This document shows positions 1-64,000 of a DNA stretch of 64,000 nt, piece by piece. A program made the translations under genes and the position numbers. Location: contig JAHHHO010000025.1 in assembly GCA_019359315.1 (NCBI GenBank), positions 1-64,000 on the forward strand. Reading direction: 5' to 3'. Below the pieces are notes generated by a model, which made no database searches, was not told where the DNA came from, and saw only the letters and a list, made by a program, of their open reading frames with translations. Source of the DNA: Myxacorys californica WJT36-NPBG1 (lineage in GTDB: Bacteria; Cyanobacteriota; Cyanobacteriia; Leptolyngbyales; Leptolyngbyaceae). How positions within the stretch are numbered: position 1 is the stretch's first letter; each line of letters begins with the position of its first letter.

Positions 1-439
1 GGCAGCGTTCATCTTCACTTAGTCGGACAATGTATTTCTTCTGCATAAAGCACCCTTGCGCTTTATCCAACTTCGCCGATTAGTGTGGATTTGCCAACCC
101 TAATTCTTAGTCTTGACCCTGCACTAGACATCCCCGTTTATATGAAAACGTTAATAGCGATCGCGCGTTCAGCAATTCTGGTTTGAAGAAGGTTCGCCTA
201 ACTGCGATCGCTTAAGCATAGAAATGGATTTGTGATTCTTGAAGATGTATAGTCTGCGTTTGTCCTCATTGCGACAATCAACATTACTCAGCCGACATTC
301 TTCATACCGTTTATGCTGTTGCAACTGAAGGAAAGCCACCTGAACAAACTGAGCAGATTCCAGTTACTTACCTTTCCGCGTAATCAAAGCGCATAACCTG
401 AGCATTAGGCTAATTGGTATCAGAAGCAGGTAGAGTCTA
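1..439. other. Intergenic stretch, no gene recognised
   Basis: No convincing coding frame, RNA gene or repeat array is visible here on either strand. The stretch holds two HIP1-like GCGATCGC sites near 160 and 205 and is otherwise unremarkable. It may contain the end of a gene outside the window or the upstream region of the interrupted membrane gene that follows. Confidence 0.5.
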
Positions 440-1012
440 GTGAGAAAGCTACAAAATCTTGTAAAAACCTCAGCTTATTGGTTAGAACGTCGTTCTTGGC
501 TTCTATTTTGTGTTTTGAGTATTAGCTGGTTTCAGTCTGTGACATTAGCTCTTGGAGTCATTGGTCGCCAAGTCGTTTCAGAGAATCTAGGCCAACTGCC
601 AGGAGTTCTGATCCCCTTTCCTTTATTTCTTAACCACCTCAATCGTCTTGGTGTCATCACATCCTTGTCAACACTTGGGGGTAGTTAAATTCCATTATTT
701 CTAGTTCAGTCTATTCCTGCTCTAGTTTATAGTTCCTGTAAATCACTCCCGAGTAAGCGCATCACAGCACTTTTGATATGGCTTCTACCTGCAATAATTA
801 GTCTTCCAACATTAGTTGGCCCACTGCAATATTTAATGTCACTCCTATTTGCGCCTTTTATTTGGCTTGATTTAGTTTCAGGCAAGATTAGTGAAGAGGA
901 CATTGCAGAGGGCTGGGTTTTCTCTGTAGCTGCGATTGGTTGGTTCCATTGGTTCTGGCTGAGTATCACCATCAAAAACTGGTTCTTCTCGTCCGGTGAG
1001 CAAAAACTTTAG
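440..1012 (+). pseudogene. Membrane protein gene interrupted by an in-frame TAA
   Basis: Two hydrophobic reading frames lie in the same frame: a GTG-started piece of 82 codons (440-688) and a piece of 79 codons (773-1012) with only a TTG start. Reading through the single TAA at 686-688 gives a continuous frame of 191 codons, with about four hydrophobic segments (near codons 20-40, 50-65, 83-95 and 110-135) and a tryptophan-rich end (FHWFWLS). The stretch between the pieces, codons 83-111, also reads like protein (IPLFLVQSIPALVY). I infer one small integral membrane protein inactivated by a nonsense mutation. Two separate small membrane proteins, or a sequencing error, are alternatives. The family is not recognised. 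Confidence 0.5.
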
Positions 1013-1106
1013 GCTTAGACACTTAGCTTCAATCTAAATCCGTTTGCTTTGAGATCTCACTAAGGTAAGCTCAGGGAGACGCCCTAAAATAGGTACACTG
1101 AAGGAT

Positions 1107-1177
1107 TCCTTCTAGCCGCAAACCTCAACGGTAAGGGCTAAAGGATTTGATACAGTTCATTGTACTGATTGTTTTTT
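1107..1177 (+). promoter_or_regulatory. Possible structured leader of trpS
   Basis: Upstream of trpS a stem can form between TCCTTCTAGCC (1107-1117) and GGCTAAAGGA (1136-1145), with one bulge. It is followed by a weak CAGT/ACTG hairpin and a T-rich run near 1170-1177. This could be the terminator of the preceding gene or an attenuator-like leader. No T-box-like sequence is evident. Confidence 0.25.
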
Positions 1178-1196
1178 CTGAGCCATCTTCACGGTT

Positions 1197-2207
1197 ATGA
1201 CCAAGCAGCGAGTTCTCTCAGGTATTCAGACCACTGGTAATCTGCATTTAGGCAACTATCTAGGTGCAATTCGCAACTGGGTTGAGGGACAAAGCCAATA
1301 CGAGAATTATTTCTTTCTAGCAGATCTACACGCAATTACTGTGCCCCACGACCCGTCTACGCTGGCGGCTGACACTTACAGAATGGCGGCGGTGTATTTA
1401 GCCTGTGGTTTGGATCTGCAACACACGACAATTTTCGTTCAATCTCACGTTCCTGCTCATACAGAACTCGCTTGGTTACTCAGTTGTGTCACTCCGTTGA
1501 ACTGGTTGGAAGACATGATCCAGTTCAAAGAGAAAGCGATCAAACAAGGTCAGGACGTAGGAACCGGGTTGCTGACCTACCCGGTTTTGATGGCGTCGGA
1601 CATTCTGCTGTATGAACCCGATAAAGTTCCGGTGGGAGAAGACCAAAAACAGCACTTAGAGATCACACGAGATATTGTCGATCGCTTTAACCACAAATTT
1701 GCGACGCCAAAAGCACCCGTTCTCAAGCGCCCGGAGCCATTAATTCGGGCAGAAGGCGCGCGGGTGATGAGCCTTAGTGATGGCACAAAGAAAATGTCGA
1801 AGTCGGATCCATCGGAGTTGAGCCGCATCAATCTGCTCGATCCACCCGAGGCAATCCAAAACAAAATTAAGCGCTGCAAAACTGATCCGATTCGAGGTCT
1901 AACCTTTGGCGATCCAGAGCGCCCGGAGTGTAACAATTTGCTGACGCTCTACATGTTGCTTTCGGGCAAAAGCAAAGACGAGGTGGCAACAGAGTGTCAG
2001 GATATGGGCTGGGGACAGTTTAAACCGTTGCTAGCAGAAACAACGATCGCAGCGCTCAAACCCATCCAGGAGAAGTACGACGCCATCATGGACGATCAGG
2101 GATACTTAGAGTCAGTGTTGAGATCGGGACGTGAGAAAGCTTCTGCGATCGCAAACCAAACACTGAACAAAGCCAAGAAAGCGTTGGGATACACATTGCC
2201 CAGCTAG
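1197..2207 (+). CDS. trpS: Tryptophan--tRNA ligase
   Basis: This 336-residue protein has the usual length of bacterial TrpRS, a class I aminoacyl-tRNA synthetase that charges tRNA-Trp in the cytoplasm. The HIGH-type signature is HLGN at residues 17-20 within TGNLHLGNYLG. The KMSKS loop is intact at residues 199-203, and VGEDQKQH (146-153) matches the family. The ATG at 1197 opens directly into the conserved start of the Rossmann fold. It stands alone on the plus strand, 120 bp before the folate reductase gene. The assignment is secure. Confidence 0.97.
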   Translation: MTKQRVLSGIQTTGNLHLGNYLGAIRNWVEGQSQYENYFFLADLHAITVPHDPSTLAADTYRMAAVYLACGLDLQHTTIFVQSHVPAHTELAWLLSCVTPLNWLEDMIQFKEKAIKQGQDVGTGLLTYPVLMASDILLYEPDKVPVGEDQKQHLEITRDIVDRFNHKFATPKAPVLKRPEPLIRAEGARVMSLSDGTKKMSKSDPSELSRINLLDPPEAIQNKIKRCKTDPIRGLTFGDPERPECNNLLTLYMLLSGKSKDEVATECQDMGWGQFKPLLAETTIAALKPIQEKYDAIMDDQGYLESVLRSGREKASAIANQTLNKAKKALGYTLPS

Positions 2208-2327
2208 AAGACGCTAATAGTGTCACTCTAGATACGTTAATTTCTTGTAAAGGTTTCGGGCGGTTGCTTCAAATTCTGAGTAGACAACCGATACCCTAGA
2301 GCAAATGCAATCCATCCCTAATCGCCC

Positions 2328-3305
2328 ATGACAAACTTCCGATTTGCCAAATCTTATGGTCAAGCCCCGCTTTCTGCATTTCGGACAGCGGCTGAAGCAG
2401 GAGAGTTTCTGATTACGGCAGAGGTCGCTCCGCCAAAGGGGGCTGACCCATCCCACATGTTGGCGATGGCGCACATACTGAAAGGAAGAGTTCATGGCGT
2501 CAACATTACAGATGGTAGCCGAGCAGTGATGCGGATGTCGTCGCTGGTGTCGGCGGCGCTGTTGTTGCAGCAGGGAATAGAACCGATCTATCAGGTGGCA
2601 TGTCGCGATCGCAACTGCATTGCCCTGCAAGCCGATTTAATGGGAGCGCAGGCGCTAGGCATTCGGAACGTATTAGCGCTGACGGGCGATCCCGTAAAAG
2701 CAGGGGATCATCCAACGGCGCGGGGCGTGTTTGAACTCGAATCGGTTCGATTGTTGAAAATGATTGATAAACTCAACTGCGGCTTGGATTGGAACGATCA
2801 ACCTTTAACGGATGGTGCGACTGAACTATTTTCTGGGGCCGCTGTTGATCCCCAATGTGGCAGTTGGTCAGGCTTGCAAAAACGCTTTGAGCGCAAACTA
2901 GAAGCAGGCGCACAGTTTTTTCAAAGCCAATTAATCACTGATTTTGATCGATTGGATCAATTTATGACGGGGATCGCCAAAGGTGCAGGAAAACCTGTTC
3001 TTGCTGGAATATTTTTATTGAAGTCGGCAAAGAATGCTCGATTCATCAATCGGGCTGTGCCAGGAGTAAACATTCCAGAGCATATTATTGAGCGATTGGA
3101 GAAGGCGTCTGATCCGTTGTTAGAAGGAGTTGCGATCGCGGCAGAACAAGTCTTACTTGCAAAAGACCTATGCCAGGGGGTTCACATGATGGCCGTTAAG
3201 CGAGAAGACTTAATTCCACAAGTTCTAGATTTGGCTGGCATTGCGCCCTTGAGCAAGCCCTCTGTAGAAGTAGAAGCAATGCGTCATAATGGCGTCAGCG
3301 TTTAA
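2328..3305 (+). CDS. metF: Methylenetetrahydrofolate reductase family protein
   Basis: This 325-residue TIM-barrel protein fits the MTHFR family, which reduces 5,10-methylene-THF to 5-methyl-THF for methionine synthesis. AEVAPPKGAD (31-40) carries the catalytic-type glutamate E32. NITDGSRA follows at about 59-66, and ALTGDP (117-122) supplies the aspartate that contacts FAD. It resembles a divergent short cyanobacterial MetF branch more than enterobacterial MetF, so electron donor and cofactor preference cannot be read from sequence. The 3' end overlaps the longest possible frame of the next gene by 17 bp. Confidence 0.85.
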   Translation: MTNFRFAKSYGQAPLSAFRTAAEAGEFLITAEVAPPKGADPSHMLAMAHILKGRVHGVNITDGSRAVMRMSSLVSAALLLQQGIEPIYQVACRDRNCIALQADLMGAQALGIRNVLALTGDPVKAGDHPTARGVFELESVRLLKMIDKLNCGLDWNDQPLTDGATELFSGAAVDPQCGSWSGLQKRFERKLEAGAQFFQSQLITDFDRLDQFMTGIAKGAGKPVLAGIFLLKSAKNARFINRAVPGVNIPEHIIERLEKASDPLLEGVAIAAEQVLLAKDLCQGVHMMAVKREDLIPQVLDLAGIAPLSKPSVEVEAMRHNGVSV

Positions 3306-3330
3306 GTCGGTCAAGTTTAAGACAGTCAAT

Positions 3331-3864
3331 ATGATTCAGCCTACTGTCGCTACTCAGGCAAAGCAACTCTTTGTTGATTCGATTCCGTTTGCGTTGGGTC
3401 ACATTCTCGTCGTTTCAAATGGCGAAAGCCTTTATGCAGTAGACTTCTCCGACTATGAAGCGCGGATGATGCGCCTGCTTGAGCAGCGGTTTGGGCAAGT
3501 AGAGCTGATTCCAACATCAAATCCACAAAGCATCTGTGATGCTCTCCACTCTTACCTATCGGGCAACTTTTTCAGTTTAGATAATATTCCTCTTAGCTTA
3601 GGCGGAACACCGTTTCAGCAACAGGTTTGGTTGGCACTAAGAACCATTCCTGTCGGACAGGTTTGGACATATGGACAGTTAGCGCACGCGATCGGGCGAC
3701 CCACAGCTTATCGAGCCGTAGGCATGACCAATTCTCTCAACCCAATCAGCATTGTGCTGCCTTGCCACCGCGTCATTGGAGCGAATGGAAAACTAACTGG
3801 ATATGCAGGAGGCTTGGAGCGTAAACGCTGGTTGCTCCAGCATGAAGGCGTAGAGGGATATTGA
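3331..3864 (+). CDS. ogt: Methylated-DNA--protein-cysteine methyltransferase
   Basis: This single-use DNA repair protein moves the alkyl group of O6-alkylguanine to its own cysteine. The active-site motif is intact: PCHRVIG with C145 counted from the ATG at 3331. A helix-turn-helix-like segment (TYGQLAHAIGRPTAYRAVG) and the GYAGG loop flank it. The 177-residue form matches the Ogt/MGMT size, with an N-terminal RNase H-like domain and no Ada regulatory domain. An ATG at 3289 would add 14 residues and overlap the folate reductase gene, so the later ATG is preferred. The pair may be cotranscribed. Confidence 0.92.
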   Translation: MIQPTVATQAKQLFVDSIPFALGHILVVSNGESLYAVDFSDYEARMMRLLEQRFGQVELIPTSNPQSICDALHSYLSGNFFSLDNIPLSLGGTPFQQQVWLALRTIPVGQVWTYGQLAHAIGRPTAYRAVGMTNSLNPISIVLPCHRVIGANGKLTGYAGGLERKRWLLQHEGVEGY

Positions 3865-3958
3865 TGCGGGTAGTCTCGATAGCATAAAGAGATGCTGACA
3901 CAGTTGAGATTCTAGAGCTACGATCGGAGAAATTCTGCTGGAATAAATTGCGTCGATT

Positions 3959-5263
3959 ATGACCGATAGTCCCGAATTACCCCAAAACCCCTATGTTGTA
4001 GGCAACCCTGTTCCGCCTCTCAAATTCATTGGACGCACCAGCGAGATCGAAACCGCGTTCGATCAGATCTTTAGTCGAAGTAACTTAGCGGTTTGGGGCG
4101 GTCCAGGAATCGGAAAATCATCGTTTCTAGAACTGTTGGCATCGCCTCCAGCTTGGAAATTGCGGGGGCACGATCCATCGAATGCAGTCATCGTCATTCT
4201 CAGTTGTCTCAGCATCGAACCGTTTACAGCCACTCATTTCTGGCGGGAAGTGTTCGTTCTGCTGAAAGAGCAACTGAGCGATGAACCAGATATCGAGGCA
4301 GACGTGGCTAAATTGATCGACAGAGGCGATACCAATAAAGATTGTCTCAGACATATTTTGCGAGAGCTAGGCAAAAAAGGAAAGTTTTTGCTGCTGCTCG
4401 TGGATGATTATGATGTCGCCCTTCGTCCCCACGAGAACTATAGGGATCAAGAGGTTATGGTGTTTTTGAGCGATTGTCGCAACCTTGCCTCTCATTCGCG
4501 AGAGCGGCAATTTCTCTCAATGGTCGTTACGTCGCTGCGGCGATTAAACGAACTCGGTCCAAAACTCAAGCCCGACGGATCTCCTTGGTATAACCACTAC
4601 CTCTTTCAACCGCTCAAATCGTTTAGTGAAACCGAAGTCGCGGGTTTGCTGGGCGGAATGCCGATGACCCCTGCCTTGCGAGAGGGCATTCGCGAAGTCG
4701 CTGACGGAAATCCATTACTGTTACAGAATGCTGGATTTCTGTTATATCGAGAACTTCGTGCCGGACATGTGCCTCAAGCGGACAACTTTGCGAAAGATTT
4801 TCAGCAAATGACGGAACACTATTTTGAGGACGTTTGGAATCTGTCTACCGAGATTGAACAAACGTTATTAATGCTACTGGCATTAGTCAACCTCAAAGGT
4901 CGAATCCTCGACAAACGTTACGATTTGGGCGATGTCGATATCATTTTCAGTCAGAAAGAGCGAGAATTAAGGGATCTAGAGGAACGTGGAGTGGTCTTCT
5001 ATCAGGTGCATGACGGTCAGAAAGTCTATCAATTTGCCTCGTCGCTAATGGAGTGGTGGGTGATCAAAGAGATTGAAAATAGTGATGAAGCCTCTCTGCA
5101 AGCCCGCCAAAAAGGATTTCTCAACTTGATGAGTCATCGCCAAGCGGAGAATGTTACAGCGGCGATTCGGTGGTTGTGGCAGCACAAGGAAGCAGTGCCC
5201 TCGATCCTGGCATGGTTAGGGAAGCTATCGACAGCATTGCCTAAAGGCTTCATGCAAGGGTAG
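3959..5263 (+). CDS. AAA/STAND-like ATP-binding protein (first of pair)
   Basis: This 434-residue protein opens with NPYVVGNPVPP and FIGRTSEI, a signature of cyanobacterial AAA-like/STAND NTPases. The P-loop GGPGIGKS is at 47-54 and Walker B LLLVDDYD at about 145-152. A helical lid region follows, and the C-terminal part looks winged-helix-like (about 290-380). No effector, TPR, WD40 or membrane domain is visible. It lies 34 bp upstream of a second protein with the same N-terminal logic, so the two probably form one operon and perhaps one complex. The function is unknown; a regulatory or signal-transducing ATPase is inferred from the family only. Confidence 0.8.
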   Translation: MTDSPELPQNPYVVGNPVPPLKFIGRTSEIETAFDQIFSRSNLAVWGGPGIGKSSFLELLASPPAWKLRGHDPSNAVIVILSCLSIEPFTATHFWREVFVLLKEQLSDEPDIEADVAKLIDRGDTNKDCLRHILRELGKKGKFLLLLVDDYDVALRPHENYRDQEVMVFLSDCRNLASHSRERQFLSMVVTSLRRLNELGPKLKPDGSPWYNHYLFQPLKSFSETEVAGLLGGMPMTPALREGIREVADGNPLLLQNAGFLLYRELRAGHVPQADNFAKDFQQMTEHYFEDVWNLSTEIEQTLLMLLALVNLKGRILDKRYDLGDVDIIFSQKERELRDLEERGVVFYQVHDGQKVYQFASSLMEWWVIKEIENSDEASLQARQKGFLNLMSHRQAENVTAAIRWLWQHKEAVPSILAWLGKLSTALPKGFMQG

Positions 5264-5297
5264 GTTGACCGGGTAGATAACATTTTATCTTTGGTAT

Positions 5298-7262
5298 ATG
5301 AGCGATTCGTTCGGTCGAAAAAATCCTTATATTATTGGTCGTCCTATCGTAGAGCCGGAGATGTTTTTCGGACGGGAGACCCTGTTTGAATTTATTCAGG
5401 ATAATTTGCTGCAAGGGGCGCAGGTGATTTTGCTCCACGGGCAACGCCGGATTGGAAAATCATCTGTGTTAGCGCAGATCCCGCACTTTGTGAAGCTGAA
5501 GGATTTTGAGTTTGTGCCGCTTTCACTCGAAGGAGATAGCCGCAAACCTCTTGGCATGGTGCTACACGAACTGGCGCGGGATTCCCTCGATTATTTTGAT
5601 CGCTTCAAAGATCAAGTCGAGGTCCCTTCGATCGCAGAGTTGACCGAGCAGCCTCAGCTGTTTGTCGATCGCTTCTTACCAAATTTGCGGCAAGTGCTAG
5701 GCGTGAAGAACATTGTGCTGCTGCTCGATGAATTTGATGCCGTAGGAGACTACAGACCTGATATGACGGATGCGGCAGGTCATCTGTTTCCATTCTTGCA
5801 GGCAGAAGTGTATCAGCACCGGGATCTATACATCATTCCAGTTGTGGGACGGCAACTGACGGACTTACGATCGCTGCTCACTCTGTTTCGGGAAGCGCCT
5901 TACCAGGAAGTGGGACTGCTCGATCGACGCAGCGCCGAGAAGTTAATTACTAAACCGGCTGAGAAAATTTTAGAGTTCTTTCCGGGTGCGATCGACGCCA
6001 TTCTAGAGCTTTCTGCGGGACATCCTTATTTCACCCAAATGCTTTGCTTCTCGCTGTTTATTAATGCACGAGAAGAAGGGCGGTGGAAGGTCATTCGTGA
6101 TGATGTCAAGAAGATCGTTGACCGGGCAATTGAGTTTGGAGAAGGGGGACTGGCTTGGTTTTGGGATGGCATTCCGCTTCCAGAACGAGTGGTGTTTTCA
6201 GCCGCTGCCGAAGTTCCAGAACTGAAGTTAGCCGCGAATCTGGGTGATTTGTCGCTGGAATTTACAGAGATAGAGCCGCTCGAATTGTTGGGTGAGTGTG
6301 GTGTGATTGTGACCGGTGACATCCGCCGCAGCATTCTCAATCTTGTGAACTGGAAATTTCTGCAAGCGTCTAGTTCTCATCGTCCACGGGTTCGCTCAGC
6401 AACGATCCCACCCAGCATTTCGACCTACCGAGTCACGATCGAACTGGTGCGTCGGTGGTTGGTCGGCAGGCATCCGATTCGTAAAGAGATTAAAGAACTC
6501 AGTATGCTGAGTCCTGAAGCCGACGCTTTGTACCAACAGGCGAAGCGCGATCGCGCTGATCGCGGAGCGACACCTAGAACCGCAACGCTGCTTGATCGAG
6601 CATTAAAACTGAATCCCAATCATTTTGAAGCGCTGTTGGAATTGGCTTCAACATTTGCTGACTTGGAGGAGTTTGCGCGAGCAATCGTCTATTACGAACG
6701 GGCGTATTTAATCGATCCGGTTCGGGTCAGGGATGTCTACATCAGGACGTTTTTGAATTATGCAGCGCAGTTGAGAGATCTAGGACAGTTTGATGACGCG
6801 ATCGCACGGTTAAGAGATGCCCTAGCTCTTGAACCTGTTAAAGAAGGACAAGAACTGTTAGAACAAGTTCGTAGGGCAAAACAGTTAGATGAGAAGCTCA
6901 AAGTAAACTCTCTAACAAATGGCAATGGACATGTTGCTACAAAAAGCACGACTGAATTGAAGGTGCAAGATCTAGATTTTGCGATGCTGGAGAACAACTT
7001 TGCGCGATTAGTTAGCCAGGTTCAAGCCGAAGCGCCGAGCGATATTAAAGGCAAAGCGTTAGAGCGGTTAGATGATCTACAGAAAGAAATCTTTAATGAG
7101 AAAGAAGTGGATATCCCGACGTTAGTCTATGTTCATCGGTGGTTTTCTAAGAATTTGCCATCTACGATCGCGCAGACCGTCACCGATTTTGTCGATAAAG
7201 TCATTGCAAAAACGTTTGGCAAAGAAGATTCTGCTGAACCAGAAAATCACTCGAACCGTTAA
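5298..7262 (+). CDS. AAA/STAND-like ATPase with C-terminal TPR region (second of pair)
   Basis: This 654-residue protein begins with NPYIIGRPIVEPEMFFGRE, like its upstream neighbour. Walker A GQRRIGKSS is at 48-56 and Walker B LLLDEFD at 141-147. A winged-helix-like region lies near 300-380. From about residue 405 to 510 it has TPR-type helices (the stretch around LNPNHFEALLELA, then FARAIVYYERAYLIDP and FDDAIARLRDALALEP). A charged C-terminal helical segment ends the protein. This matches STAND architecture, NTPase plus superstructure-forming repeats, but no effector domain is recognisable. Its TAA overlaps the TAA of a small reverse-strand frame by 4 nt. Confidence 0.82.
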   Translation: MSDSFGRKNPYIIGRPIVEPEMFFGRETLFEFIQDNLLQGAQVILLHGQRRIGKSSVLAQIPHFVKLKDFEFVPLSLEGDSRKPLGMVLHELARDSLDYFDRFKDQVEVPSIAELTEQPQLFVDRFLPNLRQVLGVKNIVLLLDEFDAVGDYRPDMTDAAGHLFPFLQAEVYQHRDLYIIPVVGRQLTDLRSLLTLFREAPYQEVGLLDRRSAEKLITKPAEKILEFFPGAIDAILELSAGHPYFTQMLCFSLFINAREEGRWKVIRDDVKKIVDRAIEFGEGGLAWFWDGIPLPERVVFSAAAEVPELKLAANLGDLSLEFTEIEPLELLGECGVIVTGDIRRSILNLVNWKFLQASSSHRPRVRSATIPPSISTYRVTIELVRRWLVGRHPIRKEIKELSMLSPEADALYQQAKRDRADRGATPRTATLLDRALKLNPNHFEALLELASTFADLEEFARAIVYYERAYLIDPVRVRDVYIRTFLNYAAQLRDLGQFDDAIARLRDALALEPVKEGQELLEQVRRAKQLDEKLKVNSLTNGNGHVATKSTTELKVQDLDFAMLENNFARLVSQVQAEAPSDIKGKALERLDDLQKEIFNEKEVDIPTLVYVHRWFSKNLPSTIAQTVTDFVDKVIAKTFGKEDSAEPENHSNR

Positions 7263-7516
7263 AAGGACGCGCACAACGGCTCATCAACCCGCAGCACTGA
7301 CTCCTGTTTAAAGGCATTTTTATAAGCTTTCCGAATTTGCTCGACGGCTCTGTTGCGATTGGCTCCGCCAAGCTCCACGGGATCGTTGCCAGACAGATAG
7401 AGCAATATTAAGAGCTTCGCTCGTTCTTTGGTAACCGTTCCAGTCGAGGTTTGAAATTGACCTGTGCCTATTAACAAGGTCAGACCTTCTAAGAAAAGAG
7501 GAAGGCCGACCCTCAA
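7259..7516 (-). CDS. Small hypothetical protein, possibly a gene remnant
   Basis: A reverse-strand frame of 85 codons fills the gap between the ATPase pair and lysS. Its C-terminal two thirds look protein-like, with RAKLLILLYLSGNDPVELGG followed by a basic amphipathic helix. The only usable start is TTG at 7516. An overlapping frame beginning with TTG at 7556 supplies another plausible N-terminus ([12 protein letters not shown]), so the real gene may be frameshifted. The stop overlaps the neighbour's stop tail to tail, as in other convergent pairs of this window. No family is recognised. Confidence 0.35.
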   Translation of the reverse strand: MRVGLPLFLEGLTLLIGTGQFQTSTGTVTKERAKLLILLYLSGNDPVELGGANRNRAVEQIRKAYKNAFKQESVLRVDEPLCASF

Positions 7517-7621
7517 GATCCTGACCTTCAGGACATTGAATGAGCTGAGTTTGCAAGTTTGAATCAGTCCTTTGAAAAATCGCTTTATAATTGGAGACTG
7601 CGATTAGCGAACATCAACGTC

Positions 7622-9136
7622 ATGTCAGAAGAACTCCGTGCCACTCGAATCGAAAAAGCTGAGCAACTCAAGCAATTGGGCATGAATCCCTATGCTTATG
7701 GATGGAAATCGACCCATCATGCAGCGGAGTTGCAGGCAAAATTTGCGGAGTTGCCGAGTGGAGAAGAAGTAGAAATCGAAGTTGCGATCGCGGGTCGCAT
7801 CATGGCACGTCGAGTCTTCGGAAAGCTAGCGTTCTTTACCTTGCAAGACGAAACCGGATCGATTCAGCTTTATCTGGAGAAGAAACGCATTCAAGAGCAC
7901 ATGGGTTCTGAGGATGCAGAAGCCTTTGAGCATCTGAAGCAGTTGACCGATGCGGGCGATATTTTAGGCGCAAAAGGAACCATTAAGCGCACCGAGAAAG
8001 GTGAACTATCGGTGTATGTGCAAGAATACACAATGCTCACGAAATCGTTATTACCATTACCTGACAAATGGCATGGATTAACGGACGTTGCAAAACGCTA
8101 TCGTCAACGCTACGTTGATTTGATCGTAAATCCTGAAGTACGCGATGCGTTTAGGAAGCGAGCATTAGTCACAGCCGGAATGCGCCGCTATTTGGATCAG
8201 CGAGGTTTCATTGAGATTGAAACGCCTGTTCTGAACTCAGAAGCCGGAGGAGCGGATGCGCGTCCGTTTGTCACTTATCACAACACGCTGGAGATGGAGC
8301 TTTACTTAAGGATTGCAACTGAGTTGCACCTAAAGCGCCTGATTGTCGGCGGATTTGAGAAAGTGTTTGAACTCGGTCGCATCTTTCGCAACGAAGGCAT
8401 TTCGACGCGCCATAACCCAGAGTTCACCTCTATCGAAGTGTATCAAGCGTATGCTGACTACAGCGACATGATGGATCTGACTGAAGCCTTAATTACAACG
8501 GTGACTCAGGAAGTTTTAGGCTCGTTAAAGATCACGTATCAAGATCAAGAGATTGATCTGACTCCACCTTGGCGACGTGTCACGATGCATGACGTGGTGA
8601 AGGAGAAATCAGGACTTGATTTCACGCAGTTTGCGACGGTAGAAGAGGCGAAAGCGGCGGCGAAGCAAGCGGGACTTCACGACATTGATAAGTGTGAGTC
8701 GATTGGCAGAATTCTAAACGAAGCATTTGAGCAAACGGTAGAAGAAACGCTGATTCAGCCAACGTTTATCCTCGACTATCCGGTTGAGATCTCTCCATTG
8801 GCAAAACCGCATCGCTCGAAGCCTGGACTGGTAGAGCGGTTTGAGTTGTTTATTGTGGGACGGGAGACGGCAAATAGTTTCTCAGAGTTAACCGATCCGT
8901 TAGATCAGCGCGATCGCTTAGAAGCCCAAGCTGCTCGAAAAGCCGCCGGAGACCTCGAAGCGCAGGGCGTTGACGAAGATTTCTTAACCGCGTTGGAGTA
9001 TGGAATGCCGCCAACGGGGGGACTAGGCATTGGTATCGATCGCTTAGTCATGTTGCTGACTAACTCTCCTAGTATTCGCGATGTCATTGCATTTCCATTG
9101 CTGAAGCCAGAAAAAGGAGAGCCAGAGGAGACCTAA
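7622..9136 (+). CDS. lysS: Lysine--tRNA ligase (class II)
   Basis: This 504-residue class IIb synthetase charges tRNA-Lys. An N-terminal OB-fold anticodon-binding domain lies near residues 55-140 ([16 protein letters not shown]). Motif 2 is [14 protein letters not shown] and motif 3 is [12 protein letters not shown]. The frame is open back to a TTG at 7559, but the ATG at 7622 begins [20 protein letters not shown], the expected N-terminal helix, so that start is chosen. The gene ends 6 bp before the ABC exporter, which suggests cotranscription. Confidence 0.97.
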
Positions 9137-9142
9137 GTTTTA

Positions 9143-10951
9143 ATGAGTTCAAGCACTATTCATCCGCTTCAGCGACTGATTCGCTACGACCCTTCGGGGC
9201 TTGGCAACGCCAATCGCGCCTATCGAAAACCGATCGTTCAAGCCAGCATCTACTCGATTCTGAATAAAGTCTTCGACCTTGCGCCGCCGTTTCTAATTGG
9301 AATGGCAGTCGATATTGTTGTGAAACGAGAACAGTCTTGGCTCGGCAATCTTGGCGTCACAGGCATCACGAGTCAACTCACCGTTCTCTCACTGCTCACC
9401 CTAATGATTTGGGGCTTAGAGTCGTTGTTTGAGTATGCCTTGGAGCTACGCTGGCGGAATCTTGCTCAAACGATCCAGCATGATTTGCGAATGAAGGCAT
9501 ATTCTCATTTGCAGGAGCTAGAACTCGGCTTTTTTGAGGAGCGCAGTACTGGCACATTGCTCTCGATTTTGAACGACGATATTAATCAACTCGAACGCTT
9601 TCTCGATCGCGGCGCAAATGACATTCTGCAATTCGTGACGACAGTGATCACGATTGGAGGAACGCTGATTATCGTTGCGCCTGAAGTGTCATGGTGGGCG
9701 ATGCTGCCCATTCCGTTTATCATCTGGGGCACGTTGGCGTATCAAAAACGGCTTGCCCCGCGATATGCTGATGTGCGAGAAAAAGCGGGACTCATCAGCA
9801 GTCGGTTAGCCAATAATTTGTCTGGAATTGCAACGATTAAGAGTTTTACCGCCGAAGCGTATGAGCGCGATCGCGTCAGCGCCGAAAGTGAAGCGTATCG
9901 TGGCAGCAATCGCAGAACCATTGCTCTGAGTGCTGGATTTGTGCCTCTCATTCGATTTATCATTTTGATCGGATTCACTGCAACGCTGTTTTTGGGCGGA
10001 CTACAAGCTGCGAATGGTCAGCTTTCGGTCGGAATATACAGCTTTATGGTGTTCACGATTCAACGATTGTTATGGCCCTTCACCAGCTTGGGGCAAACCT
10101 TGGATCAATATCAGCGAGCGATGGCATCAATCAACCGCGTGATGAATCTGCTCGATACGCCCGTCGCGATTCCAACCGGAGATCGTAGCTTGCCCGTCCA
10201 TCACGTTCGAGGCGACGTGTTATTCGATCGCATCACCTTTGCGTACAACAGTCGGGCGAATGCTCTAGAGAATTTAACGCTGCACATTCCTGCCGGAAAA
10301 ACGATCGGAATTGTGGGTTCGACGGGTTCTGGTAAGAGTACGCTAGTCAAGCTGCTGCTGCGATTTTACGAGATTCAGCAGGGACAGATTCTGCTGGATG
10401 ATATTGACATTCGATCGCTAACGTTACACGACTTGAGACGCTGCATTGGTTGGGTCAGTCAAGATGTCTTTCTGTTTCATGGAACAGTGGCAGAAAACAT
10501 TGCGTATGGCAGCTTTGATGCAACCCGTGCGGAGGTGATTGGAGCGGCAAAATTAGCCGAAGCCCATGACTTTATTGCCCAGCTTCCACACGGCTATGAC
10601 ACGATCGTGGGCGAACGCGGCCAGAAACTATCAGGCGGACAACGACAGAGGTTAGCGATCGCACGCGCTATTCTCAAAGATCCACCGATTCTGATTTTGG
10701 ATGAAGCCACCTCTGCGGTGGATAACGAAACTGAGGCCGCGATTCAGCGATCGCTGGAACACATTACGCAAAATCGCACAACGATTGCGATCGCGCATCG
10801 CTTATCAACCATTCGTCACGCGCACCGGATCTATGTTGTCGAACATGGGCAGATTGTAGAACAAGGAATTCACGAGCAGCTATTGGAACAACGCGGGGTG
10901 TATGCCAAACTTTGGCAAGTCCAGTCAGGAGTGAAGGAGCGATTGCGATGA
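9143..10951 (+). CDS. ABC exporter, fused permease and ATPase (MsbA-like half-transporter)
   Basis: This 602-residue protein has a six-helix exporter-type membrane domain (about 30-330). The ATPase domain has Walker A GSTGSGKST (392-400), signature LSGGQRQR and Walker B ILILDEATSA. It would work as a homodimer in the inner membrane, exporting a lipid, peptide or drug-like substrate. The substrate cannot be deduced from the sequence and no partner gene is adjacent. It follows lysS by only 6 bp. Confidence 0.93.
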   Translation: MSSSTIHPLQRLIRYDPSGLGNANRAYRKPIVQASIYSILNKVFDLAPPFLIGMAVDIVVKREQSWLGNLGVTGITSQLTVLSLLTLMIWGLESLFEYALELRWRNLAQTIQHDLRMKAYSHLQELELGFFEERSTGTLLSILNDDINQLERFLDRGANDILQFVTTVITIGGTLIIVAPEVSWWAMLPIPFIIWGTLAYQKRLAPRYADVREKAGLISSRLANNLSGIATIKSFTAEAYERDRVSAESEAYRGSNRRTIALSAGFVPLIRFIILIGFTATLFLGGLQAANGQLSVGIYSFMVFTIQRLLWPFTSLGQTLDQYQRAMASINRVMNLLDTPVAIPTGDRSLPVHHVRGDVLFDRITFAYNSRANALENLTLHIPAGKTIGIVGSTGSGKSTLVKLLLRFYEIQQGQILLDDIDIRSLTLHDLRRCIGWVSQDVFLFHGTVAENIAYGSFDATRAEVIGAAKLAEAHDFIAQLPHGYDTIVGERGQKLSGGQRQRLAIARAILKDPPILILDEATSAVDNETEAAIQRSLEHITQNRTTIAIAHRLSTIRHAHRIYVVEHGQIVEQGIHEQLLEQRGVYAKLWQVQSGVKERLR

Positions 10952-11014
10952 ACGCAGTCCGCAGTTCCTCTTCCCTAGGCGACAATATCAATAGTCGTTA
11001 CTCTTGTCTCTGCC

Positions 11015-11644
11015 ATGATTGCCCATCGCGATGACTTCAGACTGTCGCCCCAAGACTATCTAGACTGGGAAGCCCAACAACCAATTAAGTACGAATACAT
11101 TAACGGCGAAGCTTACGCCATGACGGGGGGCACATTGCCTCACAACGACATCGCCGTGAACTTAACTACTTTGCTCAAAGCTCATCTTCGGGGCAAAAGG
11201 TGCAAAGTCCGTATGTCGGATGCCAAAGTGGGCATTACTGAGCAAGGACCCTTCTTTTATCCAGATGTTGTGGTGAGTTGTGATGAGCGCGATCGCACTG
11301 CTATCAAAATGGTGCGCTACCCCTGCTTGATCATTGAAGTCTTGTCTCCATCCACGGAAGGGTATGACCGAGGCGAAAAGTTTCGGCGCTATCGTCAGCT
11401 AGACAGTCTGCAAGAGTACGTGGTGGTTGAGTGCGATCGCAAAGGAGTGGACTGCTACCGTCGCAGCGATCGGGGCACTTGGGAACTGAGTCCCTACACT
11501 CCAGATGATCTTTCAGAAACATCCGCAGATGACTTAGAAATTCATCTCACTAGCATTGATTTTCGGTGTCCGCTTTCGCTCGTTTACGAAGACGTTGAGG
11601 TGAATTTAGCCGTACCTGAGCTCAATGGTGCTGACCAGAAGTAA
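11015..11644 (+). CDS. Uma2 family (DUF820) putative endonuclease
   Basis: This 209-residue protein is a typical Uma2/DUF820 member, a PD-(D/E)XK-fold family greatly expanded in cyanobacteria. Visible signatures are LSPQDYLDWE and KYEYINGEAYAMTGG at the N-terminus, YPDVVVSC (metal-binding aspartate) and the IIEVLSPSTEGYDRGEKFRRY block. Nuclease activity is inferred from the fold, and the biological role of the family is unsettled. It lies immediately before a 21-bp tandem array. Confidence 0.88.
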   Translation: MIAHRDDFRLSPQDYLDWEAQQPIKYEYINGEAYAMTGGTLPHNDIAVNLTTLLKAHLRGKRCKVRMSDAKVGITEQGPFFYPDVVVSCDERDRTAIKMVRYPCLIIEVLSPSTEGYDRGEKFRRYRQLDSLQEYVVVECDRKGVDCYRRSDRGTWELSPYTPDDLSETSADDLEIHLTSIDFRCPLSLVYEDVEVNLAVPELNGADQK

Positions 11645-11672
11645 TGCCTCGAAAATGGGAATCTCCGATACG

Positions 11673-11924
11673 CAAAGTGCACGTTTAGGGTTAGAAATGC
11701 AACTGTTCTTACTTCAAGTGCGATCGTTCCTGCTTGAAATAGGAGTAGTTCTAATTGAAGTGCGATCGTATGGATCTGCAAAGCGATCACATCTCGAAAT
11801 AGTGCGAACATCTCTGTCTCAATAAGGAGTGTTCCTACTGGAAGTGCGATCGCTTCCTTCACAAAGCGATTGTTCCTGTTCCAACTAGAAATAGTCCTGT
11901 CTCAGGTAGGAATAGTTCTGTTTA
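11673..11924. repeat. Degenerate 21-bp tandem repeat array, about 12 units
   Basis: Twelve consecutive degenerate 21-bp units run from 11673 to 11924, with boundaries at 11673, 11694, 11715, 11736, 11757, 11778, 11799, 11820, 11841, 11862, 11883 and 11904. The better-conserved units begin with CAAG or GAAG, carry a HIP1-like TGCGATCG core and then TTCCT. Because 21 is a multiple of three, stop codons are avoided in register and both strands show heptad-like pseudo-peptides (for example LEIGVVL, IEVRSYG on plus). There are no unique spacers, so it is not a CRISPR array. Confidence 0.7.
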
Positions 11925-11966
11925 GATTGCTGTCTTTGGACTCCGCAATTCTTCGACAAGGTTCGA

Positions 11967-13628
11967 CTACTCAACCTTTCTCAGTAACCGTTGAACTAAT
12001 GCTGTCGCAACACTGAGCGTTTTATAGCCAACCTCATCAAATAGAACAACGACCTTATCTTCTTCATATCGCATCACCGTTCCTTCACCCCAAGCATTGT
12101 GTTCAACTCGGCTATTGATCTCATACGGCTGCAATTTGTCTTCGTTGTCTGCCGTGATACCTGCTTTGCAGTTATCGCAATGTCCACACGGTTCATCAAG
12201 CTGTTCGCCAAAGTAATTAAGTAAGTATTTTCGACGGCAATCACGAACTTCTGCATAACCGCGCATCATCTCTAGGCGCGATCGCTCCACATGCGCTGCT
12301 CGTTCTTGAGCGTGCAGCACCTCCGCTGCCGCTTTTGAAAATTCGGGAGAATCTTCAACAACCATTACTTCTCCCGTTGAAAGCAGGTCAACAACACCGA
12401 CATCCTGTAATTGATTGAGCGTTGTTTTGAGCTTCGTTTTGGATAAATCCGTTAGCTCCTTTAAGTCTTCTGGTTTGATCGGCTCCGGTTGACCTTTAAC
12501 AAGTTCAGCAACGTGAACCACTTCTTCTGCATCGACTTTAGCGCTACCCGAAAAGAATTTCCGAAGATTCAAATCTTTAGGCGTGTAGAACAACAGCGCA
12601 TAAGCCGGTTCCCCATCGCGTCCTGCCCGCCCAATTTCCTGATAGTACGAGTCGATCGAATCGCTGATGTTGTAATGCAAAACAAAGCGAACGTTGGGTT
12701 TATCGACGCCCATACCAAACGCAGTCGTTGCTACAATCACATCGACTTCATCGTTCATAAAAGCAAATTGTGCCTGCTCGCGCTCTTTTGACTTCATCCC
12801 AGCATGATAGGCAATAGCTTTGCAGGCTTTTCCAGACGCGTTGGTTTCTGACTGATTGAGCAAAGTTGCAAGTTGCTCTGTCACTTTGCGCGTTCCCGCA
12901 TACACAATGCCAGGTTTCTGTAGGTGTTGAATCCGTTTTACAAAAGCATCCTGCTTTTCAGCTTCCTCATCAAATCGGTCAACGCTCAGCCATAGGTTAG
13001 GACGGTCAAATCCTCGCACGATGACGCGGGGATTGTGCATCCCTAAGCGCTGCACAATTTCCTCTCGTACAGGCGGAGAAGCGGTCGCAGTCAGCGCTAA
13101 TACAGTTGGGTGCCCCAATGCTTCAATTACCGCATCTAAGCGAAGATAAGCAGGTCGAAAATCGTGTCCCCACTCGCTGATACAGTGCGCTTCGTCGATG
13201 ACAAACAAAGACGGTTTCGTTTGCAATTGATCGAGCGTATCAGGATTATCAAATTGCTCTGGGGCGAGAAACAAAAACTCTAGCTGCCCCTCGTTCCATT
13301 GCTCGAAGGCAGCTTCCCGGTCTGCCGATGAGATCGTTGAGTTAATGACAGCAGCAGCACCAATGCTTTTTTCTTCTTCTGAAATGGCATCCAACTGGTC
13401 CTGCTGCAATGCGAGCAACGGCGAAATCACAATCGTCGAACCCGGAATTTGAGCCGCTGTCAGTTGGTAGATTGCCGATTTTCCAGACCCGGTTGGCATT
13501 ACCGCTAACGTATCGTGACCTTCGAGAATCGATGCGATCGCGGCTTCTTGTCCCGGACGCAAATCGTCGTATCCTAAGCGATCGTGAGCGATTTTTTGAA
13601 TTGAAACGCGCTTCTGTTTTTTCGCCAT
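11967..13628 (-). CDS. recQ: RecQ-family ATP-dependent DNA helicase
   Basis: This 553-residue 3'-5' SF2 helicase has Walker A MPTGSGKS (about 44-51), DEAH box VIDEAHCISEWGHDFRP (143-159) and motif VI QEIGRAGRDG. The zinc-binding region ends in CGHCDNC. Instead of a classic winged helix plus HRDC domain, it ends in a short beta-rich tail (VEHNAWGEGTVMRYEEDKVV followed by GYKTLS), known from some RecQ-like proteins. The ATG at 13628 (MAKKQKR) is preferred over an ATG at 13646. The role is recombination and replication-fork repair. Confidence 0.93.
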   Translation of the reverse strand: MAKKQKRVSIQKIAHDRLGYDDLRPGQEAAIASILEGHDTLAVMPTGSGKSAIYQLTAAQIPGSTIVISPLLALQQDQLDAISEEEKSIGAAAVINSTISSADREAAFEQWNEGQLEFLFLAPEQFDNPDTLDQLQTKPSLFVIDEAHCISEWGHDFRPAYLRLDAVIEALGHPTVLALTATASPPVREEIVQRLGMHNPRVIVRGFDRPNLWLSVDRFDEEAEKQDAFVKRIQHLQKPGIVYAGTRKVTEQLATLLNQSETNASGKACKAIAYHAGMKSKEREQAQFAFMNDEVDVIVATTAFGMGVDKPNVRFVLHYNISDSIDSYYQEIGRAGRDGEPAYALLFYTPKDLNLRKFFSGSAKVDAEEVVHVAELVKGQPEPIKPEDLKELTDLSKTKLKTTLNQLQDVGVVDLLSTGEVMVVEDSPEFSKAAAEVLHAQERAAHVERSRLEMMRGYAEVRDCRRKYLLNYFGEQLDEPCGHCDNCKAGITADNEDKLQPYEINSRVEHNAWGEGTVMRYEEDKVVVLFDEVGYKTLSVATALVQRLLRKVE

Positions 13629-13666
13629 TGTGATGAAAGAAAGCAAGTCCGCTATTAGACATGGAA

Positions 13667-13697
13667 GATCTCCTCTTCCGTTTACGAAGAGGAGATC
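13667..13697. terminator. Perfect 12-bp hairpin between SDR gene and recQ
   Basis: GATCTCCTCTTC (13667-13678) is perfectly complementary to 13686-13697 across a 7-base loop. It sits downstream of the SDR gene and upstream of recQ, both on the minus strand. There is no strong T-run, so it may be a weak terminator or an mRNA-stabilising hairpin. Confidence 0.5.
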
Positions 13698-13754
13698 ACA
13701 TTGAATCGTTGTTAAATCGTTTTGAGCGAGTTGGAAGTCTTTGGAAGTTGCGGG

Positions 13755-14756
13755 CTAATCGCGCAATCCACCCAGCAAGGCTAGACCGCCAAGAGCTGCG
13801 ATCGCCAGCGCCCCAAATGTAGCAACCGGACTCTTATCAATCTTGTCCAGAAAACTAGGAATTTCAAGACCCTTGAAGTCACCTTCTACGCGATCGTAGC
13901 CCTGAATCGGTTCATATAAATTGTTCGGATCTTCTGCTTTGGGTTCCGTGGTCTTTTGCCCTGCGAAGCCGATCGCTAATAACAATGCATCTGTTAACGC
14001 CGGAGACACTTTATGTACAACATCAAGAATGCGTCCAACATCACCCACAATATAATCACGAACCTGATGCTCAGATGCATACAGAATCGCTTCTGACACC
14101 AGACTTGGATTGTAATAAGGCGGTACACCCGTTGGCTTAACACCTAATTTCGTCTTGCCTTTGGTATAGAACGGCGTATTGATTACCGCAGGCAAAATAT
14201 TCGCCACGTTAATCTGATAGCCTTCGTGCTTCAGCTCTAACCGCATCGCGTCTAGAAACCCTTCTACGCCATGCTTAGAAGAGGAATAAGGGCTTTGGAA
14301 CGGCAGCGATCGCCGGGCTTCAACCGAGGTGATGTGAATGAGCGAACCGCGGCCTTCTCGCTTGAGGTGAGGCAACGCTGCCATTGCACCATGCACTTGC
14401 CCCATCAGATTAACGTCAATCACCCGCTTGAATTCCTCAGGCGTAATCGAATCGAACGTCGCAAACAGTCCTATCGCCGCCGTATGAACCCAAGTATCCA
14501 ATCGACCAAAGCGATCGACCGTTTTATCAGCAACTGCTTTCACTTGCTCAAAATCAGCGACATCAGCCGGAACTGCGATCGCTTCTCCGCCTGCTCTAGA
14601 AATTTCTTCGACAAGGGTTGCTAGTCCTTCTTTGCTCCGAGCGGAGACGACTACTTTTGCACCCTTCTGAGCGAACTTTAAAGCGGTATCCCGTCCAATA
14701 CCACTCGACGCGCCAACAACAGCGACGACTTGTTGATCAATTGGTTTCAAATTCAT
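13755..14756 (-). CDS. SDR family oxidoreductase with C-terminal hydrophobic tail
   Basis: This 333-residue short-chain dehydrogenase has the NAD(P)-binding motif GASSGIG at residues 15-21 and the catalytic YSSSK motif near residue 160. It is longer than classical SDRs (about 250 residues). The extra C-terminus holds an acidic linker and a final glycine/alanine-rich hydrophobic helix (FGALAIAALGGLALLGG), suggesting membrane attachment. The substrate is unknown. It shares the minus strand with the acidic DUF6335-like gene 56 bp upstream and belongs to a stress-type gene block. Confidence 0.9.
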   Translation of the reverse strand: MNLKPIDQQVVAVVGASSGIGRDTALKFAQKGAKVVVSARSKEGLATLVEEISRAGGEAIAVPADVADFEQVKAVADKTVDRFGRLDTWVHTAAIGLFATFDSITPEEFKRVIDVNLMGQVHGAMAALPHLKREGRGSLIHITSVEARRSLPFQSPYSSSKHGVEGFLDAMRLELKHEGYQINVANILPAVINTPFYTKGKTKLGVKPTGVPPYYNPSLVSEAILYASEHQVRDYIVGDVGRILDVVHKVSPALTDALLLAIGFAGQKTTEPKAEDPNNLYEPIQGYDRVEGDFKGLEIPSFLDKIDKSPVATFGALAIAALGGLALLGGLRD

Positions 14757-14812
14757 TGTTTTTTGTTTCTTCAGTAATGTAATTTATGTTTGCTTAACTA
14801 CGGAGTCAGCAT

Positions 14813-15346
14813 TTACTCGTCTTCGGCAAGATCTCGTCTCTCAGCGTAATCTTCCGAAGAGGTTGGTTCTAGTTCCCAGCGACGATCATCGCGTTGTTCT
14901 AAGATGTCATTGGTGTGCAAAAAGTTGGCGTCAGCCATTTCTAGACCGACCGCTTTCCCCAAGTCATCAACGATATCCATATCAGGGGTTGACACCGTTC
15001 CACCAACCGACTCATCACCCACAGCGTTTGCTTGTTCATAGTTGGCATCAATATCACCACCCGTCAGCTCTGGGGTAGCTTCATTCATTTCTTCGGCACG
15101 ATTTCGCATCGTCCGGCCCCCTGCGTTGTAGCCCGGAAGCTCATGGACGCCAGTTCCGTAAGACTCTGTGATTTCCTGAGGCAATTCTTCGCCGTTCTCA
15201 TCGAACGTAGCGTCGATCTCGGCTTCATCAGCGTCTACCTCATCTTCCACGTCGCCGCCCAAGTTGTGGAGAGAGGAGTCTAAATCAGTTTCGTCCGTGG
15301 GATTTCTGGAGCCAGAACTATCCCGGCTATATCCTGCGTTGGTCAT
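14813..15346 (-). CDS. DUF6335-like acidic protein
   Basis: This 177-residue, strongly acidic and probably cytoplasmic protein is likely largely disordered. It carries ELTGGDIDANYEQA, VGGTVSTPDMDIVDDLG and a C-terminal WELEP segment, matching the cyanobacterial DUF6335 family as I remember it. The start at 15346 follows an AGAGG ribosome-binding site on the minus strand. An ATG at 15367 is less suitable. The molecular function is unknown. Such genes often sit beside stress-type genes, as here. Confidence 0.75.
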   Translation of the reverse strand: MTNAGYSRDSSGSRNPTDETDLDSSLHNLGGDVEDEVDADEAEIDATFDENGEELPQEITESYGTGVHELPGYNAGGRTMRNRAEEMNEATPELTGGDIDANYEQANAVGDESVGGTVSTPDMDIVDDLGKAVGLEMADANFLHTNDILEQRDDRRWELEPTSSEDYAERRDLAEDE

Positions 15347-15641
15347 AATTAGTACCTCTCTGTCCAAGACGGTTAAATTTCATTTTTTCTTAGTTACCTG
15401 AACGGTAGCGAATTTTAAGAAAGTATCAAATCTTCACATAGGCAGATCAGGGCGCTCTGCGGCGGGAATCCGTCGTAAGAGCGAGGACGGCTTATCACTC
15501 TAGAGTGAGGGGTGCGATCGCAAGAAATTCTACGCTGAACAGTGCTGCATGAGAAACCCTGCTCTGCGTCACAGCATTCAACGCGGTGCAGTTTGCTAAG
15601 AGAAGCATTCATAAAAGATTTTAGAAACACAAGTAAAGACC

Positions 15642-15648
15642 AAGGAGG
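15642..15648 (+). promoter_or_regulatory. Strong Shine-Dalgarno deciding the start at 15656
   Basis: AAGGAGG lies 7 bases before the ATG at 15656. It is too close to the ATG at 15650 for that codon to be used efficiently, so MTTQTETK is taken as the true N-terminus. Confidence 0.7.
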
Positions 15649-15655
15649 AATGGTG

Positions 15656-16753
15656 ATGACGACCCAGACAGAGACAAAACGAGTTGCAATTCTAATTGAG
15701 CAAGGCGTTGAAGATGCAGAATTTCAGATTCCCTACAATGCGCTGAAGAAGGCTGGAGCCAATGTAGTCGTCCTTGGCTCTCGGATCAATGAAGAGTACA
15801 AAGGTAAGCAGAACAAGGTGGCGGTCAAAGCTGATGCCACAACGACTGAAGCGATCGCAGCAGATTTCGACGCGGTGATCATTCCGGGTGGACAAGCACC
15901 GGACAAGATGCGGACGAACATGAACACCGTCAACTTTGTCAAAGAGGCGCTAGACGCGGGCATCTTGGTAGCTTCTGTGTGCCATGGCCCTCAAGTTCTG
16001 ATCGAAGGCGACATGCTGGAGAACGTTCGAGCAACGGGGTTCCGAGCAATTCGTAAAGATATGCAGAATGCTGGAGCCGTCTTTGTTGACGAGCCATTAG
16101 TCATTGATGACAACTTAATTACCTCTCGCCGTCCGGGAGACTTGCCAATTTTTACAACCGCAATTCTGCAATATTTAAACCTTAGTGTCCCGGACACAAG
16201 CTTGCCGAACGTGGCTGATGCTGATGCAGGCTGGTGGAAGCTGGGCGAAGAGTGGGGCGGATCGAGCAAGAGCGAAATTGTCCAAGCGATTAACACCGCG
16301 ATCGCGGGAGAGCGCTACAGTCTCGAAGCCTTCCAACATTATGTCGATAACGCGCCGGATGAAGCGATGCGTGAACTCTTTCAGGAAATCTGCGCCCACA
16401 AACAGCAGCATATTCAATTACTAGAATCACGCTTAAACGTCCTTGGAGATAAACCGTCTCTAGCCGCATCGATTAGCAATTTCTATGCTGATGTCAAAGC
16501 ATTTTTCCAAAATAATCGCAGCAACATTGATATATTGCGCCGAGCGTTGGGCGATATGCAAACGGGCGTTGTCGATATTTACGCCTTGCGTAACAAGCTT
16601 ACCGATCCGGCTACCGTTGACATTTTCGATCAGATGGAAATTGTTCTCGCTAGGGACGAAGCTCGCATCGCTGAAATGTACAAAGATCGTTTAGGCGATC
16701 GCGCCCCCCAATCTCCACAACCGTCGAGCAGTCCTTCGGTTACAGCGGGATAG
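15656..16753 (+). CDS. DJ-1/PfpI family protein with C-terminal ferritin-like helical domain
   Basis: This 365-residue fusion has a class I glutamine amidotransferase-like DJ-1/PfpI domain at residues 8-175, with nucleophile elbow ASVCHGP (C109), conserved acidic G-V-E-D (17-20) and IIPGGQAPD. After a short linker (GWWKLGEEWGG), residues 215-350 form an all-helical segment (SEIVQAINTAIAGERYSLEAF onward) that resembles ferritin-like or DUF2383-type bundles. The PfpI branch includes proteases, glyoxalases and chaperones, so activity is not certain. The position in a stress block favours protein or aldehyde damage control. Confidence 0.85.
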   Translation: MTTQTETKRVAILIEQGVEDAEFQIPYNALKKAGANVVVLGSRINEEYKGKQNKVAVKADATTTEAIAADFDAVIIPGGQAPDKMRTNMNTVNFVKEALDAGILVASVCHGPQVLIEGDMLENVRATGFRAIRKDMQNAGAVFVDEPLVIDDNLITSRRPGDLPIFTTAILQYLNLSVPDTSLPNVADADAGWWKLGEEWGGSSKSEIVQAINTAIAGERYSLEAFQHYVDNAPDEAMRELFQEICAHKQQHIQLLESRLNVLGDKPSLAASISNFYADVKAFFQNNRSNIDILRRALGDMQTGVVDIYALRNKLTDPATVDIFDQMEIVLARDEARIAEMYKDRLGDRAPQSPQPSSSPSVTAG

Positions 16754-16780
16754 GACTAGCAACACATTAAAAGCGGATGA

Positions 16781-16813
16781 AACGGATGATTCATTCTAGG
16801 TAAGTCATCCGTT
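16781..16813 (+). terminator. Hairpin after the DJ-1/PfpI gene
   Basis: AACGGATGA (16781-16789) pairs with TCATCCGTT (16805-16813) over a 15-base loop, 28 bp after the DJ-1/PfpI stop codon. Only a weak T-run follows, so termination may be partial and the SRPBCC gene could be reached by readthrough. Confidence 0.5.
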
Positions 16814-16863
16814 CCTCATCTGGGGTTGCTTCGCGCATTTAAGTAATTTTTAGAGGAATTCAA

Positions 16864-17568
16864 ATGGAAACTGAGTCTAATAAAATCACGAGTTCTACCG
16901 ACGCTCAGCAGGTAGGCGTGTCGGACACCGAAAAATGGGCATCGATTATTGGAGGCGGTGCGATGGTGTTAGCCGGACTGCAACAGCGATCGCTGCGGGG
17001 AATTTTAACCGCGATCGCAGGCGGTGGTCTTGCTTATCACGGCGCAACGACTGACAAAAGCTTGACAGATAAAGTTGGTGACGCGGTGGGAGCCAACAAA
17101 GCCATCAAAGTCGAAAAGACGGTCACAATCAACCGATCAGCCGAAGAGTTGTACAACTACTGGCACGACTTTGAACGGTTGCCGACATTTATGAAGCACC
17201 TCCAATCTGTGACAGTGCAAGATGCTCGCCGCTCCCACTGGGTCGCGACCGCACCGCTAGGACAAACAGTTGAGTGGGACGCTGACATCATCAACGATCT
17301 GCCCAACCATTTAATCGCGTGGGCATCGCTCGAAGGAGCAGACGTTGACAACTCTGGATTCGTCCGCTTTCAACCTGCACCCGGAAACCGGGGTACTGAA
17401 GTTAAGGTCGTTCTAGAATACAGCGTTCCTGGCGGGGCACTAGCTGCTGTCGCTGCTAAGCTGTTTGGCGAAGAACCGGAACAGCAAATTGGTGATGAAC
17501 TGAATCGCTTCAAGCAACTGATGGAAGCAGGCGAGATTGCTACGACTGACGGACAACCCCGAGGTTAA
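16864..17568 (+). CDS. SRPBCC family protein with N-terminal DUF2892-like membrane segment
   Basis: This 234-residue protein has a hydrophobic N-terminal segment (about 20-60: IIGGGAMVLAGLQQRSLRGI) of the DUF2892/YgaP type. Residues 75-225 form a START/SRPBCC (polyketide cyclase/dehydrase-like) domain, recognised from VEKTVTINRSAEELYNYWHD and RGTEVKVVLEYSVPGG. A GAGGAA ribosome-binding site precedes the ATG. Such proteins bind hydrophobic ligands; the ligand is unknown. The two tandem dehydrogenases downstream make a shared stress or lipid-aldehyde role plausible. Confidence 0.87.
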   Translation: METESNKITSSTDAQQVGVSDTEKWASIIGGGAMVLAGLQQRSLRGILTAIAGGGLAYHGATTDKSLTDKVGDAVGANKAIKVEKTVTINRSAEELYNYWHDFERLPTFMKHLQSVTVQDARRSHWVATAPLGQTVEWDADIINDLPNHLIAWASLEGADVDNSGFVRFQPAPGNRGTEVKVVLEYSVPGGALAAVAAKLFGEEPEQQIGDELNRFKQLMEAGEIATTDGQPRG

Positions 17569-17619
17569 GACCAGAGGTTAAGGACATTTCAACAACATCA
17601 ATTTGGAGCGAAACAACTT

Positions 17620-18789
17620 ATGCGAGCCGTTTGCTGGCACGGTGCTAACGATGTGCGGGTTGAAACCGTACCCGATCCAAAAATTCTCAATCCCCGTGAC
17701 GCCATTTTAAAGATCACAGCCACTACTATTTGTGGCTCTGACTTACATATCTACGATGGCTACATTCCTTCGATGCAACCGGGTGACATCATTGGTCACG
17801 AGTTCATGGGAGAAGTGGTTGAAGTCGGTCAAGAAGTCAGGAAACTGAAGCGAGGCGATCGCGTGGTGACTTCTTCCATTATTGGTTGCGGACAGTGCTA
17901 TTTCTGCCAACATCAAGAATGGTCATTGTGCGATAACTCCAATCCCAATGGCTGGATGCAAGAGCCTTTGTTTGGTCATGGAACGGCCGGTATCTTCGGC
18001 TATTCACACCTGTTCGGTGGCTACGCAGGCGCTCAAGCAGAATATGTGCGAGTGCCGTTTGCCGATTACGGATGCGTCAAAGTTCCAGACGGACTGAGCG
18101 ACGAGCAAGCCTTGCCTGTCTCAGATGCGTTTCCCACAGGCTATATGGGAGCTGATCTTTGCAATATTAAGCCCGGAGATGTGATTGCGGTTTGGGGTGC
18201 AGGCCCAGTCGGACAATTTGCGATGCGGAGTGCTTACCTGTTGGGTGCAGAACGAGTCATTGCGATCGACAGAATTCCTGAGCGATTGGCGATGGCAAAG
18301 AACCACAGCAAAGCCGAAATTATTAACTACGAAGAGATTGATGCAGGGGAAGCGCTGAAAGAAATGACAGGCGGCAGAGGACCAGACGCCTGTATTGATG
18401 CAGTCGGGTTAGAGGCACATGGAACGGGCTTAATGGGCTTCTACGATGAAGCTAAGCAAGCGGTTCGACTTGAAACCGATCGTCCTCATGTACTCCGACA
18501 AATGATCCTGGCTTGTCGCAAAGGTGGCACGCTCTCCATCATGGGAGTGTATGCCGGATTTATCGACAAGATGCCAATGGGTGCAGCCTTTAACAAAGGC
18601 TTGAAAATCAACATGGGCCAAATGTATGGACAAAAGTACATGCCCAAATTGCTTGAACATGTTGTGAATGGTGATGTCGATTCGTCTGATGTATTTACTC
18701 ATCAGATGCCCCTTACTGAAGCCAAACAAGCTTACGAAATGTTTAAGCACAAGCGGGATAACTGCATCAAGGTGCTGCTGAGGCCCTGA
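17620..18789 (+). CDS. Zinc-dependent alcohol dehydrogenase, formaldehyde dehydrogenase-like (copy 1)
   Basis: This 389-residue medium-chain dehydrogenase has catalytic-zinc ligands in TICGSDLH and GHEFMGE. Four structural-zinc cysteines lie in CGQCYFCQHQEWSLCDN, and the Rossmann motif is VWGAGPVGQFA. The closest pattern I know is the class III-like zinc-dependent alcohol dehydrogenases of cyanobacteria and soil bacteria. The substrate, possibly formaldehyde or another aldehyde/alcohol, is inferred. It starts 51 bp after the SRPBCC gene, with a GGAG site upstream, and is paralogous to the gene at 19409. Confidence 0.92.
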   Translation: MRAVCWHGANDVRVETVPDPKILNPRDAILKITATTICGSDLHIYDGYIPSMQPGDIIGHEFMGEVVEVGQEVRKLKRGDRVVTSSIIGCGQCYFCQHQEWSLCDNSNPNGWMQEPLFGHGTAGIFGYSHLFGGYAGAQAEYVRVPFADYGCVKVPDGLSDEQALPVSDAFPTGYMGADLCNIKPGDVIAVWGAGPVGQFAMRSAYLLGAERVIAIDRIPERLAMAKNHSKAEIINYEEIDAGEALKEMTGGRGPDACIDAVGLEAHGTGLMGFYDEAKQAVRLETDRPHVLRQMILACRKGGTLSIMGVYAGFIDKMPMGAAFNKGLKINMGQMYGQKYMPKLLEHVVNGDVDSSDVFTHQMPLTEAKQAYEMFKHKRDNCIKVLLRP

Positions 18790-18802
18790 TGCTACCGAAA
18801 TA

Positions 18803-18836
18803 GATGTCTTGTCTGTCAAACAACAGACAAGACATC
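18803..18836 (+). terminator. Strong 14-bp hairpin after dehydrogenase copy 1
   Basis: GATGTCTTGTCTGT (18803-18816) pairs perfectly with 18823-18836 around a 6-base loop, 14 bp after the stop codon. A short TT follows. It is a likely terminator or 3'-end stabiliser. Confidence 0.7.
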
Positions 18837-18913
18837 TTAGCTGCTGATTCAGCGTTGCTCATTGAAATGTTCAACTCGTACAACTTACCAAAACCTATAA
18901 TTTACTAAAATCA

Positions 18914-19336
18914 ATGACGCAACTACGCAAAACTCTAACCGTTCTATTAACTAGTGTGTTTCTATTTGTTGGCATTCTGTTTAGTACGAGCGACTATAGC
19001 CTCGCTGCCATTACCCCTTCGGAAGCTAAAACTATCATTCAGGAGTCGAGTAGTCCTCAAGAAGCAGGCGCAAAGCTGAGGGCTTCAGACTCCTCTGATA
19101 AGCTCCGTAATCGCGAGACGTTGGACACGGCAAAAGAAGTGAGAGAGCGGGTTGAGGCAGGCAAGCCCGATCGCAGAGATCCGCTCGTTAGCAACACCCA
19201 AAATAAATTTGAAGAAATTGCTGAGAACGTCAAGGAAAAACTCAACCTTGATGAGCCTATTTCCCAAAGTACAAAAGATTTTGGAAACGATATTAAGGGC
19301 AAAGCAAACGAAGTTTTGGGTAACTCTAACGATTAA
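18914..19336 (+). CDS. Small exported protein with CsbD-like C-terminal motif
   Basis: This 140-residue protein has a classical signal peptide (residues 1-32, hydrophobic core LTVLLTSVFLFVGILF, probable cleavage after LAA). The mature region is highly charged, helical and rich in Lys, Glu and Asp, and ends with DIKGKANEVLGN, which recalls the CsbD stress-protein motif. It is probably periplasmic or thylakoid-lumenal. The position between two paralogous dehydrogenases suggests stress co-regulation. No enzymatic motif is visible. Confidence 0.7.
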   Translation: MTQLRKTLTVLLTSVFLFVGILFSTSDYSLAAITPSEAKTIIQESSSPQEAGAKLRASDSSDKLRNRETLDTAKEVRERVEAGKPDRRDPLVSNTQNKFEEIAENVKEKLNLDEPISQSTKDFGNDIKGKANEVLGNSND

Positions 19337-19408
19337 TTTAGGTATCACTAGAAAAATCAGCCGAGGATCCAGGTCTACTAAAGGTAAATTACAGGAGAAA
19401 CTAAATAG

Positions 19409-20578
19409 ATGAAAGCAGTTTGTTGGCATGGATCAAAGGACGTTCGAGTAGATACGGTTCCTGATCCTAAGATTTTGAATCCTCGCGACGCCATTATCAA
19501 AATTACGTCTACAGCGATTTGTGGTTCTGACTTACACCTATACGATGGTGTGATCCCAACCATGCAATCGGGTGACATTTTAGGACACGAGTTCATGGGC
19601 GAAATCGTCGAACTGGGTTCTGCTGTAAAGAACTTGAGTATTGGCGATCGCGTGGTTGTACCGTTTACGATCGCCTGCGGCAACTGCGCTTTCTGCCGCC
19701 GCGATAAGTGGTCATTGTGTGACAACTCTAACCCCAATCAATTCATGGCAGAAGCCCTTTATGGCTATTCTGCGGCAGGCTTATTTGGCTATTCGCACTT
19801 GTTTGGCGGCTATGCTGGTGGTCAGGCAGAATATGCTCGCGTACCCTTTGCCGATACAGGTTTGTTTAAAGTTCCTGAAGGACTGACGGACGAGCAAGTT
19901 TTATTCCTAACTGACGTGTTCCCCACCGGGTACATGGCAGCCGAAAATTGCGATATTCAGCCTGGGGACGTGGTAGCGGTCTGGGGTTGTGGCCCAGTTG
20001 GGCAGTTTGCCATCCGCAGCGCTTATATGCTCGGAGCCGAGAGAGTAATTGCGATCGATGAGGTTCCCGAACGCCTGAAAATGGCGAAAGAGCAGTGTGG
20101 TGCAGAAGTCATCAACTTTAAGGAAGTCGATGCAGGCGAAGCACTCAAGCAAATGACTGGAGGACGCGGACCTGATTCTTGTATTGATGCGGTCGGACTG
20201 GAAGCTCATGGTGCTGGGGTAGATGCGCTCTACGACTTAGCAAAACAAGCTGTTCGATTAGAAACCGATCGTCCAACGGCGCTACGGCAAATTTTGGTGG
20301 CGTGCAGCAAGGGCGGAACTGTCTCAATTCCGGGCGTCTATGGCGGACTGTTGGACAAAGTTCCGTTTGGGGCAGCGTTTAGCAAAGGTTTAACGATGAA
20401 AATGGGTCAAACTCATGTTCACAAGTATTTGCGCCCTCTGATGGAGCGAATTCAGAACGGAGACATTGATCCCTCTTTCATCATCACGCATCGTTTTTCG
20501 CTGGAAGATGCTCCCAAAGGATACAAGATATTCAAGGAGAAAAAAGAGGACTGTATCAAAGTTGTTCTGAAGCCGTAA
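19409..20578 (+). CDS. Zinc-dependent alcohol dehydrogenase, formaldehyde dehydrogenase-like (copy 2)
   Basis: This 389-residue paralogue of the gene at 17620 has identical length and near-identical architecture: [15 protein letters not shown], structural-zinc [17 protein letters not shown] and [11 protein letters not shown]. An AGGAG site precedes the ATG. The two copies start almost identically (MKAVCWHG versus MRAVCWHG), pointing to local duplication with the small exported gene between them. Substrate preference may have diverged in the C-terminal third, where the differences cluster. Confidence 0.92.
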
Positions 20579-20611
20579 ATCTAAATATTAAAGTTGGCGA
20601 AGCCAATCGCA

Positions 20612-20641
20612 GATAGGGATGTTGTGTAAAACATCCCTATC
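20612..20641 (+). terminator. 12-bp hairpin after dehydrogenase copy 2
   Basis: GATAGGGATGTT (20612-20623) is perfectly complementary to 20630-20641 over a 6-base loop, about 30 bp after the stop codon. GTTGCTTT follows, giving a moderate T-run. Confidence 0.7.
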
Positions 20642-20723
20642 GTTGCTTTAAACGTTATCAAACAGCATTAGTTTGGACATAGAGTCTAATCTAAATATAG
20701 AGTCTAGGCATAGGAGGTCTGAG

Positions 20724-20903
20724 GTGACTAATCGAGACAGTAAGCCAAATCGGCTGTGGCTCAGTATCTTTATGATGGGTATCGTTTTGCTGATCGCGGC
20801 AATTCTGTTTCTTCCGACCAGAAGCGCTCTGCAGCTTTCCATCCTTGCCCTCAGCATGATTTTGTTCGTCATCTCTGGCCTGATTGGAGCAGCAAGACCC
20901 TAA
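20724..20903 (+). CDS. Small two-helix membrane protein
   Basis: This 59-residue peptide has a basic N-terminus and two predicted transmembrane helices (LSIFMMGIVLLIAAILFL and LSILALSMILFVISGLIG). The GTG at 20724 is chosen because AGGAGG stands 6-7 bases upstream; a longer frame from 20673 lacks such a site. Its TAA overlaps the pmbA stop by 4 nt tail to tail. It closes the stress-type block. No family is recognised. Confidence 0.6.
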   Translation: MTNRDSKPNRLWLSIFMMGIVLLIAAILFLPTRSALQLSILALSMILFVISGLIGAARP

Positions 20904-22207
20904 CTCCGTCCTGTAATAGACAGTCCTTCTACAATCACGGAAGGGGTATGACAAGATCCATTCCAGTCTGCGTCTCCGCCCATCTCAACTAAACTTTTTA
21001 GCGCCGTGTAGACGCTTCCCGACAGCATCGTGTCTTTCACGCGACCGACGATTTGACCGTTCTGCACTCGGTAGCCCAAATCGACGTTGATGGAAAATTC
21101 ACCCGAAATTCCGGCCCCACTGCCCAGCATCTGATCAAGAATTAACCCATTGTCTAACGTTGCAATTAGCTGATCAAGCGACTTCGACCCCGGTTGAATT
21201 AAGAGATTAAACAATCCCGGTGTGGGATAGCTACCCAACCCCGATCGAAAGCCATTGCCTGTTGTGCCGCTTCCTAAGGTTTTACCGACGGTGCGATCGG
21301 TGTAGAACAATTGCAGCACGCCACGATCGATAAATGTAATTGGTCGCGTTGGCGTTCCTTCATCATCAAACGGACAGCTAAACGGGCCAGAGGTGGGTTG
21401 CTGTGAGATGGTGATGGCATCTGAAGTGACTTGTTGTCCTAAGCGATCGCTCCAGGGAGATGCCCCTTCAATCACCTGCTTACCGTTTAATGCCGCTTGC
21501 ACAGTGCCCCACAGCATATCTGCCGCTTTAGAGGTGAACAGAATTGGCACTCGCCCGGTTGGAGTCGAGGTATTCTCTTTTGCCCACTCCAACCGACGCA
21601 AAACCTGCTGTGCGATCGCGTCGGGGTTCAAGTTGCCCCGCTCAGTTTGTCCATCGCCTACATTGAGAAAGTCATCTCCGCGCACCCATTCCACTTCTAA
21701 GTAGCCGCTCAAGGTGGTGTCGGTGTAGCCGCAATCTAGCCCATTGGAGTTGATCAATCGAGTGGTCTCAGCTTCGCACTCCCACCCGCCGCCGCAGAGA
21801 ACTTCTGGAAAGCGATCGCGCACGAGTTCGATCGCTTGTTTTCCCCATTCAACTAGAGTTTCGACTGTAACAGCGTCGCCCACATCTGGATAAATTTGTT
21901 TTGAAGCGGGAGATAATTCAATTTCTTCGGATTCGTTCAGGTCACTAATCGCGATCGCTCGATCCACGAGGGCTTGAGGCTCGACATCTCCATACGCTAC
22001 CGCCAAACCCGGACGCCCTCTTTTCCAAAGCCTGAGTGCCGTTCCTTCTGCCTGAGCACTTTCGAGTTGCTTGAGCCGATTGGCTTCAAAATAAACGGGA
22101 CGCGAAAGCGATCGCGACTGAAAGACTTCTGCGGCTTCTGCGCCCGATCGCAGCGCCAACGTTAATAACTGTTCAGATAGAGTGTGTTGAGCATTGCTAG
22201 AAGTCAT
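20900..22207 (-). CDS. pmbA: TldD/PmbA (TldE) family metallopeptidase-like protein
   Basis: This 435-residue protein is of the TldE/PmbA type. It has an N-terminal region opening with GAEAAEVFQSRS and a C-terminal beta-rich domain with GTPTRPITFIDRGVLQ, GNGFRSGLGSYPTPG and GAGISGEFSINVDLGYRVQNG. In bacteria the TldD-TldE heterodimer degrades unfolded peptides and matures some microcins and CcdA. The catalytic zinc motif resides in TldD, whose gene is not in this window. TldE typically lacks it, as here. Confidence 0.9.
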   Translation of the reverse strand: MTSSNAQHTLSEQLLTLALRSGAEAAEVFQSRSLSRPVYFEANRLKQLESAQAEGTALRLWKRGRPGLAVAYGDVEPQALVDRAIAISDLNESEEIELSPASKQIYPDVGDAVTVETLVEWGKQAIELVRDRFPEVLCGGGWECEAETTRLINSNGLDCGYTDTTLSGYLEVEWVRGDDFLNVGDGQTERGNLNPDAIAQQVLRRLEWAKENTSTPTGRVPILFTSKAADMLWGTVQAALNGKQVIEGASPWSDRLGQQVTSDAITISQQPTSGPFSCPFDDEGTPTRPITFIDRGVLQLFYTDRTVGKTLGSGTTGNGFRSGLGSYPTPGLFNLLIQPGSKSLDQLIATLDNGLILDQMLGSGAGISGEFSINVDLGYRVQNGQIVGRVKDTMLSGSVYTALKSLVEMGGDADWNGSCHTPSVIVEGLSITGRS

Positions 22208-22305
22208 AAAAAATTCTCAGAGCAAACGCTGGAACGACAAATGAGAAATCCCATTTCATCAAACCATGATTCGATTCCCCTATTTCCCCGATTTTAGGGA
22301 ATGGT

Positions 22306-23181
22306 CTAGATTTTTGTGGAGGATGCTAAGTTGATGTCTTGCAGTAACCAAAATCCTGCAAAGGCTTCAATATCAGGGCTGGTTTGAATCGCGAGAAAGT
22401 GAACGCCGTTTGCTTGTTGTTTGGCAATCTCAAACTGTTCGGCTTCAGGTTTGGTTTGTTTATCTAAACTCGTAAGAAACCAGCGATCGCTGATTCCGGT
22501 TTCCAGCAGCAGCCGGTTGGGCAAGGCTGGATCAAATTTGATATCTGCGAGTTCTAATCCTGACAGCCAAGCTGCCATGGTTGTGGCGCGAGACGAGTAG
22601 ATAATCAGTCCCGATACAGGGGTTTCTGCGTCCAGTTGGGCGAGCGTTAGCGGAAACGCTTCTCCAAACTCGATCGACCAGTCATTCATCTCTTGCAAGG
22701 CATTTGCAGGTAAGGTGGCAAATATCCATTTCTGACCCGTTAAGGCATCCGGTAAGGGCTGCGGGGGAGTAATAGGAAAGGCCACGGATGGAGTGGCAGC
22801 CGCCTGATAGCCAGGATGTTCTAGATAAACCGTGAGCAGGCGATCGTGCAGCCAGGCATTGAGCGCGTAGGTACGACGGCTCAGGTAAGCGGGGACATTT
22901 AATTCTTTGCAGGCCGTCATGATCATATTATTCATGGCCTGTCGAAAGAATCGGATTTTATCGGGCGGACTCGGAGCGCGAGATATCGCCTCTTCGATCG
23001 CGCTTGCCAGCCAAATTGAATTGACCTGGGAACTGGAACAGTACTCCGAAAATCGAAACAAGGTTTCGGGCTGGGCATCTACAGTGGTCGGGCTTTCACA
23101 AATTAACACTTCCCAAACTTTTTTCTTTTGCTCATCCAAGATTGGACGAGAGTAGTAATCGAGTTCCCAAATCGTAGTCAT
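22306..23181 (-). CDS. Tab2/Atab2 family RNA-binding protein (DUF1092)
   Basis: This 291-residue protein begins TTIWELDYYSRPILDEQ, the hallmark of the Tab2/Atab2 family, and continues with KVWEVLICESP and LSRRTYALNAWLHDRL. In algae and plants the family activates translation of photosystem I (psaB) and photosystem II messages; the cyanobacterial orthologues are presumed to act similarly. It lies upstream of pmbA on the same strand, with a 98-bp gap. It is a strong marker of an oxygenic phototroph. Confidence 0.88.
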   Translation of the reverse strand: MTTIWELDYYSRPILDEQKKKVWEVLICESPTTVDAQPETLFRFSEYCSSSQVNSIWLASAIEEAISRAPSPPDKIRFFRQAMNNMIMTACKELNVPAYLSRRTYALNAWLHDRLLTVYLEHPGYQAAATPSVAFPITPPQPLPDALTGQKWIFATLPANALQEMNDWSIEFGEAFPLTLAQLDAETPVSGLIIYSSRATTMAAWLSGLELADIKFDPALPNRLLLETGISDRWFLTSLDKQTKPEAEQFEIAKQQANGVHFLAIQTSPDIEAFAGFWLLQDINLASSTKI

Positions 23182-23378
23182 AAGTTAAAAGCGGGGGTGT
23201 CTTATAGCAATCCTATTGCAATTGGGTGATGGAAGTGCAATTTCTACAGAAGGCGATCGCACCTTGGCTGACCACAATCACACCTTGGAGCGTTAATTAA
23301 TCGTTGTTTCTCACAACGGTGTATGCCGATGGCTACACGTGCTCGTGGGAAGTTCATTGAAACAAACTATAAAAATGA

Positions 23379-23413
23379 AACAGTGCCCGTAGAGATGTTT
23401 AACAGGCACTGTT
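23379..23413 (-). terminator. Hairpin terminator of the S1-like gene
   Basis: AACAGTGCC (23379-23387) pairs with GGCACTGTT (23405-23413). Read on the minus strand, the hairpin follows the S1-like gene and is succeeded by TCATTTTTA, consistent with a rho-independent terminator. Confidence 0.65.
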
Positions 23414-23455
23414 CGAGAAAGCGGGAAGCGATCGCAAGGAAAACTGCTCTATTGT

Positions 23456-24358
23456 TTAACTGCCTAGCAAGTTTTTCCGGGCGCGATCTTGCCGCGATTC
23501 TGCCTCTTCCATCACCGTTGCCAGATTCTCCACCATCTCGCCCGGATGGTTCTCTAGCACTTTGGTTGACAACGAGATTCGACCTCTACCTTCATCGAGA
23601 TCGACAATCATCGCCTTGATCGGCTGACCGACTTCTAAGAGGGCTGGAAGCGAGGCAATGAACTTTTGGCTGATTTGATTGATGTGCAGCAATCCGGTTG
23701 TGCCATCAAACTCAATGAATGCACCAAACGGTTTGAGACTTGTGACTTTACCTTCAATCAGTTGTCCGGCTTCGAGTTGGCTGAAGTTTTGAGCGCGAGC
23801 TGCGAGACGGTTAGATAAAACAATTTTGTTGCGATCGCGATCCAATTCTAGAAAGGTCACGGTCAGGGTTTGGCCTTTGAGGGCTTCCAAGTTCTCTCGC
23901 TCGACGAGGTGCGATCGCGGAATAAATCCTCGCAATCCTAAAACATCAACGGTCACACCACCTTTATTCATGCCCGTGACGCGCACCTGTACACTTTGGT
24001 TGCTGTCTTGCAGTTCTGCCAAGCGCTCCCAAATTTTTCGATACTCAAGCTGACGCAGCGAGATTGTCACCTGCCCATCTTCATTCTGTTCCCGAACAAT
24101 CACGAACTCTCGCTCTTCCTGCAACGGCAGAATTGTTGAGACATCCGCCACTTGCCGAACACTCGCCTCTTCAACGGGTAAAAATGCTGGAGACTTTCCC
24201 CCAATATCAACCAATGCGCCACCGCTTTCATAGCTGTATGCTTTTCCTGTTACAACCTGACCCTTCTGAAACTGATAGTCGTGTTGCTCAAGGGCTTTGG
24301 CGAAATCTTCCATCGAGAAGGAAGCGTCGGGGGACTTAGATTGCATTGATTTTTCCAT
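23456..24358 (-). CDS. S1 RNA-binding domain protein, short ribosomal protein S1 homologue
   Basis: This 300-residue protein has three S1 OB-fold repeats: near 25-95 (GQVVTGKAYSYESGGALVDI), 110-180 (GVTVDVLGLRGFIPRSHLV) and 195-265 (GQLIEGKVTSLKPFGAFIEF). That is shorter than six-domain bacterial S1 and matches the short S1 forms of cyanobacteria and chloroplasts, sometimes called Rps1b or Nbp1. The role is mRNA binding at the ribosome. The ATG at 24358 is preferred over a TTG three codons earlier. It is followed by a terminator hairpin. Confidence 0.87.
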   Translation of the reverse strand: MEKSMQSKSPDASFSMEDFAKALEQHDYQFQKGQVVTGKAYSYESGGALVDIGGKSPAFLPVEEASVRQVADVSTILPLQEEREFVIVREQNEDGQVTISLRQLEYRKIWERLAELQDSNQSVQVRVTGMNKGGVTVDVLGLRGFIPRSHLVERENLEALKGQTLTVTFLELDRDRNKIVLSNRLAARAQNFSQLEAGQLIEGKVTSLKPFGAFIEFDGTTGLLHINQISQKFIASLPALLEVGQPIKAMIVDLDEGRGRISLSTKVLENHPGEMVENLATVMEEAESRQDRARKNLLGS

Positions 24359-24562
24359 GACGAACAATTGAGATGCTTTTGAGGCACATTTGTCAACATC
24401 CAGTGTAGTATGCGCTTAGAAATTGGGAACGAAGAATTGATCCTTCAGCCCGATCAGAAGGGGTTCCCTTAATCTTGCTTCATAAATCTTTCTCAAGGGC
24501 GATGTGGCGCTATTACTTGGTCGTGGACGATATCAAAAGAGCTAGTGTATGCAACCTTCGCC

Positions 24563-25453
24563 ATGAGATTTAAAACTGGAATTCGCCTGCTAAAAGACAC
24601 AGTTCAGGAATGGAATGAAGATAATGTTCCGATGCTGGCGGCAGCACTAGCCTATTACACTGTATTTTCGTTAGCGCCCCTATTGCTGATTGCGATCGCG
24701 ATCGCGGGTGCATTTTTAGGCGAAGAAGCCGCTCGGGGAGAAGTCGTCGCTCAGCTTCAAGGCATTGTTGGCAGACCTGCCGCAGACGCCATTTCTGCGA
24801 TGATCGATAATGCGAACAAACCAAATTCGGGCGGTACGATCGCTACGATCATTAGCATTGGAATTTTGCTATTTGGTGCATCTGGCGTATTTGGACAACT
24901 CCAAATGGCGCTGAATATTATCTGGGAAGTGAAACCTAAGCCTGGACGAGCGGTAAAGAGTTTTATTCAATCCCGCTTCTTGTCGTTTGCAATGGTGTTA
25001 GTAATCGGATTCTTGTTACTTGTTTCACTAGTTCTTACGGCAATATTGGCTCTCATTAGCGGTTATTTTGGTAATTTTGTTCCTGGTTTTGTGATCGTTG
25101 GGAAAATTCTTAATTTCGTTATCTCTTTTGGAGTCATTACTTTTCTTTTTGCAGCCATCTATAAATTTCTTCCCGATGCGAAAATTCCTTGGAGCAATCT
25201 TTGGGTCGGGGCGGCTGTCACTGCAATATTGTTCAACATTGGCAGGTTCCTAATTGGGCTTTACCTAGAAAATGGTAGTGTCAGTTCTAGTTATGGCGCG
25301 GCTGGATCGCTGATCATCATCCTAATTTGGGTGTTCTATTCAGCCCAAATTCTGCTGTTTGGAGCAGAATTCACGCAAGTCTACTCCAAATATCGAGGCA
25401 AGCCAATTCAACCGTCGAAACACGCGGTTCCGACCTCACGACCCGATGCTTAA
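24563..25453 (+). CDS. YihY/virulence factor BrkB family membrane protein
   Basis: This 296-residue protein has about six transmembrane helices and family landmarks: [25 protein letters not shown] at the N-terminus, the middle segment with [17 protein letters not shown], and [19 protein letters not shown] near the end. The earlier label of ribonuclease BN for this family is incorrect; its true role is unknown. The frame also opens at a GTG at 24545. Its TAA overlaps the mnmA stop by 4 nt, tail to tail. Confidence 0.9.
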
Positions 25454-26505
25454 GTTGATCGCTCAATTACGCCCCCACCAAGCAGTACCTCTCCGTGATA
25501 CCAAACGGCGGCTTGACCTGGAGTAATACTAAACTGCGGCTCATCAAACACAACTTGCACCCGCCCCCCTTCAAGCGGAACCACGATCGCTGGGGTGGCA
25601 GCCGAGCGATAGCGAATTTGCACCTCGGCTTTGATTGGGGTAGTAGGCTGAGAAATTGACACCCAGTTGACGCGCTGCACGGTGCAATCTGGACGAAATG
25701 CCGCATCCCGCTCTCCAACAATGACTTGATTCTTCACCGCATCTAAACCAATTACATAAAGCGGCTCGCTGTGGGCTATCCCAAGTCCTTTGCGCTGTCC
25801 AATCGTGTAATGATGCACGCCCTCATGCTGGCCGAGGACAGTTCCCGCGCGATCGACAATTTCGCCATTTTGGGGCGTGATGTACTTGTCAAGAAATGCT
25901 CGCATCGAACCGTTTGCTTCAACCAAGCACAGGTCTTGGCTTTCGGGCTTTTCTGCGGTGTGCAAGCCGAACTCACCCGCCATTTGGCGCGTTTCGGTTT
26001 TGCGCGTTTCTCCCAACGGAAACACCACATGAGCGAGAATCTCTTGGCTGAGATCGTATAAAAAGTAGGTTTGGTCTTTCGAGCGATCCACGGCTCTAAG
26101 AAGTTGGTGGCGTCCGGTCGCCGGATCAAATCGAGTCCGGGCGTAATGACCTGTTGCGATCGCATCAATACCCAACTGCTCACGGGCATACTTCAGCATC
26201 GGACCAAATTTGACGGCTTTGTTGCACTGCGAACACGGCAAGGGCGTAATGCCATCCCCGTAGCCAGACACCAAATAATCGACAATATTTTCTTGAAACA
26301 CATCGCGAGTATCGACAATGTGATGCGGAATACCCAGTTCTTCGCAAAGCTTGGCGGCATCTACCATTCCTTCTGAGCAGCATTGTCCCTTGCCCTTCAT
26401 TAACCAGAGGGTCATGCCTTCGACCTGATAGCCTTGGTCATGTAGAGTAGCAGCAGCAACAGAACTATCGACTCCACCAGAGAGCCCAACCACGACTTTG
26501 TTCAT
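25450..26505 (-). CDS. mnmA: tRNA-specific 2-thiouridylase
   Basis: This 351-residue PP-loop ATPase thiolates U34 of tRNA-Lys, -Glu and -Gln. The PP-loop SGGVDSS is at residues 9-15. The first catalytic cysteine lies in [10 protein letters not shown] (C94) and the second in [17 protein letters not shown] and a C-terminal beta barrel are typical. Sulfur would come through a cysteine desulfurase relay; the TusA-like gene at 58255 is a possible but unproven partner. Confidence 0.96.
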
Positions 26506-26722
26506 GGAAACCGAGAGAAAGAAAATATAGCTCTAGGCTAACACTGTTCGCTGAAGGTTGAATGAGGGGGTGGCAAGGCTCTGCAAGAAAGCGCCAATCC
26601 TAACGAAATAAATTAGCCGTAGGAAGCACAGAGAAAAAGTTGCTGAATTAACGGCTAATGTCCGTGTTACACTGCCGCTAAAATTTCATTGCGACGTTGT
26701 TTACTGAATCGGGGCAAAAACC

Positions 26723-27442
26723 ATGGGGTGTGGGAGACAGGTATTAAGGGCGGTTCCGTTGGGAGTGCGCTTGACGGTGGCGACTATTTGTATGGGTGTA
26801 GCACAGATTGGTCTAGCACAGCCGCCAGTCGCCGCGCAGCAAACTCTGCCACCACCCCCCGTTCTAGTTCCAGCCCAGCCCGAAAGTTACCCCTCACCTC
26901 AAACCTATCCACCCCCTCAAACCTACCCCGTGCCCGGAGAACGAGTCTATACTCCACCCAGCGGAAGCTATTCGCAGCCGACGGTTGGACAATACCGGGT
27001 TTACGTTGATAGCAGTGATCCGTATCTGTTGCAGCAAATCAAAACGTTTGAACCTGGCGCGTTTTTTCAAACACTTGGCGGACGGCGCGTGATTCAGACA
27101 GGCACATATAACAGTGAGGCGAATGCCCGTCAGCAGGTGGCTTTGCTTGCCTCTCAAGGGATAAGGGCGAGCGTTACGACCCAATCAGGAGGGCAAATTC
27201 CCGGTGGAGGGGAAAGTCCGAGTGGCTATTACGCGATCGTACCGGGATCTCAAAGTGAATTACCTAGATTGCGCGATCGCGCGATTCAATTGGGTGTCTC
27301 TCAAACGGCAATCCGGCTGCGCGATCGCCCGATTGGTCCTCATATAGCCGTAGGTCCCTATGCCACTCGCAGCGATGCTGAAATTGTGAAGCAGTTTCTG
27401 CGCGATCGCCAGTTTGATGCGCGAGTTTTTTACGGTCGCTAA
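26723..27442 (+). CDS. Exported proline-rich protein with SPOR-like repeats
   Basis: This 239-residue protein starts with a hydrophobic signal-like segment (about 12-32). A proline-rich linker follows (LPPPPVLVP, repeated TYPPP-type motifs). Two regions resembling SPOR or sporulation-repeat folds come next: one with GTYNSEANARQQVALLASQG, the other with VGPYATRSDAEIVKQFLRD. SPOR domains bind denuded peptidoglycan at division sites; that role is only inferred here. Its TAA overlaps the stop of the convergent membrane gene by 4 nt. Confidence 0.7.
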   Translation: MGCGRQVLRAVPLGVRLTVATICMGVAQIGLAQPPVAAQQTLPPPPVLVPAQPESYPSPQTYPPPQTYPVPGERVYTPPSGSYSQPTVGQYRVYVDSSDPYLLQQIKTFEPGAFFQTLGGRRVIQTGTYNSEANARQQVALLASQGIRASVTTQSGGQIPGGGESPSGYYAIVPGSQSELPRLRDRAIQLGVSQTAIRLRDRPIGPHIAVGPYATRSDAEIVKQFLRDRQFDARVFYGR

Positions 27443-27864
27443 ATCACTTGAGCGGCTACCCATCCGAGTCCCAACCCTAACCAAGCAACCAGCGTCAGCA
27501 TAATTAGAGCTTGAACGCTGTTAAATTCTGCTGTTTGAATGTCGAGCCGTGCTAAGGACTCAGCCGAGAAAACCATGAAGAACGGCAGGAATAGCTTGAA
27601 CCAGTTGAGCAAGATGGAAGCAAAAGCAGCCGCTCCGATCAAAAACGTGAACGCAACGGTGTCCGAGTTAAACCACTTGATCAGCATACGTTGCAGCCCC
27701 CGAATCGGACTCATCATCAAGATGGCCAGAACAAGCCCCCATGCGATCGCGATTCCAAATACCACAGGAGAATGAACGGATAGAATAAATTTACCAAAAA
27801 TGGCATAGGCTACCATTAATAGCGACAGCGAAAGCCAAGGACATCTTCTACAAATTGAAATCAT
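27439..27864 (-). CDS. Conserved small integral membrane protein
   Basis: This 141-residue protein has three to four hydrophobic helices (around 8-25, 30-55, 70-95 and 118-140) and a basic loop MMSPIRGLQRMLIKWFNSD. No catalytic motif is visible and the family is not recognised, though the composition is that of a real membrane protein rather than a shadow. It converges on the SPOR-like gene with a shared 4-nt stop overlap. Confidence 0.7.
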   Translation of the reverse strand: MISICRRCPWLSLSLLMVAYAIFGKFILSVHSPVVFGIAIAWGLVLAILMMSPIRGLQRMLIKWFNSDTVAFTFLIGAAAFASILLNWFKLFLPFFMVFSAESLARLDIQTAEFNSVQALIMLTLVAWLGLGLGWVAAQVI

Positions 27865-28004
27865 AGGTTGAAAACGAGAGGCGTTTACCCATTCATTAGT
27901 AACACGTTAACTCCCAACGTTAAGGCGTGCAGATCGTCGATTTTAGATTTTCGCTCCTCTCACCAAGGCGAGCATTTTTTATTTTTTAGAACCCTTTAGG
28001 AAAC

Positions 28005-29375
28005 CTAGACCACTCGGTTTTGGCGAATACATTCTGCGTACCAGCGATAACTAGATTTTGGGATTCGCTGCTGCGTTTTGTAGTCGATGTAGGTGATGCC
28101 AAATCGTCGATCGTAGCCGTAAGACCATTCAAAATTATCCATCAAGCTCCAGACAAAGTATCCTTTGATCGGATAGTGCTCGACAGCAGCCCGATGAACA
28201 CTTTGGAGATAGTGACGTAAATACAAAATGCGATCGAGATCAATGATTTCACCTGAAGGTTTTACTTGGTCTTGAGCCGCACAACCATTTTCAGTGATGT
28301 AAATTGGTAAATCCGGGCGATTCATTGTTTCGCTAACGTGACGAATCCCCCAATACAAGCTTTCTGGAACAAGCTGTAGCCAAGGCATATTCAGTGCAGG
28401 ATAAGCTTTTGGAAAGTCGAGCCATTCACAGCCTTGCCAGTTATCAGCAGCGCGAATGTAGGTTCCTGTATAGATATTGAAACCTAAAAAATCAAGGGGT
28501 TGATGAATAGTTTTCAGGTCATCATCTTGAACATCCGGTGCATTGCTTCCAAGTTGTTCTAACAACGCTGGATGGTATGCTCCCGTTAATGCTGGATAAA
28601 TCATTCCACCATTGCCACAGTGGTACGGAAAGGCTCGCTTTGCCGCTTCGATATCCTCTGCTGATTCGGTGAGCGGAACCGTGACTCCGAAGTTATCAAC
28701 CAAAGCAATTTGCGCCTTCGTCGAGGCTGCTCGGATTGCTTGACATCCTAATCCATGTGCCAACAGCGCGTGATGCGATGTTTGCCAAACGTCTTTTTGA
28801 GATTTCACACGAGTTCCGGGCGCATGTTGAGGCGTTTTGCCCACGGCATATCCCATGTGTGTAAAACAAGATATTTCGTTGAGTGTCATCCAGTTTGTAA
28901 TACGATCGCCCAATCGACTCACGACTGCTGTTGCATAGTCTGCGAAGTCTTGCGCCATTTCTCGACTGCGCCAAGAGCCGTATTTTTGCTCCAACGCCGC
29001 CGGGCTATCCCAATGAAACAGCGTCGCGTAGGGGGTGATGTTATGTTTGAGCAAGCGATCGACCAATCGCCTATAGAAATCAATTCCAGCCTCGTTCACC
29101 TTGCCTCGACCATCGGGAATAATGCGGCACCAAGAGACGCTGAAGCGATAATTCTGGATGCCCAACTCTTTCATCAGCTTGATGTCATCTTCGTAGCGGT
29201 GGTAATGGTCACAGGCGATCGCGCCCGTATGTCCTTTTACCGTCCGTCCGCGAGTCGCGCTAAAGGTATCCCACACACTCGGCTTGCGTCCGTCTGTTTC
29301 AGTGGCTCCTTCAATTTGATAGGCCGCCGTCGCTGCGCCCCACTGGAAGTCTTCTGGAAATTGATAGCTTGTCAT
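28005..29375 (-). CDS. GH1 family beta-glucosidase
   Basis: This 456-residue glycoside hydrolase family 1 enzyme has the N-terminal signature FPEDFQWGAATAAYQIEGA and the acid/base glutamate in TLNEISC (E167). The nucleophile glutamate lies in YITENGC, and the end is WSLMDNFEWSYGYDRRFGI. It would hydrolyse cellobiose or other beta-glucosides in the cytoplasm, as no signal peptide is visible. The ATG at 29375 is preferred because an earlier start at 29429 would run into the small membrane gene upstream, which ends 7 bp away. Confidence 0.95.
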   Translation of the reverse strand: MTSYQFPEDFQWGAATAAYQIEGATETDGRKPSVWDTFSATRGRTVKGHTGAIACDHYHRYEDDIKLMKELGIQNYRFSVSWCRIIPDGRGKVNEAGIDFYRRLVDRLLKHNITPYATLFHWDSPAALEQKYGSWRSREMAQDFADYATAVVSRLGDRITNWMTLNEISCFTHMGYAVGKTPQHAPGTRVKSQKDVWQTSHHALLAHGLGCQAIRAASTKAQIALVDNFGVTVPLTESAEDIEAAKRAFPYHCGNGGMIYPALTGAYHPALLEQLGSNAPDVQDDDLKTIHQPLDFLGFNIYTGTYIRAADNWQGCEWLDFPKAYPALNMPWLQLVPESLYWGIRHVSETMNRPDLPIYITENGCAAQDQVKPSGEIIDLDRILYLRHYLQSVHRAAVEHYPIKGYFVWSLMDNFEWSYGYDRRFGITYIDYKTQQRIPKSSYRWYAECIRQNRVV

Positions 29376-29382
29376 AGCGAAT

Positions 29383-29571
29383 CTAGTTTTTACGGTGAGC
29401 GCGGGTCTGAATGAGGAGCGCGATCGCAATTACAATCGACGGTGACAGTACAGCAATTAATACGGTAGTCAACGTTGGTGCAACGTTAAGAAACGGAGCA
29501 AGGTATTTGATAGCGATCGAGAGTGCTAACGAAGGAAGCACCACTTTGAGAATAAAAATAAACGTATCCAT
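29383..29571 (-). CDS. Small two-helix membrane protein upstream of the GH1 gene
   Basis: This 62-residue protein from the ATG at 29571 has two hydrophobic helices (FIFILKVVLPSLALSIAI and TTVLIAVLSPSIVIAIALLI) and a basic C-terminus (TRAHRKN). It ends 7 bp before the GH1 gene on the same strand, so the two may be cotranscribed. Small proteins of this look are common in cyanobacteria; no function is known to me. Confidence 0.55.
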   Translation of the reverse strand: MDTFIFILKVVLPSLALSIAIKYLAPFLNVAPTLTTVLIAVLSPSIVIAIALLIQTRAHRKN

Positions 29572-29710
29572 TTTGATTTTGGTGAACCATCTCGAACCTA
29601 ACCGCAAATCTCTGAAGAATTGCTAATTCCTGGAAGAGCCACTTATCTACTCTCTACTGTTCATACTATTTGTTCATACTATTTTTCACCCGTTGTTTTT
29701 CGATATAGAC

Positions 29711-30143
29711 AGGACTTACGCACTGGTGACATTAAGACACCGACCTTAAACGACACGAACCTAAACTTAATCATAGAAGCAACCTTCCTTACCTTAGAAG
29801 CAAGGTTCGTTACGCCAGAAGCAAGGTTCGTTACCCTAGAAGTAGGATTCCTTTTGGCAGAAGGAAGGTTCCTTACGTCGAAAGCGATCTTCCTTACCCT
29901 AGAAGCAACCCTCCTTACGCCAAAAGCAACCTTCCTTACCTTAGAAGCAAGGTTCGTTACGCCAGAAGCAACCCTCCTTACGCCAAAAGCAACCTTCCTT
30001 ACCCTAGAAGCAACCCTCCTTACGCCAAAAGCAACCTTCCTTACCTTAGAAGCAAGGTTCGTTACGCCAAAAGCAACCTTCCTTATCACAGCGACTCTGT
30101 TTATAAAGACACTGCAACATCTGCAATGATTTGCGTAAGTCCT
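29711..30143. mobile_element. MITE-like element bounded by 12-bp terminal inverted repeats
   Basis: AGGACTTACGCA (29711-29722) is repeated in perfect inverse orientation at 30132-30143, enclosing 433 bp. The interior is mainly a 21-bp tandem array and encodes no transposase. ACTTACGC-type ends are familiar to me from cyanobacterial insertion sequences, so this looks like a non-autonomous derivative. A near copy of the left end (CAGGGCTTACGCACTGG) lies alone at 39151. No convincing target-site duplication can be fixed; a TAG or TA on each side is possible. Confidence 0.55.
29776..30090. repeat. 21-bp tandem repeat array, 15 units
   Basis: Fifteen consecutive 21-bp units run from 29776 to 30090, each starting GAAG or AAAG followed by CAACCTTCC, CAACCCTCC or CAAGGTTCG and ending ACGCCA, ACCTTA or ACCCTA. 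The variants recur in blocks (units 7-9 match units 12-14), showing that growth occurred by multi-unit duplication. No stop codon interrupts the array on either strand, giving heptads such as LEARFVT and TPEATLL on plus and KVRKVAF, GVTNLAS on minus. No evidence supports translation. Confidence 0.9.
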
Positions 30144-30331
30144 AGTAGAGCTTGGATCAAGCGATCTTTCAGAGTTTGGAAAAGCGAATCACTTGCCCAT
30201 GAACAACACTGAGCGCCATCAGAATCATAATCATGGTTCAATTCACTCCATCCCTCACGCTCCAGCTTCCAAACGCGATAGGCGCAACCCACTACCGCAG
30301 TTTTATGAGCCCGCACGACTCTTAAAAACAT
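30101..30331 (-). CDS. Small hypothetical protein whose end lies inside the MITE-like element
   Basis: This reverse-strand frame of 76 codons starts at the ATG at 30331 (MFLRVVRAHKTAVVGCAYRV). Its composition is protein-like (WKLEREGWSELNHDYDSDGA). The last dozen codons read through the right inverted repeat of the element (30132-30143), so the native C-terminus was probably replaced by insertion. No family is recognised. It may be a truncated pseudogene. Confidence 0.4.
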   Translation of the reverse strand: MFLRVVRAHKTAVVGCAYRVWKLEREGWSELNHDYDSDGAQCCSWASDSLFQTLKDRLIQALLGLTQIIADVAVSL

Positions 30332-30394
30332 TTTTTCAGGTAGAATCTGAAATTCCGTAAAAACACAGATGAGGTTTAGGTATCTGTCTGCAAC

Positions 30395-30475
30395 TATAGT
30401 TACATAAGTCATTTCATTAGAGAGTATCAACTTTCACAGCTACCAGCCCAGTAGTGTCGCGCTACTGGGTTTTTT
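30395..30475 (+). ncRNA. Candidate small RNA ending in a terminator
   Basis: A TATAGT hexamer at 30395-30400 could serve as a -10 box. A transcript beginning about 30407 would run roughly 70 nt and end at the strong hairpin and T-run at 30475. No plus-strand gene lies upstream to explain this terminator. No matching known RNA family is recognised and no good -35 box is visible. Confidence 0.3.
30445..30475 (+). terminator. Rho-independent terminator
   Basis: CCCAGTAG (30447-30454) pairs with CTACTGGG (30462-30469) around a 7-base loop and is followed by TTTTTT (30470-30475). It is a textbook intrinsic terminator in the plus direction. Confidence 0.85.
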
Positions 30476-30825
30476 ACTGGGCTTGGGCAGCTTCAGAAAT
30501 GATACGGAATAGAGAGTGCAGCCAAGACTGAGAGACAATTGCCTTGCTTAAGAATTTAGGACTTAGGCCGCGATTCTTCGGAGTTTGGCAGAGCCGATCG
30601 CGCGTTGGCAGCAAATTTTGTTGGGTACTTTGGAAGAGGCTTCGCCTACGAATGTAGCGGATGCCTGCGGCAACACTCTGCAAGGAATAGATTAGTTACC
30701 ACTATCTGTTTTTTGCAGAGGAGTGCTGGAAGCTACATCCGTTTCATCTACTACCCAATCTGCTGCCTGTTCTGAAATAGCTAACTGCACTTGCAATGAG
30801 CGCAGAGTACAACTCTGAAAAACGG

Positions 30826-31656
30826 CTACACCAAGCTCTGAAGAATTGCGTCATTCACCACATCTGGAGCTTCTGCCATGATCAAATGTCCTACGTCTGA
30901 CACCGTGATGTGAGTACTATTTGGGTGCTGATGTTGCAGCCGCGCTAACCATTCATGCCCCATCACAGGCGGAAACATCGGATCGCTGCTGCCTGTGATA
31001 ATCGTAATCGGGCAATCAAATTCGTGATGGCGTCCGTCGTAGCCCCAAAATGCTTCGATCGCTTCGTAGGGGTGAGGATCAGTCGGGAGATCATTAGACC
31101 GTTCAGGCTCATCGTCATCACTACTAAGAGCAGCAATTAACACGTGTTGCTGCCACCGATGGAGATGATGTCCAGCAACTCGCTCTGCGAAGCCCCAAAG
31201 GAGCGCAAAAAATTTGATCGCGGGAATTTCCCACCACGGCGTTAAATCGTGCGTGCCGCCTGCGATCGCAATGATGGCTCGCGTCGGATGGCGTTTTGCC
31301 CACTCCAAACCAATCGGAACGCCATAGCTATGACAACACAAAATTGGATTTTCAATCTGAAAGTGTCTCAGCAACCGCGTTAAATCGCGTCGATGTCGCC
31401 CCACCGAATAGCGCTGATAGCGCCCAGAGTCCCCATGTCCCGCCAAATCATAGGCAAGAACCGCCTGCCCAGACGCCCGAAAAAATTTCCATTGCAGCCG
31501 CCAATTGTAGCGACTGCCAAGCCCGCCATGAACAAAGACGATCGCGGGCAATCGTCCCGGCGCATAAGCCACTTGCAGGGCAACGCTCCGCAGTTGAATC
31601 TGCGTTCCTGCGAGTGTGATTGGCTCCTCTATCGCGGAAGAATACGGCATAAGCAT
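30826..31656 (-). CDS. Alpha/beta hydrolase
   Basis: This 276-residue alpha/beta-fold hydrolase has the oxyanion-loop motif VFVHGGLGSRYNW, strand LAYDLAGHGDSG, nucleophile elbow CCHSYGVP (serine in C-H-S-Y-G) and a probable catalytic histidine in VGHLIMAEAP. The acid is likely in TGSSDPMFPP. The substrate is unknown. The frame is open to 31758, but the upstream part looks unlike protein, so the ATG at 31656 (MLMPYSSA) is used. Confidence 0.87.
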   Translation of the reverse strand: MLMPYSSAIEEPITLAGTQIQLRSVALQVAYAPGRLPAIVFVHGGLGSRYNWRLQWKFFRASGQAVLAYDLAGHGDSGRYQRYSVGRHRRDLTRLLRHFQIENPILCCHSYGVPIGLEWAKRHPTRAIIAIAGGTHDLTPWWEIPAIKFFALLWGFAERVAGHHLHRWQQHVLIAALSSDDDEPERSNDLPTDPHPYEAIEAFWGYDGRHHEFDCPITIITGSSDPMFPPVMGHEWLARLQHQHPNSTHITVSDVGHLIMAEAPDVVNDAILQSLV

Positions 31657-31897
31657 TGAGGGCAAAACCAGATTAGCGCTTTCGTCTTGATGAGTACGAA
31701 AGCTTGCTTCGAGGAAACAGATACCGAATTGAGGCGAGAGCACATACGACAATGACACCGACCATCAAAAGCTCAAAAACCATAGGGCAACATCACAGTT
31801 TAGCGAATCTCAGGTTACTCAGTCTTAATGTACAGTTGTGCTTTGACATTTGCATGACTCTGTTATCGCGACGCTTTAACAGGCAGCAGGAGCGAGT

Positions 31898-31921
31898 CAA
31901 TCCAAAATGCAATCCAAAATG
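31898..31921. repeat. Short 12-bp direct repeat
   Basis: CAATCCAAAATG occurs twice in tandem at 31898-31909 and 31910-31921, just beyond the 3' end of the histidine kinase gene. Confidence 0.7.
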
Positions 31922-31928
31922 CAAAGAG

Positions 31929-33059
31929 TTAACGTTTTGCGATCGCAGAAATGCTAAATGCCCCAGATGGTGCGATCGGTAGAGAAAATCGAAAAATACT
32001 GCCTTTGCCCAATTCACTCTCAGCTTGAATCACCCCGTTTTGCAACTCGACCAATCGCTGAGAAATGGCTAAGCCGATGCCCGTTCCTCCAGAGTGGCGA
32101 TCGCGCGATCGATCCGAGCGCCAGAATCGCTCAAACACATGCGGCAGTTCTTCTGGCGCAATCCCTTGTCCGGTATCTTCGACGGCAACCCAAACTTGAG
32201 CCGTCGCCTCCCACGCCCGCAGGGTGACACTGCCTTCGGGAGTATAGCGCAGCGCATTACCAATTAAGTTAATCAAAATCTGTTCGACGCGCTCTGGATC
32301 AGCGAGAACGAGCGGTAGAGTTTGAGGACAGTCGAGCCTTAGACTCGGATTATCGTCCAATAGTTGATCGGAGAATTTTTGAATCAGGGAATTTAACAAC
32401 GGGTAGAGATTAAGCGATTGCAGATTGATCGGCAAATAGCCCGCTTCTGCTTTAGACAATTCTTGTAGATCATTCACGAGCCTGCGAAGCCGCGTCGTTT
32501 CTTTGGCAAGACGGTGATAAATATCAGTCGAAGGCGCGATCGTGCCATCGCCCAACCCTTCCAAATAGCCTTCCAGAACCGTCAAAGGCGTTCGCAATTC
32601 GTGAGTCAAGTCACCAACCAATTCACGGCGGCGCTGTTCCACTCCTTCCAAGTCTTTTGCCATGCGATTAAAACTTTGAGCCAGACGATTCAGTTCAGGA
32701 ATTTCGTTGGCCGGAACTCGTTCTTCTAAATGTCCAGAGGCAAAGCGGCGAGTGATCCGTTCCATCTGAATCAGGGGTTGCATAATGCGTTTGGACACCC
32801 AATAACTCAGCGCGATCGCAGAGGTTCCTCCAACAATGACTGACCAGAACGCGCCTCGACTCCACGCCGAATCAAATCCCTCTAAAAGTTGCCGTCGGGA
32901 ATAGATCAAGTTAAAACCGTACCCTTGCAGCTTTTCAAGATGCCAAATAAATAGCTGCGGAGAATAAATTTTTCCGACCACCAACAGCGTACTGATGCCC
33001 ACAATCATCACGATCATGTGGGATAAAAAGAGGCGCGTACTGAGGTTAATTCTGTTCAT
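31929..33059 (-). CDS. HAMP-domain sensor histidine kinase
   Basis: This 376-residue membrane kinase has helix 1 at about 8-28 (LFLSHMIVMIVGISTLLVVG), a short extracytoplasmic loop, helix 2 near 70-90 and a HAMP linker (RITRRFASGHLEERVPANEI). The H-box is GDLTHELRTPLTVLEGYLEG, the N-box NLIGNALRYTPEG and the G-boxes DTGQGIAPEE and GGTGIGLAIS. All catalytic blocks are present. It starts 6 bp after the response regulator gene, so the pair is an operon. The signal is unknown; the architecture resembles BaeS. Confidence 0.95.
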   Translation of the reverse strand: MNRINLSTRLFLSHMIVMIVGISTLLVVGKIYSPQLFIWHLEKLQGYGFNLIYSRRQLLEGFDSAWSRGAFWSVIVGGTSAIALSYWVSKRIMQPLIQMERITRRFASGHLEERVPANEIPELNRLAQSFNRMAKDLEGVEQRRRELVGDLTHELRTPLTVLEGYLEGLGDGTIAPSTDIYHRLAKETTRLRRLVNDLQELSKAEAGYLPINLQSLNLYPLLNSLIQKFSDQLLDDNPSLRLDCPQTLPLVLADPERVEQILINLIGNALRYTPEGSVTLRAWEATAQVWVAVEDTGQGIAPEELPHVFERFWRSDRSRDRHSGGTGIGLAISQRLVELQNGVIQAESELGKGSIFRFSLPIAPSGAFSISAIAKR

Positions 33060-33065
33060 CTAAGC

Positions 33066-33773
33066 CTAAGCAACGGCATCTTCAAACTTATATCCAACGC
33101 CGATCACCGTCTTTACAAACGTCGGATTTGCCGGATCGGGTTCAATCTTTTTGCGCAGCCGAGCAATATGAGTATCGACCACGCGTTCATCTCCAAAGAA
33201 GTTACTGCCCCAAAGCTTATCAATCAGTTGAGTCCGGTTCCAGACGCGACCGGGGTAACTCATAAACGTCGAGAGCAGGTCAAACTCTAGCGTGGTCAAA
33301 TCTAAAGCTTCAGTGCGCTCTCCATCCACTTGACGAACCGCTGAGCGTTGATCTAGATCCACTACAAAGTTCTGAGTCCGATAACTCTGGCTCTGTCCGC
33401 CTTGGCGGAGAGTTCGTCTAAGCAACGCTCGAACTCTCGCAACCAGTTCCTTGGGGCTAAATGGTTTAACCATATAGTCATCAGCTCCCGTCGAAAGCCC
33501 AATGATGCGATCGAGTTCTTCTCCTTTTGCCGTCAGCATCAGAATATACGGATCTTTCAGCCCTGGCTTTTGACGGATTCTGGCGCACACTTCCAAACCA
33601 TCTAAGCCTGGAATCATTAGATCCAGAATGATTAGATCAGGCTTTTGATCTTGAAACATGGTTAGTGCAGTCAATCCATCTCGGCAGGTGCGACAGGAGA
33701 ATCCTTCTTTCTCAAGGTAAAGCTGAATCAGTTGAGCAATTTCTGCTTCATCTTCAACAATCAGAATTTCCAT
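33066..33773 (-). CDS. OmpR-family response regulator
   Basis: This 235-residue regulator has a receiver domain at 1-118, phosphoacceptor aspartate in IILDLMIPGLDG (about D51) and conserved lysine in VKPFSPKEL. A winged-helix DNA-binding domain occupies 135-230 (FDLLSTFMSYPGRVWNRTQL, VDTHIARLRKKIEPDP). It is the partner of the kinase gene immediately downstream. It is divergent from psb30, with a shared upstream region of about 215 bp; whether it regulates psb30 is open. Confidence 0.95.
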   Translation of the reverse strand: MEILIVEDEAEIAQLIQLYLEKEGFSCRTCRDGLTALTMFQDQKPDLIILDLMIPGLDGLEVCARIRQKPGLKDPYILMLTAKGEELDRIIGLSTGADDYMVKPFSPKELVARVRALLRRTLRQGGQSQSYRTQNFVVDLDQRSAVRQVDGERTEALDLTTLEFDLLSTFMSYPGRVWNRTQLIDKLWGSNFFGDERVVDTHIARLRKKIEPDPANPTFVKTVIGVGYKFEDAVA

Positions 33774-33988
33774 GTGTCGCGTTGAAAAGACAACACTCTA
33801 GAGTTTAACAACTCCCAGAATATGAGAAACTATTTTTGGGAAAGTGCTGCTTATCAAGACCTTGCTTCTGACAAAGTAGAGTTTTATTGAGTTTTGTTAA
33901 CTTTCTTAAGATTGGTACAAATCGACCGATAGAATAGCGCTTAGCGCAGCATTGTTCATGACCCAGTTGGGCTTGTTTGGGAGGAGAG

Positions 33989-34108
33989 ATGGAGTTTCTA
34001 AGTAACATTAACTTTGAAGCGATCGCACAGTTGACCCTGGTAGGCATGATTATGCTGGCAGGTCCGGTGGTGATCTTTCTGTTAGCCTTTCGCGGTGGCG
34101 ATCTCTAG
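33989..34108 (+). CDS. psb30: Photosystem II protein Psb30 (Ycf12)
   Basis: This 39-residue single-helix protein reads [19 protein letters not shown] at the start and ends [10 protein letters not shown]. It matches Psb30/Ycf12, a peripheral small subunit of photosystem II near cytochrome b559 and PsbJ/PsbK that helps stabilise the complex. One transmembrane helix spans about residues 14-33. A GGAGGAG ribosome-binding site stands a few bases before the ATG. The gene is monocistronic, ending before the terminator at 34256. Confidence 0.93.
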
Positions 34109-34255
34109 TAGCAATCTCTAACCGTTACAAGCGCTTTCAGTGTTTGTTGGCTTTGAGAACCCGCAACAGTGTTTGACAGAATAAATAGGTTTGACAGAAA
34201 AAACAGTTCCCCGTGAACTCAGAATTTTTACAGGTTTAAGAGAGAGTAGCTCCAA

Positions 34256-34284
34256 AGTCCGGTCATCACTGACCGGGCTTTTTT
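34256..34284 (+). terminator. Rho-independent terminator of psb30
   Basis: AGTCCGGTCA (34256-34265) pairs with TGACCGGGCT (34270-34279) around a 4-base loop, followed by a T-run to 34284. Two TTGACAGAA direct repeats (34173 and 34191) lie between psb30 and this hairpin. Confidence 0.85.
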
Positions 34285-34332
34285 GTCGCTATCTGTTGTC
34301 GAATAACAGATTCTTTGTCTCTTTGCTTGTCG

Positions 34333-35889
34333 TTATCCAAGCCTCTCTCCCTGCGCCTGTAGTTCTTCTTTGATTTTGGGTTTGAGCTTCTCAAATTCGT
34401 CTTTAAGGACATCTTTACTGATCGTCGGTTTGCCGATCGCGGCCCAAGTACGACTCGTTAACGTCCACTGGAGCAACTGCGATCGCTGTATCGGCGTCAT
34501 TTGCAATGGCAGAACATAAGCGCAATGGTGCGGATCTTCGATCGCGAAAAACAGAATGTAATATTTCTCTTTATCGATCAGCAAGCGCGAAATCTTCTCG
34601 CCCTGCTCGGTTTTAAGATCTAAATAGCAGCGCAACCATCGCGGATCAGTCTCTTTGTGGTGGAGTTGGTTATACAACGCCGTAACCCACAAAATCATGG
34701 GATGAGGCGACATCGTACACAAAAAATTCTTGTAAAGCCGATTGTAGAGCTTACCAATCTGAATGTTTTCAATCTCTTGCTGAGGCAACATCACCCAAAT
34801 TGTCGCAAGCGTTTCTCGCTTGGTTTCTAGAACGTGCGGAAACACAATTTGAGCCACGGGTTTGTCTTTGGGCCACGTCGTTAGTTGACACGCTTCATCT
34901 GGTGTCAGGGCATCAGGATCGCGAGCAGGAGCTGCTACTGGGCGTCTAAGCAATGCTTCACTAATGCGATGGCTAATTTGCCGCGTCGCACTGTAACGCT
35001 GTTCTAACGGTTCTAAGGCTTTGAGAATATCAGCGATCGTTTGAGGACGAGCATTTACATCCTTCGCCAGACAACTCATTACCAAGTTCTCCAGCATCTT
35101 CGGCACTTTGAGATTGGGATTAATCGATTCAAACGTGCGGGGAGCTTGGAAGTGATGCGTTTTATACCAACCACCAAATGAGTGAGTATCGGCTTGGAGC
35201 GGCATTTTTCCGGTCAGCATCTCAAACAACATGACACCCAAACTATAGATGTCCGATCGCGAGTCGAGTTCGCGCCCTTCCATTTGCTCTGGGGACGAAT
35301 ATGCCAACGTGCCCATGTAGGAACTCGTTTGGCTAACGTCTGCTTGCAACAGTTTAGAAATGCCAAAGTCGAGAATTTTAACGAGTTCGCCAAAGCCCGA
35401 GTCTTGAATGACCAGCAGGTTACTCGGCTTAATGTCGCGATGGATGATCGGATAGGTCGAGCCATCGATCGTGATGCCCTGGTGAGCGCACTGAATGCCC
35501 GCGCAAATCTGACGCGCCAAACTGAGAAACCGAGGTAACGGCAGATTTTGGGTTGAGATAATATCGCTGAAGCTACTACCCTGCAAGTATTCCATCACAT
35601 AGTAAGGCACCTCCTGCTCATCAACGCCATAGTCCATCACTCGCACAATGTGCATACTTTTGGTACTGAGCAAGGCGCAAGTTCGGGCTTCACTGCGGAA
35701 GCGATCGCGCATTTTGCGAGTCAGCAGCGTTTGGGCTAAAAACTTGATCGCCACAATCACACCACCGAGTAACACGTCTTCCGCTTTGTACACTTGTCCC
35801 ATTGCCCCACGTCCAATCAACTCGATTAGCTGATAGCGATTGGAGAGAAGCTGTCCGATTCTAGGGTCTTTACGGGAGCGAGTCTGCAC
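34333..35889 (-). CDS. Serine/threonine protein kinase
   Basis: This 518-residue Hanks-type kinase has the glycine loop GRGAMGQVYKAED (about 25-37), VAIKFL lysine, catalytic HRDIKPSNLLV and DFGISK. The activation segment is followed by GTLAYSSPEQMEG. The C-terminal half (about 330-518) is soluble and not recognised; it has no transmembrane helix and no PASTA, WD40 or pentapeptide repeat. The start is GTG at 35889. Targets are unknown. A separate regulatory domain could occupy the unassigned half. Confidence 0.93.
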   Translation of the reverse strand: MQTRSRKDPRIGQLLSNRYQLIELIGRGAMGQVYKAEDVLLGGVIVAIKFLAQTLLTRKMRDRFRSEARTCALLSTKSMHIVRVMDYGVDEQEVPYYVMEYLQGSSFSDIISTQNLPLPRFLSLARQICAGIQCAHQGITIDGSTYPIIHRDIKPSNLLVIQDSGFGELVKILDFGISKLLQADVSQTSSYMGTLAYSSPEQMEGRELDSRSDIYSLGVMLFEMLTGKMPLQADTHSFGGWYKTHHFQAPRTFESINPNLKVPKMLENLVMSCLAKDVNARPQTIADILKALEPLEQRYSATRQISHRISEALLRRPVAAPARDPDALTPDEACQLTTWPKDKPVAQIVFPHVLETKRETLATIWVMLPQQEIENIQIGKLYNRLYKNFLCTMSPHPMILWVTALYNQLHHKETDPRWLRCYLDLKTEQGEKISRLLIDKEKYYILFFAIEDPHHCAYVLPLQMTPIQRSQLLQWTLTSRTWAAIGKPTISKDVLKDEFEKLKPKIKEELQAQGERLG

Positions 35890-36032
35890 AGGAGTCTTGG
35901 GGGAATGGGGACAAAAATGAGAGGGGAGATTTGAGATGAAGAGGTAGCCAAATATGAGAAAAAGCCTGCTCCCAGTATGGACAGTTCGGTTTGTAAAGTA
36001 ACCGTCAGGTCTGGAGACTCACCACTGATGCT

Positions 36033-36479
36033 CTATTCCGACTGGCGCTCTAAGGTCGCTTCCATCGTATTCGTTAGATAGTGCCCAGACAGGACATTAC
36101 CCGACAAGTAATACTTATGGTCATCTACGCGATACAACGTTTCAAAGCCGCTGCGTCGCTGGCGATCACCCAAGGCCCAATAGCGCTGCACAATTGATTC
36201 CGGGGCAATCCAACCTTCTCCTTCAACGCGACCGAGGAGACTGTGTTGCAGCACAAACGTATAGCGGCGATCGCCTGCATCTAACCGCCCTCTGTACTGA
36301 AAGCTGATTTCCTCGCGATCGGACGCCGGAAAAACCAGCTTTGTCACCATCGTGAACCAATCATCGCGGCTCCAGGCAACCAGAATTTTGCCTTTTACAA
36401 GAATGGGGGGTCCATGCCGCTCTAGCCAGTTTCCTTGAAGAGTCCAGCGTCCGGATTCCAGTAAAAAGGTATGGTTCAC
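36033..36479 (-). CDS. Conserved hypothetical protein
   Basis: This 148-residue protein, starting with GTG at 36479, is rich in beta-strand-like segments and aromatic residues (WTLQGNWLERHG, ISFQYRGRLDAGDRRYTFVL, HKYYLSGNVLSGHYLTNTME). The pattern suggests a lipocalin-like or other beta-barrel fold of the cyanobacterial uncharacterised kind. There are no signal peptide, cysteines or catalytic motif. It lies between the kinase and anmK on the same strand. The family is not recognised. Confidence 0.7.
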   Translation of the reverse strand: MNHTFLLESGRWTLQGNWLERHGPPILVKGKILVAWSRDDWFTMVTKLVFPASDREEISFQYRGRLDAGDRRYTFVLQHSLLGRVEGEGWIAPESIVQRYWALGDRQRRSGFETLYRVDDHKYYLSGNVLSGHYLTNTMEATLERQSE

Positions 36480-36620
36480 AATGGCAGTCCTTGGGTGCTA
36501 AGGGATGGGGAAAGGGCGGTTTGGGATGATTGCCTGTGCGGTTTGACAAAGCGTTGGTCGAAGGTATCCCCTCATCGTTTAGCCTTCCTCAATGGCTGCC
36601 TATGCTATCACGCTTGGGTT

Positions 36621-37760
36621 TTAGGGTACGTGGTGAATTTCCCCTAAAAGGGTAGACCGAGTTGCTCCCGTCACCTCCGGGAGATTACCAGGGAAGGTGT
36701 GATATCGCCAGTAGGCAAGCACGGCAAACGCGATCGCTTCTTTTAAGTCGGCACTTAGCCCCACGTCATCGGTGGTGATCACCGTAGATTGCTCCAGACG
36801 AGCTTGAAAGCACTGTTTTAGATAACCATTCCGGCTGCCGCCTCCACATAGGAGAACCTGATCGGGCAGGCGAGGCAGAAAGGTTTGGTAACTGTGCGCG
36901 ATCGTTGCAGCGGTGAAGTCAGTCAGCGTTGCTAAAAGATCCGCCGCGTTTAGCTCAGAGGCATCGGCTAGGCATTGCGCTAAGTACGCTTGTCCAAAGT
37001 GTTCTCGCCCAGTCGATTTAGGCGGCGGGGCTTGAAAATAGTCTTGCTCAAGCCAGTGGTCTACAAGCGCTCGATTCGGCGTTCCAGTCGCTGCCCAGGC
37101 TCCATTGTCATCAAAGGGTTTTTCGCCGTTCGACAGATGCTGAACCGCGAGATCGAGCAGCATATTTCCAGGTCCAGTATCCCAACCGAGAATCTTGGTT
37201 GAGCGCTCTGAATTTTTAGCCGGAAGATAAGTGAGATTCCCAATACCCCCAATGTTTTGAACACAGCGATCGTAGGTCTGATGTCGCAACAAGGCAGCAT
37301 CAACCGGAGAAACTAGGGGTGCGCCTTCTCCGCCTAGGGCAATGTCGGCAACCCGAAAATTGCTGACGGTTGGAATTTGGGTCAACTGCGCGATCGCGTC
37401 CCCCCGCCCAAGCTGCACCGTATACCCAAGCTGTAACCCATTGCTCTTGCGAGGAGGTCGATGAAAGACGGTTTGCCCGTGTGAACCGATCAGGTCAGCC
37501 TTGGCATGATTGTTCTGAATGGCAAGCGCAGCTCGGGCAAACTGATCGGCAATGCGATCGTCAAGCTCAGCAAGTTCGGGCATTGCGATCGCAGCGCCCC
37601 CGCCAAGGCTCAAGATCAATTGCTGTAACTCTTCAGGGTAAGGATACGTAGCGCCCTCAATTAGCTCTGCTTGTAGATCAAATCCAGAGCCAGAAATGTC
37701 AACGAGAGCCGCATCAATGCCATCAACCGACGTTCCACTAATTAAACCAATTACACGCAT
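36621..37760 (-). CDS. anmK: Anhydro-N-acetylmuramic acid kinase
   Basis: This 379-residue sugar kinase phosphorylates and opens 1,6-anhydroMurNAc from recycled peptidoglycan to give MurNAc-6-P. Signatures are the N-terminal [12 protein letters not shown] (residues 5-16), [23 protein letters not shown] with [11 protein letters not shown], and [12 protein letters not shown] near the end. No murQ etherase is adjacent. Confidence 0.95.
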
Positions 37761-38152
37761 AGAACGAGAGAAAAAATGGTTGGTCTCATCATGCCATCCT
37801 CTCTATCTCTTGACTTCTTTTTCTATCCAAATAATGCAAATATTGATGTCTTTAAGCAGTCGAAGAAACTGTTGAGTGATCGCCAGAGAAATAACGCTCT
37901 GTATGGGTACTGGCTTTCTCGAATCACAATTTGAGTCATCCGATATTTTTTAGCAACATCTGCGATCGCTTAGGCAATATATCGCTAATCATCTCTTGAA
38001 TACAATCGCTAGCGAATCAGCTTATCCGTAGTTGACCAGGCGTTTTCAGCGAATTCCCATCCGGAATTGCTCCGCTATTTTCTGTATTAAGCCATAACAG
38101 CCAATGACAATCGCAACCTTAATCCTTGAGCTATGGGATTAGAAATAAACCT
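37761..38152. other. Intergenic stretch, nothing recognised
   Basis: This divergent gap between anmK and the SH3 lipoprotein gene contains one HIP1 site near 37967 and AT-rich sequence. No gene, hairpin with T-run or repeat array is visible. It presumably holds promoters for both neighbours. Confidence 0.5.
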
Positions 38153-39085
38153 ATGAAGACGTCACTCCCAATCCCATTTCCCGCCAAATTATGCTTTACA
38201 TTTGGTTTAGCGATCGCCCTTCAAATTACAGGCTGTAGTCAACCTCAAACGAGTTCCGCAAAACCATCCTCAACCGACACGAATCAAAATTCTTTAAACA
38301 CCACACAATCGAATTCTGCTGAAGCATCTCCAGCCAGCACAAATCAGAACTCTCTAAACACTACACAATCGAATTCCACTGAATCGGAAGTATTGGCATC
38401 AAAACTCCAGCAGATTACGCAAATTCCGGTTCTATTGCCGAGTGCCGTGCTTGCCGAGGGTCAGATGTATTTCAACGGCACGGCAAGCCGCGATCGCTAT
38501 GAGGTTAGCTTCGATTACACAAAAGACTGTCGTGGGACAATAGCTTGTAGCTTCGGCGGCATTTCGGCTCAACAAGGGGGAGAGATAGAGCTAATTTCTG
38601 ATGAAGCTCAAAATTCAAGAAATTCTGATGAAACCCAAAATCCAAGCAATACAGTTGAGCCAGTCACATTAGCTAACGGAACACCAGCACAATATAGTAA
38701 TCACTGTGGTGCATACTGTACAGCCTCTGTTGCTTGGAAGTCTAACGCTGTGCTGTATAGCGTGTTCATTAAGAACGGACTCAAACCGGATGTATTAGCA
38801 TTAGCGAACTCTGTACAGGCATTCTCTTCACCAAACGTTGAGCCGTTTGCAGGGGGTGTGGGTACGCTCACAACTAGCCAAGACTATAACACTCCGATTA
38901 ATATCCGAACTGAAGCTAGTACAACCGCAAAGATTCGCCATATTGGATATGCGGGCGATGAAGTAGCATTACTGACTCGCCGCACCGGACAAGACAAGGC
39001 GTATTGGTATCAAGTGAAATTTCCCAAATCGGGTGCAACAGGGTGGGTGCGAGGAGATTTTGTCTCCATTGATATTAAGTCCTAG
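38153..39085 (+). CDS. SH3-domain lipoprotein
   Basis: This 310-residue protein has a lipoprotein signal ending in LQITGC, so it is probably lipid-anchored. A low-complexity linker (25-85) contains a 20-residue repeat (NQNSLNTTQSNS twice) from a 60-bp DNA duplication at 38279 and 38339. A central domain has two cysteine pairs, and a bacterial SH3 (SH3b) domain at about 245-305 contains INIRTEASTTAKIRHIGYAGD and GATGWVRGDFV. SH3b domains usually bind cell-wall or protein partners. The start at 38153 fits the signal better than the frame start at 38126. Confidence 0.8.
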   Translation: MKTSLPIPFPAKLCFTFGLAIALQITGCSQPQTSSAKPSSTDTNQNSLNTTQSNSAEASPASTNQNSLNTTQSNSTESEVLASKLQQITQIPVLLPSAVLAEGQMYFNGTASRDRYEVSFDYTKDCRGTIACSFGGISAQQGGEIELISDEAQNSRNSDETQNPSNTVEPVTLANGTPAQYSNHCGAYCTASVAWKSNAVLYSVFIKNGLKPDVLALANSVQAFSSPNVEPFAGGVGTLTTSQDYNTPINIRTEASTTAKIRHIGYAGDEVALLTRRTGQDKAYWYQVKFPKSGATGWVRGDFVSIDIKS

Positions 39086-39150
39086 CCTCAACTGGCTTCA
39101 GGCATTAACTTAGCAGCACAAAAGGGAATCGCGTTTTAGAAAGCTATCAA

Positions 39151-39167
39151 CAGGGCTTACGCACTGG
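39151..39167 (+). repeat. Solitary copy of the MITE-like left end
   Basis: CAGGGCTTACGCACTGG differs by one base from the sequence at 29710-29726, the left end of the element at 29.7 kb. No inverted partner is seen nearby, so it is probably a relic of an old insertion. Confidence 0.5.
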
Positions 39168-39351
39168 CAGCAGCTTCTGTAACGGGCTCGTTCAACCGCT
39201 ACATTCGCTATCAAATCCGTTGCCAACGAAACAGTTTGGTGTGGGTTTTGATTGAGTCTCGATCGCACTAAGCTATACGCAATGAGCTACATAAACTCTT
39301 AAGGATATATGGCGCTAGTATAAACTATCTGTACCGTGTCGATCACCGTCT

Positions 39352-40956
39352 ATGAACGCTTGGAAATCGCTGTTGAAGCCCGTCTTGTTGTTCTGCTTGT
39401 GCTGTTTTGTCGCCATTAGTTGCGCCCGCTCAACTCCCGACGCCTCCACAACCGAAACGAGTCGCCTCACGGTCGGCACAACAGCAACAATTAGCACAAT
39501 TGATCCGGCGGATGCTTACAGCATTTTTGCAGGTAACTTGCTTTACAACTTGGGCGATCGACTGTATGGCTACAAACTGGGCACAAGCGAATTGCAGCCT
39601 CAGCTTGCGACAGCCTTGCCCAAGGTCAGCGCCGATGGATTGACGTACACGATTGCCTTACGGAAAGGAGTTGTGTTTCATGACGGCACTCTATTTAATG
39701 CAAAAGCGATGGAGTTTTCGCTTCAACGATTTATTCAAAACGGGGGTTCCCCTGCATTTTTACTATCAGACGCTGTAGATTCGATCGCGGCTACTGGAGC
39801 CGATCAACTCACGATCAAATTAAAAAAACCATTTGCGGCGTTTCCATCTCTATTAGCGTTTTCAGGAGCATGTGCCGTTTCGCCTAACGCTTACCAAATT
39901 AAGTCAGGAGACTTTAAGCCAGATGGGTTTGTGGGGACAGGTCCTTACAAATTGGTAAAGTATGGAACCGATTCGCTGCGTCTTGATGCGTTTGACCAAT
40001 ATTGGGGAGAAAAGCCAGCCAATCGGGGGGTCAATGTCCAGTTTTTCTCTAGCCCTGCAAACTTGTTCAACGCGTTCCGAACCGGAGCGATCGATGTCGC
40101 GTATCAAGGGATGGCACTCGATCAAATTCGCAGTTTGCAAGAAAAAGCGGCTCAGTCAGGCTGGAACGTCATTGAGCAGTCGGGCAGTGGTATTAACTAT
40201 TTGACGATTAATCTCAAGTCTGAGCCGTTGAATAAAGTAGAGGTAAGGCAAGCGATCGCGGCAGTCATGGATCGATCGTTGTTGCAGGATCGCGTGTTTC
40301 AAGGACAGATTAAGCCGCTATATAGCTTGATTCCTGCTACCTTGAAGGAACAAAAACCTGTGTTTCAAACCGAGGGAGATGCGAATATTGAACGGGCAAA
40401 GGCATGGCTCACAAAAGCAGGATATTCGGAAGCGAATCCGTTAAAAGTAGAGTTTTGGTATCGTTCTAATGTTGTCACCGATCAGTTAGCTGCCCTGACC
40501 TTGAAAGCGATCGCGCAGAAAAGACTAGGTCGATGGATGCAGTTTGATCTCAAAAGCGTCGAATCAACTACAGCCTACAAAAATCTTGATACTGGTGCGT
40601 ATCCGATGTTCCTGCTGGATTGGACACCTGATTTTCTCGATTCTGATAACTATATTCAACCGTTTATGGAGTGTACCAAAGGATCGAAGGCAGGCTGTGA
40701 AGAGGGAGCCAGCGCGTCTCAAGGGTCGTATTACTACAGCGATCGCGTCAATACTCTAATCGATCAGAGCCGTCAAGAACAAAACCCGGAAGTCCGTAAC
40801 AAACTATTTGCTGAACTGCAAACAATCTTGATGCAGGACGTTCCGTTCATTCCACTGTGGCAAAACAAAGATTACTTGTTTGTGCAAAAAAATATACAAG
40901 GAGCAACGCTAGAAGTTACGCAAAAGGTTCCATTCTCGGTCATGAAGAAAGCTTAG
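39352..40956 (+). CDS. ABC transporter substrate-binding lipoprotein, family 5
   Basis: This 534-residue protein has a lipoprotein signal (CLCCFVAISCARS) and the family 5 (oligopeptide/nickel) binding-protein fold: GTTATISTIDPADA, LQPQLATALPKVSADGLTYTIALRKGVVFHDG and PNAYQIKSGDFKPDGFVGTG. It would deliver peptides or a metal-ligand complex to an ABC importer, but no permease or ATPase gene is adjacent. The lipid cysteine is about residue 24. Substrate cannot be assigned. Confidence 0.9.
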   Translation: MNAWKSLLKPVLLFCLCCFVAISCARSTPDASTTETSRLTVGTTATISTIDPADAYSIFAGNLLYNLGDRLYGYKLGTSELQPQLATALPKVSADGLTYTIALRKGVVFHDGTLFNAKAMEFSLQRFIQNGGSPAFLLSDAVDSIAATGADQLTIKLKKPFAAFPSLLAFSGACAVSPNAYQIKSGDFKPDGFVGTGPYKLVKYGTDSLRLDAFDQYWGEKPANRGVNVQFFSSPANLFNAFRTGAIDVAYQGMALDQIRSLQEKAAQSGWNVIEQSGSGINYLTINLKSEPLNKVEVRQAIAAVMDRSLLQDRVFQGQIKPLYSLIPATLKEQKPVFQTEGDANIERAKAWLTKAGYSEANPLKVEFWYRSNVVTDQLAALTLKAIAQKRLGRWMQFDLKSVESTTAYKNLDTGAYPMFLLDWTPDFLDSDNYIQPFMECTKGSKAGCEEGASASQGSYYYSDRVNTLIDQSRQEQNPEVRNKLFAELQTILMQDVPFIPLWQNKDYLFVQKNIQGATLEVTQKVPFSVMKKA

Positions 40957-41265
40957 TAGTATAAGCTGACATCAAAAAGATTAGGGAAGTTAAGCGCTAT
41001 TCAAGGTAAAATTTCGCGATCGCTCAACAGCTATTCACGCTCTTTAGTTTCACCATCCATCTAAAGACTTGAAAATTTGATCTTCGGTAGAATTGGCATC
41101 AACTTCAGGCTGGTTAGTGCCGATTCCTAGCTGCTTTACAACCAGCTTGTGTCTCTTTTCCCTCAAAAACAAAATGCTAAGAAACCGTAATAGATGCAAC
41201 AGAGCGAAACCCGATAAAGTGTAGAGAGAAAGCTTCTTTAAAATGCTCTTTCCATTGTTTCGACT
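40957..41265. other. Intergenic stretch with a possible long-range stem
   Basis: Nothing coding is recognised. GCTGGTT (near 41112) and AACCAGC (near 41139) could form a stem around a 20-base loop, but no T-run follows. One HIP1-like CGCGATCGC site lies near 41016. Confidence 0.4.
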
Positions 41266-41997
41266 GTGATTTTCTGGTCAAGCTTGCTCACTTCACTGAC
41301 TCAGTACCCGATCGCATCTACGGCTCCAAGCGTGCTGATGAATGCTGCGATCGTAGCCCTCTGGCTACTCCTCATTGGCTTACTGGCAGAAGGCGTAAAC
41401 CGCTACACTCAAGCGGGTACAGAAATTGTTCGTAAAGTGGTTCACATCGGAACCGGAAACGTCATTCTATTTGCGTGGCTACTCAAAATTCCGATGTGGG
41501 TTGGCGTTGTCGCCTCAGTTTTCTTTAGCGCGATCGCACTGTTATCGTACTATGTGCCCATTTTGCCTAGCATCAACGGTGTCGGTCGCAAGAGTTTGGG
41601 GACATTTTTCTATGCGGTGAGCATTGGCGTCTTAGTCGCCTGGTTTTGGACATTAAACCTGCCTCAATTTGCCGCGCTTGGAATCTTAGTAATGACCTGG
41701 GGAGATGGTTTCGCCGCACTAGTTGGGCAGCGCTTTGGACGCCATCCCTATTGGCTATGGGACATGAAGAAAAGCTGGGAAGGCTCGCTCACGATGGCAG
41801 CTATTAGTTTCCTAGTGAGCCTTATTATCTTGATTGCAACCCAAGGAAATCTTTGGCAAGCGTGGTTGATCTCGTTCGCGATCGCGATCGTAGCTGCAAC
41901 CTTAGAAGCCTTCTCCAAATTTGGCATTGACAATCTGACTGTACCCATTGGTAGTGCTGCTGTTGGCTTCTTTTTGAGCCAGTTTTTATTTAGCTGA
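41266..41997 (+). CDS. Phytol kinase-type polyprenol/diacylglycerol kinase family protein
   Basis: This 243-residue membrane protein has about six helices and the CTP-dependent kinase landmarks of the VTE5/Dgk1/SEC59 group: EIVRKVVHIGTGNV, LVMTWGDGFAALVGQRFG and KKSWEGSLTM. In cyanobacteria such enzymes recycle phytol from chlorophyll for tocopherol and chlorophyll synthesis, which is the inferred role. The GTG start at 41266 gives the longest frame; the ATG at 41338 is an alternative that removes 24 residues. Confidence 0.87.
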   Translation: MIFWSSLLTSLTQYPIASTAPSVLMNAAIVALWLLLIGLLAEGVNRYTQAGTEIVRKVVHIGTGNVILFAWLLKIPMWVGVVASVFFSAIALLSYYVPILPSINGVGRKSLGTFFYAVSIGVLVAWFWTLNLPQFAALGILVMTWGDGFAALVGQRFGRHPYWLWDMKKSWEGSLTMAAISFLVSLIILIATQGNLWQAWLISFAIAIVAATLEAFSKFGIDNLTVPIGSAAVGFFLSQFLFS

Positions 41998-42168
41998 CGA
42001 AGTAGAAAAATAGTTGTCTTCTGTCCATTGGATGACTGATCAATCGCACCACTACCGCTAGACTGATAAAAACCTTCAACCAGAAACTTTCGTAATTTCT
42101 GCCAAGTCTTTTGTTTCAAGACTTGTAACCGCCGGACATTCACCCCGACTGTCTTCTACTCTGAAACT

Positions 42169-42762
42169 ATGACCTCTACCGTGCAGCCCTCTAGCTCTTC
42201 CTCTTCCCTAGAGGAACTTACGCTTCCAATTCAGCCCGATTCCAAGCAGCTAGATAACATCAAAGCTCAATTGGATCTGATTTTGCTGGCACTTGAAGCG
42301 ATCGCAGGCATCAGTTCCGAAGCCATGCTTCAAGCCGCAACCGATCTTAAACTTGAATCCATGATCAGTGATCGCGTGGCGTTGTGGCGCTTGCGTCAAT
42401 CGAGTCCACTGAGAAAGGGGCAAGGCGGACGCAAAAAGTTAGATGTAGACGAAGCACGCGCCTTGACCCTGATCATTTGCCATCTTGCCAAACAGCACAA
42501 CGAACTCATTCGTCGAGCCGTCGCGCTTTTAGAACAGATGACAGAACAAAACCGCGAGCCTCACCAAGCCGCTCTGCTGGGAAACTATTTAGATGCCTTC
42601 CACAACACCTACCAAGACCGTATGGAAGATGGCGAAATTATTCCGACTGAATCGCTCACAAACTTAGCGCTAAAGCTGCTAATTGATTTATTGTTTTACG
42701 GAAGCAATCATGGAGTCCGGCGTCTCTGGTTAACTTTGCTAGAGCGATCGCTCGGAGCTTAG
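42169..42762 (+). CDS. DUF3038 domain-containing protein
   Basis: This 197-residue, mostly helical, cytoplasmic protein matches DUF3038 as known from cyanobacteria, with LDNIKAQLDLILLALEAIAG, LWRLRQSSPLRK and LTNLALKLLIDLLFYG. No catalytic motif is visible. It is followed 79 bp later by the DUF4335 gene. The two families are usual neighbours in cyanobacteria, suggesting a joint but unknown function. Confidence 0.85.
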   Translation: MTSTVQPSSSSSSLEELTLPIQPDSKQLDNIKAQLDLILLALEAIAGISSEAMLQAATDLKLESMISDRVALWRLRQSSPLRKGQGGRKKLDVDEARALTLIICHLAKQHNELIRRAVALLEQMTEQNREPHQAALLGNYLDAFHNTYQDRMEDGEIIPTESLTNLALKLLIDLLFYGSNHGVRRLWLTLLERSLGA

Positions 42763-42841
42763 CAGAGCAGCTTGCTCTCGTCTGCTCCAATTTCCTCATG
42801 CTTCCCTAACTGCTCTTTTTGCCGCATTCAACAGTGAACCC

Positions 42842-44254
42842 ATGTCCTCTGCAACCTCAGTTTTAAGACGGTATACGCCGCCCACCTGCACTCTAGAGAT
42901 CGCAGCCAACAATTCTCCCCTCTCTCGTTGGATGGGGCAGTCTGCGCTGAAGAATGTCCGCTTCAAACTCAGCTTTGACGATCCTCGAGTTAGTGAAGAT
43001 CGATGGGTTGCCGTCCGGGGCGATCGCAACCAGCTTCAAGCCCTATGCGATGCAGTAACCAGCTATGTTCAAAGATTCTTGCATCAGTCCTCTAACTTCA
43101 TCACACAGCGCGAAAGCTCGAGCAATGGTGCAGTTGCCGCTCCCCAAAGCTTTGTTGGGCCAACTGGGCAGCCTTTTGAAGCTCAGAGCAATCCCGCAGG
43201 CATCTACCTCGAACCCAGAGGCATGTTATCTCACGAACTACACTTAGGTAGCCTTGCCACCGACGAGTCAGGTTCCACCATTCAACTGAGTGCTGTTCAA
43301 CTTGCCGATTTAGCAACCGCACTTGATGAATACGCTGCGGACGTAACGGCTATTCCCACCTTAAATAGACCCAGTTGGGCAAGCACTTCTCCCGCTTGGG
43401 GCAAGATTGCCGCCGTATCGCTTGTCGCGATCGGGTTGACGACTACTGCCGTCCGATTGCTCGATCGACAGCCTGATCCCCAAACGGCTTCCAGCCAAGG
43501 TGCAAGCAGTGCCGATCAGCGCTTAGCCATTGAGCCATTACCAAGTAGTCCTCAGCCATCCTCTTCTCTTACACTGCCAAGTCTACCGACCACGACCGTT
43601 CCTTTACCATCACTAGAAAATAGTTCGCCCTCAGCTCCAACCGCTCCAGAAAATTTGCCGAAATTTAAAGTTGAGCAGAAAGCACCAGAAGGAGCACAAT
43701 CAGGAATTCAACTTCCCGTTCGAGAAGCTCCAGAAGGATCTGTTCAAGTTGCACCGATTCCCGATCAAACTGCAGCTGGTGCTCAAGCGCCTCAAGTGGT
43801 AGCTAAAGCCCCTCCAGCGGCTCGCTCGACTGCTAAAGACCCGGACGGTGATCCGCTTCCCCTTGGTTCAGAACCCAGCAACAGTTCTGCTGCTAGTATC
43901 CAAGGCGCTGGAGCCGCTAACGATCGCCCTCAGTTGCCGAGTGTCCGCGATGCTGCAAGACAGGCTTCTCCTGAAACCTCGAAAACTCAAGTTGACGAAC
44001 TTAAAACTTACTTCACGTCTCGTTGGCAAGCGCCTAAAGAATTGCCTGATGATATTCAGTTCGTTCTGACCTTGGCACCAGATGGCTCCCTGCGAGCAGT
44101 TGAGCCAGTCGGACCAAATGCAACTTTATACCGCGATCGCGCTTCTATTCCTGCTCTTGGAGAAGTCATCGCCACGCCCAATCCCAATGGGCAAGAAACG
44201 AAAGTTCGGCTGCTTCTCAAAACAAATGGCACCGTGCAAGCGTTGGCTGAGTAA
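42842..44254 (+). CDS. DUF4335 domain-containing protein with single membrane helix
   Basis: This 470-residue protein has an N-terminal DUF4335 domain (1-170: LRRYTPPTCTLEIAANNSPL and VRFKLSFDDPR). A single hydrophobic helix near 185-205 (IAAVSLVAIGLTTTAVRLL) follows. A long Ser/Pro/Ala-rich disordered linker (210-370) leads to a C-terminal globular tail (about 380-470: YFTSRWQAPKELPDDIQFVL). That topology resembles TonB-like or envelope-spanning adaptors; the linker probably crosses the periplasm. It is partner of the upstream DUF3038 gene. Confidence 0.85.
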   Translation: MSSATSVLRRYTPPTCTLEIAANNSPLSRWMGQSALKNVRFKLSFDDPRVSEDRWVAVRGDRNQLQALCDAVTSYVQRFLHQSSNFITQRESSSNGAVAAPQSFVGPTGQPFEAQSNPAGIYLEPRGMLSHELHLGSLATDESGSTIQLSAVQLADLATALDEYAADVTAIPTLNRPSWASTSPAWGKIAAVSLVAIGLTTTAVRLLDRQPDPQTASSQGASSADQRLAIEPLPSSPQPSSSLTLPSLPTTTVPLPSLENSSPSAPTAPENLPKFKVEQKAPEGAQSGIQLPVREAPEGSVQVAPIPDQTAAGAQAPQVVAKAPPAARSTAKDPDGDPLPLGSEPSNSSAASIQGAGAANDRPQLPSVRDAARQASPETSKTQVDELKTYFTSRWQAPKELPDDIQFVLTLAPDGSLRAVEPVGPNATLYRDRASIPALGEVIATPNPNGQETKVRLLLKTNGTVQALAE

Positions 44255-44285
44255 ACGTCTCTAAGTCACGCCGCATCAACAGCAG

Positions 44286-44315
44286 AACAGGGATCGATAT
44301 CAGCCGATCCCTGTT
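44286..44315 (+). terminator. 11-bp hairpin after the DUF4335 gene
   Basis: AACAGGGATCG (44286-44296) pairs with CGATCCCTGTT (44305-44315) around an 8-base loop, 31 bp after the stop codon. A short TAATT follows. Confidence 0.7.
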
Positions 44316-44390
44316 TAATTAGACTACTTAATTAGGCTAGTTGATATTAGGCTAGCTGATTGGACCAAGCTCACTGAAGCAGTCCCAACT

Positions 44391-46280
44391 CTAATTCACC
44401 TCCAACGACAGCGCAAAGTTTTCCGTTTTCGGTGATGAGACTTCAATCACGTATTTTCCTTCCATTGGTAATCGTCCTTGCCAATCGCGAGAACCTGTTG
44501 AGCTTCCACCGATCCGCTGACCATTCGGCGCAATCACCGCGAAGCGCAACTCTGAAGGAACTGCGCCACGCGCCATGCCCCCTTTTAATGCCCGGACTGC
44601 CATCACTTGTCGAGTCCTAGCTTCAAGCAAATAACGCCGAATCCGGTTCGCCCGAATGTCTCCTGTTACCGTTGTAGAGTCTTTGCCCCGCTCAAACTTC
44701 ACCAATTGAGTGTCCGAGTATGGAGAATTAGAGATTGGCGTAATGGCAACATCCATAGAATACGCGCCTGAGCCATTCACCTCAATGATGTACTCTTCAT
44801 CAGCCGGCAATTGTCCAGTCCAACTGTGGCTTCGGTAAGCGGAACTATTGATTGCTTGCCCGTTGGCCCGCAGTAGATTCATCTCTACTCCTGCTCCGTC
44901 TAGCGTAACGGTCATAATTTGCCCCTGAGCCGCTTCAATGTAGTAGGGCTGCATATTTCGGTCTTGCAAATTTCCCTGCTCCACGGACGAAATTGCGCCG
45001 GGCTCAAATTCGATTTTTTTGGGCTGCCCATTGCTGACGAGTGGGCGAGAATCGTCCCCATTCTTTCCAGCCTCCACACCAATCGCTTGAGCGCTTACAC
45101 GGGGAGAAGTCACCTTAAACAAATGCGCTCCAATTCCTGTGGCAATGAGTAGACTCGTTGCGATCGCGAGTCCCGGCGTAAGCCCTCTCTTGCGAGATAA
45201 TTTTTGAGATTCTGACCGTTTAATCATGGTATGTGGCGGATCTGAAGATCCACTGTTGGGATGAGTAGAACCCATAAACAGCTTCGTCTTGAGGGTCGTA
45301 ATGAGGGCTGAATCGCTGATATCTCTTGCAGCAGGGGCAATATCTCGGTCAACAGAGGATGCTATTGCAGGGCTAAGTAGAGTTGACTTTACTTCACCTT
45401 CAATCCAAGGCTGTAGGTCTGCCCAAACATCCTCTGCTGACTGATAGCGATCGCCCGGATGCAGCGCCAACATTTTCTGCACCACAGTTGCTAACCCCTC
45501 ACTCATTTGCGTGTAAGGTTGCCACTGCCAAGTCAGCGTTTGGCTGTCAAGCAAACTTTGCGGCTCCCGACCTGTCAGCAGCACTAAACAGGATGCTCCT
45601 AAAGCATAAATATCGCTGTGAGGCGAAACATTACCCGTTTGCAACTGCTCCGGCGGGGCATATCCGACTTTTCCTACACGCGTGATTGTGGAAATGATGG
45701 GCCAATGACTTGCGGCTTCTTTGACTGATCCAAAGTCAATCAAAACAGGTAACTTGGCGTTAAACGTATCCGCACCACCAATCTCATAAGAGTCGTTAGA
45801 GATTTGGAGAATAATATTGTCAGGCGAAATATCTCGGTGAATGATCCCGAAGTTGTGCAAATAACTCAGTACTGGCAGCAGGTGTTTAAGCAGGTAAAGA
45901 ATTTCTGTCTCCGAAAAGGTTTGACCGCGTTGTTTCCGTCCTTGCAGCAAGGTGCGATAGGTCTGCCCTTTCACAAAATCTTGTGCCAAGAAAAGCCGTT
46001 GCTCATGCTCAAACGCAGCCCAGAATCGAGGAATTTGAGCATGCTGAATCTGATGAAGGGTGCTTGCTTCACGCTGAAACAGGATTTTGGCTTTGTCAAT
46101 GAGAGCATCATCATGGTAGGGAACCGTAAATTCCTTCAAAACGCACAGCTCGTTAAATCGCTCTTGATCGATCGCAAGGTAAGTTCGACCAAATCCACCC
46201 TGTCCTAAAACTTGCTTGATCAAGTAGCGCTGTCTAAGGAGCGTTCCTGTCGGAATTGAAGTCACCATTTCGGGTCGCAT
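44391..46280 (-). CDS. Serine/threonine protein kinase with C-terminal PPC-like domains
   Basis: This 629-residue transmembrane kinase has the glycine loop GQGGFGRTYLAID, catalytic HRDISPDNIIL and DFGSVKEA. It carries the serine-proline substitution (DISPDN) typical of cyanobacterial kinases. A helix follows near 370-390 (GLAIATSLLIATGIGAHLF). The extracytoplasmic part holds two PPC (bacterial pre-peptidase C-terminal) beta-sandwiches (WTGQLPADEEYIIEVNGSG and WQGRLPMEGKYVIEVSSP). The sensor presumably lies there. The ATG at 46280 is chosen over 46301. Confidence 0.93.
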   Translation of the reverse strand: MRPEMVTSIPTGTLLRQRYLIKQVLGQGGFGRTYLAIDQERFNELCVLKEFTVPYHDDALIDKAKILFQREASTLHQIQHAQIPRFWAAFEHEQRLFLAQDFVKGQTYRTLLQGRKQRGQTFSETEILYLLKHLLPVLSYLHNFGIIHRDISPDNIILQISNDSYEIGGADTFNAKLPVLIDFGSVKEAASHWPIISTITRVGKVGYAPPEQLQTGNVSPHSDIYALGASCLVLLTGREPQSLLDSQTLTWQWQPYTQMSEGLATVVQKMLALHPGDRYQSAEDVWADLQPWIEGEVKSTLLSPAIASSVDRDIAPAARDISDSALITTLKTKLFMGSTHPNSGSSDPPHTMIKRSESQKLSRKRGLTPGLAIATSLLIATGIGAHLFKVTSPRVSAQAIGVEAGKNGDDSRPLVSNGQPKKIEFEPGAISSVEQGNLQDRNMQPYYIEAAQGQIMTVTLDGAGVEMNLLRANGQAINSSAYRSHSWTGQLPADEEYIIEVNGSGAYSMDVAITPISNSPYSDTQLVKFERGKDSTTVTGDIRANRIRRYLLEARTRQVMAVRALKGGMARGAVPSELRFAVIAPNGQRIGGSSTGSRDWQGRLPMEGKYVIEVSSPKTENFALSLEVN

Positions 46281-46996
46281 AGCTTCGGAGAGCAGTAACA
46301 ACTAATCAATGAATCACTGTAATTATTGTTACTTAAAGATACGGGTTAGCCCTATGGGGCTTGACCCCTCAATTAAAAAAAGCTAGACACTCAAAACTCT
46401 TGTGATGTAAGTCTCTTAGAACATGTGACAACGATCACACTCAATGGATTTTGTCCTAAGTAGTTGTTGTTTCACAAAAATTAACATACAAAAATTAGCT
46501 AAATCTACTGAGAAAAAAGTTGTTTACTAGAGTTTCTGTATTGCTCAGTTTCGAGAGCATCTAACTCCTATGAATTACCTCCTATGAATTACCGCTTTTC
46601 AGAAGACTAAATTTGAATTTGTGTCTCGACTTAAGAACTAGGAAATAGAAGGTCGAGCGCGTAAATTTAAATTGCTTTCCTATCTAAATTACTGGCTGCT
46701 CGTGTATTACTGCATCTCACTCCCCAGACAGAAGAATAGCGAAAGGTAAAAAACTACAAATTTATGTAAACAGATTTCGGTTGGACTGCCATCTTGACTC
46801 ACCTTTAAAGTTAAGCGAAACTGACAGTTAGTCGGAACGCACTCCTATCAATTACTAAGTTCTGTGACGCTTTGAATAGATATAGCTGGATTGCTTCATG
46901 AGAAATGAACAGTACTCTGAATGAGTCCTTGCTCGTTTTTCTTCGATCCGGTTTCTGTTGTTGTTTTTTAGAAACAGGTAATCTTAGGCAACCAGC
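46281..46996. other. 716-bp divergent intergenic stretch with short direct repeats
   Basis: No coding frame or known RNA is recognised. A 14-bp unit CTCCTATGAATTAC is present twice in tandem (46565-46592), with a one-mismatch copy at 46842-46855. GTTTCT (46953) and AGAAAC (46971) can pair just before the DUF2997 gene. The region is AT-rich and separates a kinase from the DUF2997 operon, so a long 5' UTR or small RNA is possible. Confidence 0.5.
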
Positions 46997-47209
46997 ATGG
47001 AAACGTTAGAGTTTGTGATTTATCCAGATGGTCGGGTTCAGGAGAAAGTAACTGGCATTGTTGGAGCCTCTTGCGAAGAGGTGACAGCGGCGATCGAGGC
47101 ACAACTTGGTCGAGTCATTGCTCAAGAACCAACGTCTGAATACTTTGCTCAACAACCGGTGCAGCAGTCTGAAACCGTTAACACTCAAGCCACTTTTAGC
47201 AATTGGTAG
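46997..47209 (+). CDS. DUF2997 domain protein
   Basis: This 70-residue protein opens METLEFVIYPDGRVQEKVTG and continues GASCEEVTAAIEAQLG, the conserved DUF2997 pattern. Its function is unknown. It is the first gene of a three-gene unit with Ycf35 and a ferredoxin, spaced 39 bp from the next start, an order I know from many cyanobacteria. Confidence 0.85.
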   Translation: METLEFVIYPDGRVQEKVTGIVGASCEEVTAAIEAQLGRVIAQEPTSEYFAQQPVQQSETVNTQATFSNW

Positions 47210-47248
47210 TTTTTTGATCGATTGCAGTTAAACTTCGTAGCGATTGCC

Positions 47249-47635
47249 ATGTCACACTTTAGCCAAATTAAAACCCAAATTCGGAATCTTCCTTCTTTAA
47301 AAGCTGCCCTAGACGATCTAGGCGTAGATTGGAAAGCCGGTCCTCGCGATGTTCGAGGTTATCGCGGACAGACCCAGACTGCCGAAGTCGTTGTTGAACA
47401 AGACAACGGCTATGATGTTGGATTTGTCTGGAATGGTCATGAGTATGAGTTGGTCGCCGATTTGCAATTTTGGAAGCAAAGCAGCTCGGTTGATCGTTTT
47501 CTCAGCAAAGTTACCCAGCGCTATGCTTACCACACGATCGTCAATGAAGGTTCTCACAAGGGCTTTCAGGTTGCTGAGCAAAAGACCAATCAAGATGGAT
47601 CAATTCGTTTAGTCCTGCAACGCTGGAGTGCATAA
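47249..47635 (+). CDS. ycf35: Ycf35 (DUF1257) protein
   Basis: This 128-residue protein begins MSHFSQIKTQIRNLPSLKAA and contains DDLGVDWKAGPRDVRGYRGQ, the Ycf35/DUF1257 signature shared with red algal plastids. Function is unknown. The ATG at 47249 is taken as start; the frame is open upstream to 47222 without support. Its TAA overlaps the ATG of the ferredoxin gene by one base (TAATG), indicating translational coupling. Confidence 0.92.
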   Translation: MSHFSQIKTQIRNLPSLKAALDDLGVDWKAGPRDVRGYRGQTQTAEVVVEQDNGYDVGFVWNGHEYELVADLQFWKQSSSVDRFLSKVTQRYAYHTIVNEGSHKGFQVAEQKTNQDGSIRLVLQRWSA

Positions 47636-48102
47636 TGCTTGACCCCTCCCGACAGTACGACTCTGCAGATGAGCCGAATTCTGACTCCGATCGCACGGGC
47701 TTGGAGCCAGAGCTGGGCGGCTTCTTAAGAGACGCTCAAGATCGCTCTGGTTTGGAGCCTGAGTTGGGAGGTGTTTTAAGGCAAAAGGGCGTTTACGTTG
47801 ATGAAGTGGTCTGTATTGGCTGCAAGCACTGCGCCCACGTTGCTCGAAACACCTTTTATATCGAGCCAGACTACGGGCGTTCTCGTGTAATCAGTCAAGA
47901 CAGCGATTCTGAAGAATTGATTCAGGAGGCGATCGATACTTGTCCTGTTGATTGTATTCACTGGATTGAGTACACAAAGCTCAAGCAGCTAGAAGACGAT
48001 CGCAAGTACCAGGTTATGCCCGTTGTTGGCTTTCCGATTGAGCAGGCAATGATTGCCACTAATCGACGACGACAGAAGTTAGCACCTAAGCGGAGGCAAT
48101 AA
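47635..48102 (+). CDS. 4Fe-4S ferredoxin
   Basis: This 155-residue ferredoxin-like protein has the ligand motif CIGCKHC (cysteines spaced 2-2) and a distal CPVDC at about residues 102-106, forming one [4Fe-4S] cluster. The N-terminus carries an imperfect duplicated motif (RTGLEPELGG, then RSGLEPELGG). It is translationally coupled to Ycf35. The electron partner is unknown; the conserved DUF2997-Ycf35-ferredoxin order suggests a common redox role. Confidence 0.9.
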   Translation: MLDPSRQYDSADEPNSDSDRTGLEPELGGFLRDAQDRSGLEPELGGVLRQKGVYVDEVVCIGCKHCAHVARNTFYIEPDYGRSRVISQDSDSEELIQEAIDTCPVDCIHWIEYTKLKQLEDDRKYQVMPVVGFPIEQAMIATNRRRQKLAPKRRQ

Positions 48103-48130
48103 AACTAATCGTTTAATTTTATTTCGAAAG

Positions 48131-48163
48131 GCTTCAGCAGAGGTTATTTGCTGAAGCTTTTTT
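48131..48163 (+). terminator. Rho-independent terminator of the ferredoxin operon
   Basis: GCTTCAGCA (48131-48139) pairs with TGCTGAAGC (48149-48157) around a 9-base loop and is followed by TTTTTT. Confidence 0.9.
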
Positions 48164-48298
48164 ATTGCAATATTCGATAGTGGTGCAGACCTATAGCTTC
48201 CACGCCGTATTGTAAAGACGCCATTGAGCGTGTCTTTTTGACAAGGACGATGCGATTCCATAACTACAGGTTCAACCGCAGGTCTACATCACTACCCA

Positions 48299-48871
48299 TC
48301 ATTCCTTCGTTTCTACAGAGACATCTTGTTCTAATGAAGGCTGATTATCTGCTACCGAAGCGTGTACCACGAATGGTAAGTGCGCTCCTTTCAGTCCCCG
48401 TAAGATGCGCTCTGGTGTCTCTTCGAGCACCACAAATAGAGGATAAATTTTGTCTGCGCCTTCATTTAGAATGTGCTGATAGCGCGGTGGCAGAACCCAC
48501 TCGTAGTCCTTGCCCAACAAAACTTGCGTGTGTCGCCATCGTCCTAGGAACTCTGAGAAGTCCTCGTCAGGACGATGAATGAAAATAAAGATTTCTTTTC
48601 CGGTTTTAATTTTCCATTCCGGATCACACATTAAAATTGCGAGTTCACAGGGCAGCAGTGTAGATTCTGCAGAGGCCATTCCATTTCCTGACCCCGTTGG
48701 ATGGCGAATCCGAGCGATCGGTAAAGGAATCGTGATCACGCTTTCTTCTGGACGACGCATACTCGGCAACATTTCCAAGTAAGTCCGGTAGTGTTTGAGG
48801 AGCGCGATCGCAGCTAGGGCTTGGCTGTACGTTGCAAGTAGTTCCTCGTAGTGAATTTTTTGAGTGGTCAT
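48299..48871 (-). CDS. Conserved hypothetical protein
   Basis: This 190-residue soluble protein starts MTTQKIHYEELLATYSQALA. It has a central globular region with WKIKTGKEIFIFIHRPDEDF, FLGRWRHTQVLLGKDYEWVLP and a Glu/Asp-rich tail. No signal peptide, metal motif or recognised domain is visible. It sits alone between the ferredoxin operon and the pilus operon. The composition is typical of a real protein. Confidence 0.65.
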   Translation of the reverse strand: MTTQKIHYEELLATYSQALAAIALLKHYRTYLEMLPSMRRPEESVITIPLPIARIRHPTGSGNGMASAESTLLPCELAILMCDPEWKIKTGKEIFIFIHRPDEDFSEFLGRWRHTQVLLGKDYEWVLPPRYQHILNEGADKIYPLFVVLEETPERILRGLKGAHLPFVVHASVADNQPSLEQDVSVETKE

Positions 48872-48920
48872 TTTTCAACCCAATCTGAGATTTAGAACCT
48901 TAATACCCTTAATACAAATA

Positions 48921-48970
48921 GTCAGAAGCACTAGGGCGTAAGCTCGTCTTAGCTTCGTTGTGCTTCTGAC
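48921..48970 (-). terminator. Nested hairpin downstream of pilC
   Basis: GTCAGAAGCA (48921-48930) pairs with TGCTTCTGAC (48961-48970), with an inner AAGCT/AGCTT stem. It follows the pilus operon on the minus strand. There is no clear T-run. Confidence 0.5.
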
Positions 48971-49031
48971 TCTAGTGAGAATGGCAAGAATTGAGATACT
49001 ACTTTAGTGGCATCTTGACTAGTACGCTAAC

Positions 49032-50249
49032 TTAGCCGAGCTTCTCAAACACCTTGAACATCGGCAGATACATCGCAAGCAGGATGCTACCTACCATAAT
49101 TCCAATGACCAAAATCATGATCGGTTCCATGATGCTTGTTAGTGCTTTGACCGCCTGCTCCACTTCATCTTCATAAAAGTCGGCCACTTTCATCAGCATC
49201 TTATCGATTTCTCCTGTTTCCTCCCCAATGCTGATCATTTGGATCGCCATCATTGGAAAGACTTGCTCTTTCTGGAGTGCAATGCTGATCATGCCACCTG
49301 TTTGAATCTCTCGACGTGCCTCATCGATCGCATTGGACACAACCTGGTTTCCAGCCGTATCGCGCACAATTTCTAAACACGTCAAAATTGGCACACCAGA
49401 GCGAGTTAATGCGCCAAAGGTGCGGCAAAAACGAGCGGTTGCAGTTTTTTGAATCAAATCGCCGAAGAGTGGCATTTTTAAGAAAAAGCGATCCATTGTT
49501 TCGCGCCCCACTCGAGTGCTGTAGTAGCGCTTGTAGACAAACATGACGATCGGAACCAGAATTACGATAATGACGGCTTTTGGACTCCGCAAGAACTCGC
49601 TGATGTTCAGCATCGCTTGAGTGAAAGCAGGCAAATCCGTTCCAATTTGCTTAAAAATCCCGGCGAAAATAGGAATCAAGAAGATCGTCATGGCTAGAAA
49701 AATAATCAGCGCCAGCGACCCAACTACCACGGGATAGGTCATTGCTGACTTAATTTGGTTCTGTAACCGTGCTACATCCTCAAGTAGTTTGGCCAGTCGG
49801 TTCAGTACTTCATCCAGTACACCCCCCGTTTCACCCGCTTGAACCATGCTGACATACAGACCATCGAAGCATTGGGGGTGCTTTCTCATGGCATCAGATA
49901 GATTGGTTCCTTGCTGAACATCACTACTGATCTCCATCAGCGCCGCTTTTAGTTTAGGATTGGTACACTGCTCAGACAGAACGCCCAATCCTCGCACCAT
50001 CGCCACACCCGCATTGACCAATACTGCAAACTGACGCGAGAAAACGGCTTTATCTTTTACAGAAACTTTGACCATCGAAGTCTGAAATTTCTTCAGATCT
50101 AGACCAGATCCTTTATTTTCTTGAAGCTCCTGCACAAAAAGACCCTGATCCCGCAGAGCTGTTCTTGCATCTCCTAATGACTCGGCCGTCACTTTTTCTT
50201 TTCTGGCGTTTCCTTTGGCATCTCGAACACGGGCAACGTAAGTAGGCAT
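49032..50249 (-). CDS. pilC: Type IV pilus inner membrane platform protein PilC
   Basis: This 405-residue protein has the two repeated T2SSF/GspF domains (KAVFSRQFAVLVNAGVAMVRGL and FCRTFGALTRSGVPILTCLEIV) and three hydrophobic helices, plus a conserved N-terminal basic segment. It is the inner-membrane scaffold on which the PilB and PilT motors act. It is the third gene of the minus-strand pilB-pilT-pilC operon, 202 bp after pilT. Confidence 0.95.
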   Translation of the reverse strand: MPTYVARVRDAKGNARKEKVTAESLGDARTALRDQGLFVQELQENKGSGLDLKKFQTSMVKVSVKDKAVFSRQFAVLVNAGVAMVRGLGVLSEQCTNPKLKAALMEISSDVQQGTNLSDAMRKHPQCFDGLYVSMVQAGETGGVLDEVLNRLAKLLEDVARLQNQIKSAMTYPVVVGSLALIIFLAMTIFLIPIFAGIFKQIGTDLPAFTQAMLNISEFLRSPKAVIIVILVPIVMFVYKRYYSTRVGRETMDRFFLKMPLFGDLIQKTATARFCRTFGALTRSGVPILTCLEIVRDTAGNQVVSNAIDEARREIQTGGMISIALQKEQVFPMMAIQMISIGEETGEIDKMLMKVADFYEDEVEQAVKALTSIMEPIMILVIGIMVGSILLAMYLPMFKVFEKLG

Positions 50250-50292
50250 AGTCTAGCTCTGAATGAAGAATGAAACGGAAAGCAAGATGTTT

Positions 50293-50310
50293 AAGTAGCG
50301 ATCGCTACTT
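50293..50310. promoter_or_regulatory. 18-bp perfect palindrome between pilT and pilC
   Basis: AAGTAGCGATCGCTACTT is perfectly self-complementary, extending the HIP1 octamer by five bases on both sides. It lies 44 bp upstream of pilC. It could be an operator or just an extended HIP1 site. Confidence 0.4.
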
Positions 50311-50451
50311 CGGAAAACCTTTTCTTATAGCAAAGGAATAGATCAAAATTAAAATTTTGGTACGAAAGCAATTTTTAATACCTAGAGTGAGAAGAGAATT
50401 GGCTTCCGTTGAGTAGTGACACTTTAATTAGAAGCCGATCCTTCATCTGAG

Positions 50452-51558
50452 TTAACGTTTAACGCCCGCATTAGCAGTGGCTGGAGCTCCTCCAATCAGA
50501 CGTTGGAGTTCGTCAGGGCGAGACGTTTTAGACATCGCTGCCTCAAAGCTGATAGTTCCAGCCTTGTAGAAATCTGCCAACACTTTTTCTAACGTCTGCA
50601 TTCCTAACTTCCCGCCCGTCTGAATCGCAGAGTAGACTTGTGCCGTTTTGCCTTCTCGAATGAGGTTAGAGATTGCAGGCGTAACAATCATCATTTCTTG
50701 TGCCATCACTCGACCGTACTCTCCTGGTTTCGGATTTTTCTTCGGAACCAACGTTTGGCTAAATACCGCAACGAGCGAGTTAGAAAGCTGTACTCGAACT
50801 TGAGTTTGACGTTCAGACGGAAATACGTCGATCATCCGGTCAACGGTTTGAGCCGCAGAACTGGTGTGCAACGTTCCAAATACTAAGTGGCCTGTCTCAG
50901 CCGCAGAAATCGCGAGAGAAATTGTTTCTAGGTCACGCATTTCACCCACAAGAATAATATCTGGGTCTTCCCGCAGAGCCGCTTTCAGAGCATTTGCAAA
51001 GCTCTTCGTATCTTCTCCCAACTGGCGCTGGTGAACTAAACTTTTGATCGGTTCATACACAAACTCGATCGGATCTTCAACAGTCAGAATATGCTCTGCA
51101 CGGGTGCGGTTAATCAGGTCAATCATTGCCGCTAAAGTGGTTGTTTTTCCAGATCCTGTAGGACCTGTAACCAGAATTAAGCCTCTCGGTTTTTCTGCCA
51201 TTTCCCGCACGACATCGGGCAATCCCAACTTCTCAAAATTAGGAATCTTAGAACTGAGTGCGCGTAAACAGGCGGCGTAGGTTCCCCGGTCTTTGTACAC
51301 ATTGACCCGAAAGCGGGCTAATCCTCGGACGCCGTAAGAACAGTCAAGCTCCCAGTTTTGCTCTAAGTTTTTACGCTGCGTGTTGTTTAGCATACTGAAA
51401 ATGAGCCGCTGACATTCTTCAGCACTCAGTGCTTGGTCATTGATCGGCTTAAGATGTCCGCTAATTCGGAAATAGGGCGGCAATCCAGCTGTCAGGTGTA
51501 GGTCAGAGCCACCCATCTCAATGAGTTGCTCCATCAAATCTTCAATCATCAATTCCAT
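50452..51558 (-). CDS. pilT: Type IV pilus retraction ATPase PilT
   Basis: This 368-residue secretion-superfamily ATPase has Walker A GPTGSGKTTTLAAM, the Asp box VEDPIEFVYE, Walker B DPDIILVGEMRD and the His box TGHLVFGTLHTSSA. The conserved N-terminus SDLHLTAGLPP is present and the length fits PilT rather than PilB. It powers pilus retraction for twitching and phototaxis. The ATG at 51558 (MELMIEDLME) is chosen over the longer frame to 51639. Confidence 0.96.
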   Translation of the reverse strand: MELMIEDLMEQLIEMGGSDLHLTAGLPPYFRISGHLKPINDQALSAEECQRLIFSMLNNTQRKNLEQNWELDCSYGVRGLARFRVNVYKDRGTYAACLRALSSKIPNFEKLGLPDVVREMAEKPRGLILVTGPTGSGKTTTLAAMIDLINRTRAEHILTVEDPIEFVYEPIKSLVHQRQLGEDTKSFANALKAALREDPDIILVGEMRDLETISLAISAAETGHLVFGTLHTSSAAQTVDRMIDVFPSERQTQVRVQLSNSLVAVFSQTLVPKKNPKPGEYGRVMAQEMMIVTPAISNLIREGKTAQVYSAIQTGGKLGMQTLEKVLADFYKAGTISFEAAMSKTSRPDELQRLIGGAPATANAGVKR

Positions 51559-51693
51559 GCGGCTCACTCCGTTAGTGCTTAGAAAATAGGGCTTAGAAAA
51601 ATTTGCTTGGAAGAATTGGGCGATTAGCGCAGAGTGCAATCTGAAAGCATTGCAATGTGAAAGTTGCCACTTCGGAACCTAGTCTGCCCAGCG

Positions 51694-51759
51694 ATCGCTC
51701 CGCAAGCTCCAAAGGATCGCTCCGTAAGCTCCAAAGGATCGCTCTACAGACTCTCAAAA
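51694..51759. repeat. 22-bp tandem repeat, about three units
   Basis: Two near-perfect units at 51694-51715 and 51716-51737 (beginning GATCGCTCCG, ending CTCCAAAG), and a diverged third to 51759, lie between pilB and pilT. They contain the HIP1-like GATCGCTCC core. Confidence 0.7.
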
Positions 51760-51811
51760 CAGGAGGTTGCTGAGTGAGAGCAGTAATGTGCGATCTGAAC
51801 TATCAAAGCGG

Positions 51812-53809
51812 CTAATCTTGAAAGCGAGGCGTCATGCAGTAGGGACAATCAAGCCATTCTTGATTGAGTTCTGCACTACAGCACCGACAGGTCAGTGAGG
51901 TCTTCCGTTTAGCTCTCAGTTCAGCTTCTAAACCTGTATCCGTAAAGGTCACCCGTTCAATTTCCTCTAGTGTGGATAGTCCTTCACGAACTAGATTCAT
52001 GCTGTAGGCAAGCAAGGTCTGCATTCCTTCTTCGACTGCTGCCTCCTTGATTTGCTCGGTGGGCGCTCCTTGGTTGATCAGGGTTTGTAAGCGTTCGGTT
52101 ACTCGCATCACTTCATAGACGCCTAACCGTCCTTTGTATCCGACTCCAGCGCATTTCTCGCAAAGCTGATTCCTCGCGCGTGCTTCCTGAATTTCGTGGG
52201 CGTGCAGCGTATTGGCTTTGTAGAGGGTTAACTGACTATCGCGAGAACTGGTTAAGCCAAATCGAGACAGTTCTTCTGAACTAGGAGTGTAGGACACGCG
52301 GCATTGATCGCAGACGCGGCGCACAAGACGCTGAGCGACAACACCCACCAAAGCACCCGAAACCATGAAGGGTTCAACCCCCATTTCGTCAAGACGCGCG
52401 ATCGCACCCGCCGCATCGTTCGTGTGTAAGGTGGTTAACACTAGGTGTCCGGTTAATGCCGCTTCGATCGCCGTTTTCGCCGTTTCCTTGTCGCGCGTCT
52501 CACCAACTAGAATCACGTCCGGATCTTGTCGCAGGAAAGCTCTCAAGATCGCCGCGAAATCCATTCCCTTCTCCCGAATCACCTGCACCTGAGTCAGACC
52601 GGGCAAGGAATACTCAATCGGATCTTCGGCAGTGCTGATATTGACGCCGGGATCGTTGCGTTCTGCTAAGGCTGAGTAGAGCGTCGTTGTTTTACCAGAC
52701 CCCGTCGGACCTGTAACCAGAATCAGCCCGAAGGGACGCTTCACCATATCTTGAACGGTTTCGAGAGAGGCGCGATCGGTGATCAGCTTATCAAGACCTA
52801 GTTGAGTTGAGGAATTATCGAGAATTCGGAGAACGACTTTCTCGCCATAGCGACTCGGCAAAGTATTTACCCGAAAATCGACCTTGCGACCGTCGTAGAT
52901 GCGCCGAATCCGGCCGTCTTGCGGCACTCGGCGTTCTGCGATGTCAAGTTGCGAGATGATTTTGAAGCGGGCAATGACAGCAGGAATAATTTTCTTGGGA
53001 AAGGGATCAAACGCTTCTCGCAACACACCATCTTTGCGAAAGCGAATGCGGAGAAATTCTTCTTGTGGCTCGACGTGAATATCAGAAACGCCCATCTGAA
53101 GGGCTTTGATCAGAACTTTATTGACCAACGCGATAATGGGAGCCGCGTCCGCATCGGCAGAGGCGTCTAAGTCAACCTCGTTATCGCTATCGTCTGCTTC
53201 TCCGAGCGCTTCTAACCCCTCTAAATCCGATTTGACATCGACTCTCGACTGCTCTTCTAGCTGGCGATCGCGGGCGATGCGATCGTCGAGATAGCTCGAC
53301 ATCAGCCGTTGATAGTCTTCTAGAGTGATGACCAGTCGCTGCAACCCCAAGCCTTTTGGACGCAAAATTCGATTCAACTCGTCTTGGGCTGCAAGATTGT
53401 CTGGATCAACCATTGCCACCAATAAGAAAGGCGGCTGAGAATCCCCTTGCGCTAGAGGAACCAAGTTGTAGCGACGGCACAGTTCGATCGGAATAAGGTT
53501 ATCAATCAGTTGACCAACTTGATTCTCAGAAACTTGATTAATCTCCGGATCGAGCGACTCTACCCCATAGAGGATTTTGAGTTCAAACAGTTGTTGCTTC
53601 TTATACTGCCGCAGCAAATCTGGAGGAAGCTGCTGTCCAGTTAATGCCTCTAAAACGGCTGTAAGTGGTCTTCCTGACTTCCGGCTATCAATGAGCGCTT
53701 GGTGCATTTGCTCATTGTTGACATATCCAGATTGAATCAGTTGATTTCCAAAGTGAGAAAAATTGTTTTGAACGACAAGCGCTCGTCGCTGAGAAGAGAA
53801 GTTAGTCAT
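51812..53809 (-). CDS. pilB: Type IV pilus extension ATPase PilB
   Basis: This 665-residue GspE-type ATPase has an N-terminal MshEN/T2SSE_N region and central domain with Walker A GPTGSGKTTTLYSAL, Asp box AEDPIEYSLPG, Walker B DPDVILVGETRD and His box TGHLVLTTLHTNDA. The zinc tetracysteine region is CDQC and CEKC, followed by an extra C-terminal zinc-ribbon-like tail (CRCC and CPYC). It powers pilus assembly. It is the first gene of the operon. Confidence 0.96.
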   Translation of the reverse strand: MTNFSSQRRALVVQNNFSHFGNQLIQSGYVNNEQMHQALIDSRKSGRPLTAVLEALTGQQLPPDLLRQYKKQQLFELKILYGVESLDPEINQVSENQVGQLIDNLIPIELCRRYNLVPLAQGDSQPPFLLVAMVDPDNLAAQDELNRILRPKGLGLQRLVITLEDYQRLMSSYLDDRIARDRQLEEQSRVDVKSDLEGLEALGEADDSDNEVDLDASADADAAPIIALVNKVLIKALQMGVSDIHVEPQEEFLRIRFRKDGVLREAFDPFPKKIIPAVIARFKIISQLDIAERRVPQDGRIRRIYDGRKVDFRVNTLPSRYGEKVVLRILDNSSTQLGLDKLITDRASLETVQDMVKRPFGLILVTGPTGSGKTTTLYSALAERNDPGVNISTAEDPIEYSLPGLTQVQVIREKGMDFAAILRAFLRQDPDVILVGETRDKETAKTAIEAALTGHLVLTTLHTNDAAGAIARLDEMGVEPFMVSGALVGVVAQRLVRRVCDQCRVSYTPSSEELSRFGLTSSRDSQLTLYKANTLHAHEIQEARARNQLCEKCAGVGYKGRLGVYEVMRVTERLQTLINQGAPTEQIKEAAVEEGMQTLLAYSMNLVREGLSTLEEIERVTFTDTGLEAELRAKRKTSLTCRCCSAELNQEWLDCPYCMTPRFQD

Positions 53810-54130
53810 AGCTGATGAACGAAGGATGTCCTCGTAGGTGAATATTCCCTAAAAGGTTTGAAAAGACTCGTTTACCAGCAGAATTGAATTCACCAGAACT
53901 TTAAGAAGGCTCTCCGTAGTACGGTCTAGTCATCGGTAACATCTCTGAAACGCCATATGGCACTGTCCTTTGCAAAGCAACCTGACTTCGAGTTGCACTA
54001 GGTCAAAATGTTGCCAGCAGGATATGATGCTTAACGGCTTGATTCAGACGGTAGCGACTTGAGACAATTCGCTAGGATAAGTAGAAGAATTAGCCAAAGC
54101 TGGCGTTGTTTACAGGGGATTAGCGCAACA
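53810..54130. other. Divergent intergenic region between pilB and grpE
   Basis: This gap presumably contains promoters for the pilus operon and for the chaperone operon. No CIRCE inverted repeat (TTAGCACTC-type), no hairpin terminator and no small gene is recognised. The frame of grpE is open upstream to 54059 without conserved sequence. Confidence 0.5.
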
Positions 54131-54850
54131 ATGATCGAGGAAGAAAAGCAAGTAGACTCCACTCAACCCTCTCCAGAAGCGTCTGGACTAGATGAGGGTC
54201 AAGCAACCACGGTTGAGACGACCACAGAATCCGCAGATGCTTCTGCTGGGACGCAGCCTGAAAGCACGTCTCAAGAAACCGTTGCTTCCGCCGAAACGGA
54301 TGATACCGATTATGAAGCCGCGTTTATGGAACTTCGCTCGAACTATGCGGCTAAAGAGCGAGAGATAGAAGCTCTCAAGGTGCAGTCTGAAGACCGCAAT
54401 AGCCAATATATGAGAATTGCGGCGGATTTCGAGAATTTTCGGAGACGCACTCAGAAAGAGAAAGAAGATCTGGAACAGCAGATTAAGTGCAACACCGTGA
54501 ATGAGTTGCTGCCGGTCGTAGATAACTTTGAGCGAGCGCGATCGCACATTAAACCCCAAACTGACGCAGAAATGGGCATTCACAAGAGCTACCAAGGCGT
54601 TTACAAAGACATGGTTGACCGCCTCAAAAAAATTGGCGTCGCTCCCATGCGAGCAGAAGGCAAGGAGTTTGACCCGAACCTGCATGAAGCCGTGATGCGA
54701 GAACCGACCAACGAATATGCAGAAGGCACGGTGGTGGAAGAACTCGTGCGGGGATACATGCTCGGCGATCGCGTGTTGCGCCATGCGATGGTCAAAGTCG
54801 CCGCTCCTACAGAAGAGACGTCAGCGGCTGAGCCAGAACTTGATGCCTAA
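54131..54850 (+). CDS. grpE: Nucleotide exchange factor GrpE
   Basis: This 239-residue cochaperone has an acidic, low-complexity N-terminus (to about 75) and a long helical coil. The GrpE core follows (RIAADFENFRRRTQKEKEDL, LLPVVDNFERARSH, GVAPMRAEGKEFDPNLHEAV, VLRHAMVKVAAP). It stimulates ADP release from DnaK. The ATG at 54131 is preferred over the longer frame to 54059. It heads the grpE-dnaK-dnaJ block. Confidence 0.95.
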   Translation: MIEEEKQVDSTQPSPEASGLDEGQATTVETTTESADASAGTQPESTSQETVASAETDDTDYEAAFMELRSNYAAKEREIEALKVQSEDRNSQYMRIAADFENFRRRTQKEKEDLEQQIKCNTVNELLPVVDNFERARSHIKPQTDAEMGIHKSYQGVYKDMVDRLKKIGVAPMRAEGKEFDPNLHEAVMREPTNEYAEGTVVEELVRGYMLGDRVLRHAMVKVAAPTEETSAAEPELDA

Positions 54851-55084
54851 ATGACTGCTCCGCTCTGCGGGGCTACGAGAAGATGCGGCGATTCTATGTG
54901 ATTTCACGCAAGAAGGTAGGGAGTATAACGAACACTGGCGGTGAAAACGTTATGAAAAATCTGAATAGGGGAACCTTCGGATTAAGCAATTAGTTTACGG
55001 AGCTTACTTACGTATAGCTAATTTGCTGATGTTTACGTTACATCGTATTGCAGTTCACCCGCGTATCTTCTATCGCCGCAAGCT

Positions 55085-57025
55085 ATGGGAAAAGTCATTG
55101 GTATCGACTTAGGCACGACCAACAGTTGTGTTGCTGTTCTGGAGGGCGGTCAACCCGTTATTATTGCCAACTCTGAAGGGGGACGGACAACTCCCAGTAT
55201 TGTAGGGTTTGGTAAAGCGGGCGAGCGACTTGTTGGTCAGCTTGCCAAGCGTCAAGCTGTCACCAATGCAGAGAATACTGTTTTTAGTATCAAACGCTTT
55301 ATTGGACGGCGTTGGGAAGATACCGAGATCGAGCGATCGCGGGTTCCCTACAACTGTGTCAGGGGCAAAGACGATACCGTTGATGTTCAGATTCGAGGAC
55401 GCCACTACACGCCTCAAGAAATTTCAGCGATGGTCCTGCAAAAGCTGAAGCAGGACGCTGAAAACTATTTGGGCGAACCTGTGACGCAAGCGGTAATCAC
55501 CGTTCCAGCCTACTTTAGCGATGCTCAGCGTCAAGCCACTAAAGATGCTGGAACGATCGCTGGATTAGAAGTCCTGCGGATCATCAACGAACCCACAGCC
55601 GCTGCCTTAGCCTATGGATTAGAGAAGCAAGATCAAGATCAATGCGTTCTGGTGTTCGACTTGGGAGGAGGAACGTTTGATGTTTCTATCCTTCAGTTGG
55701 GAGACGGTGTTTTTGAAGTCAAAGCAACGTCCGGGAATAACCATTTGGGCGGCGACGACTTTGATGCCTGTCTCGTGCAGTGGATGAGTGACGCTTTCAA
55801 GCAGCAGGAAGGCGTTGATTTAGCCAGCGACAAAATGGCCCTACAACGGCTGCGAGAGGCAGCAGAGAAAGCCAAAATTGAACTATCTGGAACGCTCAGT
55901 ACCACCATTAATCTGCCGTTTATCACAGCAGATGAGACCGGACCCAAACACTTAGAAGCAGAGTTGACTCGCGCCAAATTTGAAGAGTTGGTGGGCAAGT
56001 TGATTCAGGCAACGCTCGACCCGATGGAGCAGGCCCTGAAAGACGCCGCTCTAACAACCGAAGATATCGATCGCATCATTTTGGTCGGCGGTTCGACTCG
56101 AATTCCAGGCGTTCAAGACGCGCTGCGAACCTTTTTTAATGGCAGAACGCCCGATCGCTCTGTCAATCCAGATGAAGCGGTAGCATTAGGTGCTGCCATT
56201 CAAGCGGGTGTGTTGGGGGGAGAAGTCAAAGACTTGCTGCTGCTAGATGTAACGCCCCTCTCACTCGGAATCGAGACCTTGGGAGAGGTGTTTACCCGAA
56301 TCATGGATCGCAATACCACGATTCCAACCAGCAAAACTCAGGTGTTCTCAACCGCAACGGATGGGCAAACGTCGGTTGAAATTCATGCCTTGCAGGGTGA
56401 GCGGGCAATGGCAAGAGATAATAAGAGTCTTGGCAAGTTTCAGTTAACCGGAATTCCGCCTGCGCCAAGGGGGATACCGCAAATTGAAGTGTCGTTTGAG
56501 ATCGATGCGAACGGAATTCTCAAAGTCTCGGCGCGAGACAAGGGAACCGGACGTGCTCAAGGCATTGAGATTAGTAACACGGGCGGTTTAAGCACCAGTG
56601 AGATTGAGCGGATGCGTCAAGAGTCTGAGCTTTATGCCGATGAAGACGAACGGCGCAAGCGGCTAGTCGAACTGAAGAACCAGGCAGATACGCTGTTCTA
56701 CAGTTACGAGACCACAATGCGCGACAACTCCGAATTCATCAACAATGAGCTTAAAGTGCAGGCAAACGAAAAAGTTGCAGGACTTAAAGCCGCGATCGCC
56801 GATCCAAAAATCAGCATTGAGGACATGAAAGAACGTCTCGATGCCCTTCAGCAGACTCTGTTTACGATCGGATCGGCCGTGTATCAGGGTGTCGGGTCTG
56901 ATGGCGCAACCGCCACTTCAAAATCACAAGCCGCGTTTGATGACGAAACTCTATCTGCAGAATCTGCCCATCTCGACTTTGAAGAAGATGCAACCGTGAC
57001 CGCAGATTATGAGGCAGTTGATTAA
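55085..57025 (+). CDS. dnaK: Chaperone protein DnaK (Hsp70)
   Basis: This 646-residue Hsp70 has the nucleotide-binding signature [28 protein letters not shown] and [13 protein letters not shown]. The linker [15 protein letters not shown] joins the substrate-binding domain. The C-terminal lid ends in an acidic tail. The length is close to housekeeping cyanobacterial DnaK2-like members, though which paralogue it is cannot be decided here. It sits 234 bp after grpE. Confidence 0.97.
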
Positions 57026-57133
57026 ATGAGAATGTTAGGGTATTAGATATAGGGTTGTTTGGGAAAGTTTACTGAGCCTTCAACCCCAAACTCCCGACCC
57101 TTTAGCCCCCTTACCCCCACTTAGCAGCAGTCT

Positions 57134-58258
57134 ATGGCTCGTGACTTTTACGAAATTCTCGGCGTTTCGCGAGATGCAGATAAAGAAGACCTCAAGCAAG
57201 CTTACCGTCGCTTAGCTCGTAAGTATCACCCCGATGTCAATAAAGAAGAGGGTGCAGAGGATCGGTTTAAAGAAATTAATCGCGCCTATGAAGTGCTGTC
57301 TGAACCCGAAACTCGCGCTCAGTACGATCGCTTTGGCGAAGCAGGCATTGGTGCGGGTGCGGGCTTCCAAGACTTCGGAGATATGGGCGGCTTTGCCGAT
57401 ATCTTTGAAAGTTTCTTTAGCGGCTTTTCGGGCGGCGCACCCGGCACTCAAACTCGGCGGCGCGGTGGCCCCGTGCGCGGGGATGATCTGAGGCTCGATC
57501 TGAAGCTTGATTTTCGAGAAGCCGTGTTTGGGGGCGAAAAAGAAATTCGGATTAGTCACTTAGAGACCTGTGCTACGTGTAGTGGAAGCGGGGCAAAACC
57601 GGGAACTCGTCCTCGCACCTGTTCGACCTGTACAGGTTCAGGTCAGGTTCGCCGCGCTACCCGCACCCCGTTTGGCAGTTTTACTCAAGTTTCAGTCTGT
57701 CCCACCTGTAACGGGACGGGACAAGTGATTGAAGATAAGTGCGAAGTGTGTGGCGGCAACGGACAACGCCAAGAAACGAAGAAACTGAAGATCTCAATCC
57801 CAGCGGGGGTTGATAATGGAACTCGGCTTCGGGTTTCGGGCGAAGGCGATGCGGGACAACGGAGTGGTCCTCCAGGGGATTTGTATGTTTATCTGTTCAT
57901 CAACGATGATCCTGAGTTTCGTCGGGAGGGAATCAACGTTCTGTCGGATGTGAAAATCAGTTATTTGCAAGCCATCCTTGGATCTCGCATCGAGGTGAAC
58001 ACGGTAGACGGGGCAGAAGAACTGACGATCCCGGCGGGAACGCAGCCAAATACGGTTTTAACGTTAGAGAATAAAGGCGTTCCTAAGTTGGGCAATCCGG
58101 TCAGTCGCGGCAATCATCTGATTACTGTGTCGGTTGATATCCCAACCAAAGTAGGGACGGAAGAGCGGGAATTGCTTGAGAAATTGGCAAAGATTCGCGG
58201 CGATCGCATCGGTAAAGGCGGGGTTGAAGGCTTTATTGGAAAGATATTCGGCGGATGA
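57134..58258 (+). CDS. dnaJ: Chaperone protein DnaJ (class A J-protein)
   Basis: This 374-residue type I Hsp40 has the J domain at 1-68 with the HPD motif at 32-34, a Gly/Phe-rich segment (70-118) and four CxxCxGxG zinc motifs ([32 protein letters not shown]). Two client-binding domains follow. It stimulates DnaK ATP hydrolysis. Its TGA overlaps the ATG of the following TusA-like gene by 4 bp (ATGA), indicating translational coupling. Confidence 0.97.
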
Positions 58259-58494
58259 GTACTTCAAATTCAACTCCTGACGCGCAAATGGATTTGCGAG
58301 GCACCCCTTGCCCGATCAATTTTGTGCGAACCAAGCTCAAGCTAGAACAGATGGCCTCCGGCTCACTGCTAGAAGTGTGGCTCGATCCGGGAGAACCGAT
58401 CGAGCAAGTTCCTGACAGTTTGGCGATGGAAGGCTATCAGATTGAGAGCATTGACGATCGCAAAGAGTTCTTTGCGATCAAAGTGCGTTGCTAA
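58255..58494 (+). CDS. TusA/SirA-family sulfur carrier-like protein
   Basis: This 79-residue protein matches the TusA/SirA fold, with [21 protein letters not shown]. The active Cys-Pro dipeptide is present, but the second proline of the usual CPxP is asparagine (CPIN). TusA relays persulfide sulfur, for example toward MnmA tRNA thiolation. It is coupled to dnaJ by an ATGA overlap and followed by rsgA. The function is inferred from the fold. Confidence 0.85.
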
Positions 58495-58514
58495 GCCTCA
58501 CCCCTGGTCAATCT

Positions 58515-59639
58515 ATGAGTTTTGAGGCAGAAGACGTTAGTAAGGTTCTTGCCGAGGATCAACACCCGCTCTCAGAGCCGTTTGAGGGAACCGTTCTAGC
58601 TGTTCAAGCGAATTACTATTGGGTGCGGCTGGCGAGCGATCAGGCAGCCCCTAGTTCGATGCTGTTATGTACTCGACGAACGCGCTTGAAGAAGATCGGA
58701 CAGCGCGTAATCGTGGGCGATCGCGTTTATGTCGAAGAACCCGATTGGGCAGGAGGACGGGGAGCCATTTCGCAGGTCGCGTCGAGGCAATCGGAATTAG
58801 ATCGCCCTCCAATCGCGAATGTTGACCAAATTCTGCTCGTGTTTGCGCTTGCCGAACCCACAATCGAACCCTATCAACTCAGTCGATTTTTGGTAAAAGC
58901 AGAATCGACTGGGCTAGAGGTGTGTCTCTGCCTCAGCAAAAGCGATCTGGCAGCCGTGAGTGAGCAAGAGCAGTGGCGCGATCGCTTATCGAGTTGGGGC
59001 TATGAAGCGACCTTCATTAGCGTCCGCAAAGGGATAGGAGTGACAGAATTAGCTCAGCGCTTGAGCCAGAAGATTACCGTTGCCTCCGGTCCGTCGGGCG
59101 TTGGCAAGTCTAGTTTGATTAATCAGCTGATTCCTGACGTTGATTTACGAGTGAATGCGGTTTCTGGAAAACTGGCCCGGGGTCGCCACACAACTCGACA
59201 CGTTGAATTGTTTGAACTGCCCATGGGCGGTTTCCTTGCCGACACCCCCGGATTTAATCAACCAGATCTGTTTGTTGCGCCACAAGATCTGGCGGGTTAC
59301 TTTCCGGAAATCAGGCACAAATTGGCCGAGGCGACCTGTCAGTTTAACGATTGCTGGCATCGCGACGAGCCGGGATGCGTCGTGCGCGGAGAGTGGGAGC
59401 GCTATGAACATTACTTAGACTTTTTAGATGACGCGATCGCTTATCAAACTAACCTAAACCAACAGAGCGATCGAGATGAGGTGCTGAAGCTTAAGACTAA
59501 ACGCAAGGGAACGCAGTATGAAGCGCGATTAGACCCCAAAAAGTATCGTCAGGAGTCGCGGCGATCGCAACAACAGTCTCTTCAGAAACTAACCGATGAT
59601 ATGCAAAGCCTGATGGAAAATGAAGACAACGAAGACTGA
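58515..59639 (+). CDS. rsgA: Ribosome small subunit-dependent GTPase RsgA
   Basis: This 374-residue circularly permuted GTPase assists late 30S maturation. An N-terminal OB fold is followed by G4 as SKSD (141-144; a variant of NKxD), G1 GPSGVGKSS (192-200), G3 DTPGF and the C-terminal zinc motif CQFNDCWHRDEPGC. The long charged C-terminal tail is unusual in length. The start at 58515 is chosen because the longer frame would overlap the TusA-like gene. Confidence 0.95.
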   Translation: MSFEAEDVSKVLAEDQHPLSEPFEGTVLAVQANYYWVRLASDQAAPSSMLLCTRRTRLKKIGQRVIVGDRVYVEEPDWAGGRGAISQVASRQSELDRPPIANVDQILLVFALAEPTIEPYQLSRFLVKAESTGLEVCLCLSKSDLAAVSEQEQWRDRLSSWGYEATFISVRKGIGVTELAQRLSQKITVASGPSGVGKSSLINQLIPDVDLRVNAVSGKLARGRHTTRHVELFELPMGGFLADTPGFNQPDLFVAPQDLAGYFPEIRHKLAEATCQFNDCWHRDEPGCVVRGEWERYEHYLDFLDDAIAYQTNLNQQSDRDEVLKLKTKRKGTQYEARLDPKKYRQESRRSQQQSLQKLTDDMQSLMENEDNED

Positions 59640-59706
59640 ATTTGTCCTAAATCAGCTAAAGCACTCTAGGGTCAAGAGGGTAGGAAAAATTCAAGAGGAC
59701 ATAGAA

Positions 59707-59732
59707 AATGGGATATTCTACAACATCCCATT
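59707..59732. terminator. Hairpin between convergent rsgA and exported-protein genes
   Basis: AATGGGAT (59707-59714) pairs with ATCCCATT (59725-59732), followed on plus by CTGCTTTTATTTATT. It sits between rsgA and the minus-strand gene ending at 59739, so it is a plausible terminator on plus and possibly bidirectional. Confidence 0.65.
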
Positions 59733-59738
59733 CTGCTT

Positions 59739-60353
59739 TTATTTATTTGCTGAAGGAGTAGTCGGTTGCTCGGCGGTACGCGGATATTGCACGTCCACAA
59801 AGCCTAATTCAAGCAGCTGTTGGTAGGATTTCTTGCCCAAATCGCGCGTTGGTTGCTGACTTCGGATGATTTGAACGAGTAGCGGAACTGCTAATTCCGG
59901 TTGATTCATGGCACGATGCACTAATGCCAATTGGTACGTCGCCTGATCCCGCATTTGAGCCGTTTCTAGCGCTTTCTTGCGCTGGCTATCTGCCACCCGA
60001 ATATCAATTCCAGAAAAGCTAGTGGCGAGTTCTTGGTAGAAGTTAGACAACTGATTGTAGACTTGACGAGCATCTTGCAGTTTCTTCATCGCTAACGGGT
60101 AGTTTTGGGCAGAAACTGCTCGCTCGGCATCGCTCATCAGGCGTTGTCCGCCCTGCAAGCTTAAAAGAGTGTTTGTTTGCGACAGAGGACGTGAACCACT
60201 AGGGTCATTGGGATCGATCGGTTGTGCCTGATTCGCACCCGACGGCAGTTTCGGCGTTTGGGCGCTAACCGATTGAGTTAGCACCAGACTCAGGATTGAA
60301 AGTGCAATCAAGCCTGAAGTACGAAGGTGACGAACAGTTCCAGAATCAATCAT
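59739..60353 (-). CDS. Small exported helical protein, hypothetical
   Basis: This 204-residue protein from the ATG at 60353 has a signal peptide (core LIALSILSLVLTQ, predicted cleavage after VSA). The mature region is helical, resembling TPR-like segments (AERAVSAQNYPLAMKKLQDAR, YQLALVHRAMNQPELAVPLL). It is probably periplasmic or lumenal. No enzyme motif is visible. Confidence 0.75.
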   Translation of the reverse strand: MIDSGTVRHLRTSGLIALSILSLVLTQSVSAQTPKLPSGANQAQPIDPNDPSGSRPLSQTNTLLSLQGGQRLMSDAERAVSAQNYPLAMKKLQDARQVYNQLSNFYQELATSFSGIDIRVADSQRKKALETAQMRDQATYQLALVHRAMNQPELAVPLLVQIIRSQQPTRDLGKKSYQQLLELGFVDVQYPRTAEQPTTPSANK

Positions 60354-61000
60354 GAAAACTAGACCGTATTTCAGTAGTGGGTAATTAAACTTCAGGTATC
60401 TTATCACTAGCTAAAACACTTCTGAAATTGAATCGTTAATCTTACCAAATTAAAGAGCTAATTCTTTCTTCAAACCCAAATTCAAAGTTTTGATGTCAGC
60501 ACTATTGAAGTATCACGCATCTACCGCGTATTCGTAGATCATTCTCTAACTTCCATCATCAGACAGCCTTCGCTCTTAGCTAGTTTCAATTCTCAATCGC
60601 GCTTTCGGGAACAAATAGAATGTTGTGGCTGTCATTAATAAGCACCAACAAACCTATTCATCATACAGTCTTGGATTTTCAATGCATTGCTAGAAGATCG
60701 AGCAGTTTTTGCTGAGCAAGATTTTGATTTAGCATTCTAAGAACTTTGCGATCGCTGTTAATTATTTGGATTGTGATCGCAACGATCGCAAGATAGCTTT
60801 TTTGTTAGGTTGAAATTTAGTTTTGTGCGGTCTCTCTTTCGAGCGCTTCCTCAACCGCTTGAAAGGGATTTATTCAACCGTTAGTTAAAAACCGTGAAGG
60901 AGAGATGGCTGTTGAAAATCAAACACTCTTGTGCAGACTAAACTGGTGGGGAGCGTGTACGTAGGACGCTGAGCCATAGACCGCTATCTAGAGAATTGCT
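60354..61000. other. Long upstream region of the subtilase gene with a mini-ORF
   Basis: This divergent gap holds several HIP1-like sites and the small frame described separately at 60905. No terminator, tRNA or repeat array is visible. It probably contains promoters for both neighbours. Confidence 0.45.
60905..60964 (+). CDS. 19-codon mini-ORF with strong ribosome-binding site
   Basis: A GAAGGAGA site (60896-60903) immediately precedes the ATG of a 19-codon frame ending at a TAG. The peptide has one Cys near the middle, two adjacent Trp and a C-terminal GACT. It stops 36 bp before the subtilase start. It could be a regulatory leader peptide or a small secreted or processed peptide. Coding is uncertain, but the Shine-Dalgarno match is better than that of most neighbours. 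Confidence 0.35.
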   Translation: MAVENQTLLCRLNWWGACT

Positions 61001-63103
61001 ATGACCAATCAGCCGACGCCAGAAAATGGAGCAGGAAATGCCAAGATTTCAGCAGAAAATCGAGGTAGCATCCTTCAGCGAGGAGGCGAAGAACTATTAC
61101 TCGAAAAAGTGGACGATCGCTTTGCCGTAAATGCGACCTCGAAGGAAGCCGCTTGGGATTTGGCAAACCATTTTCCGGCAGAACGAAAGGTGGGAATGGC
61201 TCCGCCCAAATTGACAGAATTCATGGTCGATCCGGCGCAATCAGATCAGGTGATGCAAGAGATTCGTGCTTTGGATCAGGTGAATTATGCAAGCCATATT
61301 TATCAATTTAAAGATAATCCCGGCTCTCAGGTGTATCTGACTAATCAGATTACAATTCAGTTTGCGCCTCAAGTCAACGCCGACACGATCGCGGCGATCT
61401 CACAAGAATTTGGTTTAGAGCAAGTCAAACCAATTTCTAGTATTCCGAATACTTTTGTCTTTCAACTCACCGCTAGCGCCACCGAAAATCCGGTCAAGAT
61501 CGCCAATCGCCTAATTACTCGGCAAGGTATTCTCACGGTCGAGCCGAACATTATTGTGCGTCAGCAATCGCACTACCGCCCCCAAGACTCCCTGTATTCA
61601 AAGCAATGGTATCTCAATCACAGCGGCGGCTCTGATTTGGCATCCGGGTCTCATGTGTTTGCAGAACAAGCCTGGGAAATGACGCGGGGCAGTCGCGCGA
61701 TCGCGGTGGCAATTATGGATGATGGCGTTGATCTCAATCATCCCGATTTCCAAGGACTCGGTAAAATTGTTGCGCCGCGAGACTTTAAGGGAAAAGATTT
61801 TCTCCCCACTCCTGATGAAACAAATGAAGACCACGGTACGGCTTGCGCAGGCGTTGCCGTGGCAGAAGAAAACGGCTATGGCGTCGTTGGGGCGGCTCCT
61901 GAGTGCGCCTTGATGCCGATTCGCACAACTGGTTTTTTAGATGATGAGACGATCGAGGAATTGTTCGGTTGGGCAGCCGATCGAGGCGCATCGGTGATTT
62001 CGTGTAGTTGGGGTCCGAGCGCGGTTTACTATCCGCCGTCTCTGAGACAAAAAGCGGCCATTACTCGTGCTGCCACCGCCGGACGAGACGGAAAAGGCTG
62101 CGTGATCGTTTTCGCGGCTGGTAACGCCAACCGTCCGACCAATGGGACGGTGAATGAATCCGGTTGGCAGAACAACGCGATTAGCGGAGCCACAAAGTGG
62201 TTGGGCGGCTTTACGGCACATCCTGACGTGATTGCTGTTTCTGCTTGCACCAGTTTGAACAAGAAAGCGGCATACAGCAACTGGGGCGCGGAGATTTCGG
62301 TCTGTGCACCCAGCAATAACGCGCCTCCAGGGTTAGGATTACCGAATTTAGGGTACGTTTACACGCCGCCGCAAATTCGGGTTCCACTGCGGGGATTAGG
62401 CGTGTTTACAGCCGACCGCGTTGAGGATAGAGGCTACGATCGCACGAACTTTACCTCTGGTTTTGGCGGAACGTCCAGTGCCTGTCCGCTCGTGGCGGGA
62501 GTCGCGGCGTTAGTGCTTTCTGCCAATCCAGAGTTAACCGCGCAGGAGGTTCGACAAATCTTGCAGCAAACAGCAGATAAAATCATTGATACGGATGCTG
62601 ATCCACAGTTAGGGTTACGCAAAGGAACATACGAATCCAATGGTCGCTGTGATTGGTTTGGGTATGGTAAGGTTAACGCTGCAAAAGCCGTTCAAGCGGC
62701 AGTGCAACGGCGATCGCCACTATCGTCAACTCGCTCGGTTTCAGCCCAAGTTTTAACTCCAACTGCCATTCCCGATAGTAATGCTAGCGGGTTGATTAGC
62801 GTTCTTCAAATCAATGATTCGGCAACCATCCGTGACATTCAAATCAGTGTAGGAATTGATCACACCTACCTTGGAGATATTGAAGTCAGCTTAATCTCTC
62901 CAGTAGGAACGGTCATCTTGTTGCAAGGTCGGACATTGGGACGAAGAACTCAACTGCAAGCGGTCTATACTGTGCAGACGACACCGACGCTGAGACGATT
63001 GTTAGGACAAAGCGCTGGCGGGCGCTGGCAGTTGCGAGTTGTCGATGTGATCGCGAACGATACCGGAACCCTCAATTTTTGGAAACTGACCTTGGGCGTG
63101 TGA
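61001..63103 (+). CDS. Subtilisin-like S8 serine peptidase with C-terminal P domain
   Basis: This 700-residue peptidase has an N-terminal prodomain-like region (1-190) and the S8 catalytic domain: AIMDDGVDLNHPD (D240), NEDHGTACAGV (H278), oxyanion FAAGNAN (N375) and GGTSSACPLVAG (S492). A proprotein-convertase P domain (about 600-700: LGDIEVSLISPVGTVILLQG) follows. No classic signal peptide is visible, so secretion may be atypical or the protein intracellular. Family members process or degrade proteins. Confidence 0.95.
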   Translation: MTNQPTPENGAGNAKISAENRGSILQRGGEELLLEKVDDRFAVNATSKEAAWDLANHFPAERKVGMAPPKLTEFMVDPAQSDQVMQEIRALDQVNYASHIYQFKDNPGSQVYLTNQITIQFAPQVNADTIAAISQEFGLEQVKPISSIPNTFVFQLTASATENPVKIANRLITRQGILTVEPNIIVRQQSHYRPQDSLYSKQWYLNHSGGSDLASGSHVFAEQAWEMTRGSRAIAVAIMDDGVDLNHPDFQGLGKIVAPRDFKGKDFLPTPDETNEDHGTACAGVAVAEENGYGVVGAAPECALMPIRTTGFLDDETIEELFGWAADRGASVISCSWGPSAVYYPPSLRQKAAITRAATAGRDGKGCVIVFAAGNANRPTNGTVNESGWQNNAISGATKWLGGFTAHPDVIAVSACTSLNKKAAYSNWGAEISVCAPSNNAPPGLGLPNLGYVYTPPQIRVPLRGLGVFTADRVEDRGYDRTNFTSGFGGTSSACPLVAGVAALVLSANPELTAQEVRQILQQTADKIIDTDADPQLGLRKGTYESNGRCDWFGYGKVNAAKAVQAAVQRRSPLSSTRSVSAQVLTPTAIPDSNASGLISVLQINDSATIRDIQISVGIDHTYLGDIEVSLISPVGTVILLQGRTLGRRTQLQAVYTVQTTPTLRRLLGQSAGGRWQLRVVDVIANDTGTLNFWKLTLGV

Positions 63104-63126
63104 GCTAATTCTATCAACCCGCTCGA

Positions 63127-63999
63127 TCAAGAGTGAACAGCGATCGTTTGCTTGGAACAAACCGCACCGTGGTGCACCGGAACTTCGATCACAAACTCTG
63201 TACCCTGTCCTAGTGTAGAGTTGCAGTACAGCTTACCTTGGTGGCGTTCGTTGACAATTTGATAGCTAATCGAGAGTCCTAAGCCTGTTCCTTTTCCGAT
63301 GGATTTTGTTGTAAAAAACGGGTCAAACAGTTTTGCTTTAACCGATTCAGGAATGCCAGATCCAGTGTCTGCAATCGAGATTCTGATCCACTCTGCATCG
63401 AGGCGAGTCGTTCGGATTGTAATTTGAGGTGACGCAGGTTGCTCAGTTTTGAGAGCAGCGTCTTCTAGCGCATCGATCGCATTTGCCAAGAGATTCATAA
63501 AGACCTGATTGAGTTGTCCCGGATAGCACTCAATCTTTGGCAGTTCGCCATACTCTTTTAGGACTTCAATGGTGGGATGGTTATCTTTAGATTTGAGCCG
63601 ATGCTGAAGAATGAGTAGCGTACTATCAATTCCTTCATGGACATCTGCTTGTTTGTATTCTGCTTCATCTAGCCGCGAGAAATTCCGTAGACTGAGAACA
63701 ATCTCACGAATCCGCTGCGTACCAATTTCCATCGACTGGAGAACCTTACTGAAATCCTCAGTCAGAAACTCTAGGTCAATTTCCTCAATTTTGGCGCGAA
63801 TGACCGTTGGCGGAGCGGAAACATGGTGTTGGTACAGTTCGACGAGATTCAGTAAGTCCCCGGCGTACTGGCGAACATAACTGAGATTGCCGTGAATAAA
63901 TCCAACCGGATTGTTGATTTCATGGGCAATCCCAGCGACCATTTGCCCTAATCCTGACATTTTTTCAGTTTGAATCAGTTGCGCTTGCATTTGACTCAA
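63127..63999 (-). CDS. Sensor histidine kinase, partial (C-terminal part)
   Basis: The gene runs past the right edge of the window, so the sensory N-terminus is missing. The visible 290 codons hold the H-box GIAHEINNPVGFIHGN, the N-box FMNLLANAIDAL and the G-boxes DTGSGIPESV and GTGLGLSIS. It is a complete kinase core of the HisKA/HATPase type. A coiled-coil-like segment precedes the H-box. The input domain is unknown. Confidence 0.9.
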   Translation of the reverse strand: MSQMQAQLIQTEKMSGLGQMVAGIAHEINNPVGFIHGNLSYVRQYAGDLLNLVELYQHHVSAPPTVIRAKIEEIDLEFLTEDFSKVLQSMEIGTQRIREIVLSLRNFSRLDEAEYKQADVHEGIDSTLLILQHRLKSKDNHPTIEVLKEYGELPKIECYPGQLNQVFMNLLANAIDALEDAALKTEQPASPQITIRTTRLDAEWIRISIADTGSGIPESVKAKLFDPFFTTKSIGKGTGLGLSISYQIVNERHQGKLYCNSTLGQGTEFVIEVPVHHGAVCSKQTIAVHS

Positions 64000-64000
64000 T

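Follow-up and report, generated by a model that had tools for sequence, protein, structure and literature searches.

A MITE family with an internal 21-bp minisatellite and IS701-type ends in the cyanobacterium Myxacorys

Introduction

What kind of element is a tandem array of short repeats that is closed on both sides by perfect inverted ends, and how would it move and change? The question is raised by a 433-bp locus in Myxacorys californica WJT36-NPBG1. It lies in a stretch of 64,000 nucleotides of contig JAHHHO010000025.1, which is the whole DNA that was analysed and is called the window below. An original prediction, made from the letters of the window, described the locus as a transposon-like element of fifteen 21-bp repeats with 12-bp inverted ends and without a transposase. 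It read block duplication of units as active expansion, saw a heptad phase in the array and could match the combination to no named element. It also suggested where to look for support: further pairs of the ends in the genome, empty sites in related strains and a parent IS with the same ends.

The locus is a MITE. It has terminal inverted repeats (TIRs), is short and lacks a transposase, and its family has dispersed copies, target duplications and, for one copy, an empty site in a related genome.

The Element in the Window

The TIRs are complementary at 12 of 12 positions, just as foreseen, and enclose two arms and the array (Table 1). Exact matches to AGGACTTACGCA in the 64-kb window are just the two element ends, and with up to one mismatch there are three in all, against 0.22 expected from shuffles. 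The left arm matches model R1 with 63.7 bits (E = 8.0e-17, one genome) and the right arm matches model R2 with 55.1 bits, each model having been built from seven sequences with the window copy among them. The right arm is without 10 bp that are present in its relatives in alignment A5. Are the arms simply degenerate units of the array? This idea was rejected because their lag-21 identity is weak and inconsistent (0.18–0.42).

Table 1. Coordinates of the MITE in the window and of its parts.
Feature	Position	Strand	Remarks
Whole MITE	29711..30143	+	433 bp; 12-bp inverted ends, further copies elsewhere
MITE with the 13th end base counted	29710-30144		left base C, right base A in place of G
Left terminal inverted repeat AGGACTTACGCA	29711..29722	+	
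Right terminal inverted repeat	30132..30143	-	reads TGCGTAAGTCCT on the + strand
Left arm common to the family, TIR included	29711..29767	+	model R1, alignments A1 and A3
Array, fifteen 21-bp units, TRF consensus AGAAGCAACCTTCCTTACGCC	29775..30085	+	TRF and segmentation
Exact 76-bp block, copy one	29889..29964	+	recurs 105 bp downstream
Exact 76-bp block, copy two	29994..30069	+	
Right arm common to the family, TIR included	30087..30143	+	model R2, alignment A5
Probable target-site duplication, left half ATAGA	29705..29709		
Probable target-site duplication, right half GTAGA	30145..30149		4 of 5 the same as left

The array takes up 311 of the 433 bp. TRF reports 14.8 copies of a 21-bp period, together with a period of 105 bp, and our own segmentation gives 15 units, so that the fifteen repeats and the nearly pure tandem array hold good. 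Units 2–15 are each exactly 21 bp long and unit 1 has one extra base, at the border with the arm. The lag-21 identity of the element is 0.728, compared with at most 0.341 in 1000 letter shuffles and at most 0.417 over 1261 other pieces of the window. Some stretches are repeated exactly: 76 bp at lag 105, 48 bp at lag 147 and 40 bp at lags 63 and 42. The 76-bp repeat bears out the claim of block duplication. However, it supports recent expansion only, and the word “active” has to be dropped.

As also predicted, there is no sign of a transposase within the window copy, since the two long frames running through the array stay below every Pfam curated cut-off.

Several features of the neighbourhood deserve mention in their own right. 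About 128 bp beside the MITE (30352-30479) have a counterpart of 88% identity in M. almedinensis (G001 C7) and, for the most part, one of 82% identity in genome G008. It holds a terminator-like hairpin (30445-30471, then T) and has no Rfam match; it is perhaps a conserved small RNA or leader. A shorter segment of about 35 bp (30567-30602) is another dispersed short repeat, found in at least nine places in M. almedinensis at 86–94% identity. On the other side lies what looks by eye like a glycoside hydrolase gene (28005-29429). It has DNA matches in genomes G002, G003, G004, G008 and G009, and no match to it was found between the flanking sequences in M. almedinensis.

A Family of Copies in Myxacorys

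The search for partner copies across the genome was rewarded. Nine copies share the common arms, seven in the host genome with the window included, hence six further ones, and two in M. almedinensis. What varies is the number of units between the arms, which runs from 1 to 18. Host copy C126 has 18 units, the window copy (C1) 15, C60, whose left end is lost, about 14, and C17 13. Copies C105 and C76 have about five each, the two M. almedinensis copies (C16 and C44) about three each, and C15, at 150 bp, a single unit. TRF detects the 21-bp period in eight of the nine, the exception being the one-unit C15; its scores are 111 to 436 for seven Myxacorys copies and 74 for C105. Two right arms of the family lack 9–10 bp.

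How widely is the family spread? The left-arm model was run on 388 genomes of the class, a set drawn from a larger group, with search filters that lose weak matches; it has matches in only two, both of them Myxacorys. M. almedinensis is the sole genome of the same genus among the 97 compared. In GTDB contigs, one exact arm pattern, which misses diverged copies and does not take in the window copy itself, found M. almedinensis and one Chitinophagaceae match. The latter was rejected as a family member and taken as chance: it is without a 21-bp array and covers only positions 3-26 of the arm model. Plasmid and phage collections gave no blastn match to the element at E 1e-5.

The copies are intergenic as far as ORFs alone can tell, and small ORFs that consist of element sequence overlap several of them. 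C15 lies where a 225-aa frame might extend in the 5' direction, the likely start of that frame (MDFEII) coming just past the element, and the edge of C44 is overlapped by a 93-aa frame.

Target Duplications and Empty Sites

If each end is taken to be 13 bp long (C AGG... / ...CCT G), flanking 5-mers agree at 25 of 35 positions in the seven copies that have both ends. Re-paired flanks agree at 10.2 positions on average and at 20 at most, and none of 1854 derangements reaches 25. The duplication is perfect in C17 and C76, 4 of 5 in the window copy and M. almedinensis C16, 3 of 5 in C126 and C15 and 1 of 5 in C105. The 5-bp offset was the best of 25 tried in this first set. Neighbouring offsets with an equal sum scored 23 and 20, which means that the duplication length could be 4 to 6.

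A second set, with the offset fixed beforehand, consisted of 16 elements of other genomes that have the same ends (see below). Here the flanks agree at 58 of 80 positions, five elements being perfect, while shuffles average 25.2 with a maximum of 45 in 10,000. The 13 short elements among them have a perfect duplication in four cases and one of at least 4 of 5 in nine. The three IS-sized elements score 5, 3 and 1 of 5, so that only one is perfect, and an IS-sized element on host contig C121 scores 0 of 5. IS701 elements prefer YTAR-type targets with 4-bp duplications.

Empty sites in relatives had been suggested as a further check, and one was found, for C17. The comparison took in C17, the window locus and M. 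almedinensis C16; the C76 site could not be placed. The C17 site is unoccupied in M. almedinensis (G001 C22), where the gap has one CTAA, in contrast to ACTAA on both sides when filled. The gene upstream has its stop codon at this CTAA. On the right of the insertion, alignment is poor over the first 40–60 bp and good beyond. Conversely, the M. almedinensis C16 copy is absent from the matching host gap, about 100 bp of which have diverged. At the window locus both neighbouring sequences are present in M. almedinensis and the element is absent, but the gap has diverged too much to give an empty site exact to the base.

The Ends and the IS701 Link

The ends themselves are far more widespread than the arms. 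The host genome has 19 exact copies of the 12-mer AGGACTTACGCA and none of its reversed control. Among the 388 genomes from the class, 221 contain the 12-mer. Many have just one or two matches, a level that the control also reaches (0 to 5 per strand), but in other genomes the count runs to tens or hundreds, with a maximum of 296 in G260. This genome and four more cyanobacterial genomes (G338, G064, G208 and G238) contain the motif more than 190 times each, against 0–3 for the control. These counts represent a very large IS701/MITE group.

What do these ends enclose? Sixteen inverted AGGACTTACGCA pairs were opened in other genomes, three of them IS-sized and 13 short. The IS-sized elements (1137, 1206 and 1140 bp) all encode a protein above the cut-off of NCBIfam NF049921 (IS701 family), although the frame of the 1206-bp element spans 217 codons and is possibly broken. 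The proposed search for a parent-type IS with identical ends has thus led to IS701: the 12-bp ends are the same in all three, and one has a perfect 5-bp duplication at an equal offset. These elements differ from the MITE in that they carry a transposase, and by eye only the ends are common to both. The MITE arms are, also by eye, unlike the IS ends past the TIR, and so the MITE is not a simple internal deletion of the IS elements that were read.

Other sequences fit the same type. An NF049921 gene of M. almedinensis has an exact GGACTTACGCA 7 bp past its 3' end. In genome G018 a one-mismatch motif overlaps the 3' end of such a gene and an exact one lies about 1 kb upstream. G018 also holds an IS701-type element (L075 554-2275) with a transposase gene that is apparently split, by eye, by a further insertion of some 0.9 kb. 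The C121 element of the host is 1056 bp long, with both 12-bp ends and a broken DDE transposase. Four host contigs stop 119–124 bp inside a near-identical sequence that bears a AGGACTTACGCA end, and a 70% relative of this sequence, on C11, has MTFTKLNYCQ after the end. To the eye this resembles MSINYLYYCQ, the IS701 N-terminus of L098. An intact IS701 element was not read whole in the host genome, C121 being broken and the multi-copy candidates running off the ends of their contigs.

The 13 short elements of other cyanobacteria (72–382 bp) are like the Myxacorys MITE in their ends and duplication offset. However, none has a comparable array, the best TRF score being 57 for 1.9 copies of 24 bp. 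Other short elements were seen as well. A second type in the host genome (L049 3063-3228, on C59) is 166 bp long, with one mismatch per end and a different interior, and the end regions of L020, L005 and L016 also belong with it. Motifs like ATCAAATCYGTTGC adjoin several other ends (by eye).

The ends do, then, occur elsewhere in the genome and the array does have partner copies, given the copies, IS ends, duplications and unoccupied site that were found. The transposon-like, MITE-like nature of the locus, which had been proposed from the window, stands on the same four kinds of evidence.

Evolution of the Array

The arrays appear to have a common ancestry, but also a history of their own in each copy. 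Over the four long arrays, unit differences are 0.233 within arrays compared with 0.272 between them (0 of 1000 permutations). The nearest neighbour of a unit lies strictly in its own array for 40 of 61 units, is tied for 10 and lies in another array for 11, while label shuffles give a mean of 7.2 and a maximum of 20 of 61. The higher-order periods are specific to the copies: 105 bp in the window copy, 42 bp in C126, and 42 and 63 bp in both C17 and C60. This likeness within arrays, together with the copy-specific periods, indicates local duplication after insertion on top of common ancestry. The effect is not universal, and homogenisation of the arrays is uneven among copies. Units of C60 are no more alike inside the array (0.295) than they are to those of C126 (0.262) or C17 (0.285), and those of C1 are hardly more alike inside (0.243) than to C126 (0.248).

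The ends, the copy family, the target duplications, the unoccupied site, an IS type whose ends match and the pattern of unit numbers have all been observed, and in our view they very probably reflect a MITE that is moved in trans by an IS701-type transposase, inserts with a duplication of about 5 bp and carries a minisatellite that grows and shrinks in place. An IS701-type transposase (NF049921) encoded elsewhere in the genome would recognise the ends (C)AGGACTTACGCA and would be the mover of the MITE. Insertion would create a target duplication of about 5 bp. Each inserted copy would then separately gain, lose and partly homogenise its units, giving anything from 1 to 18 of them and higher-order blocks specific to the copy. 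Replication slippage or unequal recombination may be how unit number changes, and the array itself would be neutral cargo.

Alternative Explanations

What if the array is not cargo? It might be selected within the element, either with a two-turn period that keeps the ends in phase on one face of the helix, or with a unit that is a repeated site for the transposase or a nucleoid protein. The array would then be a working part, and an element with any length of it would be mobilised equally. The 21-bp period is indeed kept in all eight array-bearing copies even though units of different arrays diverge in sequence by up to 44%, and unit positions 10–12 and 19 are almost invariant in the four long arrays. 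Several observations do not fit. The AAGCAA core of the unit is not kept in the arrays of C76, C105 and M. almedinensis. Two right arms lack 9–10 bp, and some units are 20 or 22 bp long. The TIR-like heptamer CTTACGC was considered as the repeated transposase site and rejected, as it occurs inside just two of the nine copies. Moreover, common ancestry explains a constant period equally well. We regard a selected array as unlikely. If it were true, the family would be a self-adjusting non-autonomous transposon whose minisatellite is selected for its period rather than its sequence.

Less likely again is an array that makes functional structured RNA or hairpin DNA, acting as a regulator, terminator or transcript stabiliser. 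Some copies do fold better than shuffles, namely both strands of the window copy (z of -6.2 on minus and -3.8 on plus), the minus strand of C126 (-3.7) and the plus strand of C105 (-3.3), with 60 shuffles for each of 18 copy strands. The minus strand of the right arm also has a terminator-like site (30128-30110). However, z is between 0 and -1.7 for 11 of the 18 strands and between -1.9 and -2.5 for three more; with only four below -3, a common RNA fold is not supported. A potential GAAG/CTTC stem in the unit is not kept either, because position 17 varies freely opposite an almost invariant G. Rfam gives no match up to E 1 in 29500-31000, and the segment 29600-30500 has no sigma-70-like site and two terminator-like sites, compared with about 1.0 of each in shuffles.

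The length of the unit suggests another reading, that it encodes a heptapeptide-repeat protein and that the inverted ends are incidental. The window array is crossed by frames of 136 and 169 aa on the two strands, and one minus-strand frame is open across the whole element. Stop-free stretches reach 119 codons in C126, 118 in C17 and 100 in C60, and C15, C76 and M. almedinensis C44 have one stop-free frame each. However, a 21-bp unit that is free of stops leaves frames open by itself, and the two window frames belong to no Pfam family at the curated cut-off. Nor is the reading frame kept between copies. In C126, C17 and C60, three of the four long arrays, units of 20 or 22 bp shift the frame and none of the six frames is open throughout, with 2 to 9 stops each. 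The heptad phase of the original prediction therefore looks meaningless: 21 is divisible by 3, yet the frame is shifted by 20- and 22-bp units. A coding array is accordingly very improbable. Chance or artefact, meaning an ordinary intergenic minisatellite between inverted repeats or a misassembly in a draft of 128 contigs, can practically be set aside, since the array is enclosed by the same arms elsewhere in the genome and in a second species, partner copies refute it, and the longest exact array repeat (76 bp) is shorter than the repeat of about 120 bp at which the assembly contigs break.

Relation to Known Elements

Is a MITE with a minisatellite inside it a new kind of element? The original prediction had no name for it, but such MITEs have been named before. 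The nearest parallel is BrickBuilt of Porphyromonas gingivalis (Klein et al. 2015, PMC4596501). In the available text of that paper, BrickBuilt is described as an intergenic MITE in which a TIR-bearing leader and tail, of up to 285 and 318 nt, surround a tandem minisatellite. Its 23-nt units are imperfect and copy-specific and number 1 to 22.8 per copy. Its TIRs resemble those of an IS in its genome, and its BLAST matches are said there to come from P. gingivalis alone, apart from homologues in P. gulae. The Myxacorys MITE is like it in having fixed TIR-bearing arms and a variable minisatellite (1 to 18 units). It differs in its unit of 21 bp and in an IS701-type TIR, AGGACTTACGCA, where BrickBuilt has IS5-type TIRs, a comparison made by the printed TIRs only. 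The putative target duplications of BrickBuilt are reported as unequal in length, compared with about 5 bp in Myxacorys.

Two other elements have a related layout. MITE464/PgRS, also of P. gingivalis, is described in the same text (PMC4596501) as a MITE with internal 41-nt tandem repeats, and differs from the Myxacorys family in unit length, ends and phylum. BOX of Streptococcus pneumoniae has fixed boxA and boxC ends and a variable number of boxB modules (PMC3049150). Like the Myxacorys MITE it is a small interspersed repeat with fixed ends and tandem modules, although the modules and the host phylum differ. Its length variation rises with mean size, and effects on expression are reported (PMC3049150, as far as its available text goes).

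Among cyanobacteria, the MITEs Nezha and ISSoc2 are known (from the available part of a review, PMC10969869). No cyanobacterial minisatellite MITE was among the matches listed in a search of open-access literature, a scope that mostly leaves aside subscription journals, and the matches listed for the TIR letters look unrelated by title. Since MITEs with an internal minisatellite have been described, the element is of a known design and not a new kind, and differs in its unit and its IS701-type ends. The Myxacorys family is a cyanobacterial example of this design, with a unit of its own.

Significance

The Myxacorys family is a cyanobacterial case of a minisatellite inside a MITE, a design printed for Porphyromonas and, as BOX, for the pneumococcus. 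It also indicates a large group of cyanobacterial elements with AGGACTTACGCA ends, both IS701-type elements and short satellites, of which one lineage bears an array. Its copies could be used as variable-number markers of Myxacorys strains. They also offer a simple system in which to ask whether the period of an array matters for transposition.
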